A stretch of DNA of 64,000 nt from Phialocephala subalpina. Lineage: Eukaryota > Ascomycota > Leotiomycetes > Helotiales > Mollisiaceae. This document shows positions 1 through 64,000 of the stretch, one piece after another. The notes below the pieces were generated by a model. The model was not told the DNA's origin and made no database searches. It saw only the letters and a list, made by a program, of their open reading frames with translations. The first letter of the stretch is position 1. Each line of letters opens with the position of its first letter. The stretch covers positions 171,404 through 235,403 of the forward strand of contig FJOG01000031.1 of NCBI GenBank assembly GCA_900073065.1. The letters run 5' to 3'. The position numbers were made by a program, and so were the translations under genes.

Positions 1-2555
1 TCGTAAAGTTGAACACCGGTGACATCGTTCCAGCAGATCTGCGATTACTCGAAAGTGTGAATCTAGAAGTCGATGAGGCATCGCAGACAGGAGAATCATT
101 AGCCGTGTCGAAAGATGCGACGAAAGTCCTCGCAGGTGGAATGGAGAGCTCGACTGGTGATCGTGTGAATATGGCATACTCTGCAACAACCGTCACTCGT
201 GGTCGCGGAACTGGTGTTGTGGTTGCAATTGGAATGAACACCCTCGTTGGGAGTGTGGCCTCTCTGATGCGTGGCAAACCCGAGAAAACGAAGAGAGGCC
301 CTTTCGCAATGTTTTTGAATAAGTTCTGGCTCGGGTTCAAAGGAATTCTCGGCCTCGTCGGTACACCTATGCAAATCAAGCTGTCCCAATTCGCGATCCT
401 GCTCTTTGGCCTCGCTATCCTGCTAGCGATCATCGTCTTCTCGGTAAACAAGTGGGAGTTGTATAACGAAGTCGTGTTGTACGGCATATGTGTCGCTGTC
501 GCTGTTATACCAGAGTCGCTGATTGCTGTCATGACTATAACCATGGCTGTTGGCGTGAAAGCAATGGCGCAGGGCAATGTAGTTGTCAGACGCATGGCTG
601 CTCTCGAAGCTATCGGTGGCGTAACGAATATCTGCTCCGACAAGACGGGAACGTTGACTCAGGGCAAGATGGTGGCGCACAAAGTATGGGTTCCTAAGAT
701 GGGGATCCTGACCGTGAAGGACACGACCAACCATGTGGATCCAGAAGATGGCGTTGTTGATATCAATGACGGCATACTGGATTCTGGAAGCGCCGTCTCG
801 CATCCCAAACTCGAGATTTTGAGACCAGTCCTCGACTCGGTTGCACTGTGCAACTTTGCAAGTGTCTTCAGACGACCAGCCACCCAAGACTCAATGGAGA
901 AGGTGGCATCGTCAGGGGACTGGACAGCAACTGGAGACCCAACCGAGATTGCTCTGCAGGTGCTCGCTATGAGATTCGGTCGAGGAAAAGATGCAATTCT
1001 CAGCGCAGGCCAACTTACGTCTGTCGTGGAGCACCAATTCGAATCTAGTTTGAAGCGAATGTCGATTGCATACAAAGACCAAGGAAACGGAAATATCGAA
1101 GTACTTGCGAAGGGCGCGAGCGAATCTATATTGCCCATTCTGAACATCTCAGGAACCGACCGGGCAATACTTGAAAACATGCTAGATCGGCTTGCCAGCG
1201 ATGGACTTCGAGTCATCTGTGTCGCGAAGAAGGTTGTTCCAGAGGGTGAGCAGGTTGCTCTCTCAGATCGCACAATCATGGAATCTGAGTTGGAGTTCCA
1301 GGGCCTCATCGGTCTCCGTGATCCGCCTCGACTCGAGACTTCTGAAGCAGTTCAGAAATGCCATATGGCCGGAATCACAGTACATATGCTGACAGGAGAC
1401 CACTTAGTCACAGCTTCTGCCATCGCCCAAGAAGTCGGGATTTTAAAATCAGAATCACAAACATCAGGATCGGTCATGCAAGCCCAAGACTTTGACAAAC
1501 TATCCGATGCTGACATCGATGCGATGCCATCTTTGCCACTGGTCCTCGCTCGTTGCAGCCCCACTACCAAGGTTCGCATGGTCGACGCCTTGAAGCGCCG
1601 AAAAGCATTCTGTGTCATGACAGGCGATGGGGTGAATGATGCTCCAGCACTGAATCGAGCTGATGTCGGCATCGCAATGGGAATTAATGGAACCGATGTT
1701 GCGAAAGACGCCGCAGATATGATCTTGACGGACGACAACTTTGCATCGATCGTCAAGGCCGTGGAGGAGGGGAGACGTTTGTTCGACAATATTCAGAAGT
1801 TCCTTATGCATCTTCTGATTTCGAATATTGCCCAAGTCATCCTCCTTTTGATCGCGCTGGCTTTCAAGGACGGTGATGGCAACTCCGTCTTCCCACTTTC
1901 GCCACTCGAGATCCTTTGGGTGAACATGATCACCTCCTCGTTCCTCGCTCTAGGTCTTGGGATGGAAGAAGCTCAAACGGATATCATGACCCGCCGACCT
2001 CGTGACATGCGTGTCGGCGTCTTTACCCGAGAGCTCATCACTGACAAGATGTTGTATGGTAGTTTCGCTGGCATCCTCTGCTTGGTATCTTTTGTCATCG
2101 TGGTGTATGGTGACGGACACGGCAACCTCGGAGTCAACTGCAATGAAAACTGGAATGAGACATGCGATGTTGTATACCGTGGTCGAGCGACGGTTTTCGC
2201 GGTACTGAGTTTCCTTCTGCTAGTGACAGCATGGGAGGTCAAGCACTTCGGACGAAGTCTATTCAATCTCGACCCCAGACGTTTTCGAGGAAAGAGCGCA
2301 ATCTTCAAGGCTCTGGTCTACAATCGCTTCTTGCTGTGGGCGGTCGTTGCTGGATTCTTGATCACATTCCCAGTAGTCTACATACCAGTTGTCAACGAGA
2401 CTGTGTTCAAGCATAAAGGTATTACCTGGGAGTGGGGTGTTGTCTTGGGCTGCTTTGTGTCCTATGTCGCCTTTGTGGAAGCATGGAAAGCGATCAAAAG
2501 ACGCCTCGGATTGTGGTCGGGTAGCACGACGAAACAGATGGAATTCTCGGTGTAG
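1..2555 (+). CDS. ENA-type (IID) cation P-type ATPase, 5' truncated by window edge
   Basis: This is the C-terminal ~850 residues of a P-type ATPase that exports Na+ (or K+/Li+) across the plasma membrane. The frame is open to the left edge, so the N-terminal cytosolic part and first TM pair lie outside the window. Seen in order: an actuator-domain motif TGES near residue 27, membrane helices M3/M4 with the PES motif, the phosphorylation motif SDKTGTLT near residue 210, MLTGDH near 460, the hinge TGDGVNDAPALN near 540, then about six C-terminal helices. The IPESLIAV stretch in M4, the C-terminal VGVFT motif and the Cys-containing loop before M9 resemble fungal ENA-type ATPases rather than PMCA or SERCA pumps. 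No intron is visible in this part. ENA genes are commonly induced by salt and high pH, but no such element can be judged here. Cation specificity is inferred from family, not from residues. Confidence 0.88.
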   Translation, partial: VKLNTGDIVPADLRLLESVNLEVDEASQTGESLAVSKDATKVLAGGMESSTGDRVNMAYSATTVTRGRGTGVVVAIGMNTLVGSVASLMRGKPEKTKRGPFAMFLNKFWLGFKGILGLVGTPMQIKLSQFAILLFGLAILLAIIVFSVNKWELYNEVVLYGICVAVAVIPESLIAVMTITMAVGVKAMAQGNVVVRRMAALEAIGGVTNICSDKTGTLTQGKMVAHKVWVPKMGILTVKDTTNHVDPEDGVVDINDGILDSGSAVSHPKLEILRPVLDSVALCNFASVFRRPATQDSMEKVASSGDWTATGDPTEIALQVLAMRFGRGKDAILSAGQLTSVVEHQFESSLKRMSIAYKDQGNGNIEVLAKGASESILPILNISGTDRAILENMLDRLASDGLRVICVAKKVVPEGEQVALSDRTIMESELEFQGLIGLRDPPRLETSEAVQKCHMAGITVHMLTGDHLVTASAIAQEVGILKSESQTSGSVMQAQDFDKLSDADIDAMPSLPLVLARCSPTTKVRMVDALKRRKAFCVMTGDGVNDAPALNRADVGIAMGINGTDVAKDAADMILTDDNFASIVKAVEEGRRLFDNIQKFLMHLLISNIAQVILLLIALAFKDGDGNSVFPLSPLEILWVNMITSSFLALGLGMEEAQTDIMTRRPRDMRVGVFTRELITDKMLYGSFAGILCLVSFVIVVYGDGHGNLGVNCNENWNETCDVVYRGRATVFAVLSFLLLVTAWEVKHFGRSLFNLDPRRFRGKSAIFKALVYNRFLLWAVVAGFLITFPVVYIPVVNETVFKHKGITWEWGVVLGCFVSYVAFVEAWKAIKRRLGLWSGSTTKQMEFSV

Positions 2556-2836
2556 GTGTGGAGGAAATGGGCGAGGCCAAATACACGTGCGGTGAGGCAC
2601 GGGTACAATTCGGCGGTGTAGGATGGAAAGATCGGATGATGGAAGGTGGCAAAGAAATAGTGGTTTTGGTTCTGGACAATTGGTGAGCGATATCACGCGG
2701 CATCATCATGGAAGGGGATTATACCTTAGAAGGTCGTTATTATACATAGCAGCTCATCGTTGCCGTCCACTCGTTCAAGGACAAGGAGGCGCTCACTTGA
2801 ATACACTCTTTACTTCGACTGGCTTAGGACCGAAGC
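2556..2836. other. 3' intergenic gap between ENA ATPase and degenerate region
   Basis: About 280 bases with no convincing ORF on either strand. It presumably holds the 3' UTR of the ATPase gene. No repeat was seen. Confidence 0.5.
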
Positions 2837-4565
2837 CTAGTTGCTGAATAGTAGCGTGATGCGAAGCGTGATGCGAAAGTTGCGCGTATAATCGCTCGTC
2901 CATGCGAGCTTTTCCTCTTTGTCGCAATTGGCCAAGTATTCATCCAGAAACGCGAAGACCAATTCACAAGGGTATCTCACCCTATTGATTGGCGGCTCAA
3001 TCAAATTCGCTATACACCAATATAGTGTCTCGTGCCGAAAGAAATATTTGTCGAAGAAGGCGTCTTTCCTCTTTCCATGCTTCAATCTCCACTCGACCTT
3101 TCCAGCTGTGTATCTGAACATGTAAAGATCTCGAAACTCGAAGCGCGTCGGAAAGCTGTCTTGGGGCGTTTTTTCGCTATTCTCCAGTTGAAAAGCCAAA
3201 GCATGCTCCATTGACTAGATCGCAATATTATACTCTTCTGGCAAAGGTTTACCACATTGTATGCTGTCTCTATGGTTAAGTTAAAGGCTCTTGATGGTCT
3301 CGCAGCAATATCCACTGCCATAGGGCTTGCATGCTGACGTCCCTGTTGATTTCTGACAGAATCTGAAGGTGTGCTTCTTGTTCGCCATTGACTAGGTTTT
3401 GATGTATAGGTATGGCTTGTGCAGCAGTTCGTAGGTCTCGTCGCAGGTAAGCTGCATCGGTCCGCATCAACCAAACATGATCATTGGTCTCTTCGGCCTT
3501 TGCTAGACCTGTCGCAATCAAGGCATCGATATCGAATTTTGGCGGCTCCGAAAGGGCTGGTTGATGTGCGACGACCATGTTTCCAAGTGTCCGGATCTCC
3601 TAAATTCAAGCTTCGGAATATGAGTCTTGTTGGAATCGGGAGCCCCGCCTTCCACTGCAGGTCGTGCTTCCAGTCCTTCAACGAGAGCCCCAACAACCTC
3701 AATAAGAAATGCGAGAAGAACGGATTTCGTCTCCAGAATCAATTGCCCTCGAGGAAATCCGATGATGTCCAAACTGTGTGCCGCACTCTCGTCCCATGGT
3801 ACCAATTGTCCGTATTCCGAACCCGACATGACGACGCATAAAGGATTGTAATGTAAAGCAAGAAAGGCTTAATTATATCCGTACATCAAAACTTCGTTGT
3901 CGTGCGGTGCCCATTCCTCCGTTGAAAATCGTGTGTTCGATTATTCAAAAGCCCCAGCAATCGAGCAGAGTCGTCTTTCAAGGACTCAACGTCTAGCCAT
4001 GGAAGCAGCCATGATTCGTGTGATTCTCGAGCCAGCTTCCAGTCGTGAGTCGAATTGTCATTGAAAAATCTCGGGATAAACCATCGCTCGGGCTCGAGGT
4101 CCGGTTTGCACCCCAATAAGACCTCCTCTGTTATCCCTGCTTTTCTTCCTCCATCGCTTCGCTATTGTAGTTCCATGTTCCGCACATTGTTGTCGCAGAT
4201 AGTCGAGCGAGGAAGTGATCTGCCTCATGTATCCCGCAACGAGAAGTCTTGCTTCTTCGTCGTCGACTTTGTGGGAGTACGCGTTCCGGAAATGTGTTTG
4301 TTGCCCAGTGGTTCAAAATTGTTGATTGCAGACGTAGCACTCGCAGTGCCCTGGGATGATATTTCGCGGCGGGGGCTTGGGAAGGGTTGGATCTATCAAG
4401 TATTGCAGCTCTTCGTCCGTCCTGTTCGACAGTTCAGCACGAACCCGATCCATTCGCGTCCACTCCTCGGCTTCTACAATGCTTTTCTTTCATATCGGCC
4501 ACGCACACAAGTTTGGCAGATTTGGGTTCATACAGCTCCAACGCGTCTGCAGGTTGACGCGACAT
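2837..4565 (-). pseudogene. Degenerate member of the fungal LQTDP-motif hypothetical family
   Basis: Fragments in successive frames on the minus strand read in order as one protein, starting at ATG 4565 (MSRQPADALELYEP). Recognisable pieces are an ECYVCNQ zinc-like motif near 4330, EARLLVAGYMRQ near 4240, an ERWFIPRFFND block near 4080, GSEYGQLVPWDE near 3820, INQPF/PPKFDID near 3550, DHVWLMRTDAAYLRR near 3470, and DLYMFRY with FAFLDEYL at 3130-2930. They match my recollection of a large uncharacterised Pezizomycotina family whose hallmark is WLLQTDPxYxRR. Breaks seen are frameshifts near 4473, 4110 and 3552, an in-frame TGA at 4313-4315, a stop at 3886 followed by a short gap, and a break at 3290-3211. 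The family's usual C-terminal part is missing. The breaks are too close together to be introns. Function of the family is unknown. Confidence 0.7.
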
Positions 4566-5065
4566 CTTGGTGGGTTGAGTGGAGAATGGAAGAGGTTGGT
4601 TGTTTTGTTTCAAGTTCCGTACAGTGACAGACTCTCGCGATCATGCTAAAGTTTACGAGGCTCACACCTGAAACCCCAGGCCACAATGAATTCTCCAGGC
4701 CAAAATCGCTAAAATAGGGGCTTCGCCAGTACCGTGTTGAATTCCTTTGCGCGCTTTGGAATATTAATGTCGCTCTCTTCATGATCACAGATATCATTGA
4801 CGGAGACTTTAAGAAGTCGTCTTCTATGTCATCCGGGGAGAGGGAATTGATTTTGAGAGCGAACTTCATTTTGTTGGTTGTTTTACAGTCTGGCATGTCT
4901 TGCTAACAAATGTTGTGCGGGACATTTATTGATGCATCTAGTCTAGTTTGTAGTCTTATAAGGATATTTATTCATCTGGATTGAAGATAACAAAATGGTT
5001 TCTTACTTGAGTCAATTTCGGGCAGCCGGCTGCCGTCAAGTACTTCACATCTTATCTTACTCACT
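4566..5065. other. Intergenic stretch, nothing clear
   Basis: About 500 bases. A 122-residue minus-strand frame (4528-4896) is open here, but its 3' part overlaps the start of the degenerate gene in another frame and it shows no recognisable motif. I see no supported gene. Confidence 0.4.
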
Positions 5066-5644
5066 CTACGTGTGTCTACGAGCAGCAGCTCTTCTCGACC
5101 GGCTCAACCTCGTTTGGTACCGACGACGAGATTCCTCGCGATATCGCCAAGACAGCTCCTGTGCCTGAAGGCAGGCTAGGACAACGCCCGCATATGCCTC
5201 CGCAAGGGCGAGGATATGCCTGTCTCGTGGCAAGAAACTACCAGGGGACATGGAGAGCATGACTGTCTCAATGGCAAATCTGAGTCTGTCAAGAGTGATA
5301 CGAAACTGGGTCTGGAGAGAGTGTGGACGAATTCTCCAGCCCCAGGCTCTGAATAGCTTTAGGAGCAGGTTGCGCATTGTAGTAGGGTCTTGTCGAACGA
5401 GATATTCTAAGAATGCTGCGGAATAGAGAGCGTTCTGTTCGAGTAGGAGCTGCTCCATAGTAGAATAATTTGGGACCTTGAGACTCATGTCGTGAGGCTT
5501 GCCACGGAGTGAATTTTCAGCTGTAGGAATGCGTAATAACAGGCCGTTGTTAACAAGGAATTCGAACATGTCGAATGTCATAACTGAATGTAGGTATTGT
5601 GGGTGCATAGATTCCTGTTGGTTTGGTTGGGAGCATCGTTGCAA
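5066..5644 (-). CDS. Hypothetical protein, 192 aa
   Basis: A single open frame encodes 192 residues, not recognised. The middle is a mixed hydrophobic/charged, probably helical region; the last ~25 residues are strongly basic (Arg-rich, ending RRAAARRHT). No signal peptide or membrane segment is evident. It lies among decayed genes on the same strand and could be a surviving exon of a longer gene; the start at 5644 is simply the first ATG of the frame. Codon use and composition look coding, but there is no motif to confirm it. Confidence 0.4.
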   Translation of the reverse strand: MQRCSQPNQQESMHPQYLHSVMTFDMFEFLVNNGLLLRIPTAENSLRGKPHDMSLKVPNYSTMEQLLLEQNALYSAAFLEYLVRQDPTTMRNLLLKLFRAWGWRIRPHSLQTQFRITLDRLRFAIETVMLSMSPGSFLPRDRHILALAEAYAGVVLACLQAQELSWRYREESRRRYQTRLSRSRRAAARRHT

Positions 5645-6471
5645 AGCTTGCTGATAGCGTAATGTAAAGTAGATGAAGTTGGATCTGCTGTAACGAAGTG
5701 TTGCTGATGGACTGAGAGATAATGATCACTTTAACCTTCCCTGTGATCTAGTACTTTCATACAACGCCTTGTTCTAGCGGAGCAAGCACTCCACATACTT
5801 CAATGACTACCGGGCAACGAGGATCTCGAAATTGTGCCAATCGGCCTCCAGCGCAGGAAGGAAGTTGACGACAGCGCTCAACGAGTGTCGCGGGTCGATT
5901 TGCGAACTATCTAGCCAGCACTTGCGGGTCATCAGGAAGTTCAAACAAGGCTAGGTCATCAAAAGATCCTACAAGAGATTTTGCCATGGCAGAAATTTGC
6001 TTCGACTTTGATGTGTCGACTTATACCGCGCAAATGTAAGCGTTCGGGGAAAGCAGAGGAGAGAGAAAGCGTCAATGAGAGGGAGATATTCGAACAACCT
6101 AAAATGAGAAGGCAAGAATAGCTTGGGTCTGTGAACGTGTGAGAAGTAGCTAGCGAAACAGGATTTAGCGAGTGAACTCAGGCACATAAGAGAGCAAAAC
6201 CCTCAGCACAGGATTTTTGTGATGGAGATACTTACTTCTATGATAGATCAGGGAGCAAAATAGATCACAAGATTCTGTCAAAATGGAGTTGGGAGTTGAA
6301 ATTGGTTTTGTGTATAAGTGTATTCAGTTTAGTAACAGGGGTTAGTAGCAGGGGAGGGTTACGTACTTTCAAAGTTGCGATCTCGACAGCCAGCTGTCAA
6401 GAAGCTTCCTTTTAAAATATTCCATCGATCCTGGTATCTTGATCTTTGGTTTCTTTGAGACATCTTCACTC
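5645..6471. other. Intergenic stretch without supported gene
   Basis: About 830 bases with only short open frames on both strands. I see no intact gene, repeat or transposon end. Confidence 0.4.
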
Positions 6472-6874
6472 TCAAAACACATGGGACCAAGTCTCGAAGA
6501 TATCAAACATATCTCCCTCTGAATTGTCGTTGTCGTCAAGATAATCCGGACTGAGAAACTCGGCAAGCTCAAGATGTCGTGAAAGAGCTTGACACTGTGT
6601 TCTTAGGGCGCCCGGCAGATGAATTGTTTCGTCAAGGACAGGGACATGAAAAATGTCCTCCATAGCTGCACCAATATTCCGAAACCAATCGACCCAGGAC
6701 AAGATTCAGCTTCGTTTCGAGCGATTCCCAGCCAAACCACGTGGCTAGCTGTGCGAGCCACTTAGTTGACCTGATGGCGTTCAGCAGAGTCAGGTAGTCT
6801 AGAAATCCGATGACATTCTCTATGTGGATCCTAGCCCGGATTTGATCGGAATCAAACGGCTCGTCCACATCCAT
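6472..6874 (-). pseudogene. Hypothetical gene fragment split by one frameshift
   Basis: Two overlapping minus-strand frames look like one protein. The first, from ATG 6874 (MDVDEPFDSDQ), reads coherently to about 6705. The second takes over at about 6702 (SWVDWFRNIGAAMED) and ends in an acidic tail (SPDYLDDNDNSEGD) at 6472. The switch needs a single-base shift around 6700-6710 and leaves no room for an intron. The combined product would be about 130 residues and is not recognised. It lies in the same decayed interval as the LQTDP-family pseudogene, so it may be another broken accessory gene. Confidence 0.4.
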
Positions 6875-7886
6875 TCATACTTCGTGTTTGTTGAATAAAC
6901 GCGAGAACTTGCTCTCGAGAGAATTGGGACGAGCAGGGAATTGATGTAACTAATGCATCTCAATGAAATGAGATGTTTCTTTGATCATGACGAACGGTAC
7001 TGGGAGAAGATCATCGTCTTCCTCGAAGATGTAATGATCGAAGTTGTGACACATCGTAAGTGGTTTGTCTGGTGATCTGGTAGAGAGGGAGAAGTTCGGT
7101 TTCAATACTTGAGTTCTGTAGCGGTGGTTTGAGGATTGCTGTAGATGGTGATGTAATGGATGATAGTGGGAAGTGAGAAACCAATGGACACTTTATGCGC
7201 ATGAGATATCCGAACACAATGAACTGTTCCTGAAGAACAAATGTTTCTTGGCTTTTGTGTCCTCACAAGGGACCCTGGTTGTTGGCAAATCTTTTACAGC
7301 TTGTTCTCTTCCGTCTTTATTCGAGGAAACAGGATCATTGTCGGAACGCGGTGTCAGTTCACGTGACCCGTTCTCCTCTTTAAAGATCAGATCTCAGCAG
7401 ATAGTAACGAAACAGAATTACATATACAGCGTAGAACCAAGACAAGGCAATTCTAATTGCAAACTAAGAATCCTCTCAATTCGACACAAGGAAGAAATCT
7501 CGGGGTGAAGCCCCGAATGATCACTTGAAACAACCCATAGAAAGACCAAGGGGATATGTTTGAAGCGTGTATTTACTAGACTATGTGCAAATCTTCTTCC
7601 GAACAATGAAAGGAAAAATCTAACTACTTGAGCATAATAGCTCATACAATATCAACATGGGGTATCTCCGGGTATATCCAACTGAGTCTCCTCATATTCA
7701 AATATGTCCACCTATACAAAATAAACAAGGAGCGTCAAAGCGCTTTTGACAAATCCCGAGCCCCTGAAAACAAAAGAAAACTTATGTACGTAATCTATAC
7801 AATATAGAGAAGTCTCTTCTCAACACCAATATTCCCAACACCACAGACATAATACACAATATGAACAATAGATGAGCCAAAGATCA
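6875..7886. other. 3' flank of the giant surface-protein gene, no gene seen
   Basis: About 1 kb with only short, unsupported frames. The part next to 7886 is AT-rich and is presumably the 3' UTR and terminator region of the giant minus-strand gene. Confidence 0.45.
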
Positions 7887-10800
7887 TCACAAAACAAACA
7901 ACACCACCACCAAGAAGATTAACAACATCGATATCACACTAACACTCAAGACAACACCACCCTCAGACTTCGAGCTCGATGCTTGAGGGATCTCCGGGAA
8001 CGGATGGATAGCCGTGTCATCGACACTCTGGATCGCCGGACTCTCTACATGCATGTTCTCGGGAGCTTTCTCTGCTTTATGATCGTGAACCGCGTGGTGT
8101 TTGGATACAGCACTCTGTGGAGCAAGCGTCTCAACAGCTTGTTGCTGTGAGATAGGCGCCTGTTGTGGTACAGCGTCGTGAGGTATAGCAGTCTCAGATG
8201 GGAAGGTCGTTGCTACCGAGGTTTGAGGAGCGGCTGTGTGCAGGATAGAGCTATGAGGCGAAGCACTCCAAGAGGTCGAGTTGAACATGGTCGAGTTCAG
8301 CATCGCGGAGCTAGAAGAAGGGCTGTATGAAGTAGAGTTGTAGATGCTGCTGATGCTTGATGAACTCAATCTCAAGGACAATGGCGACCCTTCAACATTT
8401 GTGAAGATCGGAAGCTGGAAGCCAGACGTGAGCGTGACGCCAGAGCAGGACGCGCAAGTATAAACCACAGGAGGAGTATATGGCGATGGAGCGATACCAG
8501 GGCTGCTTCTGCAAAGCGTCCGCGTGATGGTTACTCTAGATGACGGGCAGGAATAGTGTGCCGCTGACATTTGGCATGGGTAACAGGGCTGTCCAGCAGT
8601 TGCAGTATTCCAGAGCTCGGTCGTATCGCTGTAGAAGGTCTCCGTGATGTAAGATGTTGTTGTTAAGCCATCGTTGATGGTGATCTCGACGATGATATCT
8701 ACAATGATTGTCACAAGAATGCCGATGACCTCCTTGGGCTCCGAAGATTGCGTCGGTTCTGAAGCTTGCACATTTGAGGCCAATTCTGCATGTTGAGATT
8801 CCGCAGGAGAAGGAGGCTGAGCAGGAGGATGGGCAGGCGGCGAATCTGGAAGGAGTGGAGTTTCGATCGGACTCTGGGATTCGGCAGGCGGTGGAGCTGG
8901 GGGCGGTACCGATGGTAATGGTGGATAGCTCGTAGTATACACAGGTATTGAAACCGTTGCGGTCTTACCCAAGGGGCAATTGGTAACAAGTACAGGACAT
9001 GACGTAATGGTATACGTGATGGCAGTATGTACCGTAGCGGTTGTCCAAGGAGGTAGCTGTGGAGCTTGCGTGACTGGATGGGCCGAGGTAGTAACAGAAA
9101 TGATCTGCGTGGTCTTGCTTCCAATTGGGCAATCTGTGATGACCGGAGCACAGGTTGTGATAGTGTCGATGACTGTTGTGTAGATGGTTTCTGTTGTCCA
9201 AGTAATTGGAGGTTCAAGAATTGGGGTGATGAGTTGTGGGGCTGAAAACACAGGAGTTGATAGGAGACGAAGAGGAGACACAGGTAGAAGACCTGTTGTT
9301 GATAACGATGTTGAGATTTCCGCTGGTGAAGATAATGTTGTGACAGCGGATGTAAGGATAGGTGTAGCTGGCTCAGTGATGGGCGCCAGAGACGTGAGCA
9401 CAGCTGAGGATGAGGTACTCGATTGGACGATTCTAGATGTGTTGTGCCATCTTGACATGGTATTGAAAAGCCCGTGAGTAGAAGATGGTTGAGCCAAAGT
9501 AGATTGGGGTTCCGATATGGCCAAGGTTGAAAGTGGAGAGGCGGGAATAGCAGAGGTCTCTGTTTGAGGACTTGCTGGAGTAAATATGATTGAGGTGGTG
9601 GTAGATGCCAACAGTTGCGAAGCTGTTTCTTGAACATTTGAAGTAACTGGGAGAACAGTCTCTTGGTGACCGGAAGATGCACTACTGTGCGCTGCTGTAG
9701 GAATGGAATACCCTTCTGATTGAACCGTAGCTGGCGAGATGATCGAGCGATGTTCTGTTTGACTCTGAGCTGCTAGTGAGATCTCTGATAGAGTTGGTTG
9801 TCTTTCTAATGAAGCGCTTAGAGATTTCTTGGATGCGACACCAGAAATTAGCTCTGAGATGCTAGGAACGGCCTTTGAAACCTCCGATTGTGCGGCTGAA
9901 GTTTCTGACAGGATGGTCTTGGCTCCATTAATGACAGAGGTCATTGGAGAAACCATTCCCGGCACAGTCGAAGCAGTCGTCGAGAGTTCTGAGGAAGTCA
10001 ATGGAGGCGGGATCTCTATCTGTGATGTGACCGAAACCAACGATGTTGAGCTAGATGCGCGAGATATTCCGAAGACAATTGACAAGTTTCCATATATCGT
10101 ACTTGAAGAACTGAGCATTCTTGTATGGAAAATATCGAGAGGCGCCGTTGTCGGTGTAGCAGAGCTTTCAGAGTAAGACAAGAATTCTGCTGGCGCTGTC
10201 CCGGATTGGGTAGTTAACGATGCTGGACTCTCGAATGCAGAGCCCTGAGCGTGGGAAACCGTGACGCTTGTAGTTTGGCTTTGAACTGAAGAGATGCTGA
10301 CATCCGAAAGAAGCGATGTCGATAGAGTAGCACTTCGCAACGAAGTCACTGCAGAAGTCCTGACCAAGTTTTCTGATACTGAGATGGGCGATGCTTCTGA
10401 GAGTATGGCGGAGGAACTTGATTGGAGAGCGATTGATGTGGTCGTGACCGCGTTCGATACCTGTGACGCGGGGAAAGCTACAGTTTCCGATGCAAAAATT
10501 GCTAGGCTTGAGGTTAGACCGCTTGCATGAGTGCTAAGAACATTTAACATCGATGCAGTGACAGCTGTTGAGCTCGCAGAAGACCTAGGAACCTCAGTGG
10601 GAGCCAAAAGGCTGAAAGTCGATGTAGTTGTGACAGAGGCTTCGATGACACTTGAAACCAATTTGGTTGAAGGCATGATGCTCTCGTGCGCCGTGGGCAA
10701 CGAAGTTGGCGGGCTTGTCAAAACAGATTTCCTTGGGAGAACAAACGACAGATTTCCGTACATGGCGCTGCTAGAAATACTCTGAGCACTGGCGAAACTT

Positions 10801-13800
10801 GAAAACGATGAGGTGACAACTGGAGAAGTCTCTGCTTGGGCGACACTTGCTTCTGTGGCTGGGCTGCTGGCAGATGAAGCGGCCTCCGTCTGGGTGGCAG
10901 TTGGCAGAGCGTTGGTAGACGAAATGATAACACTGCTTGCGGGCTCTGTAGTAGATGGCAATGTTGGTGAGCCAAATATTGGACTTTCCAGCGGAGTCGA
11001 CAGAAGTGCGGAAGATGTGCTTGTCTCAAGTTCAATGATACTTGAAAGTGTTGCGGCGGAAATGAGAGAAATCTCTGGAACAGCAAGAGTTATTGTCAAC
11101 AACTCAGTGCTTTGAGAAACAAGACTCTCTGACATAGCAGTTGGCGAATGGTACTCGGCTGACATCTGAAGCGAACTTTTGGAAAGAGTTTCCAAGGTAC
11201 TTGATGTCAGTGAGCTCAGGTGCGCCAGGCTCTCGGTCTGCTGCGCGGCTGAAGTCGGCAATAGTGTGTTGATCGTTGTCGACGGCGTTGTCTCGAAAGC
11301 TGGGATATGAGAAACCTCTGTAACGGATGGCTCCACGGCCATGCTTCTCGAGGACGGCAGAGAAGCAGTCGTGCTAGCCAATACCTCCATGACTGAAGTC
11401 AATCCAATCAATGAGGTTCTTTCTGGAGTCTTCAAGGCAGAAGACACACCCACAAGAACGCTTCCTGATTCGGTGGCCGTTGTCGAGGCCAAATTCATAT
11501 CCTCAGAAGTTGACGCAAGGCTTGGCATCTGACTTTCCAAAGTGGCAGGTGGAAATGTAGTTGCAATTCTCGAAGTGTTCCAGAAGCGAGCCCATGAACT
11601 CGTCGCCGCAATGGTTGACGAGTATGTGAGTGACGATAGCTCATGAATGAACGTTGGGTTCACTTTCTCTGTTTCCAATGCGAGGCTGGATGAAGCAGAT
11701 GACTGTTCTTTGATGCTTGATGAATGACCGGCTGACTCAATTATCGTGGTACTTGGGAAGGCAGCTGACGAAACTTGAGCTGTTGAAGAGCTTTCCGATT
11801 CGATCTTAGGGCTTGTAGTCAATGAGGCAAGTGTCGATTCTATGGTTGTCGTCTGGCTTGCTGCGGGTGGACTGGGGGTCAGAGTCGAAGAGCCGAGCAA
11901 TGCTGCTGCCGTCGATTCCGAGTGGGCTGAAAGAAGACTTTCAGAAATTTTGATCTCGGAGGTCAATGGTGACTTCGAGCTTGTTGTGGAGCTCAGTAAC
12001 TCGGTCTCAAGCGTTAGAGATGGCGAGGCTAGCTGTGATGTCTCAGACAATCCCGTAAGGATGGCGGATTGAACAACAGCTGACGACCTAAGCGATGATG
12101 ACACTGACACAAACTCGGAATTGCTAGCCGTTTCAATTCCTGGAGGTATATTTGTTGCTGCCAACAGAGATGCTTCATGAGTTGGAGAACTTTCATGCTC
12201 TGTCACCGAAGGGATGAGCGGAGGCAGTGAAAAACCTGCAAGAGTGCTCTCCAAAGTCAAACTTGGAGCCAAAGGCGATACCTGTAGAGTTTCTGTGGAA
12301 GTTGTAACTTTTTGTTCAACGTTCGTGTTGGAGATAAAGCTGGTGCTCGAAGTGTTCCAATAGCGAGTGTATCTTGATGACAGAACTTGAGAAGTCAAGC
12401 TTGGCACCTCTGTGTGGAGGCTTGAAGCAATTGATTCGATCGATGCTGTGCTTAGGTCCGTCTCTTGGTTGTGCAATGCAATGGTCGAAGTCTGGGTCTC
12501 ATAAGGACCAGACTCAGTACCAGGTAGTTCGGGTGATGCCGAAACAAGGCTGCGCTGTGCCTCTTGGGTGGCAATCAGGGATGGCGTGAGACTTGCCAAC
12601 TGTGTTTCTGAAGAAGATACAGACAAGGAAGCGGAAAGCTGGGTGGACTCAACTTGTGCAGTTGTGTTAACAGTCTGACTAAGAACCAAAGTTGGGATGG
12701 GTGCTACACCGGTGAGAGAGACACCAGCAAATGATACCAAGATCGAGCTTGGGGTGAAGGCCGATGCTGTTTCAGCAGTGGTTGGCAAAGATTCGAATGC
12801 ACCTGAGATCGTTGATACAGAGCTTGAGACCAATGAAGGCACTGGCGAAATGTTGACAGAGGTGGCAGCTGAGGTGAGCGAGAGCCTTTCTGGTGTCGTG
12901 ATTACCGAGGTCTGAACTGACTGTGATATCAACAATGGGGACAAAGTCGATTCCAGAACAACCGAGATGGCGATGCTCTCAGCCCGGGTTCTTGACGAGA
13001 CTTGTATCGAGGTTCGAGCGATTGCAGTTGATGCTGACCCAAGATTTGAAGCACTTGGTAGTATACCAGGCTGGGACAAGGTCTCTGTAAATGATGCGAT
13101 CATAGTCGTAAAGTATATCAAGGAAGTCAAGATAGATCCAACAGAAGCTGATTGGGTGTTTTTGGACGAAGACTGAGCAGGTACAGAAGCCTCGGCGACC
13201 GATGGCGAGGTCGTAGTCTCAATGCTCCCAGTGGTAGATTCCAGAGAGAGTGTTGTTGAAATTATCCTAGACAGAACGCTGCGAGAAGTGTTTCGGTACA
13301 GAACTCCCCTGCTGAAAGACACAGGACCTTGTTGACTCGACATAGGAGACACCGATATAGTTTCGAACGTCGTGAAGGACTCGGCAAGTGTGGCAGACGA
13401 TTCGAGAATCGTAGTTGATTCCTCGATGATACCTGATGCGGAGGACTCAGATTGTATAGCTGTTGTCGTCGACTTGTGGAGACCTGGATCATACGGCGAT
13501 GTAGTGATTCCAGAAGCAGATGGAGGCGACGGCGTAGTCGATTCTAGCGAAGCAATACTGATCAATGACTGTGTCGAATAATATGGCTCAAGGGTTGTTG
13601 ATGGGCGCATACTCTCGTGGGTCATGCTCGTTTCCATGGCTTCTGCTGATACAACACTTGTGAGTGACTCTGGCACAGGTAATCCAGAACCCAGCGATAT
13701 ACCTGAGGTGAGGGACACTAGCCTTGCTCTCATGGTTGGGGAAGCAAAACTCATGAGGGACTCAGCTGTAATAAACTCTGGCACAGTCGTGAAGTTGGCG

Positions 13801-16800
13801 CTTGATGACATACTGCTTAGTGATGCCGGATACTTAGACGATTCCGTAAGCGAGGACCGCGGACTGGTTGCCATGCTTGAGGGTGTCGACACCATTCTAC
13901 CTGTCGATGAGATGGCTAAGGTGGATTCGATCATCGACGACTCTAGGGCAGTCGTGAAGCTTGATCGAATCTTATTGGTAGGCAAGGCGATGCTCATGAA
14001 AGACGAATATTGAAGGTCTGTCGATAATCTCAAGCTGGTCGGAAGCGTGTTGCTGGCAAAGCTGAAGCTCGATACAGACTCAGTGGTTGATATCGACGAC
14101 ATTGTCATGGTTGCACTGACGGGAGTCTTTGTCGTAGAGTTCAAACTCTCATATTGACTCGAAGACTCGATGGTGGTCGTGATGGTCGGGAGAACTGACT
14201 GAGTCGCTGGTAGTGACAATGTCGTGAAACCAGTCATTGCCGATAGAATGCTTGAGCCTTGAAGGGCATTGTAGCCTGAAAGAACCGACATTGGCATTGT
14301 AGTTGACTCTGGCGGAGGTTGTCGTGATGTCGTTGCTATCGGAACACTCTCAAATACAGCAGTCGTAGTCATGGATAACGTCGTAGTCGTGTTCATGTAT
14401 CGTCGTAGGGCGGTACTGAAGGGGCGATTGTTCCAACTGCTCGTGCTGATGATCGGCAGAACAGAAGCTGAGATTGCCGGTGCTGATGATTCGATGGCTG
14501 TCGTACTCTCCATCTCCAAAATAATGCTTGATGATTGGCGTGTAGCAAGTGTTTGTGTCGATGATATTTCTCCCATGTTACCCTCCACCGTTCCAACCGA
14601 TTGTGTTCCTGAACTGCCAGGTGACGATGCAGACAAAGTCACGCCTGAAGCTCCACTACCCGAGAATATGCCCAACTTTGACCTAGAAGTGCTTTCCACC
14701 GCAGATGTTACTAGGTATGTTTGCGCAGATGCCGTAGTAGTTACTGTTGAAGTCTCAGAGAATGGTCCAGAAGGTGAAGGCGAAAGGGTGTGGAATCCAT
14801 TGGCTGATGGCAAGGTCGTATAAAAATTCGAGAGCGATCCAATTGTGGTAGTACCAGACAGAACCATTTGACTCATATGAAAGTGACTTGAGAAATATTT
14901 AGACTTACTAGTACCAGATGAAAACTCCACCATGCTCGACAAGCTTTCGCTGACGGCTGACGATACAGATTGGGGGCTTGAGACGACCGAAGTTGAGAGG
15001 GCGGCAGATGTAGCATTTGCCGATTCGGTAGAGGATGCAATTTGGATCGAGAGAACAGTCGAGGAGGCGACAGATTGCAAGGCACTTGCAGAGGTAGACA
15101 AGGACAAGGCCGCAGAGACCGACGATGATTCCAGGGACGAAACGCTTGAGAACAAGCTGCTGGATGCCGAAGGGGTGACCGTAGATACCGAAGATGCTTC
15201 CAGAGTCGAAAGGCTTGAGAACAAGCTGCTGGGCGCTGGAGTAACCGTAGAGACCACACTTGAAACCATGGAGCTGGATTCTACATTGCTGAGGGCTGAC
15301 GAGACCACCGACGAAGAGAGGGTCTGTGTGACGGAAGCAGAGGTTGCCTGGCTTGCAACAACCGAGGAAGTTGCGAGGGACGAGCTCTCCAGCGTGCTAG
15401 ACACAGATGACTCCGTTGGTGATGTAGATGAGACCAGAGCAGATGAGGACACAGCTAGTGTAGAAGACGCCAAGGACAAGGTCTCTGTAGCTGAGGACAA
15501 GATGGCAGAGGCGCTGAGTTGGGTCGAGACAGCACTTGTCTGGATCGATGAGGATACCAAGACAGATGTTGGGACACTGGATGTGAGCTGTGTGGACGAA
15601 ACAGCGACAGAGGATTCAATGCTTGAGCTAGCGACGGTGCTCGATTCCATGGTCTGGCTCGACATAATCTCAGATGAGGCCACCGAGGTGAAAACAACCG
15701 AAACCTGGGAGGAGAACACGATCGATGAAGACACCGTAGCAGACACAGCAGGAGTAAAAACCACTGATGAAATAGCCGATGAGGATACGAGCGAAGAGAC
15801 GAACGAAGTCTCTGAAACTGGTGCCGACGAAGACGTGATCTGTGAAGATACCACCACGGATGGAGATACAGACGCAGATGCAGAGGAAACGACAGATGAC
15901 GTGAGCGAAGCAGACGAAATTTCTGTAGAGATTCTTGATGACACGGCAGGCGAAGAGAGGATCTCCGTAGCTGACGTGAAGCTGGACACTGAAGCGGATG
16001 ATACCAAGCTTGAGCTGACCATTGTGCTTGAAAGCATTGATTCCGAAGAAGCCAATGATGAGCTTGACTCGACAACAGTTGAGGAAGCAGCAGAGACCAA
16101 TTGAGTTGCAGAGGCCGTGGGCGATACCAAAGAGCTGACTTGCGTGCTGGAGACCATGACGGACGGCATAGACGAGCTGACCACAAGGGACGACGAAACT
16201 AATACCGAGCTTGAAACCATTGAGCTTGAGATCATAACCGACGAGGATGGCAAGACGCTGCTGCTTTCGACCTTTGTAGACGATTCCACGGCCGAGGAGC
16301 TTGGCACAACTGTGGATGAGACAATTGATGAAGACAACAAGGTCTGGGATGCGGATACAGAGATGGAAGTCGATGGCAGAACGGTTGATACAACGCTGGA
16401 AACTGAGCTTGAAACCATAAAGCTTGAGACCATGACAGATGACGACAATACGCTGCTGCTTTCGACAGTTGCACTCGAGACGACAGACTTGGAGCTTGGC
16501 ACAATTGTGGATGAAACAATTGATGAAGATTCCAAAGTCTGAGACTCGGATACAGAGACGGAAGTCGATGGCAGAACGCTTGAGGCAACGCTTGAGAACA
16601 CACTGCTGGATTCGACAACGGTAGACGAAGTAACAGATGAGGAGCTTGGCACAATTGTGGATGAGACAACTGATGAAGATTCCAAAATCTGAGACTCGGA
16701 TACAGAGAACGAAGTCGAGGACGCCGGGACACTTGATATAGAGCTGCTTTCGATGACCGTGGACGAGATAACAGCTGAAGAGTTTGGCACAATTGTGGAT

Positions 16801-19800
16801 GAGACAACTGATGAAGACTCCAAAGTCTGAGATACCGATACGGAAATTGATGATGAGGACGGCAGAACTGAAGCGAATGATGACGAGAGCTGAGTGGTGT
16901 TCGCCAAGAAAGTCATTGAAACGACGCTGCTGATCTGAGATGGAGCCAATGTAGCCACACTGCTTGAGGCAAGTGCAGATGATTGGATCTTGGACGAGAT
17001 CTCAGTGCTTGAAGCCAGTACAGAGGTACTGATCTGGCTTGAAACGAGCGATGAAGTGATTTCAGTAACTGACGAGGTGAGCGATGTCGAGGTCAACGAG
17101 GAAGTCGATGGCACAGCGGTAGAGCTTGCCACGCTGCTGGATGCGAGAGTGGAAGGTTCGACCATTGTAGAGCTGATCTGTGTGCTGGAAGCCATGGCAG
17201 ACGACGACATGAGGCTGGAAGCAATCGAGGAAGATTCGAACAACGAAACGCTCCCAGTGACGCTTGCGGATGAGGCAACCGATGAGGACGCAATGCTGGA
17301 GGAAACGAACAACGAGGTACTTTCTGCGAGTGTCGAAGATGGCATGGAGGTCTCGAGGCTGCTGGATACCAAGGTCGAAGATGGAATGAGGGTCTCGCTC
17401 TGGGAAGTCAAAGATAACAAGGATGCAATGCTTGAAGCAATCGAGGAAGATTCCAAGACAGACGTGCTCTCGACAGTTGCGGATGAGACAACAGAAGATG
17501 ACACGAGGGTAGAGGAAGCGACCAAGGAGATGCTTGATGATACAGTGGTCGATGACTCGAGCGTCTGTGAAGATGCCAAAGTCGAGGACGAGAGTACCAC
17601 GGTTGAGCTTGCAAGGGAGCTTGATACCAATGAGCTTTCCAGTGTAGATGATGCGAGGCTTGAAACCATAGTCGAAGATGGTATGCTGCTGCTTGGAACA
17701 ATCGATGTCTGGCTTGCGAGGCTGGAGGCAATCGAGGAGAGCATGCTTGAAGATTCCATCACGGACGAGGACATTGTCTCGGATGAAACAGCTGTCGATG
17801 GTGCCAAAGACGAGATGCTGCTGCTTGCGACCACGCTCGTTGCTGAGATGGACTCAGACTGAGTAGCGGAAGATGACACAACAGAAACTTGGCTTGACAG
17901 GACCGATGATGATGCCAGTGTAGATGTTTCCACCAACATGCTGCTTGAAACTGCGCTCGATGCCGAGACGGACTCGGACTGAGTAGCAGAGGATGACACA
18001 ACAGAGAGTTGGCTTGACAAGACACTTGACACAGCTGAGGACACGAGAGACGAGGTTTCCAAGGCAGATGTTGATGCAACAGTTGTAGAGGGCACAGTCG
18101 AAGATTCCAGGGCGCTGCTTGATACCAGAGTCGTGGATTCCAGGGCGGATGTCGAGGCAATCGATGCGCTGCTGACCAAGGATGACGACAACGAGGAGGT
18201 CATTGAGACTTGGCTCGAAACAACACTGGTTGCAACTGAGGATGACTCAAGAGTAGATGATTCAATTGTGCTGCTTGCAATCGACGAAGAGAAAACGGAA
18301 GAGACAACACCAGATGTCGAAACACTTGATGATTGCACTCCACTGCTGACCGACGACGCCAACGACGACACAAGAGAAGTCTGGCTTGAGAGACCAGAGC
18401 TGAAAACGGTGGATGAGACGAAAGCGGATTGCAGCGATGACACGGAGGAGGCAATCGATGAAGATTCGAGAACCGAGGATACCGTGGCGCTTGCGGATTG
18501 CGACGAAGATTCCAGGACAGACGATGAAAGCGTGACACTTGCGGATGGAACAGAGGATGACTCGAGAGTTGAGCTGGAGAGAACAACGCTTGAGGATACC
18601 GATGACGATTCCAGAGCAGATGTAGATGAGATGACGCTGACAATTGGCACAGAGCTTGAAACTGAGGCACTTGAAGCAACCGAAGATGATTCCAAGAGGC
18701 TTGACGAGAGCGAGCTTGATACCAATGTCGATGAAACTTGTACTGAGCTCGAGAGCGTAGCACTTGAAACAAGGGACGAGGACACCAAAGCAGACGTCGT
18801 AAGGCTTGAAACCACGGACGATGATTCGAGGACAGAGCTTGACAGCGTAGCGGTAGCAGTTGGCACAGACGAAGACAAAAGAGCAGAGCTTGATACCATG
18901 GACGAAGATTCCAACGTAGAGCTTGGAACGATGGTCGATGATTCCAGGGCAGAAGTCGAGAGCGAGGCGCTTGAGGTTGGCATAGACGATGATTCCAGAA
19001 CGATGCTTGAGACCGAAGCACTGGAGACAACAGACGATGATACCAAAGCAGAGCCCGAAACCAAAGTAGATGACTCGAGAACAATGCTTGAGATCGTGGA
19101 GCTTGAAACCATTGTCGATGATAGCATTTGGCTGGCAGATGGCATAGTCGAGGATTCCATGGATGTCGAGAACGAGACGCTGGCAGTTGGCACTGACGAT
19201 GATTGGACCACAGAGCTGGAAAGCACGACACTTGAAGCAGAGCTTGAGATCGTGACACTTGGTACAAGCGAGGACGATTCCAAAACAGAGATAGAGAGAG
19301 TAACACTTGAAGCGACTGAGGAAGAAACCAGGGCTGAGGTCGATGGCGTGGCACTTGTTGGCACAGACGATGATTCGGAAGTCGAGGTTGACAGCATGAT
19401 GCTTGATTGCATAGTCGATGTCTCGATAGCTGAGCTGCTGACAAAAACACTTGAAGAGACCAAAGATGAAACCAGAACGCTTGAGGTCTCGGATACCAAG
19501 GAGCTGACACTTGACGATGGCACAACAGACGAGCTGACAATTGCTTGAGAGGAAGTCTGAGATGATACGACAGATGAAGCGATGGATGAGCTTGGTAGAA
19601 TGCTGGAAACGAGGCTGGACACCACGGATGATGTGGCAACTTCGCTGCTGGCAGACGAGACCGAGGATACAAGCCTGGATGACAAAATCGATGAAACAAC
19701 TGAAGAAGCAACCGACGAGCTTTGGATGAGAGAGCTTGAGAGCGATTCGACAGATGAAACAGACGACGATGGTGCAAATGTGCTGACAGATAGCATCGAT

Positions 19801-22800
19801 GACATGAGGCTTGATGATAGCACCGAGGCAACACTTGCAGAGGACACCACAGACGAGCTCTGGAGGGAGCTTGAAAGCGATGATTCAACAAATGCAACAG
19901 ACGATGAAACCGTAGAGCTGATGGATGGCATAGATGACATGAAGCTTGAAGACAAGATCGAAGATACAGTGGCAGAGGCAGTCGATGACGATGGCATAAC
20001 CGATGACATGATCGATGAGCTTTCCAGAGTAGAGCTAGCAACAGACGTCGACGATTCAACGCCTGCGGATGAGACAGAGCTGAATACCGACATTGATGAA
20101 GCCATGCTTGAGCTGATCAGGGTGCTTGAGGAAACGGTTTGGCTTGAAACCAAGCTGCTGGAAGCAATGACGGAGCTTGCAATCGAAGATGAGGATTCCA
20201 AGACTGTGGATGAGACAGAGCTTGAGACTACCATCGATGAGAGCATGCTTGAACTGGGTAGAACGCTGGAAGTAGCAATCGAGCTTGATTCCACAGTCTG
20301 GCTTGACAGGCTGGAGAAGGAAACAGAGCTCGATGGCGACATCAATGATACCATAGAGCTGACGACGGTGCTGGGCACAACGCTGGAGCTGGCAATCGTG
20401 CTTGATTCGACCAAGCTTGAGGACACGAAGCTTGAGACGGAAGTTGAAAGCGCTATGCTTGAGCTGACCAGAGTGCTTGATACCAGTGGCGAGCTTGAGA
20501 CCAGGCTGGAGCTGGCAATCGACGACGACGATTCGAGGACTGTGGATGATACAGAGCTGGAGATCGGCATAGACGACGATACCATGCTGGAGCTAAGGAC
20601 CGAGCTTGATTCGACAGTGCTTGAGGCAATGCTGGAGGCAACGGTGCTGGGGACAAGATTGGACACGAGGCTGGAGCTGGCAGCTGATGACGATGATTCG
20701 AGGACTGACGAGGAGATGACAGAGCTTGAGACCGACATGGAGGAAACCATGCTGGAGCTAACCATGCTGCTTGTAACCATTCGCGAGCTTGAAACCATGC
20801 TGGAGCTGACAACAGAGCTTGATTCGACGGTGCTTGAGGCGAGGCTGGAGCTGATAACCGAGCTTGATACAATAGTCTGGCTGGATACCAAGCTAGAGCT
20901 GGCAACTGATGAGGATTCAAGAGCTGTGGATGAGACAGAGCTTGGGATCGACATCGAGGACACCATGCTGGAGCTGAGGACGGAGCTTGAGACCATTGGA
21001 GAGCTTGAAACCATGCTGGAGCTGGCGACGGTGCTTGATACCATTGGCGAGCTTGAGACCAATGAGCTCGATTCCACGGTGGAGCTTGACACAACGCTCG
21101 AGCTGACAAGGCTGCTGGAAGAAGCAAGAGTCTGGCTTGAGGCCAGGCTGGAGCTAACCAGGGAGCTGACTGACAGAGAGCTGGATGCGACAGAGCTTGA
21201 TTCCACGGTAGAGCTGACCATAGAGCTTGATGAAAGCGTGCTGGCAGCAACCGAAGAGGATACCAATGAACTTGAGGCCAGAGAGCTTGATGGCAGAGTG
21301 CTTGAAGAGAACGAGCTTGAAACCAAAGAGCTTGATTCCACGAACGAGCTTGACACGCTGGAGCTGACAAGGGAGCTGGACGGCAGAGTGCTGGAAGCAA
21401 ATGACGAGCTTGAAACCAGAGAGCTGGAAACGATGCTTGAGCTTGAAATGATAGAGCTTGAAACAAGGCTTGAGCTGCTGATGAGAGAGCTGGAGACCAT
21501 GCTGGAGCTTGATACCATAGTGCTTGAAGGCATGCTTGAGCTGACCAGGGAGCTTGATACGATGCTGGAGCTTGAAACCAAGGAGCTGGACGGCAGAGTG
21601 CTGGAAGCCAAGGACGAGCTTGAAACCACAGAACTGGAGACAATGCTTGAGCTTGATACCAATGAGCTAGAAGCAAGGCTTGAGCTGCTGATAAGGCTGC
21701 TCGAAACCAAGCTTGAGCTTGACACGATGCTGGAGCTGACCAAGGAAGAGCTGGACACCATAGAGCTGGATGGCATGCTAGAGCTTGAGGCCAGGGAGCT
21801 GGAGACAACGCTGGAGCTTGAAACCACGGAAGAGCTGACCACAGAGCTTGAAGACACGAACGAAGACATCATAGACGAGTACATCGAGCTGGAAGCTGAC
21901 AGTGACGAAGACACCATCGAAGACACAAGCGACGACGAACTTTCGAACGAAGAAGATGAGTACGACGACGAAGACGATGATGCACAGTCCCAGCAGACCA
22001 GAGAGTACATGCTCGCAGAGGACATCGTAGGCATGGCCGGTGGCGCATACGTTGGAGCCTTCGCAGTTGTTGCTGGCGTCACAACTGGTGCCGCTTCGGA
22101 CGAAGTCACTGGAATGACGATCGCTGTAGTTGAGGCAACAGGTGCTTGAACAATCGAGGTCGATGTTGTGACGGCAAGGATGTGTATTTCTTCGGTGCTG
22201 GATGCGAAAACTTCTGTTGGTGTAGCGGACTTCTCGACAGAGACACTTGGTGATGCAACCTCTGGAGACGTGGCCGTAACAGACGCGGAATGTGTAGCAA
22301 TTGGTACAGTGCTTGAAATAATCTTCTCGGAAGTCGAGATAGTTGAAGCAATGACAGGTGCTGCACTTGATGAATAGAAGGTGCTTGATGCAATTGGCGC
22401 AGTGGAACTGGCGTTCAGGCAAGCATCTCCCATACCGATCTGGAAAGGCGATTCAGTGTATCCTCCAGGAGTAATACCATTGAAAGTGACCAAGATAGTT
22501 CCTGACATCGAGTTGGGGTAGTTGAACGAAGCAACACCGCCAACGAATAGCGAGTTGGTCCAGATCAAGGCACCGTTCGAAATCGAGAAAGTAGTCATGA
22601 TGTTGGAAGCGTCATATGGACCGAAGGAGAAGTCCATAGAGCCGGCTGTAATGTCTGTAGGCGTGGTGAAAGCATACAAGCCATTGGTTTCGAGAGTACC
22701 ATCGGGGTTTACTACGAACTTGGAGGCGTCGGAACACGAGATCGTGATGGTAGATCCGTTGGCAATGTAGTTGTTGTCTTGTAGTGCCGGCGGTATCGGG

Positions 22801-25800
22801 TGAATATGGAACGGCATGACCGAGCTGGTAGCGGGCAGAATCGATATAACGGTCTGCGCTTCTGAGATGCTCGGTGCGACGGTCGTGTGCGCAATAGCCG
22901 ATGACACAGGAGAGATAGCAGAGGAGACAACCTGCGCAGCGCTTGAGTAGAAGCTGGTGGATGGGAACGCAGAAGAACTGCTGTTCGTGCGACATCCTGC
23001 GGCTTCTGGGCTGTACGACATCATCATGTTGAAGACTTGTACTGAATAATCGGAAGGAATGACACCATCGAAGGAGACAAGAACCTTTCCAGATCCCGCA
23101 GTTGGGTACGCGAATACCACTTGATGGTTGGGAGCTGAGAATTGGTTGTTGGTCCAGGTGAGGATGTCACTTGGGAACGTGAATTGGGTCAAGACAACAT
23201 CTGAGGAGGTGTTGTATGGCCCGAACTTCAGGTCCGTGGAACCGATTGCGATTTCCTCGAGCGTTGCTTGGGCAAACAGGCCGCCAATTTCCATTGTCCC
23301 ATCGTAGTTGACGGTGAAGATTGGCGCGGAGCCACAAGAATCAGTGATCGAGACAGTATCGTCGTTGTTGAGTACAAGGAACACAGGTGATGTAGTACCT
23401 CTCTTCATCTTGCGAAGCGTGGAGGTCACGTTCCTGAATTGACCGTAGAATTGAGCCATCTGGCTGGGTGCCGGTGGAAGTGGAGTAACCGATGCCACGA
23501 TTGGGGAATGGCTGGGCGCAACAGTGGTATGTGGAAGTACCGATGGAGCCACAACTGAAACCGCAGTGCTGACGACAGTGGCAGAAGCCCCAGCAGATGA
23601 GGCTTGAGGCGCACTTACACTCAGTATTGTTGATACAGTTGGGGCGGATTCAGCCAGTGATCTGGAGGTGAAGCCAGAGCTGACTTGGGGTGGTCCGGAT
23701 TGGGTGGATGCCACGGAGGACACCTCAGTCTGGCTGAGGGCCTGTATTGTGGAGGCGAAGCTCGAAGGCACCAAGGCAGACGAAGTCTCGGTTGCCGACG
23801 AAGAGAGAGATGCTTCGGTGGCGAATGAGGAGATAGAGGAAGAGATCTGGGTTGTCAGTAACGACACAATGGTGGAGGCTGTCAAGGTTCCCATGAAGCT
23901 GGAGCTTAGGAACAATGAGGCCGATGCACTGCTGATGAGAGCCATTTCAGATGTGGAAGCCGTTGCGCTCGTGATGTTGACTTCGACGCTGGCGACAGCA
24001 GAAGAAGATAACAACGCCGATGATGAGGATGGCAGAGGTGACTGTGTTACAGCGGAGGAAACTATTATCGCGGTCAGCGTCATGTCTTGTGACATATTAG
24101 ACGTCAAATGAGTCAATCTTGAGCTCTCAGAACTACCAACAACACCCGACACTATCAAGGTTGAAGATTGAGAGTCTTGCAAGGTCATGGTTTGTCTGGT
24201 ACTGGTCCACGATTGTGTCGTCCTGGAGGGTCGATTGGTCGTTTCGATTGGTCGAAGCGAAGATTTGTAGTCGAAGGATTCGATAGTCGTAGAAATCGAC
24301 TCGAGCGTCGAGATTGTCGTAATTATCGAAACGGTACCGAAAATTGAAGTGGTCGCGGATGTGGTGGGGTTGGTGAAAGTGCTGGGAATAGTGGAGATGC
24401 TGGGGCTGCTGACGGAGAACGAACCCGAGCTTATCGTAGTGCTACTTGTCGAAGATAGCAGAGATGATAGAAGGGTAGGATACTCGAAAGACGATGGCAA
24501 AGGTGTCTGAGGGAAACTACTGAAGAGGGGCGTCGTAGGTCCGTTCGAGATGGTGATAGCATTCATGACCGACAGGGTAGACAATTCGACACTTCCTTTG
24601 CTTGAGCTCAAGGTCCCAATGCTCGGGGTGGTCGAGGGATTGAGGGACAGATCGCTGGAAGCGACGGAAGGTGGGTTTGAATAGAATATTGAGGTACTGC
24701 TTTGTTGTAGTGATGGCAATACACTCGAGGCGCTAGACAAAATTGTCGTATAGACTACAAATCCACTACTTGAACCTCGAAGTATCAAGGTAGTTGATGA
24801 AAGGAAAGTAGAACTGTCAGCCGGTTGAGGGGAGATGATCAAGATGCTTGATACTCCACTGCTGGACAGTGATGGAAGTTGTGAGTTGGACAAGCTTGAA
24901 AGCTGAAGGCTTGTCGAGAGTGTCGTCGATGCTACCTCTTCACTAGTAGACCTCAGGATGACCGAGGTGAGAACAGTTGACGGAAGATATCTAACAATGT
25001 CGGTCGTCTGGAGGGAGATGCTGGAGGCACTGAACAATGCGCTGCTTTGCCCCATTGAAGAAGGCAAGGTCGGCAAGCTGGAAAGCGGTTGAGCGTGAGT
25101 GGACAACGAGCTTATCTTTGATGTAGAACTCACCACCTCAGTACTTTGCAGCAGTGAAGGTGGCAAACTGGACATCAACGAGCTTAAAAGTTGTTGCCGA
25201 GAAGAGCGGATACTCGACTCAGTCGATATAGAGGTAGACTGACTGCTTTGTAACGATGAAAGCGGCCGGCTAGATGAACTCGAAAGCCGGACTCCAGAAG
25301 ACGCAGAACTCAGCACCTGACTGCTATGAAGCAGTGAAGCCGATAAGCTCGACATACTCGAAAGCTGAGAGGACGCAGAGCTTATCAAAAATAACAAGCT
25401 CGACGCCGAGGGGGTCTCGGTCTCGACGGGGCTCGAGAAGCTCGACACGACATTGCTCGAAAGTAATGACGATGCTAAGCTGGACGAGCTTGAAAGCCGT
25501 TGGACCTGAAAGGACATTGAGCTGAGCGCGGATACAGAGCTCAATGCAGACGCTGCGGTGACAGACGTGGTTTGCGTCACCGAAGATATAATGCCGGAGG
25601 AGACGATACTCGAACTGAATAGAGCATATGAAACTAGATAGTCTATGCTGCTAGGTATCGAAGACAATACACTGGAGGAACTTGACAACCTTGGTAATTG
25701 AGAAGGCGCAGAGCTAAGTATGAATATCGAGCTCCATGGTGAGGTTGTTGCCGTGACCAGAGAAGAGAGGGTTACCGAAGATATAGATGGTGTCGAGAAT

Positions 25801-26330
25801 ACAAAGCTAGATGGCACCGTATTCGGTGAAGTCGAGCTCGATAGGCCAATTGATGTGGAGCCTATATTGCTGGCGGATACCGAAGGCGAGGAGAGTAGTT
25901 GGACGTGCGAAGATGCAGAGCTGAAGAGAGAAAATGAGCTTAACAAGGACATTGTATCCAAAGAAGATGCCGAGACCGAAGATATGCTGCTGGAAGGTAT
26001 GATACTGTGAAGCGTCGATACCGAAGTCGTTAACCACGTAACCTTGTTGACTGAAACTAGCGATGTTTCAGCTATAGATATAGATGGCGTGGCAGAAGAG
26101 GAAGAGGAGGATGTAGAAGAGAGCACGTTGAAAGCTGTGCTCCCACACTCCCAGAACTCTGCCTGGGTAGCGACATTGCCTCCGGACAGAGTAAAGGTTG
26201 AGTATATGGGATTGCCATTGACAAGTAGTCTACCAATGTATTAGAAACAATCACAAACAAGAATTTCTACGTACACATTTCCTAACAGAAAGAGCACAGT
26301 CTGGAGGCGGTTGGGGGGTCGAAAGATCAT
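7887..26330 (-). CDS. Giant Ser/Thr-rich GPI-type cell-surface protein (~6,132 aa)
   Basis: An uninterrupted 18.3-kb exon (26229-7887) is joined, in my model, to a short first exon (26330-26275) by a 45-nt intron (GTACGT..CTAATAC..TAG, phase 2). The N-terminus MIFRPPNRLQTVLFLLGN then resembles a signal peptide. Approximate order of parts: Ser/Thr-rich 60-940; compact domain 940-1,100; second compact domain 1,160-1,300; SSSxx repeats 1,430-3,800; Ser/Thr stalk with spaced aromatic N-glycosylation motifs 3,960-5,620; YTT..TSC..TNCP motifs near 5,700; Pro-rich segment near 5,800; Cys-containing segment 5,890-5,950; and a final hydrophobic tail after SSSKSEGG typical of a GPI-anchor signal. The compact domains resemble DUF7908-type domains of fungal wall proteins (from memory). 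The likely role is a wall-linked adhesin or structural glycoprotein. Exon 1 is the least certain part; the ORF itself is certain. Confidence 0.8.
14890..22000 (-). repeat. Coding tandem SSSxx repeat array of the giant protein
   Basis: About 7.1 kb encode an almost continuous run of short units such as SSSLVSSSSMV, alternating with ESS variants; Ser exceeds half of residues. Units are 5-6 residues, often paired as 11-residue blocks. The regularity is highest near 21.9-20.4 kb (protein N-terminal side) and drifts towards 15 kb. Such arrays change length by slippage and unequal recombination in fungal adhesin genes, and they would be heavily O-mannosylated. The opposite strand reads as acidic Glu/Asp/Leu frames up to 855 codons, a by-product of Ser codon choice. 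Confidence 0.85.
22395..23460 (-). other. Two compact non-repetitive domains inside the giant protein
   Basis: These two segments (23460-22990 and 22810-22395) break the Ser/Thr-rich background. Each contains a serine-rich-free stretch with GTMEIGGLF or GTLETNGLY, then FGPY, then LTWTNNQF or LIWTNSLF, then a GKVLVSFDGV or GTILVTFNGI strand. The repeated order shows an internal duplication. The pattern resembles the DUF7908-type domain of fungal wall proteins; that name is from memory. Function is unknown. They could be the ligand-binding or assembly heads of an otherwise stalk-like molecule. Confidence 0.6.
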
Positions 26331-27623
26331 TGTCCGTGAGGACGAGGTGGAGAGGAGAAGCGACACCAGCCACAAGTTGGCGAGGCCTTCGCAGGCTGAC
26401 TATCAGACAGTAACGAAGGTAAGCCCAGTATTGGGTGAAGTAAATCAAAGAACTTTGTTTCATGTGTTGGTGTTGATATCAGTTTGCGGTATGACCAGAA
26501 AACGAACGAAACGGGGGAACTTGGGTATATAAAGATACTTTGCGTGTTGGATTCCAGGGGGAAGGCGAGGCGAGGGGCGCGTCCACCTCGAGGAATTCCA
26601 AGGGGCGCACAAGGGGGCTCGCTTGAGTCAAGTACATTTGAGACATTTCCACTACGCGTGAAGATCCATATCATACCAGATAATCTGAGATACGCGACGG
26701 GGCACAAAAGTTGCGGGGGATGTAGCTACTGCTCAAAGCTGTGAAGCTTAACAGCCATCACAACACAGTTCATTGCCATGTACTTTGCACACAGTTCTCG
26801 CAAGTATCGTAGAGCTTTTGCTGCTACAATACGTACAATTTTCCATGTATGCAGCAGTGAAGGGGGTGAGCAATTCTGGACGGTTGACGCCACCCGTCAA
26901 ACGCGAGAATCCAACAAAAAACCTCCTCCCAGAAGTTTCGGCAGATTAAAATCGATCCAGAATGGAGAGAAAAGGGAGGAGGAATTCAGATGGCTCATGC
27001 ACGAGGAAAGGGAGAATTCAATTAGGAATCTGGATCTCTTAATTGACGCGTCGAATTGATGACTCTGTCAACAAATCGATGTATAACTTTCGCGTCTCCC
27101 TTTGCCTCCTTGGCGTCGACTTTATGTCTTCAAGAATGGCATTGTGGCCTTACGCCGGATCAGTGTGGATGAGGGGGATTTGAACATAGGAAATGCGCCC
27201 ACTGGGGAATTACATCGGGGCAACGAGGCAGGGTCGGGGTATATTTCAAAGCAAGGCAAAGGAGGCAAGGCAAGTTCAAGACACTTCACGATCAATGTGC
27301 AGATGCTTCATACGTTCAATGTCATTATGCTAGTGCAGTCCGTAACGCCTGCAAATCAGACCTCCAACGCCCGCTAAGTCGAGGATGTTTCCCCAGAGGC
27401 CACTAAATAAGTGCGCCATCATACATTCAGTGCGAAGAACTATCATGATAGTCCTTGCAAACCAAAGCCTTAAGCTTGGTATTCTGCGTTGTCGAAATCT
27501 GAGTGCTTTCCATAAGCCTGCCAAAATCAACGGTGGGGGTATATTCGCACTCTCGCATTTTTTGCTGTGACGAAGGGACGGAAAATCAGTACTCGATACA
27601 ATGGCCTGGACAGCTGTCGACGA
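26331..27623. other. Intergenic region between giant gene and med19
   Basis: About 1.3 kb containing the promoter of the giant gene and the 3' flank of med19. Only short unsupported frames are present. No repeat or RNA gene was recognised. Confidence 0.45.
26523..26534 (-). promoter_or_regulatory. Possible TATA element of the giant gene
   Basis: On the minus strand this reads CTTTATATACCC, about 195 bases upstream of the proposed ATG at 26330. It is a candidate only. It could equally be irrelevant, because the transcript start is not known. Confidence 0.3.
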
Positions 27624-28812
27624 TCAAGCTCCGACCATTCCAGGACCGTAGCTATTGTGTCGAACAGGAGCCGATGGGTAACCGTGACCGGGAGTATTCT
27701 TCGCTGTGTGAGCTAATGCAGACACAACTAATGAAGTGTGAGACGAACCTTCTTAGGACGCTTTCTGTTACCACCCCTCTCGTCAGCATCGCCGCCGGTA
27801 GAATATCCGACCTCGTGAGCGTCATCATCAACGTACCCCTCTCCGTAGCCCTCAAAACTGTCATCACCATATCCGCGCTTCTTCGTAGCTCGCTGTGGGC
27901 GGGACTTTTCGGATGCGATAGTTCGTGATACTCCAGCTGCCTGTGGACGTGCCGCCTTTGCACCATTGACTGCCTTTGCTGGCTCTGCCTTATCTGCCAT
28001 ATCTCCAAGTACAGAAGCATCCCACATCGTCTTTGGTATCGTGCCTTTGGACATCGTGAAAGCCTTACTGAGAACACTATCATCCAGCCCCAAGCCATTC
28101 TCAATCTCCTTGCCTCGAGTATGCTCAGCATCCCATTCCTCGGCTGGCGCAATCATCATCATGAATAAGGACTCGGGTGAATCGAACTCTCGCTTTTGGG
28201 AATCGAATTGGCCACTCACGCCATGAGTCTTGATGTGATTCTTGTAGGTCTTTCGGAGCTTGATACCCTTTGAATGGCCATCCGGACCAAATCGTGCAAC
28301 CGACTCCGCGAGATCATTTAGACCATACATCGGGAACAAGTCATCGCAGAGCGAAGGCTGGCTTGGGTTGTGTGCTACATATCACGTCCGTGTTAACCAA
28401 GTTCTGCAAAGAATTGCGAAGGGCTTGAGTTATACAGCGCCTGGAATACTAGACCAGGGAGTGGCAGATCTGCGTGAAAGAAAAAAGCCTTACCACGTCT
28501 GCAGAGCAGGTATTTATCGCCAACGTCCAAATGAAGGTCGTCGATACTGACTCGGCTCTTCTCGACATGGGCCTTCTTCTGCTCTCGATCTCCATTGTCC
28601 TCAATATCCCGCTTGCGCTTGTTAGAGACTTCGTCAATCTGCATTGCATCGGGTACCATTTCCGAATTCAAGGAAGACATGCTGCCGTTGATACTGTGTG
28701 CGGGTGTAGGGAGGGAGTGGGTGGTTCTGGGTGAGGTCGAGGGTTTCGCAGGAAGCTCGTGGGAGGTATATGTCGATGGACTCTGTGGTGTTCTAGGGTG
28801 GCCAGACGACAT
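27624..28812 (-). CDS. med19: Mediator complex subunit 19 (Med19/Rox3)
   Basis: The three-exon model is 28812-28494, 28374-27749 and 27698-27624, giving 339 aa. Introns are 119 nt (GTAAGG..TAG) and 50 nt (GTTCGT..CTCAC..AAG). The product is the head-module subunit that links Mediator to RNA polymerase II transcription. Seen: an N-terminal Ser/Pro/Thr-rich segment, YLLCRR, then the signature LFPMYGLNDLAESVAR and LRKTYKNHIKTHGVSG, a helical region with DAEHTRGKEIENGL, and a C-terminal basic segment KRPKKN ending SYGPGMVGA, as in fungal Med19. The last exon was chosen because only splicing at 27748/27699 restores this family ending; reading straight on from exon 2 stops at 27728. ATG 28812 begins MSSGHPRTPQ; the same frame is open upstream but without family character. 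Confidence 0.85.
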
Positions 28813-29615
28813 ATCGGTCGAAGGTCGAGTATCTCGAGGTTTTGTGGAGGGTGGAAACAAAGGGTTTGCGGTTTCGTAATTTGCCGGCCAAAGGTGAGCG
28901 GACAAGAAAATGCGACTGTTTGCCAGATGCGCCAGCACTCGCCTCGAGCAACTGAACACCGAGGACTATGTCCTGGAGGACGCTTCGGACTCGCAGCTCG
29001 AAGTAGATTGTGCTCTCGATAGGTTTGCTCGACTCGTAGATGGGCGGAGGTAGGGTTCGTAGATAATGAGGAGATCGGTCGCAATCTGCGCGAAGGACGC
29101 CGAGGCTGCGCTGCTGCTATGTCGAGTACACCAGCATTCAACCTTCCCGATCGATACCAGCAATTCCTTGTATTCGTTGACCTGTCGACGAAGGGTTCGT
29201 GATGTCGTCGGTGGTGTTGTATGATCGTTGAAGTTCCAGATCGTCGGAATCGCCGTGCAAGTTGGACAAGGCGCCTAAGGCGCTAGTCAAATCAGTGGGG
29301 CTGAAGAGCACGTGAATGACCCAGACTTGGTGCGTGAATGAAAGAGCAAAGATGCTCTGAATTTGGCTTGGAAGTCAAAGGAATATCTCGAAATCAAAGA
29401 GTCGAAATCGAAGACCCAAGGCAAGAAATTTCTATGTCGTACGCTGAGTAGCATTTCCAGTTGATGTTCTCGATACCGGCTCGACTTGAAGTTCACGTCA
29501 AATGCGCTAGTCCATATCTAGAGTAGCGAGCGCTCTTTCCCATGAAAGTCTAAAAAAGTTTCGGATATCAAAATTTCGAGATCAGCCAAACGGCACTGCC
29601 AGAATTCAAGAAACC
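28813..29615. other. Divergent promoter region of med19 and nop4, with possible extra exon
   Basis: About 800 bases separate the two ATGs. Two overlapping minus-strand frames (29374-29138 and about 29260-28966) have protein-like composition, but I cannot connect them to a start codon. The interval must in any case carry the promoters of both flanking genes. Confidence 0.4.
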
Positions 29616-31985
29616 ATGGCAAAACGACAACGCGTCTCAGAAGACGGCGAAGCTGCTTCTGTCGATGTACCAGGAGATGCCCAAGACCCTCCATCCAAGA
29701 AAGCACGAAAAGAAACCAATGCCTCCGCTCAAAGAACCCTCTTCGTTCGCTCTCTGCCCGCAGTAGCAACCAGCGAAGCCCTCACCGAATTATTCTCTCA
29801 AAATTACCCTCTCAAGCATGCGACTGTTGTCCTTGATACCGAGACCAAGCAATCGAAAGGATATGGATTTGTCACTCTTGCAGATGCAGAAGATGCGCAG
29901 AGAGCTTTGGAGGAGTTCCATGGGCAGATGTTCATGGGCAGGAGGATGAATATCGAGATTGCGCAACCACGTTCACGAGAACTCAAGTCACAAGGCGCGA
30001 CTGGGAAGGTCAAGAGTCAGGTTTCTGCTGAAGCTGCGGCAGCGAAGAAGGCCAGAGAAGACAAATTGGCAGACGACCGCAAACCTTCGAAGCTGATTAT
30101 TCGAAATCTTCCTTGGAGTGTCAAGACACCAGAGCAATTGGCAGAATTGTTCAAGAAGTTTGGAAAGGTCAAGCATTCTACGTTACCAAAAATCAAGGAC
30201 GATACACAAGCTGGGTTTGGATTTGTGGTGTTCCGGACCAGAAGGCATGCTGAGAAGGCGTTAGCTTCTATTAATGGCACATTAGTAGACGGTAGAACGG
30301 TGGCTGTGGATTGGGCTGTTGATAAGAATGTTTGGGAGAGCCAGAAGAAGTCTGCCGGGGATAATGAGGAGGATGTGAAGGACGAGGAGACAGACGAAGA
30401 AGACAATGGCGCGAGAGTGGCCGACAAGCTGGCAGAGTCCGAGAATGAAGATGACGACGTCGCCAACTTCTTCAAGAATTTTGGCGACAACCTGGAATCC
30501 GAGGACGATGAGGAAGCAGAGAAGCTGGATACGGACGAGGCATTCAGCAGTGAGGATGAGGAGGAAGTTGAGGAGTGGGAAGACGAGAGTGATGATAATA
30601 TCGAGGAAGAGTCCGAGGAAGAAAAACCTAAGAAAGTTCTCATCACCGACAACTCTACAACCCTCTTCGTCCGAAATCTCCCATTCACGACCCTCGATGC
30701 AGACCTCAAAGAACATTTCAATCAATTTGGACCCGTCCGATACGCACGAGTCGTCATGGACCGAGCCACCGACCGACCAAAAGGCACAGGCTTTGTCTGC
30801 TTCTTCAACGTCGAAGACGCAGATGCCTGCTACCGAGGCGCACCCCGCGGCCAGCCAACCGGAGCAAACGCCATCGCCCCCAAAGTCAAACACTCCATTC
30901 TCGAGAACGAAAACGCCGACTCGACAGGTTCCTACACAATCGACGGCCGCATCCTCCAAATCGCCAAAGCAGTAGACCGAGACTCTGCATCCAAGCTCAC
31001 AGACACCGGCACGAATTTCCGCACAGAACGCGACAAGGACAAGCGGAAACTGTACCTTCTGTCAGAGGGTACTGTTGCATCTGGAACTCCACTCTACGAA
31101 ATGCTTGCACCGTCAGAAATCAAGATGCGCGAAGACTCCGCCATGCAGCGCAAGAAACTCATACAAAACAACCCCACACTCCATCTCTCGCTTACCCGCC
31201 TCTCAATCCGCAATCTCCCCCGAAACATCAATTCCAAAGACCTGAAAGCCCTTGCTCGTGAAGCAGTCGTTGGCTTCGCTAAAGATGTCAAAGATGGTAA
31301 ACGTGCACAATTATCCAAGGAAGAGGAATCCCGAGGAGGCGATGAATCAAAAGAAGCAGAGAAACAACGAAAAGCAAAAGGCAAAGGTATCGTCCGCCAA
31401 GCGAAGATTGTCTTTGAAGGTCGAGAAGGTGTCAAAATCCCCGAGGAAAGTGGAGCAGGTCGCTCTCGTGGCTATGGATTCGTCGAATACTCGTCACATC
31501 GCTGGGCACTCATGGGATTACGCTGGCTCAATGGTCACGCATTGACAAATGCCAGTGGGAAGAAACAGCGCTTGATCGTCGAGTTTGCGATTGAGAATGC
31601 GCAGGTGGTGCAAAGACGAAAAGAGAAGGAAGAAAAGGCTAGGTTGAGGAGTAAGGAGGTTATGGAGCTTAGAGAGAAGGGTGAGCTGCCGGAGAAGGAG
31701 AAGAAGGTTCTCACCAAGCCGGCGTTGATGAAGAAGACGAGGATGGGTATGAAGGGTAAGAAGGGGAGACCGGAGAAGCCTCAGAAGTCGTTTGAGAAGG
31801 TTGAGTATAAGCCTCAAGGGGATAAGAGGAAGCGAGATGGGAATGATGAGCTGGGCCCGAAGAAGAAGTTCGCGAAGGGGAAGGATGCTAAGCCAGCAGC
31901 GGCTTCTGACAAAGACGATAAGTTGAGGATCAAGGCTCAGATCATTCAGAAGAAGCGGATGGCGAGGAAGAATCGGAAGGGTTGA
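29616..31985 (+). CDS. nop4: Nucleolar RNA-binding protein Nop4 (RBM28-like), four RRMs
   Basis: Intronless, 789 aa. Nop4 (Nop77, human RBM28) is a nucleolar factor needed for 60S ribosomal subunit assembly and 27S pre-rRNA processing. Seen: a basic N-terminus; RRM1 at about 40-118 with TLFVRSLP and KGYGFVTL; RRM2 at 150-232 with LIIRNLPW and GFGFVVFR; a long acidic linker 245-325 rich in Glu/Asp; RRM3 at 337-445 with LFVRNLPF and GTGFVCFF; a divergent RRM4 at 525-640 with LSIRNLPR and RGYGFVEY; and a Lys/Arg-rich tail ending KKRMARKNRKG, consistent with nucleolar targeting. Length and domain order fit the fungal family. It is transcribed away from med19. Confidence 0.9.
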   Translation: MAKRQRVSEDGEAASVDVPGDAQDPPSKKARKETNASAQRTLFVRSLPAVATSEALTELFSQNYPLKHATVVLDTETKQSKGYGFVTLADAEDAQRALEEFHGQMFMGRRMNIEIAQPRSRELKSQGATGKVKSQVSAEAAAAKKAREDKLADDRKPSKLIIRNLPWSVKTPEQLAELFKKFGKVKHSTLPKIKDDTQAGFGFVVFRTRRHAEKALASINGTLVDGRTVAVDWAVDKNVWESQKKSAGDNEEDVKDEETDEEDNGARVADKLAESENEDDDVANFFKNFGDNLESEDDEEAEKLDTDEAFSSEDEEEVEEWEDESDDNIEEESEEEKPKKVLITDNSTTLFVRNLPFTTLDADLKEHFNQFGPVRYARVVMDRATDRPKGTGFVCFFNVEDADACYRGAPRGQPTGANAIAPKVKHSILENENADSTGSYTIDGRILQIAKAVDRDSASKLTDTGTNFRTERDKDKRKLYLLSEGTVASGTPLYEMLAPSEIKMREDSAMQRKKLIQNNPTLHLSLTRLSIRNLPRNINSKDLKALAREAVVGFAKDVKDGKRAQLSKEEESRGGDESKEAEKQRKAKGKGIVRQAKIVFEGREGVKIPEESGAGRSRGYGFVEYSSHRWALMGLRWLNGHALTNASGKKQRLIVEFAIENAQVVQRRKEKEEKARLRSKEVMELREKGELPEKEKKVLTKPALMKKTRMGMKGKKGRPEKPQKSFEKVEYKPQGDKRKRDGNDELGPKKKFAKGKDAKPAAASDKDDKLRIKAQIIQKKRMARKNRKG

Positions 31986-32292
31986 GATGTCAAGATTTGA
32001 TAGCTTGCTTGTTGAGTATGATACCACTTTTGTCATCTGAATGTCAAAAATACTTCTTGCTTTTGCCAATATAGCATGTTTCGTGATTGATCCTCACGTC
32101 TAGTAACGTTCACTCAGGTGCTTTCAGAACTCGGATCTATGCTGGAGTTGCTATCTTATCTCGGACATTCACATTTCCGTTTCATTAACTCCCTCTCTCG
32201 CTGGAGTATATCAGCCCCAGCGTGGTTGCTTGTTTATGATATACTCACTCTCATACTCAACCTCACAATACTGTTGCAAAAATCGAGCATAG
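31986..32292. other. Short intergenic region
   Basis: About 300 bases between nop4 and the next plus-strand gene. It includes the nop4 3' UTR and presumably the promoter of the next gene. Nothing distinctive was seen. Confidence 0.4.
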
Positions 32293-32885
32293 ATGGACAC
32301 AGACTTCAAACCCACTACCCTACCATCAACTCTTCCACTTCCAGCAACCACCATCCCGACACCATACTTCACTCCACCTGTCTCTCCTACCACAGCCCCA
32401 CCACCTCTAAACCCTTCCTCTCCAACCTACAAACTTCCATCACTATCCTTATCCCTATCCTCCCTCCCACCACCAACTCGCTTTCTCACTTCAACACCAA
32501 ATTCAATTTCGATATCAGCAAACCCAACAATCGATCCCCGCCGCTGGTGCGACCCTTGTAAGTGTTAGCCCCGTGAAATCATTTCATTCTATTTTACCAA
32601 AGGTATCTTCTCGAGATGCGCTCTCTCTATATACACTTGCACTCTTTAATACGTTTCAAGTATGCAAACCCCAAACTAACTCCAAAATCCTTCTTCACAG
32701 ATCCCAACCCCTCCACCACCCCCTTCACCTCCCAGCCCCCAATACCCAAGTTCAACACCAACCTAATAGAAGGATACCCCAGAGATCAGAACGTGAAATG
32801 GCGTCCTCGACCCGAACCAGCTGAGTATATGGGGGATTGGGAGCCTAGGTGGGATGAGGATGGGATTGGGGGGCGGTATCCTTGA
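32293..32885 (+). CDS. Small Pro/Ser-rich hypothetical protein, two exons
   Basis: The model is 32293-32557 joined to 32701-32885 across a 143-nt intron (GTAAGT..ACTAAC..TTCACAG), giving 149 aa. The splice signals are close to consensus and the downstream frame stays open, which supports the gene. The N-terminal half is rich in Pro, Ser and Thr (low complexity). The C-terminal half contains RRWCDPYPNPS and a Trp/acidic end (MGDWEPRWDEDGIGG). No signal peptide, membrane segment or known domain was seen. Function unknown. Confidence 0.6.
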
Positions 32886-33604
32886 GCGGATAGATAGAGA
32901 AGGGAGCGTGAGGGGAGGGGAGTGGAGGACAGGGGAGGGAGGGAATGATGGCTTTGGAGGCTTCGTTGGACTTTGTAGGAGTAAAGTATATATACAGTTA
33001 CAAGACCTTGTGAAGAGGAGAATCCAATAAACATACATCCGCCATGCCTAATGTTATATCTGCTTACTCGCCTACGTTTTTCGGCTAGGTATAACTGTCA
33101 ACCATGTATGCCGAGGCTGTAGCAAAGCGGTGAATATTCGCTAGTGGGTTGGGGTCTGTGTCGATTGTTAAGTAGCTAAGAAGACGTTAGACACCGTAGT
33201 GCTAATGTACGTCAGAAGCATATGGTCTATTTTCTCGAAGGCCTCTCAGGTCTGCGCAGACTTCTAGAAGCACCCACCAATTGACTAGGAGAGACTCACT
33301 ATAAGTGACAGGTGAGCGGCGTCGATCTTAGAGGTGAGATTCAAGAGCTGGTAGAGTCTCCAGCCGTGAAAGTGACTAAGAAATGTGATTTCGAGCTCCC
33401 TCGCGGAGTCGAAAAATTGTAACGTGTTACTGGGACTTGTCAGTGGAGGAAGTTATCGCATCGCACGAATATACGTACAGTACAGCGTTGCAACATCAAA
33501 GAAAACACCTTTCACCTCAAATTCATCTATCGCATCTAGATTGATTCCTTGGTGACTCTAATTCCCATCAATCCGATCTCATCTTGCCCCTCTCCACCCC
33601 GCTT
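32886..33604. other. Intergenic region, no gene seen
   Basis: About 720 bases between convergent genes, containing their 3' flanks. Only short minus-strand frames overlap the end of the small Pro-rich gene. No repeat was recognised. Confidence 0.4.
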
Positions 33605-34247
33605 TCACTCCTCCTCACCATCCTTCAAATCCCACCTCAGCCCCTCTCTCCACTCCTCGAAATCTCGCGGCCACCTTGCCGCCAACTCCAACCCAACCAC
33701 CCTCGCGCTAACACTCATCGCACCTTGCTTATCTCCAAACCTCCCACTCAAATCCCTCAACACCTCCTCCGCTCGCTCCTTCTCCATCCGGCCCAGAATT
33801 CTCAAAACAGTCTTAAATTTCAAATTCTGATTGATCAACTTCCTCCTTCTAGGCAATAATTCCATCTCTTTCTGTAACACATCGTAGACTGTTTGATTCC
33901 ATGCTGCCAGTTCCTCGCTGTGCCTCCAAGTCTTTACCGCTATTAAGAAGCTCTCGTTCGGTTTCGCTCGTAGCCTCAAGCTTTCTATTACCAAGCCGAA
34001 AGTCTTTTGCTCCTTCGTGATTGATTCGAAGAGTGATTTGTAGATGGGGATGAGGTGCGGCGCAGCTGGGAGGCGGTTGATGAGATGAATTCGAGGTGAG
34101 GGTTCGGTGAGAGGGCATGTTGATTAGGTCGGGATAGGTAGCTCGTATGTGTGTTAAGAGTGGTTGAAGAGGCGCTGTGTTTATAACGAGGGAGAGGCAG
34201 AGTTGGTGTGCTGGGTTTAAGACGAGGGCTTTTGGTTTCTTCTTCAT
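33605..34247 (-). CDS. Hypothetical protein with unresolved junction (intron or frameshift)
   Basis: A frame from ATG 34247 (MKKKPKALVLNPAHQ) looks coding for about 45 residues. A different frame then carries a coherent sequence from about 34130 to the stop at 33605, containing PIYKSLFESITKEQKTFGL, then many charged helices and an acidic end (DLKDGEEE). Together they would give about 200 aa. The junction lies near 34110-34180. No good 5' splice site was found, so either a weak intron or a one-base frameshift is possible. The second part lacks a usable ATG far upstream, so the two parts probably belong together. A TATTTAAG element sits just upstream of the ATG. Family not recognised. Confidence 0.45.
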
Positions 34248-34285
34248 CGCTGCAAGAGGTCGAGGAAGGAGGTTGGATGTTAGGA

Positions 34286-34306
34286 GCACGTGACGTGGCT
34301 TAAATA
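34286..34306 (-). promoter_or_regulatory. TATA-like box with adjacent CACGTGACG motif
   Basis: On the minus strand, TATTTAAG (34306-34299) is followed towards the gene by CCACGTCACGTGC, which contains an E-box (CACGTG) and a CRE-like half site. They lie about 40-60 bases upstream of ATG 34247. The arrangement is typical of a fungal core promoter. The bound factors are unknown. Confidence 0.4.
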
Positions 34307-34461
34307 CTCCTTGTCCGGCGGGAGTCGGTTCGAAGGTGATGACGTTGAGGAGTATGGGGACTGAGAGACTTATGTGTACCGGGTTCCGATATTTTGTAAA
34401 AGAGATGTTGAAGGCTAATGGCGGAGCATGAAGGAGTATGAAAGGAGTAGGGAACTCGAGA

Positions 34462-35036
34462 GAGGTTGGGATGAAAAAGTTGAAGCGGCCGCCCCCGCGA
34501 TCCCTGGCCAAGCGAGATGTCAAGGTCATCTATTAATAGCAAAGTATTATCAAGATCTTCATTCTAATTCCCAGCATTTCTGCCTTCTTCGAACGAGTAC
34601 AACGTGTGCTTAATATGCGTAAGTTAGGCTCTGTTATAGAATTGTTGGTTGGCCGCGAATTGTAGTGCAGCACTATTGAACCCCACCATGTCGCCAGCTT
34701 GGACTATACTTTCGGTATAAGTCGAAAGAGTCAACAGGGCGAGGAAGGTGTTGAAAACATTGGTTTTGAGGAAGCCACGCCAGCCAAGATTGAGGTGGAG
34801 TCCTCTGGTACCAATTGTATTTGCTGTTATTGTCCGTTAACTCCTTAGAATACACGGCGCGGAGCATTTGTAGCTTATGTCCAAGAAGTCAAAGAGCCAA
34901 AGGTTCTGCCATCTTGGGACGTTATGGAGTGCATAATGTTGGTATTGGAATAATTCAAAGATGAAAAGAAGTTGAGATGCGAGAGGTTGGGAATCTGAAG
35001 CGGCCGCCCCCACATTGCTCTTGCATGCAAGCGAAA
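34462..35036. repeat. Short diverged repeat pair with a shared GC-rich core
   Basis: Two stretches about 515 bases apart (34462-34522 and 34978-35036) share GAGAGGTTGGGA, then TGAAGCGGCCGCCCCC, then a looser GCAAGCGA-like end. Sequence between and around them is not obviously duplicated. It may be a fragment of a dispersed element. A weaker core (AAAGCGGCCGC) recurs near 40978. Confidence 0.45.
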
Positions 35037-35262
35037 CAGCAACCCTATTTCAGCCACAGCAGGAAATATTGTTCCAGCTGATTTCTTTCAAGTATCAGTG
35101 ATATCTTAAGTCGAATTCTGACTACATGGCGTGTTTTGATTGTCTAGTACAGTGCACCTAGTGAAAAGCTATGTAATACAAAGTCGAAGAGAAGCACCGC
35201 CCTTGTTTTTCGCCCCTTGTTTTCGGGAATCACCAGGAGAACCTCCTAAAGTCAAGTGAGGT
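34523..35262. other. Intergenic region without supported gene
   Basis: Between the hypothetical gene and the tannase gene there are only frames of about 60 codons or fewer, one overlapping the second copy of the short repeat. I see no gene. Confidence 0.4.
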
Positions 35263-37130
35263 CTAAGCGCAGTAGAACCCCTTAGGCGTCGTTCCATCAC
35301 CAGTCCCATTGAAGTACTGCAACTTCGGATACGGACAAAGAGGCCTATTGATAACCGTCGCGGTATCCACACTCGTAGCATTTAATGTATCCGGAGCGAT
35401 TCCTTCTTCCACCCACTTCCGCATGCTATCGAACGTTTCGTCAGGATAAGGACCGTCTCCGCCGAAGCAGTGGCGCAAGCCAGGCGCGAGGAACATTCTG
35501 TAGAAGTCATGAACGTTGGAATCGAGGGCTGTGACAGCGTCGTAGTAGTGGAGAGTGCCGTTTGTGGGAATGAGACTGTCAGCCTATTGCGATATTTAGC
35601 GTTCAGATCTGCGAAGGACATCGAAGAAGGAAGGACAACATACCAGCCCATGATACCCCAGAATCTTCCCACCACGCGCTTTGTATTCCGAGAGGTCGGG
35701 ATCGTTGGTACCAATAATTGAAGTGTACTGCTGCACTCCCATGTGGAAAGCTTGTTCGTACTCGGCATGTGTCATTTGGCTGAAATCAAAACTGGCGTTC
35801 TTCAGGATGAAGTACTTGAGCCAATCACTGGCGAAGTCGAAGTTGCCGGCTGTGCAAGTCCCATTGGTTGAACATATAGTCGGGATCATCGACGGATCTG
35901 TCGTCGTTCCGCTCAAGATCGCACCTTTATTAGGTCCGAACCAGAGAGATGAATTGTCGGTCTTCTTGGCACCGGAAAACTGGAACTATTATCAGCAAAA
36001 TAATCTAAATGTTACGGGTGAGTAACTTACAGTTGCTTGGACAATCGTGGCTGCCACTGAAGAGATCTCTCGCTCGGTGCCGAAATCAGAGCAATTGAAA
36101 GTTTGGCCAACAACGGACATTGGATCAAACAAACATTTGTTGGGATCACTAATGATGCCATCAACCAATCCATCAAGACCATCGCATGCATCAAGAAGGG
36201 CATCTTGAATAGCACTGATTTCGCATGAAGGTGGATATTCTCCCAAGCTGTTCATGAAGAATGAGGGCCATGTATCGCCCATGAAGAATTCGCTCCAGTT
36301 GATCGCGGGGGCTGAAGAAGCGATGCCGTCGAAAGCATCAGGATATCTTTGGGCAAGCATCAGTCCCTGGCGACCACCTTGTGAACAGCCGGTGAAGTAT
36401 GAATACTTGGGCGCTTCTCCGTAGAAACTGGCTGTAACGGCTTTGCCAATGACGGAAGCATCGTTGAGCGAGACTGACGCAAGGTTTTCGAGGAGGTAGA
36501 GGTTGACATTTCCGGGGCTCAAAAGCGCCCAATCAGTTGGATATATTTGGGAACCCAGTCCGGCATCAGTCGAGATAGTTGAGTATCCTTGCCCAACAGC
36601 TGCTGTCATTCCCATGATAGAGGGCAAATACAGACCCGCCTGCCAACCGCCTCCGCCGACCATCTAGGAAGTATTAGATTTATTGAACGAGAAATAAGAA
36701 TTGCAGTGCTTACCTGAAATCGACCGTTCCACGTGTCGGTTGGCAGGTAGACCTTGACAAAGACTGTATCGTCTTGGCCAGGATGGGTATATGACATGGT
36801 GACATTGCAGAAAGAAACGTTCGTGACATCGACAGAACCATGGTTGCTGTAGTATCCCGAATGTACGAATCGCGAGTAATTCTGAACAAGACTTGCTTCA
36901 ATGGAGAGGAATTCGGCTCCGAACAAGGTGGGGTATGGAATCGCTGCAGCAGAGCAAGCGGCAGACGCCGAGAAGTTTGAAAGGCTCATTGTGACTTGGA
37001 GCTGTCGATAATCGAAGAGTTTGAGACTGCGAACGATGATAGAGACGAGAATGAAGGAAGGGAAAATCATCATTATAAACATTGTCCCCGAAAACGCGGA
37101 GATTAAAAATGCTTCGAAGACTGCTTCCAT
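35263..37130 (-). CDS. Tannase/feruloyl esterase family secreted hydrolase
   Basis: The four-exon model is 37130-36714, 36663-36031, 35979-35644 and 35583-35263, giving 568 aa; introns are 50-60 nt and all phase 0. The enzyme would hydrolyse ester bonds of gallate or hydroxycinnamate conjugates outside the cell. Seen: the nucleophile motif TGCSQGG (Ser233, paired Cys232), a Ca2+-loop-like CDGLDGLVDGIISDP, a likely catalytic Asp464 in ADSLIP, and His500-Cys501 in RHCFGGDGP. This is the CS-D-HC arrangement of the family (Pfam tannase). The N-terminus carries a long hydrophobic segment (residues 8-33), acting as signal peptide or anchor; a start at an internal Met (MIFPSFILV) would give a more ordinary signal peptide. 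Several NxS/T sequons fit secretion. Substrate cannot be told from sequence. Confidence 0.87.
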
Positions 37131-38115
37131 ACGGCGTACGAAAATATGGTACCTTGGCGATCATTGTGGGGTAGGTCGGAGATGTTTATGAAGTATTTGT
37201 AGCAACCGTATCGGCCGTATTGGATTCCTACCCTGGAGCATATGGTCCTCTAATTCTCCATGCTAGCTCAAGCCGGCCAGATATCCATAAATTGAGGCTT
37301 AGCAGACCGAATACGTCGATACGGCAGGGATACGGTCGATACGATGAGCAACTTGCCACTGGCATCCACCAGTTGCTCTGAACCCAGTTAAATTGTATGT
37401 CCATCCCAGGGCAGCAGGCATTGAGCTGTTCGGGGCGGATACCAGGCAATACGGTAGGTAGTTGGCATTGTCGCGTCGAGGCACCAATATCATGAAGGCG
37501 CAAGGGCAACCGGGACTAGAGCATGTAACGTACTCAGCAGTTGTGGGACGGCGGTTACTGTAGGGAGTGTTTGGATGTGGATAGTGGATTGTGCATCGAA
37601 TTTGTTTGGTGGTGGAAGAAAATAGGGTTAAGGGACGGATTTTCATTAATGTAGATAATGAGTGAGATTTTGTGGTTCAGTGCAAGTATATACTTTCTGA
37701 GAAAATCGATTTCTTATAGAATTGCTTGCCGTGAACGAATTTGTGTTGAATTAAAAGGCTCGTCCAAGCCTCCAAGTCCTTATCTCTGGCGTTGTTTGAC
37801 AAGTAAGAAGCCACCAAACGCCGTGGCTTGAAGCCTGCATACGTTGTGCAAAAGTCCCATCCGCAGGGCTCCGATAGGACAACTGCGCCCACTACGTCCG
37901 GTATCAAAATTGAGAAATATGGTTCTTTTGTACATGTCCAATCGCTTCGAGACCAATCATCCAAGACCGCCTCGAAAGCCACCGACAGCCTCACTTATAT
38001 CTGCCTCTCTTCTCTCCTCCTATGAGATAGCATCCGCAGTCAGCATTCAGTGATATCATTTATAAACAAGCTCGATAGCCAATCGATAGCCCATTCAAAG
38101 AGTAGTTAATCCAGC
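37131..38115. other. Divergent intergenic region
   Basis: Nearly 1 kb between the minus-strand esterase gene and the plus-strand Clr5 gene. A 105-residue minus-strand frame (37677-37994) is open but shows no motif and overlaps equal-length plus-strand frames, so I do not call it. Promoters of both neighbours must lie here. Confidence 0.4.
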
Positions 38116-40546
38116 ATGAATACTTCAGAATCTCGCGTTTTTACTGCAGCCTCGCCAAATGCAGTTTTTATAGGTGACAGAACCATGTCATCGAAATATC
38201 TATTACACACCACCTCTTTCGAGGGAGACGTAATGAGAAACTTTGGAGCACGAGAGATGACCCGCCAGCAGTGGGAGAGATTGAAGCCCCTCATTCAGCG
38301 GATATATATTGATGAGAACAAGCCATTCCATTACCTGGCAGAGATACTTCGAAATGAGCATGGGTTTGAACCAACGTGAGGATCATCCTCAATTCACAAT
38401 CTAACTTGACCGCAAAATACTAATAAAGATCTTAGGAAGCGTCAGTTTTCTCGAAAGATTGATACGTGGGGCTTTAGGAAGAATGTATCGACAAAAGAAC
38501 GTCGGCAAATCATGCAAACTATTCCGAGAGATATGCACGATCCGGTTCCAAACCTCGATGATCGAAGATTGAAGGCAAACAAGTTGAAAAACTGGCAGAG
38601 GAGGTATCGGGAGGAAGCACAGCCAGTATCTGGTACTCTGAATCAGCCGAGCGAATTTCAAAGTGAGTTGTGTTTCTAGTGGAACCCAGGACAATGAACT
38701 CGGGTTAATACTTGGTTTAGAAGCTGTCCCTGTTATGGGTATTAGAGACTCAGCAGGGGAAGATGAAATGAGCCAGGCTCCAGGTCTCCAAGAAACGTCT
38801 GGCACATTTCCCAAAACAGAGAACCTGGGAGAGGATCCTGGGATTGAAGAAATTCATCCCGATGTTATCAACGCTATGGACATATGGCACGATGAATGGC
38901 CGTTTGACTGGTCAACAGTGGACATCCCCGGATCTCCAGGGCTATCACGCTTATTTAGGGGTCTGGAGACCGAGTGTGCTACTCTAATTCCACTTTTGAC
39001 GCTCGAAGAAGGCGAATCTGCCGATCTCATGTGTTTGTCGAACTCTGAACTTCAGGAATTGTCAAACAAAAGCTCTAACACGGCGACTGACGACTTCGAT
39101 ACGTTCTCGTCTCCCCAAAAGAAAAATTCTGTGGCCATAAAAAGCAAGTCAGCGGATATATGTCCTCAGTACCCGTGGCGTGATATCGATAACGTCTTCT
39201 GTGGGTACACAGCGAGCCCACTAAATGAGATATATATCTTCCCACCCTGCCAATATAATTTGCACAAGGACGACACTTATATCACGGACCTATGGGCATC
39301 TCTGACAACAGAGATATCCGAGCTAGAAATAAAATTTGCCAAGTTGGAAACTCAGTTTCAGGATGATCACCCGGCCGTTATACGCTTGATGGAAGATCTG
39401 GCTGCTCTTTATTGTCGACTTGAAACCCCCCGAAAAGCTGAGCGAATATATAGAAGGCTTGTCGATATATATCGCCGGAGAGGAACCGTGAATGTTAAAT
39501 TTCTGGAGGCATCTCTAGGTGTGGTTAACTCGCTCATGGGTCAAGGTGAATATTCTAGAGCCCAATCTTTGCACCAAACGCTGCAATTTGCAATATCGAA
39601 TCTTGTTCAGCCAGGCCACGACCTTGCTATTTCCGCAATGTGGACACAAGGCTGGATTTTTTATGAATTTGGGCAATATGAAAAAGCCGAGATGCTGTAC
39701 AAACAACACCTTCAGGTCGTGTTGTCGTTGTATGGGCCAAGAGCCAGCCAAGCAATACGTATTATGGTAAAGCTGGGCGGTCAAATCAGGAAAAGAAAGC
39801 CGGAAGAAGCGACGGTGCTACTGCGGAGAGCTGCGTGGCTCTGTACTCAACTCCAAGCCACAGATGAAAAGGCATGTCGATCAATGAGAGGGGTCGCACG
39901 ACTGCTCTCTCTTCAAGGACACTTCGAAGAGAGTTACAACCTGGCAACTAAGACAGTGGAGCGGTTCGCACATTCATTAGGGGCCAAACATCCGGACGTT
40001 TTGGACAGCGTAGGGCAGCTTGCATGCTCTATGAAGAATTTAGGAAAGTTTCACGAGAGCAGAAATCTATTTCTAACTGTGATAGCCAATCGAAGTAATG
40101 ATGAATCCGACGAAGTCAAATTAAAAGACTGGTATGCACTGGCTACGGTATTTGACAAGACTGGAGAGATTGACCAAGCAATTGTCTGGTATGAGAAGGT
40201 AGTCCAACTCCAAGTTCCGGAGGCCGGAAATGGCCATGCAACTTGTGTCTGGAGTGCCTATTATCTCGGACGCTGCTACCAAAGCCGTGGCCGGTACGAT
40301 GATGCTCTGCAACTCTACCGCCAGACGGTAGACAGGATACGCAAGTCTTTTGACAACCACGGGGAAGCAGCAATTTTCAACCTCCCAACGGTTGCGGACT
40401 TTGAATCATGTATCTCACATGCTGAACGGAGTAGACGGGTGATGGAAGGGGATGTTATATACTTGTCACCGAGTGAGGAAGAAGGTTTATATGACTCGGA
40501 TTCAGAATATGACAGCGAGGAAGAGGAAGAGGAAGAGGGTGAATGA
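38116..40546 (+). CDS. Clr5-domain protein with C-terminal TPR repeats
   Basis: The three-exon model is 38116-38375, 38436-38662 and 38721-40546, giving 770 aa; introns are 60 and 58 nt with GTGAGG/GTGAGT donors. The Clr5 domain (residues about 48-105) is split by intron 1: MTRQQWERLKPLIQRIY and then KRQFSRKIDTWGFRKN. Clr5 domains are presumed DNA-binding and are found in many Pezizomycotina proteins. After an acidic middle region, residues about 250-690 form tetratricopeptide-like helices of the kinesin-light-chain type (ERIYRRLVDIYRRRG, AEMLYKQHLQVV, GRCYQSRGRYDDALQLYRQ). The C-terminus is very acidic (DSDSEYDSEEEEEEEGE). The function is probably regulatory or scaffolding; the target is unknown. 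Confidence 0.75.
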
Positions 40547-41432
40547 GAATAAGATAGAAATGAGGTCATCAGGAGATCTTGCGTACTGCTCCCCTAGAAG
40601 CACAGCAACTAATCTACGCCAATCTAAAAATCGGTCCAAACAGTTGAAAGTGTTAATCCTCAGACGACCACACAGTTTAAGCTTCTTCTTTAGACTTCGG
40701 CCCGCCAACGCAGACTAGCTAACCTTGAATCAACTCGATGTATGCGGCATTTCGCTGTTGCAGTCGGTCGTCCTTGAAATTCTTTATTCGGCAAGGTAGT
40801 TTAGCTATCAAAATGAAGCTGTTTTCAAACCTTCTCAAGCATACTCAATGAAATCTCAAAATAAAGAGGGGTATTTTATGGGGCTTAGTTAGCATGTGCT
40901 CAGGCTGCAAGGCCCTGCTAAGGCCCTGCTCAGGCTTGCTTACCTCGGCTTAGGCATGCTCAGCATCAGCTCGGGTAAAAGCGGCCGCTGCTCGTGTCCG
41001 GAGATTAAAATGGAACCAGCCAAAGAAAAAATTAATCCTGAGTCTATGGGCATTCTTCGCTACAGAGAAGCGAGCAGCCCCTGAGCCCTATTGTGCGGGG
41101 TAATACTTTTCGAGCATTGCCAGGTGCGTCTTTGAAAGACGAGATACTCATCTTAAGTTTAGACCGCAGCCAGATTAACTTTTAGTCAGTGAATATAGAT
41201 TTCGTTTTAGCACTCTCATTTAGTGAAGGAGAATTTCGTGAGTCAGAAGAGTGGTATCGAGTCAACTCATCTATCCCATCATGATATATAAAAGCTCAAA
41301 GATTGAGCACAGAGTGGTCCTCATCTTGTGCTACATAACAACACGTCTTTGCCTGTCTTACTCCACTGAAGCTTTCCAACCTCGATTAACTTCAATCAAC
41401 ATCAAACATAGTCTTGGGCGCCATTCGTCAAC
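40547..41432. other. Intergenic region with a short imperfect GC-rich repeat
   Basis: About 890 bases. From 40893 to 40975 the sequence repeats variants of GCTCAGGC, GGCCCTGCT and GGCTTAGG several times and is followed by a NotI-type GCGGCCGC site. No gene is supported. The right end carries the promoter of the next gene. Confidence 0.45.
41285..41294 (+). promoter_or_regulatory. TATA box upstream of hypothetical gene
   Basis: ATATATAAAA lies about 140 bases upstream of ATG 41433, in a typical position for a fungal TATA element. Confidence 0.4.
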
Positions 41433-42120
41433 ATGGCTACTCTAGCCACAACACTTGAAAAGTTCTTCCAGAGTACAACTTCCCCCTCATTACACCTTGG
41501 TTCCATCAACACTTCTCAAAAACATGCTATCCACGCCGCAGAAGTCCTGGGACAAGCAGCTTACCCTCCGGCTGGATGTTCATCGCATGGCACTTTGTTG
41601 AAGGAGGGCCGAAAAAGCCTCGACTCTGGGCCAGACACAAACTCCGACTCAGACCCACTTTCCATCCTCGAGTTTCTGGATACGGAAGTACGCACTTCGA
41701 TCGATACCCTACTCGAAACCACGAGCGAGAATGGTAAAGGAGAGGAGAGCTCGACCACCACATTGCAGGAATTGGCAACCAGTATTCGGAAAAGACTGCA
41801 TGACGTAAAGAAAGCTATTCGGTATCGTCTCTTGGTCGGCAAGCTCAAGTTCGATGAATGTTCAACACCTCCATACTATCCATACTATCCTCATGCACTT
41901 CAGGTACGTCATGTTGAAGGTCCTTTTAACTTCTCGGTTGACAGAAGCACAGGCTGAAAACGAAAAGCAACAACCCCAAGCCAAGTCCCCAACTGCTGTC
42001 GAGTGCCCGCAATCGGCAAGAGTCTCTTCTATTGACGGTGTCGCTGCTTTGCAGTGCTCGCTATTGGCACTTAACACGTCTTCTGCCTCTACTTTAGCCA
42101 GATTCGAAACCTCTCATTGA
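41433..42120 (+). CDS. Hypothetical protein, two exons, 212 aa
   Basis: The model is 41433-41903 joined to 41953-42120 across a 49-nt intron (GTACGT..TTTAAC..GCACAG, phase 0). The product is mostly hydrophilic, with Ser/Thr-rich stretches, an acidic DTNSDSDPLS segment, a central predicted helix (LQELATSIRKRLHDVKKAI) and a Tyr/Pro-rich motif (TPPYYPYYPH) just before the splice. Without splicing the frame runs on into the intron and stops soon after. The chosen acceptor gives a longer, coding-like C-terminus; a nearby AG (41944) is an alternative. No known domain, signal peptide or membrane segment was seen. Confidence 0.55.
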
Positions 42121-43226
42121 AGTTGGCTCCGCTAGGAATTTCATACATTTAAGCGACAGGTTTCTGAATCCGAGGTCCTCCATCGGCATATATGACTGCA
42201 GTCTGGCTTTGAACACGATAGTGGGAACATATTGTAGTTCAGACTCCTTTGCTGCTGTCTGGTATATAACTCTATGAGTTTGCATGGATTTCTACAACTT
42301 CTGAGAAATGTCGTTCCTTTTTTGCGTTGCTCGCACTCTTGTATTCAATAGATTATGTAGTATTCAAAGACTTTCGAACAACAAGCCACCTTCACAAAAG
42401 TTTGGACAAGCAGTTCAGTGTTGTCGGCCATCACAGTTGAAGAGACTTGTGGAATACTATCCGTCCTGTCACAAATATCAATCCTCGAGTCGAAGCCGAA
42501 AAGAGTCGTATCGAGATGCTAACGGGATAATGGCGCAAAATTGGTGATGAAGCAGATAGCGACGGTGACTGGACCGATTGAAAGTGAAACTTGGTAAAGG
42601 ACGAAATGGCTTCCATGATACCCAATTTAAGCCCGGAATTTTGGGAGCATGGATGTTGTGGGAATGAGTGGTGGGGAAGGTAGAGTGAGCAATCAGATAC
42701 TAATTGTGGCAGGCAGGAGGTGGTCATCTTAAAGTGAGACGAGTATGCAAAGATTTTATTACAGCTAGTAATCGCGGGCGAAATTACGGATTTCTTACAG
42801 TATATTCTAGGCCATTATCTACATGTATCTATTCGCTGCTGTGGCACATCTGATTATCGTTCTGTCTTGGTACACCGCCACTTACCCACTATCTGGGACA
42901 TCATTTGAAGATATGGCATGGACCTGAACTGTTTTTTGAATGATTTCCGCTTCGCTTTTGCGTCACCGAGAGCAGCTCCGAGTAATCACTCTAGCTTCGT
43001 TAGCAATATTTACAGCGTCGTTGCTCCTTCATTCGAAAGTTTGATGTAGGTGCAATCTCCCACTTGAACTCATACATTCACGAGACAGATTCTGAATGCC
43101 ATTCTTCGACCTTGCGAAGTTATTCAAAAAAAAAAAAAAAAAAGAACAGCTTCGGTGTCTTGCTCCCTCCTCCGTACAATACAAAAAGACAAAACATCTT
43201 CTGCTGCCAGAATTCCACTTGAAAGA
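42121..43226. other. Intergenic region with an 18-base poly(A) run
   Basis: About 1.1 kb. Only unsupported frames are present. An 18-base adenine run lies at 43126-43143. The segment near 43068-43100 resembles 42140-42172 (both contain CATACATT, then GACAG and CTGAAT), hinting at a small old duplication. The end holds the promoter of the next gene. Confidence 0.4.
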
Positions 43227-44269
43227 ATGTCCCCAGAAACCCTGACTGCCCACATCGCCTCCCAAATCCTCGACCCCTCCATCTTCGTCAGTACCGCAAA
43301 ATCGCAAACCCTCATAAGAGCAAAAGCCTGCCTCATTGATATCCCGAAACGATCCTCATCAAAGCTTGCAATACAGAAAGAACACTCGCTTCCGCCGTCC
43401 CCTTCAAGAACGCCTCCGCCCCACCAACACTGACTCCCTCACCACCTCTCGATTCACCTCAACTTTCGAGTCTTGCTCTTGCGGAGACCTTGGTATTGCC
43501 AAAACGGCTGTCCAACTTCCTCAACTTCGTTTCTTCATTTGATGCTCAGTATAGAAAAAATTTCAAGTCCGCGTGCACCGACCTCGCGATTCTGGAAACG
43601 ATTTCTGTGCTCCCATATGGGGCCCTCGAGGATGAAGTACAAGCATGGATCGAGGAACAAATTCCCGAACTCAACTTCACAGGTGTAGATGACAAAAACA
43701 AAAATCTTTACATGAAGGTCATGCTTAACACCACTATCAGCGGCATACAAATTGGGCTATTAATGGGAATCAGTATCCTGAGATCGGCATTGACATATTT
43801 GCGACAAGCGTTCAGAGGCGAGATGCTCAAGTGGATTGAAGAAGGAGAGGACTTTGTTGCGGATTTGGAGTGTTTGAGGGAGGGTATTGGTGAGCGCTAC
43901 TCCGCTGGCGGAGTTAGTGTACTACCCGGAAAGGAAGTCCCTCTGCTTCACTTGAACGGGGAGGAAGTGAGAACGATAGATGCCACAGGTAAGGATGGAA
44001 TATTGGAAGAAGAGGCAGTCCCCCAGCTCTTGGTAAACGAAGCGGAACTTGAGGAAAGCCACGCAACACCCAAAGAATTTATGATTAGCGGAACGGAAAT
44101 CTTTGAGCTCGATGCGAGCGCGATACACGTTGGCGAGGATACCGGCAGACTGTCGTCGAGAACGCAGACAGCACATGACATGAGCAGAATGTCCCTAGTA
44201 TTTTGGGAGAACAACAAGTTACACGAGAAGCTAGAGGTAGTGAAAGAGAGATCAAAGTCAGTAGCATAG
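43227..44269 (+). CDS. Hypothetical protein, ~310-340 aa, 5' structure unresolved
   Basis: From ATG 43227 (MSPETLTAHIASQIL) a coding-like frame runs about 40 codons. A second frame carries the rest from about 43350 to the stop at 44269, including LSNFLNFVSSFDAQYRK, a possible hydrophobic segment (ISGIQIGLLMGISILRSAL) and a hydrophilic acidic C-terminal half. The second frame has no upstream ATG before a stop at about 43341, so the two must be joined by an intron inside about 43290-43380, or the gene carries a frameshift. Candidate donors such as GTACCG are weak. No domain was recognised. Confidence 0.5.
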
Positions 44270-44491
44270 CAAGTGAAAATCTAGATACATTGAAATTTGA
44301 GCTCAAAGACATGTATTTGAAAGTGACTGTAGTCTGTCTGCCAGCAGATCTCAAGGAAAGACGATGACCGAACTCAGAGTAGAAGAAGAAACTTCCACAA
44401 TCCCACCATCACACCTGGGGCCCCAGGCGTATCGCAACGATAAAAGCGAACAAAACTGTGTACAGGAAAGAGCGAGTATGTGTCGAAACCT

Positions 44492-46720
44492 CTAAACCTC
44501 CTCATTCTCAAACGCACTGCCATCCTTCTCGGCAAAATGCTCACCACCCTCCGCCATAACAGCATCCCTCACCGTCCCAAACAGTACCACCCCGCTCTCC
44601 TTCGCCCACTTATCAAATGCAACATTCTCACCAACTAACTTCCACCCCGCTCTCTGCAGCTTCCCAACAAGATTCTCTCTCAAGCCTACAAAGCGCATCT
44701 CGACTTCTCCTCCAGCATAAGCTTTCAGCTCAGTCTGCATATCTTTCAATGCTTGGATACCTGACATATCCATGTAGGTGACTCCTTGAAGGTCTAGGAC
44801 GAGAGTTCTGACCTGTGGGAGGTATTCCGCTTCGTTGAGAGGGATGCCGGCTTTGCGACGGAGGAGCTCAATATGTTGGGCGCCGAGCTCGCTCCACATT
44901 CTGTCCGGGTTCTTGGATTTATTTGTGAATGCTGTTGGTGCACCGGAATGATAGGTTTGAACAGCATCCAAGATACTGTTCTTCGCTCTCGAAGCGTTGA
45001 GGAAGATGATAGGATGCGGCATCTTGACCAAAGCCGTGCCGGAAGGAAGCTCATCGATCGCCTCTCGAGTAGAAGAAGAGGGGTAGTGTTGGAAGAAAGT
45101 ACTCTTGGTGATGCCCTGTCCCTTGGAGAAAATGATCGAAAGCACAGTAAAGGCAACCATGAACGCAGACGCAGTCTCGATTCCCTCTTCCGCAGACACG
45201 AACAGCGTAACCCAGAACGCGATCTGAGATGCAGCGAAATCCGCAAAGCTGACTTTCCAGTAGTGAAGCAACTCTTTGAACTCAATGATTCCCCAGACAG
45301 CGACGATGATGACTGCAGATAGTGTAGCTTTAGGGATCCAGAACAGTGCTCCGGTGAGGAAATACACGGAAAGGAGAACGGCGCCTGTGGTGAAGAGTCC
45401 ACTGAGGGGAGATTTGACACCTGATTCGGAGTTGACTGCTGTACGGGAAGCGGCGCCACCAACGGCCATGCCTCCGAAGAAAGAGTTGAGAATGTTGATT
45501 ACACCAAGGAACGTGAGCTCTTGGCTTTGATCGATGGTGTAGTTATTCTTTCTTCCAAACGCTTTGCAGATAGCGATGTGTTCGAGAGCGGCTGCGATGA
45601 AGACTGCGAGACTTGACTGAAAGACCTTGCCGACGAGGTTCAAATCGGGACTCTTCGGTGGAAGCAAGCCTGCCGGAATCTTTCCAGTGAGATCAAAGAT
45701 CGGTGTCTTGATGTCTTTGTTGACGAAGAAGCTTATGATGGAGAATAGGAGGATGGTGATGGCATTTCTGCCAATAGACATGATCCACACCACTTTCGAT
45801 GTCTTGCCCCATTTTTTGCCTGCGTATTGCATTATGCACAGGAGGAATATGCCCGAGATACCGACAGCGAATGTGATCGGTTTCGTTTTGGGAAGTTTCG
45901 CGAAGATGTCGTGGATCTGGTTCGCAGCTCCACTACCGACATTGGTCTCACCGAAGATGGCTGGCACTTGACCAAGGATAATTGTGATGGCAGCCGCCGA
46001 GATGAAGCCTGTTAGAACAGGAAGAGAGACAAACTCAAGCAAGAATCCGAGCTTGAGAAGTCCCATTACCAGGCAGTATACACCGACTGAGAATGCGATC
46101 GCAACAGCAATAGCAGTTGGCGTGTACCCGTCAGCTGATACTTGCTTGATGATTTGTGCCGTGAGGAGACCGATGATCGAGGTAGGGCCGACGCTGATGT
46201 CTGGTTTGAGGTTAGCAAATGGTCTAGCATAGGTAGGCTGTCTACTCACCTTTGGATGTTCCCATGATAAAGTACAGAGCTGAAGGTAGCCAACTTGCAA
46301 GTAATCCATCCTGAAGAGGGATTCCGGCAATTTTTGCATATGCCAAAGCTTGTGGTACCTGTTGGTCAAAACCTCGGAGTCAGTCACTGCTGTTAAAGGT
46401 TTCGGAAGAGCAGACAAGTGTCTTGAAGGTGCGTACGGAGCAGTGACTCTAGGTATAACAAGATATAAGGGAGGAATCTCCGAGAAATTGTCACTTACGA
46501 GAATGACTCCAACTGTCAACCCCGCAATCAGGTCGTTGATGAGCCAGCGAGGTGAGTACTTGGGAATCCATTGAACAACGGGGACTTTTTGAAGGACATA
46601 TCTGCCAGCCGCTGAAGGAAGTTCGCTCCCTCCATGGCGAACAAGTTGTGTTGCGCGTCGTAGGTTCTCATCCGTTCTGAGACCAGTCAAAACCTTCTCC
46701 CCACTGAGCGAGAACCCCAT
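44492..46720 (-). CDS. SulP-family sulfate permease (SLC26-like) with STAS domain
   Basis: The three-exon model is 46720-46499, 46358-46250 and 46200-44492, giving 679 aa; introns are 140 nt (GTAAGT..CAG) and 49 nt (GTGAGT..CAG). The protein is predicted to import sulfate with protons at the plasma membrane. Seen: the SulP signature region (DLIAGLTVGVIL, PQALAYAKIAG, LPSALYFIMG, DISVGPTSI), about 10-12 hydrophobic helices, and a C-terminal STAS domain (about 520-650) with LVLDLQGVTYMDMSGIQAL. The same frame stays open across both introns, so an unspliced reading gives a longer, wrong 742-aa protein; the spliced version restores the conserved helix 1-3 region. It is shorter at the N-terminus than yeast Sul1/Sul2. 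It may carry other oxyanions. Confidence 0.88.
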   Translation of the reverse strand: MGFSLSGEKVLTGLRTDENLRRATQLVRHGGSELPSAAGRYVLQKVPVVQWIPKYSPRWLINDLIAGLTVGVILVSDNFSEIPPLYLVIPRVTAPYAPSRHLSALPKPLTAVTDSEVLTNRYHKLWHMQKLPESLFRMDYLQVGYLQLCTLSWEHPKVSRQPTYARPFANLKPDISVGPTSIIGLLTAQIIKQVSADGYTPTAIAVAIAFSVGVYCLVMGLLKLGFLLEFVSLPVLTGFISAAAITIILGQVPAIFGETNVGSGAANQIHDIFAKLPKTKPITFAVGISGIFLLCIMQYAGKKWGKTSKVVWIMSIGRNAITILLFSIISFFVNKDIKTPIFDLTGKIPAGLLPPKSPDLNLVGKVFQSSLAVFIAAALEHIAICKAFGRKNNYTIDQSQELTFLGVINILNSFFGGMAVGGAASRTAVNSESGVKSPLSGLFTTGAVLLSVYFLTGALFWIPKATLSAVIIVAVWGIIEFKELLHYWKVSFADFAASQIAFWVTLFVSAEEGIETASAFMVAFTVLSIIFSKGQGITKSTFFQHYPSSSTREAIDELPSGTALVKMPHPIIFLNASRAKNSILDAVQTYHSGAPTAFTNKSKNPDRMWSELGAQHIELLRRKAGIPLNEAEYLPQVRTLVLDLQGVTYMDMSGIQALKDMQTELKAYAGGEVEMRFVGLRENLVGKLQRAGWKLVGENVAFDKWAKESGVVLFGTVRDAVMAEGGEHFAEKDGSAFENEEV

Positions 46721-47283
46721 CTTCAGATGAGCTGAAAGACGTAGGTTGATGGCAGTATATCAATTCTGAAAAGTTTGATAAAATGAAGAAATAAATTGAC
46801 TGTGAGTCTGTTGAGCCTGTCGAATGCTTGAAATGACAACCACGAGCCTCCTCTTATCATGATGAATAACGTTGGCTCTCATCAAAGGTATATCAGACGA
46901 TGTCGTTTCAATATCGAAAATAGCGGCGACAGCAAATGCCATCACTATCTGAAAGATAGACTCGAAATAGATGAGACTGCATCGAATGTGCTGCAGTCAA
47001 ACAACATCTTCAAATGGTCTATATTTATCGGGACGTGCGTAGATCAAGTCCGTGCCCGGAACCAACAGATGATCCGGGGTAACGGTACTTGATAGGTGGA
47101 CAAAGGTTTCAAGGACCGGTTCCTCACCGAAGTAAAATTCCTAGCCCTGGGATATGATTGAAACAGGGAGTAGGGGATCCCACTAAGGAAAGAATCTGGA
47201 AACTCGAGTAGATCGGGCCGGCAACATTCGCATCGATCTTCCACTATAGGCAGGAGCCCATGAATCGTTGTTTCTGAATAACC
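46721..47283. other. Upstream region of sulfate permease, no gene seen
   Basis: About 560 bases with short frames only. It presumably carries the promoter of the sulfate permease gene. I did not see a convincing regulatory motif. Confidence 0.4.
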
Positions 47284-47676
47284 TCAAATTTTCAGGTTGT
47301 ACAGAAGATGGCAATACTGAGCAATCGACGATGATTTGTGAGTCCAGATGTTCGCAGCCATTTGCTTGTCGCGACCATCTGGAAATATGATAACGTGTGT
47401 GGTTGAGCTTGCTCGTAGGGAACTACCACGTTGTCGTCCTCTGTGAAGTGTGAGGAGAGTAACTATTGTTGGACAACCGAAGACTTCCCGAATTATCTCC
47501 ACGAAGGGTATCAATGTCGGCGAATAACGCTCGACCATTGCTGGAGGCAAAAGAGGAGATTGTCCACTCTCGGCCGATGATGATAGAGTAAACGGGAGAG
47601 TTCCGTTCCGGGGAACCTTCAGGTGATAGGTTGAGATGTGCATAGCCTTCTTCGTCCGATCTTTACAACCAGTCAT
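47284..47676 (-). CDS. Hypothetical protein, 130 aa
   Basis: One frame from ATG 47676 (MTGCKDRTKKAMH) to 47284. The sequence has a mixed hydrophobic centre (FVEIIREVFGCPTIVTLLTLH) and an ordinary composition, and no opposite-strand frame of similar length competes. It is not recognised. It could be a remnant, or the last exon of a gene whose other exons I cannot see. Confidence 0.35.
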   Translation of the reverse strand: MTGCKDRTKKAMHISTYHLKVPRNGTLPFTLSSSAESGQSPLLPPAMVERYSPTLIPFVEIIREVFGCPTIVTLLTLHRGRQRGSSLRASSTTHVIIFPDGRDKQMAANIWTHKSSSIAQYCHLLYNLKI

Positions 47677-47761
47677 TGCGGTCTTGGCGCCAGATGTGCT
47701 TCCAGATTTGTTTCACCAACCGTCTTGGTAATCTGATAGCGATAACCTTATTCAGTCCACA

Positions 47762-48854
47762 TCACAACTTGAAGACTTCTACTCGAGGTGGGGGGATATG
47801 AGAACCCCAGCTCAGCTGAATCTTTCCTCCACTCCTCTCGACGTCGCGTCTACTCCCCTCTGGGCCTCGAGCAGTCCAAGGATCAATGAAGTAGAACCGG
47901 TCCGAAAGGCTTTGGAACTTGTTAGACAAACTGTTGTGGTCGATTTTTTGGCTATGGTGCAGCCTAGCAGACGACCTTGTAGCGGATCTGAGGAAGTTCT
48001 CGAGGAGGTTCTCCATCAAGCAATCGGTCATGCCTGTATCGTGCCATTACCGCTACGTTATACCCATGCTCGAACTCCCCCAAATCAAAACAAGATACTG
48101 AGACTTGTTCTCCACGATAATCTGCCAAGAGCAAGGATTCGAAGCATGGCTCATCACGTGAAGTCAGCGGGCTCAGCATATTCGAGGCACTGTCTGGGTT
48201 TTGACCATGAGGGTCGGGGTACTCCTCCAATGGTTTTGTTTAGAGTTGAGAAGGAGTTCAGTTCAACGATCAGAGTAAGCAGCTTAACACCGCAAAAGAA
48301 TCCCAGAGTCGCGCCCAATCGCTCCGCTACCAATAGGGAATCGCGCCCGCGGAAGGCAGATAAGTCTATGGCTAGATTTCGAACCCTCTCGAGCTGTGCG
48401 TCTCGCTTAAGGCCTCTGATTTCGCGCAGGATCTGACTTGAGTTCCATGTGGGAAACCACCAAGCGGACTCGTAGTTGAGAAAAAGATGATCCTTTTCGA
48501 AGTCGAAATAGACAGATGGGCCGGAACAATTGCCAGAAAAGGCGCGTGTGTAGAAACGTGAAGCAATCAGGTGTGATTCGCGACAGGCAAGTAGATCAGA
48601 AGGTGCCAGACACTCGAATTTGAATTTCAGGCCAGTTCCTGGGTGTAACCGTCCTCAGCATCATACTCAGGGTCGCCAAACTGTATGTTTCCATTGGTTG
48701 ACTGGTCACACCACAGTTCTTTGACTGGCTGTCGATATAAGTGAACGATGCGAGAGACTGGCAGGGAGAGCTCCCATATCTCGTCTCTCAACTCCTTGGG
48801 CAACTTGTTAAATTTTGGGAAGGCTGCCCCACTCCGCATGTCCTCCTGAGCCAT
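47762..48854 (-). pseudogene. 2EXR-domain gene broken by several frameshifts
   Basis: From ATG 48854 the frame encodes a clear 2EXR-type start (FPKFNKLPKELRDEIWEL then SRIVHLYRQPV) and ends at a TGA at 48627. Another frame continues at once with LKFKFECLAPSDLLACRESH and a coherent 150-residue sequence to a stop at 48154. Further coding-like pieces follow in other frames (LADYRGEQVSVSCFDLG near 48130; NFLRSATRSSARLHHS and DRFYFIDPWTARG near 47980-47880) down to 47762. At least three frame changes are needed, and the first leaves no room for an intron. 2EXR proteins are an abundant, uncharacterised fungal family related to F-box-like accessory genes. I call it a pseudogene; a live gene with sequence errors is the alternative. 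Confidence 0.6.
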
Positions 48855-49357
48855 CTTCTACGCTTGCTCGCTCGACCGCAGAGTCTTCGAGAGCATATGG
48901 ATCTAGACCGCGGTGCTGGACTTGTTTCTGGCGCGTGCAGCGGTCGAAGTGATTGATGAGGATGTTGTGATGTTAATGAAGACAGGAGGAAAGCGGCGAG
49001 TCGTCGGAATGCGAAGTCGCGTTGTTGACACTTGTCTCCTTCAGGCAATCCAAGCGAGGACCTGCCATTAGTCAAGACTCACTTTGAAACCTTTTCAACT
49101 CCAACATCCTCAAAAACAACAGACGAGCCAGATGTCAAAAACTCTTTTTCTAATCCCCTACTAAATATTTCCCCCCCACGTTTCTGAGCCCCTGAGCGGT
49201 CATTTCGTCTTCGCTTGACACATGCGATCGAGCCGGAGTCATTGCCGGTAAAGCCGGTCTATAACCGACATGCGGGGTCCCCACGCTTCATCATGAAGTA
49301 AATCACCACCATGTGTTCCACGACATTGACTTCAATTGTTTCGTGTTGCACAGGTAA
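48855..49357. other. Intergenic region upstream of SDH gene
   Basis: About 500 bases between divergent genes. Only unsupported frames are present. Promoter of the SDH gene is expected here. No TATA-like element stood out. Confidence 0.4.
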
Positions 49358-51623
49358 ATGATGAAGGGACTTGTAAGGGCGTATGGGCATTTGTTCAACA
49401 GGCCACCTCGTCTTGGCTCTTTCTTTGCACCGAGGAGATCCTACGTTTCGGAGACATCGAGGAGACGAGCTACACCAGTAGCGGATAGAGGATTGACATA
49501 TCCTCTCATCGATCACCACTACGAGTATGTATTCCATGAGTATGATGACAGAAAACAAGACTGACAGCTGAAGTGCAATCGTTGTAGGTGCAGGAGGTGC
49601 TGGCCTTCGAGCTGCTGTCGGACTTGCAGAGTCGGGTCTGGATACAGCATGTATCAGCAAACTGGTATGAGCCAAAACCTCTTTCTCACTCCTATTCCTA
49701 GTATAAGTCTCGTTGATTTTACGGTCGCATGAAATCTGGGCAACAAACCTGGATATTCCGGGGTCTCTCTCATGTGACCCTGCTTATGCTTCTCTTCCTT
49801 CACGCTCATTATGAAGCAATATAGGACATACTGACATCGCTTCTCAGTTCCCGACAAGATCGCACACAGTTGCTGCTCAAGGAGGCATAAATGCCGCTCT
49901 CGGTAACATGACCGAAGGTTAGTACCTCTCACGTGCACACCCTCAATGGCTCTTGCTCACCACCACAGATGATTGGAGATGGCACCATTACGACACAGTC
50001 AAAGGTAGCGACTGGCTCGGCGACCAAGATGCAATCCATTACATGACTCGAGAAGCCAACGCCGCCATCTACGAACTGGAAAACTACGGCATGCCCTTCT
50101 CCCGGACCGAAGAAGGGAAGATCTACCAACGTGCACTCGGCGGCCAGTCATTGAAGTACGGGACTGGAGGTCAAGCATATCGTACCGCTTGTGCAGCCGA
50201 CAGAACTGGTCATGCTTTACTTCATACGTTGTATGGACAGAGCTTGAAGCATGATACTAATTTCTTCATCGAGTATTTTGCCTTGGATCTGCTGATGGTT
50301 GATGGTGCTTGTGTGGGAGTACTGTGTCTAAGTATGGAGGATGGGACATTGCATCGAATCTTTGCGAATAATACGGTATTGGCTACTGGTGGATATGGTA
50401 GAGCGTATTTCTCGTGTACGAGTGCTCATACGAGTACTGGCGATGGGAATGCCATGGTTGCGAGAGCGGGGTTACCGAATCAGGATATGGAGTTTGTGCA
50501 GTTTCATCCTTCAGGCATATATGGCGCAGGTGTTTTGATTACAGAAGGAGCTCGAGGAGAAGGAGGATATCTGCTAAATGCTAATGGTGAGCGGTTTATG
50601 GAGAGGTAAGTAATGTGTAGTCTCTGTTGAGGAAGTTCCATGAACTTACACCTCTATCACAGATACGCACCAACAGCAAAAGACCTAGCATCCAGAGACG
50701 TAGTCTCTCGATCCATGAACATGGAAATCAGAGAAGGTCGAGGATGCGGCGATGAGAAAGACCATGTCTACCTCCAACTATCCCATCTCCCCGCCGACAT
50801 CATCCGCGAGCGGCTTCCTGGAATCGCAGAAACAGCAAACATCTTCTCCGGCATCGACATCACTAAACAACCCATCCCTGTCTTGCCAACAGTACATTAC
50901 TGCATGGGCGGCATTCCCACAAATTACCATGGCCAAGTCCTCTCCGTCGCCGAAGACGGAACAGAGAAACCCGTTGATGGCTTGTACGCTGCGGGAGAAT
51001 CGGCATGCGTCTCCGTCCATGGAGCAAATCGACTGGGCGCAAACTCACTTCTCGACATCGTAGTTTTCGGACGAGCATCAGCTCTCCACATTGCCGACAA
51101 TAATGAGAAAGGCGCTCCTCACCTCAAAGTCCCAGAAGACATCGGCCACTCCTCCCTCACAGACCTCGAGAAGATCCGCACAGCATCCGGCTCCATCCCT
51201 AGCGCCAAGCTCCGCCTCGACATGCAAAAAGCCATGCAATCCGACGTCGCCGTCTTCCGCACCCAAAACTCCCTCTCCACCGGCGACTCATCAATCCAAA
51301 AAGTCGAACAAGACTTCTTAAATGATCTCAAAGTTTCAGATCGGAGCTTGATTTGGAATAGTGATCTAATAGAGACGTTAGAGATGCGGAATCTGTTGAC
51401 GTGTGCCAGCCAGACGGCGAAGAGTGCGTTGGAGAGAAGGGAGAGTAGGGGGAGTCATGCTAGGGAGGATTTTCCTGAGAGGGAGGATGGGGAGTTTTTG
51501 AAGCATACGTTGAGTTGGCAAAAAGAAGGTGAGGAAGTGAAAATTGGGTATAGGGACGTTGTGATGGGAACGCTCGATGAAAATGAGTGTGCCAGTATCC
51601 CGCCAAAGAAGAGGTCTTACTGA
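49358..51623 (+). CDS. Succinate dehydrogenase flavoprotein subunit (SDHA/Sdh1-like)
   Basis: The five-exon model is 49358-49524, 49574-49664, 49848-49917, 49969-50605 and 50663-51623, giving 641 aa; introns are 49, 183, 51 and 57 nt. It is the FAD subunit of complex II, oxidising succinate in the mitochondrial matrix. Seen: an Arg-rich presequence (about residues 1-45), FAD dinucleotide motif [12 protein letters not shown], the flavinylation region [30 protein letters not shown], an active-site Arg region (SRDVVSRSM), and the C-terminus [14 protein letters not shown]. Exon 2's acceptor was chosen because it restores [12 protein letters not shown]. The usual HPTG is HPSG here, and several positions near ELENYG and ALSMEDG differ from typical fungal Sdh1, so this may be a second, divergent paralogue rather than the housekeeping copy. 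Confidence 0.88.
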
Positions 51624-51723
51624 GTGAGATGGGGTGAGGAGTTTTTAGACTCGGGTATTGGGTTGGATGAAGAGATAGATGATATATATGGTTATTCTTA
51701 GATTATAAGGTATGATGGGCTTG

Positions 51724-52110
51724 TTATATCACAGTATAAGGCCCCCGATCCCGAAGATAGTTGCTGATTTCATCTTCCGACTCGCCACCGACGTCCGCTC
51801 TAATTATACTCTGTATCTCCTGCTCAGTAAGCCATTCAGCAACATACTTACTCTCTTCTCCTTTTTGTTTCTCTTCCTTCTTCTCGCTCATCTACTCCCC
51901 GCCCTCCTTCCCCCCAAAAAACAATACTCACTCAGAAGCCTTAGTCCTTTGCTCATATTTATCCATAGCAACTCCTACTAAAATCATACCAAACATAATC
52001 ACCCAAATGATATGGTAGTCATGCCAGATGTCTAAGAATCTCATAAACATATCCCATCCTTGTGTCGATATTTCGGACATGTGAGAGAGGATTCTTTGGT
52101 GCAGCGGCAT
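51724..52110 (-). CDS. Small single-TM protein A (tandem paralogue), 5' end uncertain
   Basis: The minimal model is 52110-51932 joined to 51886-51724 across a 45-nt intron (GTGAGT..GAG, phase 2), giving 113 aa. One membrane helix (IIWVIMFGMILVGVAM) is followed by DKY and an acidic/Lys tail with WLTEQEIQSIIRAD. The layout, helix ending GVxMD.Y and intron position match protein B at 52682-53185. The frame is open upstream of ATG 52110 as far as about 52198, so a further 5' exon is likely. The position matching B's start reads ATG TTC TGA (about 52262) where B has TGG, suggesting loss of the ancestral start exon. Function unknown. Confidence 0.5.
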
Positions 52111-52681
52111 GGCTGCGACGAGACGGCCTGTTGCGAAATATACGGCAGTCTTGCGTCCGATTACTTTGGCTGGTGTGCGGTTTCTTTGCTTTTGCTGTTA
52201 ATTATGTTTGGAAGGGATTGGAAAAGTTTGACGGGTCGGGGTGAGTGGAGATTCAGAACATGGTAACGGAAGATAGGCGGAGAGGATTTTGGGTTGGTGT
52301 TTGTTGCGGGAGCAGGAGCGGGAGAGGGACCTACGGGTAGTTTTTTCGAAGAACAAGCTCAGAGCTTGGGGTTTGATCTATATCTGAGATAGTTTAGCTT
52401 GCTTCACGAATACCGTGATACGAAGAAGTAGCGATCAATATGCTAGTTGAACAGAAATTTGCAAGCGAAGTGCAGAAGAGGAGTACAACTACCCTGCACT
52501 TTCGAATATGATTTGAGGAATTTGGACGAAGAGATGCAAGGCTTGAATTTGGAAGGAGTGGTGGGCAATTGCATACTCAAAGCTCATACAGCTAAGCATT
52601 CCTGTGCCGACTGCATATGGCTGAAGTTCTCGAAGCTCGAGTCCCTTTGCACACATGCCCTATAACTCTTCCTCGCCCAGC

Positions 52682-53185
52682 TCACCAACATCCTCTCTTA
52701 TTCTGCAATTCCTCATCACCAATCCCCTCGCTATCACTCCCATCCTCACCCATCTCACCAGCTTCCTCTTTAATCCTCCTCTGCAATTCCTGGTCTCCAA
52801 TCGCATCGCCCAACACACTATCTTCTCCCTCGTCCTGGCTTTCCTCCTCATCCACCTTGATCTCCTCCTCGAACTCCTTCACCAATTTCCTGATCCTCAT
52901 TAGCAATCCACCGCCAAAAGAATCAGAACAAACTCACCGTCTGATCCCATCCCACTTCCTGTACTCGTCCATCACAACCCCCAAAACAAACAAAGCTCCC
53001 AAGATCGCCCACAAAGTCTGACATTTCGAGCTCTGCCAAGTATCCATGAAATCTGTGATTTTGAGTATGTATGATCGTTGGCGTTGCAATTGGTAGAGCT
53101 CGTTCAAGATTTCTTGGTTCTGGACGTGGGTTTTGCGGATGTCGGAGATGTAAGTGGAGGCGGGGTCGAAAGATGGCCAGAACAT
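52682..53185 (-). CDS. Small single-TM protein B (tandem paralogue)
   Basis: The model is 53185-52938 joined to 52895-52682 across a short 42-nt intron (GTGAGT..GCTAAT..GAG, phase 2), giving 153 aa. It begins MFWPSFDPASTYISDIRK, has a coiled-coil-like stretch (NQEILNELYQLQRQRSY), FMDTW, one membrane helix (TLWAILGALFVLGVVM) and a very acidic C-terminal tail (VDEEESQDEGED). The frame also extends upstream of ATG 53185 as a Ser/Pro-rich leader, which I do not include. Together with protein A it forms a diverged tandem pair sharing an intron position. No known family was recognised. Confidence 0.55.
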
Positions 53186-53637
53186 TTTGCTTGTAGTATT
53201 GTGTAAAGAGCTTGATTTTGAAGGCCTGATTGAGATTTTAGAGAAAGTTTTCAGTAGGGAAAGTGAGGGAAGTGGAAAACTTGATGGGTTTGGATATGGA
53301 CTGCCAGAGGACGGGTAGACGGGTTTACTAAACCGGGATTTTAGTTCAGCTCTAGAACTCTGATCTAACCTTCTAAGTGAGAACATCAATGCTCTGTCCC
53401 AAGCTCATAGTGGTGACTATACAGGGCGAGGAAAAATGCGCAAGTGTTGAGATGAAGTGGAGGTTAAATTACCCCGCTAGTACCCCGCGTTCTTTGATTT
53501 TATCTGTATCTCAAGCCACCCAATCCACTGTAAGTCCCCAAGACTAAATATGTGGCTCATAGTTATCAAGGCTCACTGTACCATTTACGAGTATACAAGA
53601 CTAGTTCAAGGTTCAAAGATTTAATTTTTACATCCTA
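53186..53637. other. Intergenic region
   Basis: About 450 bases upstream of protein B, which would hold its promoter. No gene was seen. Confidence 0.35.
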
Positions 53638-53856
53638 TCAAGTTGAGTCGGGTAGATGAGGTGTAACGGTTTCACCACCTATTGGAGACAACGATCTTTT
53701 AATCCAATACGGGAAGCCCAGAGCGTTCTCGAGAAGCCGTTTGCTAAATTGCCAGATCAGCTGTAACAGAAAAGGGAGATCACCGTCGTCCCACGGCGGG
53801 AGTGAGACGATCAAGTAGGGTAAGCCCATGAAGAGACTCATAAAGATGAACTTCAA
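53638..53856 (-). CDS. Small membrane-type ORF next to the HET gene, 72 aa
   Basis: A 72-residue frame starting MKFIFMSLFMGLPYLIV, with one hydrophobic segment. It begins seven bases after the stop of the HET gene. I could not find an intron linking it to that gene. It may be a real small gene, a lost exon, or noise. Confidence 0.28.
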   Translation of the reverse strand: MKFIFMSLFMGLPYLIVSLPPWDDGDLPFLLQLIWQFSKRLLENALGFPYWIKRSLSPIGGETVTPHLPDST

Positions 53857-53862
53857 TACTTC

Positions 53863-55425
53863 TCACAGTCCTTGGCACACGAGTAGCAGTCTCTGGTGTG
53901 TGTACATCACTCCTTCAAACATATAAATCAATACGATTATAATGTAGTTGAGTGCCACAGAGATGAGAAGAAAAAATATCATAATTCCGACGCACGCCGC
54001 AACCTTGTCGGCTATAGGTCTTTCTGGAGTGTGTGGTTCCTGGCAAGCATTAGATTCCATCCGTATTGAAGGCATGGTTGTGGCAATTCAAGAATGAGCA
54101 GAACTTACATCATGGTGAGCCGGCCCAGGCTGTTGAGGCGGTGGACTTTCGATCCCCGCGATGGCTTTTCTAGGATATTGCTTCTTGATGCTCTCGCGAG
54201 CTGTGTTGGAATGTTCCTTAGCGTAGATCGTTCTTTCTACCCGGTCTTTAGGAAGCTTGTTCGCGTTGTCCCGCTCGCTTTTATAGAATTGGATTGCCTT
54301 CGACGCAGAAGCTGTATCCAGCAAATCGCAATTGAATCGGACCATCTGAAGTATTTCGTCTCTATTCTGGGATTTAATGCGCCCATCGTTGCATACTGCA
54401 TGCAATACGACTTGGTAAAAGGCGCCTCCAGGGTCTAGACGGCCCATGTCGTAGCAATTCAGGTACATATAGTGCTGCGAATTTGGTCCTACTGCTATGC
54501 TGCGGGAGCTTTCTTTTAGCCGAATTGGTAATGTAACTCGAAGTCCATGCTCGGTCATAAAAATAGGTGGAGGAAGTTCTCCATATATTTTGGAGCGAAT
54601 CGATCCGGACTCCGCAAAATCCGCTGGAGATTCTGCCAGCAGCCCACACGCCTCTCGATCACTCCGCCAAGCAAAGATGGATTGGTCAGGTAGGTTCTTG
54701 AGGATCTCAAGCTGTAGTCTCTGGAAAGCCTGCTTCTCTTCTCCATAAATCATCGTCATGTGAACGCCGAAAAGTCCCATCAAAGAGTAAGACCTATCCT
54801 CAATCCGAGTCGTCTCCCGATGAGCAGCCCAAGACATCCTCTGCGCCACGCTCGTGAATTCGATTTGCTCCCAATTCTCAAGAACCTTTGTCGGGATGCC
54901 AGTGATCTGACAGAGTGGATATTTCAAGCTTTCCTTCGTCCCGACTTGTACCCAATGCTTGTCAAAAAAATCAATTTTCGACGATCCAATCAGTTCCTGC
55001 AAAGTCCAGCCTCTAGTAAGCCACTTGCATCGAGCGAGCGACGCATCCGTTTCCGCCAAATCGCAACTTCCCTTCACATCAGCGAGATAGACGTAGCAGA
55101 GTTCTGCACGCTGGTACCACCGGAACATAGCATTGATTGCTTCCGCGAGCTCGGTGCTGTTGCGCTTGTCGATGCAGCAAGTGTCTATCCACACGTATTG
55201 GAAGCCATCCTCGACGGCCTGCTCACAGCACACCTTAACCTTTCTCCAACCCGCTTGTTGTCCGGGAGCCTCGAAATTTTCCCCCGTCCAAACCTTATTG
55301 AGTAAGCCCACTTCCATATCAATGAAGGTAACCTCCCCTTCGCCCCAAGTATGTGAGAGAATAGCATATTTCGGAGGGTTGATAAACTCGCGAATCTTGA
55401 AGGTGGAAGTGTCGAGAATTCTCAT
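53863..55425 (-). CDS. HET-domain protein with spliced C-terminal membrane segment
   Basis: The model is 55425-54109 joined to 54039-53863 across a 69-nt intron (GTAAGT..TCTAATGC..CCAG, phase 0), giving 497 aa. The N-terminal HET domain has all three usual blocks: YAILSHTWGEGEV (20-32), VWIDTCCIDKRNSTELAEAI (78-97) and TRGWTLQELIGSS (137-149). HET proteins mediate self/non-self recognition and cell death in heterokaryons, although most family members are untested. After about 440 residues, exon 2 adds a strongly hydrophobic segment (GIMIFFLLISVALNYIIIVL), so the protein is predicted to be membrane-anchored at its C-terminus. Without splicing the protein would end at a short hydrophilic tail. 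No NACHT, TPR or WD partner domain is present. Confidence 0.85.
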
Positions 55426-55870
55426 TATCGTATTATTGAAGAAAGAAAAGGGAAGTTCAAATCCGAAATTGTAATTAAATGGAAATGAGGCTGAGCTGCC
55501 ACCCAGACTGCGGCCTCATGTTGCGGCTGCACGAAATGCTGATCAGCCCCTGAAGACCCAGCAATGCAGTAGCCTTAGCGAGCACAGCCACTGTACCAAT
55601 CCAGTCACCATTCCTTGCCTCACTCGTGATGCCCAGTCCAAGTTGGGGCATTGAACGATCTCTTGAATTCTACAACTTCTTCGAACCGGCTTCACTTCGT
55701 AAGTGTACAGTTTCTGACAATTTGCTCATGGAAATAGATGGATTGCAGTAGTGTGAATATGTTCCGCCGAGAGGAAAACGTTCTACCCCGCATCCAAGAG
55801 CTTTCATTCGACTTTCGAAATAGCTTCATTGTATCTCAGTCTCGATGCAAAGATCGGTAGGGCCCACGAA
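55426..55870. other. Upstream region of the HET gene
   Basis: About 440 bases expected to carry the HET promoter and the 3' flank of the next gene. No motif stood out. Confidence 0.4.
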
Positions 55871-56330
55871 TCAGTAGTCCTCGTCCTCTTCAAAACTCAC
55901 GAGTTCATGATTGCTCTCGCTCAATGCAAACACAACCTCCTCTTCCATTTCTTTGGCCGCCGTAAATACTCCAACAGCTCCCTCACTCTCTTTCCCAGAG
56001 CGCACTGCCTTTATCAAATCGAACTGCTTCGCATCCTGCAACATTTGCTTCTCCAATCTATTACTCAAAATTAGCAACTTCCTTCACCTCAGATAGGGCT
56101 TGGTAAGAAACTCAGCAAATTCACCTTCTCTCCTTTACCCTTAGCCATCTGAAAATCCTCCATGAACCACAAGACAGAATCAACAATGCGCTGGGAAGGA
56201 TGCCATAATGAAGCCTCTGGCCCATAGATCCACTGCATGGAGTGGACTTGGGACGATATTTTAAGATTGCCGGGTGCCGGCTTGGTAGGGGAGGGCGCGG
56301 CATTAGCCTGACTCGAGACTGGGATTTGGA
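55871..56330 (-). CDS. Hypothetical protein, at least two exons, 5' end unresolved
   Basis: Exon pieces about 56330-56125 and 56050-55871 can be joined in phase 0 across a 74-nt intron (GTGAAT..GCTAATT..GGAG). The minimum from ATG 56238 is 97 aa (MQWIYGPEASLWHPSQR ... acidic end SFEEDEDY). Upstream the same frame is open through an Ala/Pro-rich stretch to about 56331, where an in-frame TAG may mark an acceptor, so a first exon is probably missing. The sequence looks like a real helical, charged protein. No family was recognised. Confidence 0.42.
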
Positions 56331-59300
56331 ATGAACGTATCTATTTCCTCTCCTGTTTGGGAGCTGGGCTTGTTGGATAGTGAAATGACAGCAGACAGCG
56401 GACAGCAGATAGCCAGGAAAATTGAGCGAGGATTTCTGTTATGAAGATGAGATTTCGATTTGAACCGCCCAAAGTACTTTTCGCTTTGGCTTGACTCAAC
56501 CACGAACATATGGGCTAGAATAGACACCGCCTGCCTTTCAGGCTGTCCGTGGCTTCCACTCATAGATGAAAATTATCTATGCATTGTCATACTCCAACTT
56601 CGTCCGCCCTTTCCATGTGGGGAATGTACCACGTATTCCGTAGCCGAAAAACTCTCTCCATGTGTTCTGACTTTCTTGCAGCCATCTCGATATCGGTAGG
56701 ACCTCCTTTCCTTAGGAGCTTGGTGCTATATTAGGGGTGGGTATGTGAGCCTGTGTGTGGGTAGGAAGACCTGTTTCTGTACACGATAAGTCAGTCGTGT
56801 TGGTTTTGAGAAGACACACTATCAAACGAACAAATACCATAGGATATCTTTCTAAGCACTGGCAGACAGTATACCATCTTGAAAATGTGAATAAAAATCC
56901 TTCAGCAAGTATTGTAGGAGCTGCTAGCCGCATGGCGATAATATGTTGGTGTCGTGGCGTTCCGGGTGGTGGGAACTTTGCTCGAAAGAGCTGTCTGTCC
57001 CTGTCTCTAGTATGGAAGTACCTTATTCTTGTAAAGCCGCTCTGAAATAAAACCCAATAGAAATGAACTTGAGGTCTGCTCGTGGGTGGCTCCTGCATAG
57101 AGACTATAGTAGTGTACAAAATGTGTGTCTACTACCTTCTTTCGTCGCTTATCTGTCGCCCTGGGTATCGGCGACGTCCACCTCGGCAGCTTGCTGGGTG
57201 ATTCGCGTCTGAGGACTCGAAGAGGATTAGAGTCCGAAATTAATCGCTTGGCTCTTGACCACTGATGCTGCATGTTGACATTTTGATGCTAAGGTGAGAA
57301 GGTAACGTCGTATCGTGTCTCATCGCCTGTGGCAAATTGGACATGTTAGCATCAGAGTTGACACTTGAATGGGGAGGAGTCATAACGCGATCATGAGAAA
57401 CACAACAGTAGAAAGACGAATCGTTCCTGCTTCAGGCGTGGTTCTGGGTCTTGACTTTGGTAAATCTCTCGGCGGTAATTCGAGCCGATCGCTTGTCCCA
57501 AAACATTATCTTGCATACGGAACAGTACTTCATCTCCGTGAGGTAATCTGCAGCTTAGAGCCAATGACAGTTCTGTGCGAAATTACTGCAAAAGTGTTGA
57601 AGATGCTCCTCATGCAGACTTCGCAAGGTCTTCCCAACAATGAGGCATGACCAGCTTGAAAGTACAAACCTCAAGCCCTTACTCAACATAAGGAGTACGA
57701 ACCGAATGTGCAGCCAATATGACCATATTAGCTTCAACCCAATATGATTAAATCGTGTGCTTGATTTGCTCTGGCACTTTTGAGCAAGTTTCCAAACCTA
57801 CCAATTGAAACTTCTCAGGTTGCGGACGACTCAAGATGGCAGTGGTCCGCTAATATTCAACACCTCGTCGGAGAGTGTATCCAATGGCTTTCTGAAATCT
57901 CGTGAATCCATCACTTACACCGTCCTTCTTCCATCATATCTTCTACTCAAAAAAGCTGTGTTCACCATTCATTGGCTACAACAACACGTCACTTCCTCCT
58001 GGTCGCACACGAGCACAACGAGGTCACTTCACCGTTTGATCGTCACTTCATCTCAGACTCAAGCACCAATATCAACCTCGACATCACAACCTTCGCAAAC
58101 GACAGATCCCATCACAGCTGAACCCCTTTAAGCCCCTGCATTCCTTAGCGAGCCGTTTGTGAGATTTCGCCTCCCTGCCCCTATTTACTTTTTTCGATGC
58201 TAAGTAACGTCACACACAAAGCCTTCGCTTCTCCAATTCCTAATTAATTCTTTCTTTCTATTTCTTCCTTTGCCGCTCGTCGAAACGACCTCAAGATTTT
58301 CAACTGCGTGAAACCGCCACCCCCACCCAGTCGCAACAGCTCCTTGTTAAAGTTCAGCTCCTGGAACTTAATGACCCTGAAAGGCTGCGCTACCAAGAAC
58401 AGTTGGTCCGTACACACAGCAACTTTCGGCGATGGAGCGCTGCAAGACATTGGATCATCCTTGTCGTGTAAAGTTTTGCACCTTGGACACGGGTGATAGG
58501 TCAATGATGTGCAGTGGTGGTGGCGAATATTTCGTGATAGTTCAGCTCCAGAGGTTTGGTGGTTGGAAGCGCACAGCCACAGCTGATGTGCGAGGCTGAG
58601 AAGGTGGGGTTGCAGCTTGCGGCTGAGGTCGATGAAATGGCCGCGGGGCGAGAGACGTGGGTGAACGAACTTCTTTTTTTCAGTCGCGTGTTCAGGAGAA
58701 CATGGACGATCGCGTTCGTGTTCTTTCCCTAAAGCAAGACAAGTTTAAGGCGAGGAATCTCGGGGACGGGAAAGTTTTGTTCTAGCGAATGTTCGAGAAG
58801 TGATTGGTTGGCAGACATGATGCCAATGTCAACTACGTTCGGCCGAACATGACAAAGTCGAGTCGGAGAATTTACCGTGCTTAGGCAAAACGTTGTGACC
58901 ATTCGTTTTCGGGCCGCCGGGTACTTTAGAGCATGGCATGATAGGTGTGCAAGCGTTGAGGGGGATTTTTAATGGGAACTGGCTTTGCACAGGTTGCAAC
59001 TAGGTGCAGCTGCTGGTGGACATCAAGTACCGTGGTACCTTGAACTGGTTATTCGGCAAGTTCCAAGGGGACTGACGATAGTGATCTTCGATGAATCGAC
59101 GATGAGGTTCATACCTCGGGATAGGGCAGTTATTGCTCCAATTTCCTATGATTTCGAGAGGGACGAGTTGTCTTGCTGATCTGCGAGACGGCGATGTTTG
59201 ACAGCGCATGGACAAATGCACCGAGAACGGAGATTTGACCTAATATTGCAATTCTTTGCGAGGGGAGATTACACTGAGAAGGTCCAGAGTCTCTAGTAAT

Positions 59301-61860
59301 AGAAGACCCGAGGGCCTGGATGGGTGTTGCGTATACAATTCTGCGTGCCACTTCACGTTCTGTTGCATTGTCACGGAAAGAACTGTGATCTTGATCATGC
59401 TGGAGCGCGGGAACCGCTAATAGACGTTGTGCCCACCGAATCAGAGATCTAGATGAAGTATGTGATCAATACAGCATACTTCCCGCCGTCAAGGGAATGG
59501 AAAACCCTCGGCATGGCTGGCGCCTATCAAAATAAACACAACCTTATGTGTGCCAGTGTTGCAGTTCCACGATCTCGTGATACTAACGACGATCCTTAGC
59601 TTTCTGGGCACGGAACGTGACACTGCAAAGTAAAAAACCCTTGATGCAAAAGAAACGGACAAGAGGAATATAGAGTTTGAAATCAAAGAGGGGTAATCCA
59701 GTAGCTTAACACAATTCGCCGACTTGTGAGATCTTCATCATCCCGAGCAAGCAAAGAAATTATGCTCATTAATCGGCAGCGAATCGTTGACCAGGGAATA
59801 AGTTGAAGATAAGAATCTTGAAAGAAAAATTCTTCTAAGTGCTATAGACCGCCTCATCCGAAGATCTGCGATGGAAAATCGACAGATCAAAGAAAGATAT
59901 ATGTAAAAAGGTCGTTTTTCCGAGAAGCGTTGAGGTGTTCGCTAAATCCGATCGGCGGAGGCCGAGAGAATTTGACTGAATTTTCATAAAGGCTTTTTGG
60001 GAGCCTCAAAACTGGCGGAAGAAAATTTGAGTTAATAAGCCCCGAGATGCATAATTTTTCTAGACAAAAAGATTTCAGACTCGTGATAGCGCTAGAACCA
60101 GATGACAGGCCAATAGCACCGGTACTGAAAACCGCTATCGGATTGTATCTGGAGCTTTTGACGTTGTACAAAATGTTCTGGGGAAGTGATCCGAGAAGTC
60201 TCCGCATGCTGTAAGCCACTAATCCTCTATCACGTTGAATTTCTCAGCTGGCGAGGGATGCTGTAGCGAAGACAACCATGGCTCCTAATTTCGACGTGTG
60301 AATTAGTGCTAGTGGTATATTTCATATGGTGTGATCCCTGAAATGCCAGAAAGGGAAAGATGCACGACATATTGACGGCTCCCAAGAGTCAGACTAATTA
60401 AGGGTCTTGCTGCTACAGTTCTAGGGAACGGGTCACCAAGAGGAGGCCCCGCAGCTTGTTGAGATGTCCTCATCCAAGGCACCTGGATCGCTGTGGCGAC
60501 CTTCGCAAGGTACGAGAATCGTCTCCATGTCCATGGGCCCATTGTTGCAGTGACGACAGGGCTATGACCGCTGGAAGACGGGTATGCACAGAATGAGGCG
60601 TGGATATACTATTTTGAACATCAGCAATATGCAATCGTCCCAAGAACACGGACACGGATCAGAGGACCAGATGGCCTGGCATCGTGCCCTGTGCCCGAGG
60701 AAGCTTGGGAACCCATTTGCAGGAGAATCATCTTGCAGTTCGGAGTGAGTGCTTGATGAGGAAGTTCGGACGTGTATGAATCGAGACCCGCCATGTGAGC
60801 TGTAGACAGAAGCACAAGGCCTCTTTCAGCAAAGAAAATATTGGATGTCCAGGATCTGACGTTGAATTGGACAGAAAAGGGGCTGCATTTTGCCACGAGC
60901 TGACACTGGCTTTTGTGATGTTAGAAGAAACAGAAAGAATGAAACATATGACGACGTATGGGTAGGGTTATGGGCCGTTGTCTTCGACCAAAGTACCAAT
61001 GCGGTCAATGATCCACGGCCACGATATGAGGCTCGAAGGCGCCCTCATCCAATGTTCGGAGTAGCTCAAGCTCTTCTGGAAGGTCTATCCTTGAAACTGT
61101 GTGAGGAGTGCTCGCCCTGCTGGTCCATCGCCGGTGCCTCAGCTGGACATATCGAAGAGTACAGTGCAGGCGCGACCACCGCACTTCGGAGAGAAACATC
61201 GTCTGGCGTTCCCGACACGGACCAGCTGAACCACAGTGACCATTGGTCTGAATTTAGTGAGCCTTTGATCACTGTGGACCGCAACGGCATCATGAGCCTC
61301 GAGCCACTGGGTGGCACTTGTCCACTGGAAATGCTCGAATGAAGCCTTCCACACCCCAAGCCATCGTTGCTGCCGGCGTCTGCCAGCCGACCCAGCCTAA
61401 CAGGGTTTGAACAGGGGGCGGTACAGCCTGAATTGGCGTGGTGTTTTTGGTGATCTACCCCCGGGCGTTGGCGAAAACCACAGACATCGCGCAAGCCTAA
61501 CGCTGTTAGATGCCTTACCACTCATCACTCCCACTACTCCTCTACTCGTCCAGTCTGGATGCAACCATGCAGTGTACTCGCATCTAATCTCAGATTTTTC
61601 TCCCCTCCTTCGTCTCCCGCTACTCCTCTTCTGATGCCAGATCTCTTGTCGCAGATATAAAGGCGCCATAGCCTCGCCCCAACGATGGCTCACTTTAGGT
61701 TGTGTTGCGAGGAACAGCTTCATCATTGACGGCGTTTGTTCTTTCCTCACATCTCTATGTGCCTCAGTCAATGCGTTTGATCCCACCAGCGTCTCCTCTT
61801 TAGGTGAAAGTCCCGGATGCCCAACGGCGTGCTGAGGGACACACGCTTTCCTCGACCTTG
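56331..61860. other. Gene-poor interval of about 5.5 kb
   Basis: Only short, mutually overlapping frames on both strands occur here. The longest are 151 codons on the minus strand (61066-61521) and 150 codons on the plus strand (60890-61342); they overlap each other and neither has a motif. An 86-residue minus frame at 58244-58504 starts with a CPRC motif but is otherwise unsupported. Base composition looks ordinary, without the extreme AT-richness expected after heavy RIP. I saw no transposon coding sequence, terminal repeat or RNA gene. Confidence 0.45.
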
Positions 61861-61862
61861 GG

Positions 61863-61868
61863 TATATA
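61863..61868 (+). promoter_or_regulatory. TATA box of conserved hypothetical gene
   Basis: TATATA lies about 80 bases upstream of ATG 61944, in a standard core-promoter position. Confidence 0.4.
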
Positions 61869-61943
61869 GGATTGACATCGAGCCTGTCCTTGTCGCTGCC
61901 GACTAGCAGACTTCACTTGCATCAAGCTGTGCTCCTCAGAAGT

Positions 61944-62744
61944 ATGGCATTCAATTCACAAGCCGGCTCTTCCTCCCAAGCATACCAGTCCGCACCATTC
62001 GCGCACTATGGTAGTCCTTCTCGAATGGACACGACTACGGGTCAACCGCAATTCGAGATCCTCGAATGGTATCCCCAGTTCCTGAGTTGCCATCGATACT
62101 TTCTCGATCATGCGCAGCATAGCGGACCAGTCCAGGCTCTGGCAGCTTTTGTGAACATTCAATTACCCTTTCAGAAACTCCCGAACCCTATCATCTCCTC
62201 CACGACCTCTTCACCCCGCTCTGGCGGCGGCGCAGATATACCCCACCTTCGACAACCGAACCCATTCGCTCAAAGCCATAATGCAACACATGCACAAGGT
62301 GTTTCTCTCATACCATATATACGCCGATTAGTTGCGACGGGACATGATACTCCGGGTACGTGAATGATGCGCGGAACTATGTAGCCCTCGGGACATTTGC
62401 TGCGCCGAAGACCATTAGACTGACTCGTGTGGCAATGAATAGGTGTGCTACATGGCTTCTTCGGAGACGACTGGGTAGTTGGTATTGGATCATTACATGA
62501 AATTGAGAGGAGAAATTATCTGTTTGCGGCGAAGAGTACCAGTTGGTTGAAGGTCAAACAAGCATACGACATGAGCCCTGACGAGACCATACCATACTTG
62601 AGCCCGCTAAAGGACGCGAGCGAGAAGGAGATACAGATGGCAGAGGCCGAATGGAGCAGATGGCTAGCTATGCAGGACTGGATGCTGGGTCCAAGGGAGC
62701 CAGAGATTCGCTCTCCGAGAGTGAAGCGGGAGTCGCAGGACTGA
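61944..62744 (+). CDS. Conserved Pezizomycotina hypothetical protein, two exons, 237 aa
   Basis: The model is 61944-62355 joined to 62443-62744 across an 87-nt intron (GTACGT..ATAG, phase 1). ATG 61944 begins MAFNSQAGSSSQ; the frame is open for 24 codons upstream but without an ATG. Notable blocks are FEILEWYPQFLSCHRYFLDH, an aromatic/hydrophobic segment VQALAAFVNIQLPFQ, an STTSSPRSGGG linker, IPYIRRLVATGHD, and after the intron HGFFGDDWVVGIGSLHEIE and AEAEWSRWLAMQDWM. The aromatic, well-conserved-looking blocks match a widespread filamentous-ascomycete protein I remember only as hypothetical. No signal peptide or membrane segment. Function unknown. Confidence 0.65.
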
Positions 62745-63265
62745 CTTGTGGGAGATACAAAGTGACTGATCGTCGAGGAGGCCTCGAGATCAATAGCCTG
62801 AGGACTGCAGGAAGTTATAAAGATGAGACATGAACTTATGACTGGTCAATTGGGATTGAATCATCTGCTGGAATGGGAGCGGGAGAACAGAGCGGGATAA
62901 CAGCACCGCTTGGCATGACTTCTATGCCAGATCTGTGTCAATTATTTTGTACTAGATACTCTTCTTCTTTTTGAACTCCAGTCTTTCTATGCAATGCCTC
63001 TGTATTGATAGCAGAGATTGTTGTATTGCGATCAGCCTTCCTCGCAGGGCTGAAATACGAGGCTGAGGCCGCCAGGCATTCAATTTTCAGCGAATCAGCA
63101 GCGAGCCGGTGACGAACCTCAGCTTCAATGTCCTCGCGACTTCATTCACCTCCAACAACAACATTGTTACTCACCACGTTGGAAACTATATACCTACCTT
63201 AAAAACTCGATCGCATCACGATGATAATGACCTATCCACACAACAGACCTTGATAGTCCTTCGCA
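62745..63265. other. Intergenic region before med5
   Basis: About 520 bases with no supported gene. It holds the 3' flank of the conserved hypothetical gene and the promoter and 5' UTR of med5. An upstream frame starting at 63109 overlaps the med5 start in another phase and is not called. Confidence 0.4.
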
Positions 63266-64000
63266 ATGTCGACCATCTCCAGCTGGCAGACATTCCTCAC
63301 CAACAGCCTCGCGACCCGATTACCACCCGAAACGTTCGAATCCTATGTACAGATCCTCAATTCGAGACATCCTCTTTCCCCCAACCGAATATGCGATATC
63401 TTCCTCCATCCGCGAGAAGGGAACGACTACAGCTTGGATACGAGAGCCACCAAGTACATTCAGATTCTGCTGTCGTTGAAGCTGGTAAACATTCCAGCTA
63501 TTCTCAAGACTCTGCTGAAAGTCTCGAGCTTCAGCAAGCATTCAGAGGAGCAGATTGGACACAATGAATCCGTGAAAGACACACAAGATGGAAATGGGCA
63601 GAAGGAGAACGGTCCTGCTCGCTGGTGGAGAAATTCCTACGGCGCAGAAGAAACATTATTCTACCGTCTGGCCAAAATCATATCCTCTGGAAGCGCCCCG
63701 AGCAAGATAGAGGAAGCAGCAGAGTTGGTGAAAGCTTGTATACAATGGATGGAGGTCGTTATAGCTGCCAGCCATGCAGCGCAAGAGATGATGGGCCTGG
63801 ACCAAACACATACCCAAGAGAAGAATGCCCAGAACATGGCACTAGGAACATTGGTGATTGCTGTGGTAGAGAATGCTCAGGTTATGCATGCTTTGAGCAA
63901 AGGCAGTGTGCCTAAAGCGACACGGAAGGAGTTGTCAAAGACACTGGCGAACTTTGTGCCATTGCTGCTGCAGAACAGTGCGCAGGCTGCTGCAAGATTG
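63266..64000 (+). CDS. med5: Mediator complex subunit 5 (Med5/Nut1), 3' truncated by window edge
   Basis: From ATG 63266 the frame is open for all 245 codons to the right edge. The start (SWQTFLTNSLATRLPPETF, then HPLSPNRICDIFLHPRE, LDTRATKYIQILLSLKLV and IPAILKTLL) follows the N-terminal pattern of fungal Med5, a large helical tail-module subunit of Mediator that receives activator signals. The rest of the visible part is helical and hydrophilic (AKIISSGSAPSKIEEAAELV, LVIAVVENAQVMHALSKG). The full protein is usually about 1,000 residues or more, so most of the gene lies outside the window. No intron is visible so far. Confidence 0.8.
   Translation, partial: MSTISSWQTFLTNSLATRLPPETFESYVQILNSRHPLSPNRICDIFLHPREGNDYSLDTRATKYIQILLSLKLVNIPAILKTLLKVSSFSKHSEEQIGHNESVKDTQDGNGQKENGPARWWRNSYGAEETLFYRLAKIISSGSAPSKIEEAAELVKACIQWMEVVIAASHAAQEMMGLDQTHTQEKNAQNMALGTLVIAVVENAQVMHALSKGSVPKATRKELSKTLANFVPLLLQNSAQAAARL

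Follow-up and report, generated by a model that had tools for sequence, protein, structure and literature searches.

We analysed a 64,000-nucleotide stretch of contig FJOG01000031.1 of Phialocephala subalpina, referred to here as the window, which corresponds to C71:171404-235403 of the 68.1-Mb, 119-contig assembly used for all searches of the organism's own genome. A single giant gene occupies positions 7887-26330 on the minus strand and sits well within the 671-kb contig. Its neighbours look ordinary and include genes for a P-type ATPase, Rox3, an RRM protein, a sulfate permease and a succinate dehydrogenase-type flavoprotein, together with a HET gene and a tannase/feruloyl-esterase-type gene. 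The HET and Rox3 matches, together with the short intron, suit a filamentous ascomycete. A tRNA scan with the bacterial code found none in the window, and no Rfam match there exceeded the gathering score. The features of the gene and of its predicted product are collected in Table 1.

Table 1. Features of the giant gene, in the order of transcription, with positions in the window.
Feature	Position	Strand	Description
Exon 1	26275..26330	-	Splice model; 56 bp; ATG at 26330 and most of the signal-peptide-like sequence
Intron	26230..26274	-	45 bp, GTACGT...CTAAT...TAG; matches the intron pattern; the unspliced reading runs into a stop
Exon 2	7887..26229	-	18,343 bp; single open frame through to the stop
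Stalk segment A	23466..26120	-	About residues 56-940; Ser/Thr/Leu-rich; N-terminal to the DUF7908 pair
DUF7908 domain 1 (PF25485)	23052..23354	-	E 1.5e-7, 32.1 bits
DUF7908 domain 2 (PF25485)	22461..22769	-	E 4.2e-13, 50.1 bits
CWDC (CxxC) motif	21984..21995	-	After the DUF7908 pair
Stalk segment B	14916..22013	-	About residues 1425-3790; Ser runs and short hydrophobic runs; degenerate repeats
Stalk segment C	9216..14915	-	About residues 3791-5690; Ser/Thr/Ala/Glu; one 48-bp tandem array
Aromatic sequon 1 (N3965)	14385..14399	-	Aromatic-x-Asn-x-Ser/Thr
Aromatic sequons 2-4	13284-13298, 12348-12362, 11571-11585	-	
Aromatic sequons 5-7	10746-10760, 10080-10094, 9435-9449	-	
Two C-x6-CPxG repeats	8946..9200	-	Motif shared with further wall-type ORFs of this genome
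Internal hydrophobic beta-branched stretch	8676..8732	-	About residues 5852-5870; hydropathy up to 2.33
Second Cys-rich stretch	8445..8585	-	CYPC and CASC motifs; no Pfam match over cut-off
GPI-type C-terminal signal (predicted)	7890..7970	-	Small residues, then a hydrophobic tail reaching the last residue

The gene is real and its frame is unbroken. On the minus strand, the stop-to-stop open reading frame spans 6,117 codons (positions 7887-26240), its leading codons falling in the intron, and the spliced product comprises 6,132 residues (615 kDa, predicted pI 4.5) with 2,006 serines and 684 threonines, which together make up 43.9% of the protein. The original prediction had described a Ser/Thr-rich, secreted-type giant encoded in one exon of about 18 kb; its span agrees with that of the spliced model, the bulk of which is exon 2, and both the composition and the complete lack of in-frame stops bear the description out. 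The remaining frames of exon 2 carry 147 and 111 stops on the sense strand and 516, 96 and 395 on the antisense strand, and the longest open reading frame found in 200 first-order Markov sequences of equal length reached 482 codons, with a mean of 244.

Openness of this kind does not carry the same weight along the whole gene. In segment A the two remaining sense frames are interrupted by 42 and 22 stops, in segment C by 66 and 54, and in segment B by 14 and 19 in 7.1 kb; serine bias itself cuts the stop density of the other sense frames there, and openness by itself overstates the selection acting on segment B. Stop-creating changes make up about 4.0% of single-base changes. Four further tests address selection on the frame. 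In the first, each segment turned out to draw on the full set of six serine codons. BLASTN of the gene against itself (E<=1e-6) gave 25 HSPs, all 25 in frame, with starts confined to codons 1000-3999 of exon 2 and with mismatch rates of 0.197, 0.115 and 0.324 at the first, second and third codon positions. Of the 102 gap runs in these self-alignments, 46 have a length indivisible by three, which possibly reflects gap placement. Start-to-start spacings within 11 repeat families were divisible by three in 59 of 59 cases, a count to be read with the fact that the spacings are mutually non-independent and that codon composition favours such divisibility. On another contig (C43) lies a stalk fragment some 650 bp long, 68-73% identical in its main alignments, that is disrupted by a change of frame and by a stop; in the 40 kb around it neither the gene nor the window has any further match at E<=1e-4. 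Taken together, the in-frame spacings, the third-position bias and the decay of the C43 copy support the earlier proposal that selection keeps the frame intact.

The same proposal had spoken of 18 kb of highly repetitive DNA, a description that fits at most the middle of the gene, and there in degenerate form; most of the length has no repeat at the DNA level, which weakens the concern that the array is an artefact. No exact direct repeat within the coding sequence is longer than 34 bp, tandem arrays (Tandem Repeats Finder rows) account for 1,230 of the 18,444 bp of the gene, and copies in the 11 listed repeat families are 60-87% identical to their reference. Given the short exact repeats and the small extent of the arrays, assembly expansion is unlikely, and reads of ordinary length would be expected to place these repeats.

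At the N-terminus, residues 1-24 resemble a signal peptide, ending at position 26214 in exon 2, with a best 19-residue hydropathy window that starts at residue 9 and reaches a modest 1.35. Judged by eye and by hydropathy, this is compatible with the signal peptide predicted earlier, here in the spliced model. A short N-terminal piece separates it from segment A. The two compact domains that had been noted beforehand proved to be a tandem pair of DUF7908 domains, each above the family cut-off of 27 bits, both when cut out (Table 1) and in place (36 and 49.3 bits). They are identical to each other at 45 of 111 columns (41%). The pair does not lie at the N-terminal tip of the chain, being preceded by about 900 residues of stalk. 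AlphaFold2 run on three DUF7908 sequences gave a mean pLDDT of 34.6, and a three-sequence DUF7908 profile found no match at E<=10 in a sequence search of solved structures. The two-domain query did match designed 'Cake' propellers over 32 residues (best E 1.3e-5); no stretch passed alone, and we judged the match to be chance or turn-motif likeness.

Segment B, which follows the domain pair, contains 40-59% serine across nine 250-residue windows. Serine recurs in it with a period of 5.35 residues, at a spectral power of 29.3 compared with at most 15.2 in 500 shuffles. Across six windows the peak ranges from 4.8 to 6.0 residues; it is strong in the first half, and in the last 400-residue window the period is weak, with a power (8.6) equal to the mean of the whole-segment shuffles (8.6). 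Hydrophobic runs of at least four residues occur once, against a shuffled mean of 27.9 and a minimum of 15. A pentapeptide-repeat fold was considered for this segment and rejected, the Pentapeptide_4 match (E 0.091) reaching 13.3 bits where the cut-off is 38.

Segment C follows a different pattern. It carries seven aromatic N-glycosylation sequons where 0.50 are expected, and none of 10,000 shuffles reached seven (maximum 4), a contrast to be read with the fact that the pattern was picked after the sequence had been inspected. These sequons are spaced 215-367 residues apart. Sequons of all kinds are not enriched in the segment (11 observed, 13.1 expected), and the domain region has one more aromatic sequon, where 0.58 are expected. 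In a comparison that covered frames at five other loci of the genome, aromatic sequons numbered none in L013 (the decayed stalk copy) and L014, two in L012 and one each in L003 and L005. When the spacers around the seven sites were aligned in all 21 pairs, four gave a z above 2, the highest being 3.3; by these alignments, whole units in segment C may, but need not, share a common descent. A five-residue 'enhanced aromatic sequon' is described in protein engineering, where the aromatic residue and the glycan stabilise a turn (PMC7390894), and the segment C sequons resemble that form in sequence. Segment C, some 1,900 residues almost devoid of DNA repeats, could be a new stalk design built on spaced aromatic sequons and, in combination with the rhythm of segment B, make the protein a natural, regionally patterned bottlebrush on the micrometre scale, as opposed to a featureless stalk; we put this forward as a speculative and rather doubtful idea.

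Beyond segment C, the chain ends in small residues followed by a hydrophobic tail whose hydropathy reaches 3.14 in the window from residue 6111. By eye and by hydropathy this fits the GPI-type tail expected from the first description of the gene, a reading that the hydrophobic stretch at residues 5850-5875 complicates. This stretch, of which the original prediction made no mention, could be a membrane or aggregation-prone segment; as a membrane segment it would change the anchoring. Aggregation-prone segments have been reported for known adhesins (PMC6023273). A sequence search of solved structures with the C-terminus gave no credible match (best E 0.36).

Pfam scans that jointly cover exon 2 found nothing over cut-off except DUF7908, and among the known ligand-binding domains no match to PA14, GLEYA, Als N or Flo11 appeared in them. 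Three long pieces of exon 2 gave no family at E<=1. A 1,400-residue scan missed DUF7908, probably through composition filtering; long Ser-rich pieces can mask matches in this way, and DUF7908 was recovered when five short pieces were also scanned. Searches of a protein database returned no relative for region 905-1420 of the 6,117-residue frame (943 candidates scored), for the domain pair as part of an 1,800-residue frame (7,993 scored) or for the other DUF7908 gene of the genome (621 candidates). This database may contain few fungi, and since the first search also missed the window's own protein, we do not take these negatives as absence from fungi; other filamentous fungi may well have Ser-rich frames of giant size. 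The literature searched contained no mention of the name DUF7908, and a query for 'serine-rich adhesin' with ascomycete and genome returned nothing.

Within the genome, DUF7908 was found at two loci, the giant gene and one locus on contig C64. The C64 locus also joins DUF7908 to a Ser-rich stalk, the only recurrence of this combination in the genome; its stalk is shorter, with one DUF7908 at its end, and among the exons next to it is one with a WSC match that stays below the cut-off (23.8 bits, cut-off 27.8). With the C-terminal query, six other matches appeared at five loci (E 7.1e-16 to 2.6e-4), and several of the frames that share the C-terminal Cys motif have GPI-like tails by eye. For segment A, as for two overlapping stretches of segment C, the sole match reported was the gene itself. 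The start of segment B matches the C43 fragment and, at 42% identity (E 1e-5), a Ser-rich frame of 1,363 residues on C34, the latter probably owing to composition.

From these features we infer, with a probability of roughly 0.6, that the gene encodes a wall-anchored, densely O-mannosylated GPI protein that forms a very long brush-like fibre and likely serves as a surface coat or in adhesion. The signal peptide would route the chain into the secretory path, where its C-terminus would receive the GPI modification before transfer to the cell wall. The GPI tail would then tie the chain to the membrane or to wall glucan, as a review of fungal adhesins describes for such tails (PMC6023273). O-mannosylation over about 5,000 Ser/Thr-rich residues, some 2,700 of them serine or threonine, would stiffen the chain, in keeping with what is described for flocculin repeats (PMC6308950). 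The hydrophobic residues of segment B lie in short groups separated by serine, so that even a chain of this length should stay soluble and extended once glycosylated, and segment C may contribute sparse N-glycans at its aromatic sequons. Lying about 4,800 residues from the anchor, the DUF7908 pair would stand well clear of the wall, and the preceding 900 or so residues of stalk would extend beyond it. Mucin-type chains rise by 0.2-0.3 nm per residue, and at that rate the span from anchor to domain pair would be about 1-1.4 micrometres. DUF7908, perhaps a binding module, would be presented at this distance, while the chain as a whole would form a steric outer layer.

A possible reading, though not the one we favour, is that the protein is a passive, mucin-like structural or steric coat that binds no ligand, in which DUF7908 only spaces or crosslinks the chains. 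The stalk dominates the composition and the domains are internal rather than terminal, as would suit such a coat, and crosslinks could conceivably form through the CxxC motifs, which follow the domain pair and also lie close to the anchor. Against this stands the fact that both DUF7908 copies score above the family cut-off; the retention of two such domains suggests a role beyond spacing.

It is unlikely that the locus yields instead two or more shorter proteins, by way of cryptic introns, internal starts or proteolysis, and that the mature 6,132-residue chain is absent. A 70-codon upstream open reading frame overlaps the start codon of the giant gene and could limit its translation, and exon 2 contains the donor-like hexamers GTAAGT (twice), GTATGT (twice) and GTGAGT (once). 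The GTACGT donor used by the intron is nevertheless missing from exon 2, which is also free of in-frame stops, and on the sense strand its 18.3 kb are devoid of intron-like cassettes, of which 100 Markov sequences have 3.0 on average and the two strands of positions 26401-64000 of the window have 2.4 and 4.4 when scaled to the same length; the cassette pattern is not highly specific. That the frame is a recent low-complexity expansion or an assembly artefact, kept open chiefly by stop-poor Ser-rich DNA, is highly improbable: the stop-poor other sense frames of segment B and the long shadow open reading frames are what it would lead one to expect, whereas the stops in the other sense frames of segments A and C, the absence of self-HSP starts from segment A and from segment C past codon 3999, the third-position bias with its in-frame spacings and the loss of an intact frame from the C43 copy all speak against it, and an artefact of assembly is rejected on repeat length.

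The wall-anchored fibre that we favour can be set beside the adhesins of yeasts. Fungal adhesins follow a general plan of signal peptide, Ser/Thr-rich stalk and GPI signal, often comprise 600-2,500 residues and in many cases carry an N-terminal ligand domain (PMC6023273 for all of these points, PMC6308950 for the plan). The giant protein resembles Als, Flo and Epa in its long Ser/Thr-rich stalk, the Ser/Thr content given above extending over 6,132 residues, and would share with them a signal peptide and a GPI-type tail. It differs from them in this length, in having an internal DUF7908 pair and no adhesin domain in the Pfam scans, and in lacking the near-identical tandem repeats of the Flo/Als type, as its repeat lengths and copy identities show. 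Because it has no known adhesin domain, no near-identical repeats and no N-terminal binding domain, we do not class it in Als, Flo or Epa. Among proteins of the same genome, the C64 protein shares DUF7908 in single rather than double copy, and L003 and L005 share the C-terminal Cys motif, a Ser-rich stretch and, by eye, a GPI-like tail, within frames of 447 and 727 residues that have no DUF7908 match; a Cys-rich stretch of L005 also resembles WSC when judged by eye. Of articles with adhesion in the title, about 10% concern filamentous ascomycetes and 58% Candida and Saccharomyces (PMC6023273), so that adhesion in the former group has been little studied. The gene ties DUF7908 to a very long surface-type stalk. 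If made at full length, its product would be more than twice as long as the range given for typical fungal adhesins (PMC6023273), and would offer a test case both for the reach of a wall-anchored chain and for how such a gene is kept unbroken. On its sequence features, the best reading is that it would work like the adhesin-type GPI proteins, on a much larger scale.

Antisense to the Ser-rich segment of the giant surface-protein gene, shadow ORFs extend to as many as 862 codons, and they constitute a trap for gene callers. On the upstream side of the giant gene, a 70-codon ORF starts 133 bp ahead of the ATG and, read in a different frame, runs across that start codon, an arrangement that could place the giant under translational control. 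An ORF scan of the interval between the giant's start and the stop of the neighboring Rox3 gene revealed none of 200 codons. Within the same interval, near position 26530, a stretch resembling TTTATATA was noted by eye. The C-terminal region of the giant contains a strongly hydrophobic, beta-branched stretch, which is possibly aggregation-prone or membrane-spanning.

Coordinates of the features described, in the window unless a contig is named
Feature	Position	Strand	Size or residues
Antisense shadow ORFs across Ser-rich segment	14887-22149	+	
Upstream ORF	26251-26463	-	70 codons
Gap, giant's start to Rox3 stop	26331-27727		~1.4 kb
Hydrophobic beta-branched stretch	8676-8732	-	residues ~5852-5870
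Stalk copy	L016:1976-2625 (C43:1775976-1776625)		~650 bp
Second DUF7908 gene of the genome (L012)	C64:1545000-1554000		
Ser-rich frame (L014)	C34:293000-299000		1,363 residues

Elsewhere in the genome, the stalk copy on C43 is isolated and decayed, with a stop and a frame change, and the surrounding 40 kb contained no other match to the giant gene or the window. The second DUF7908 gene comprises exons, one with a sub-cut-off WSC match, together with a Ser-rich stalk and a DUF7908 domain that ends the frame. By eye, the N-terminus of the Ser-rich frame L014 is similar (YDQDN...NCGT...VPS) to that of L003, another locus.
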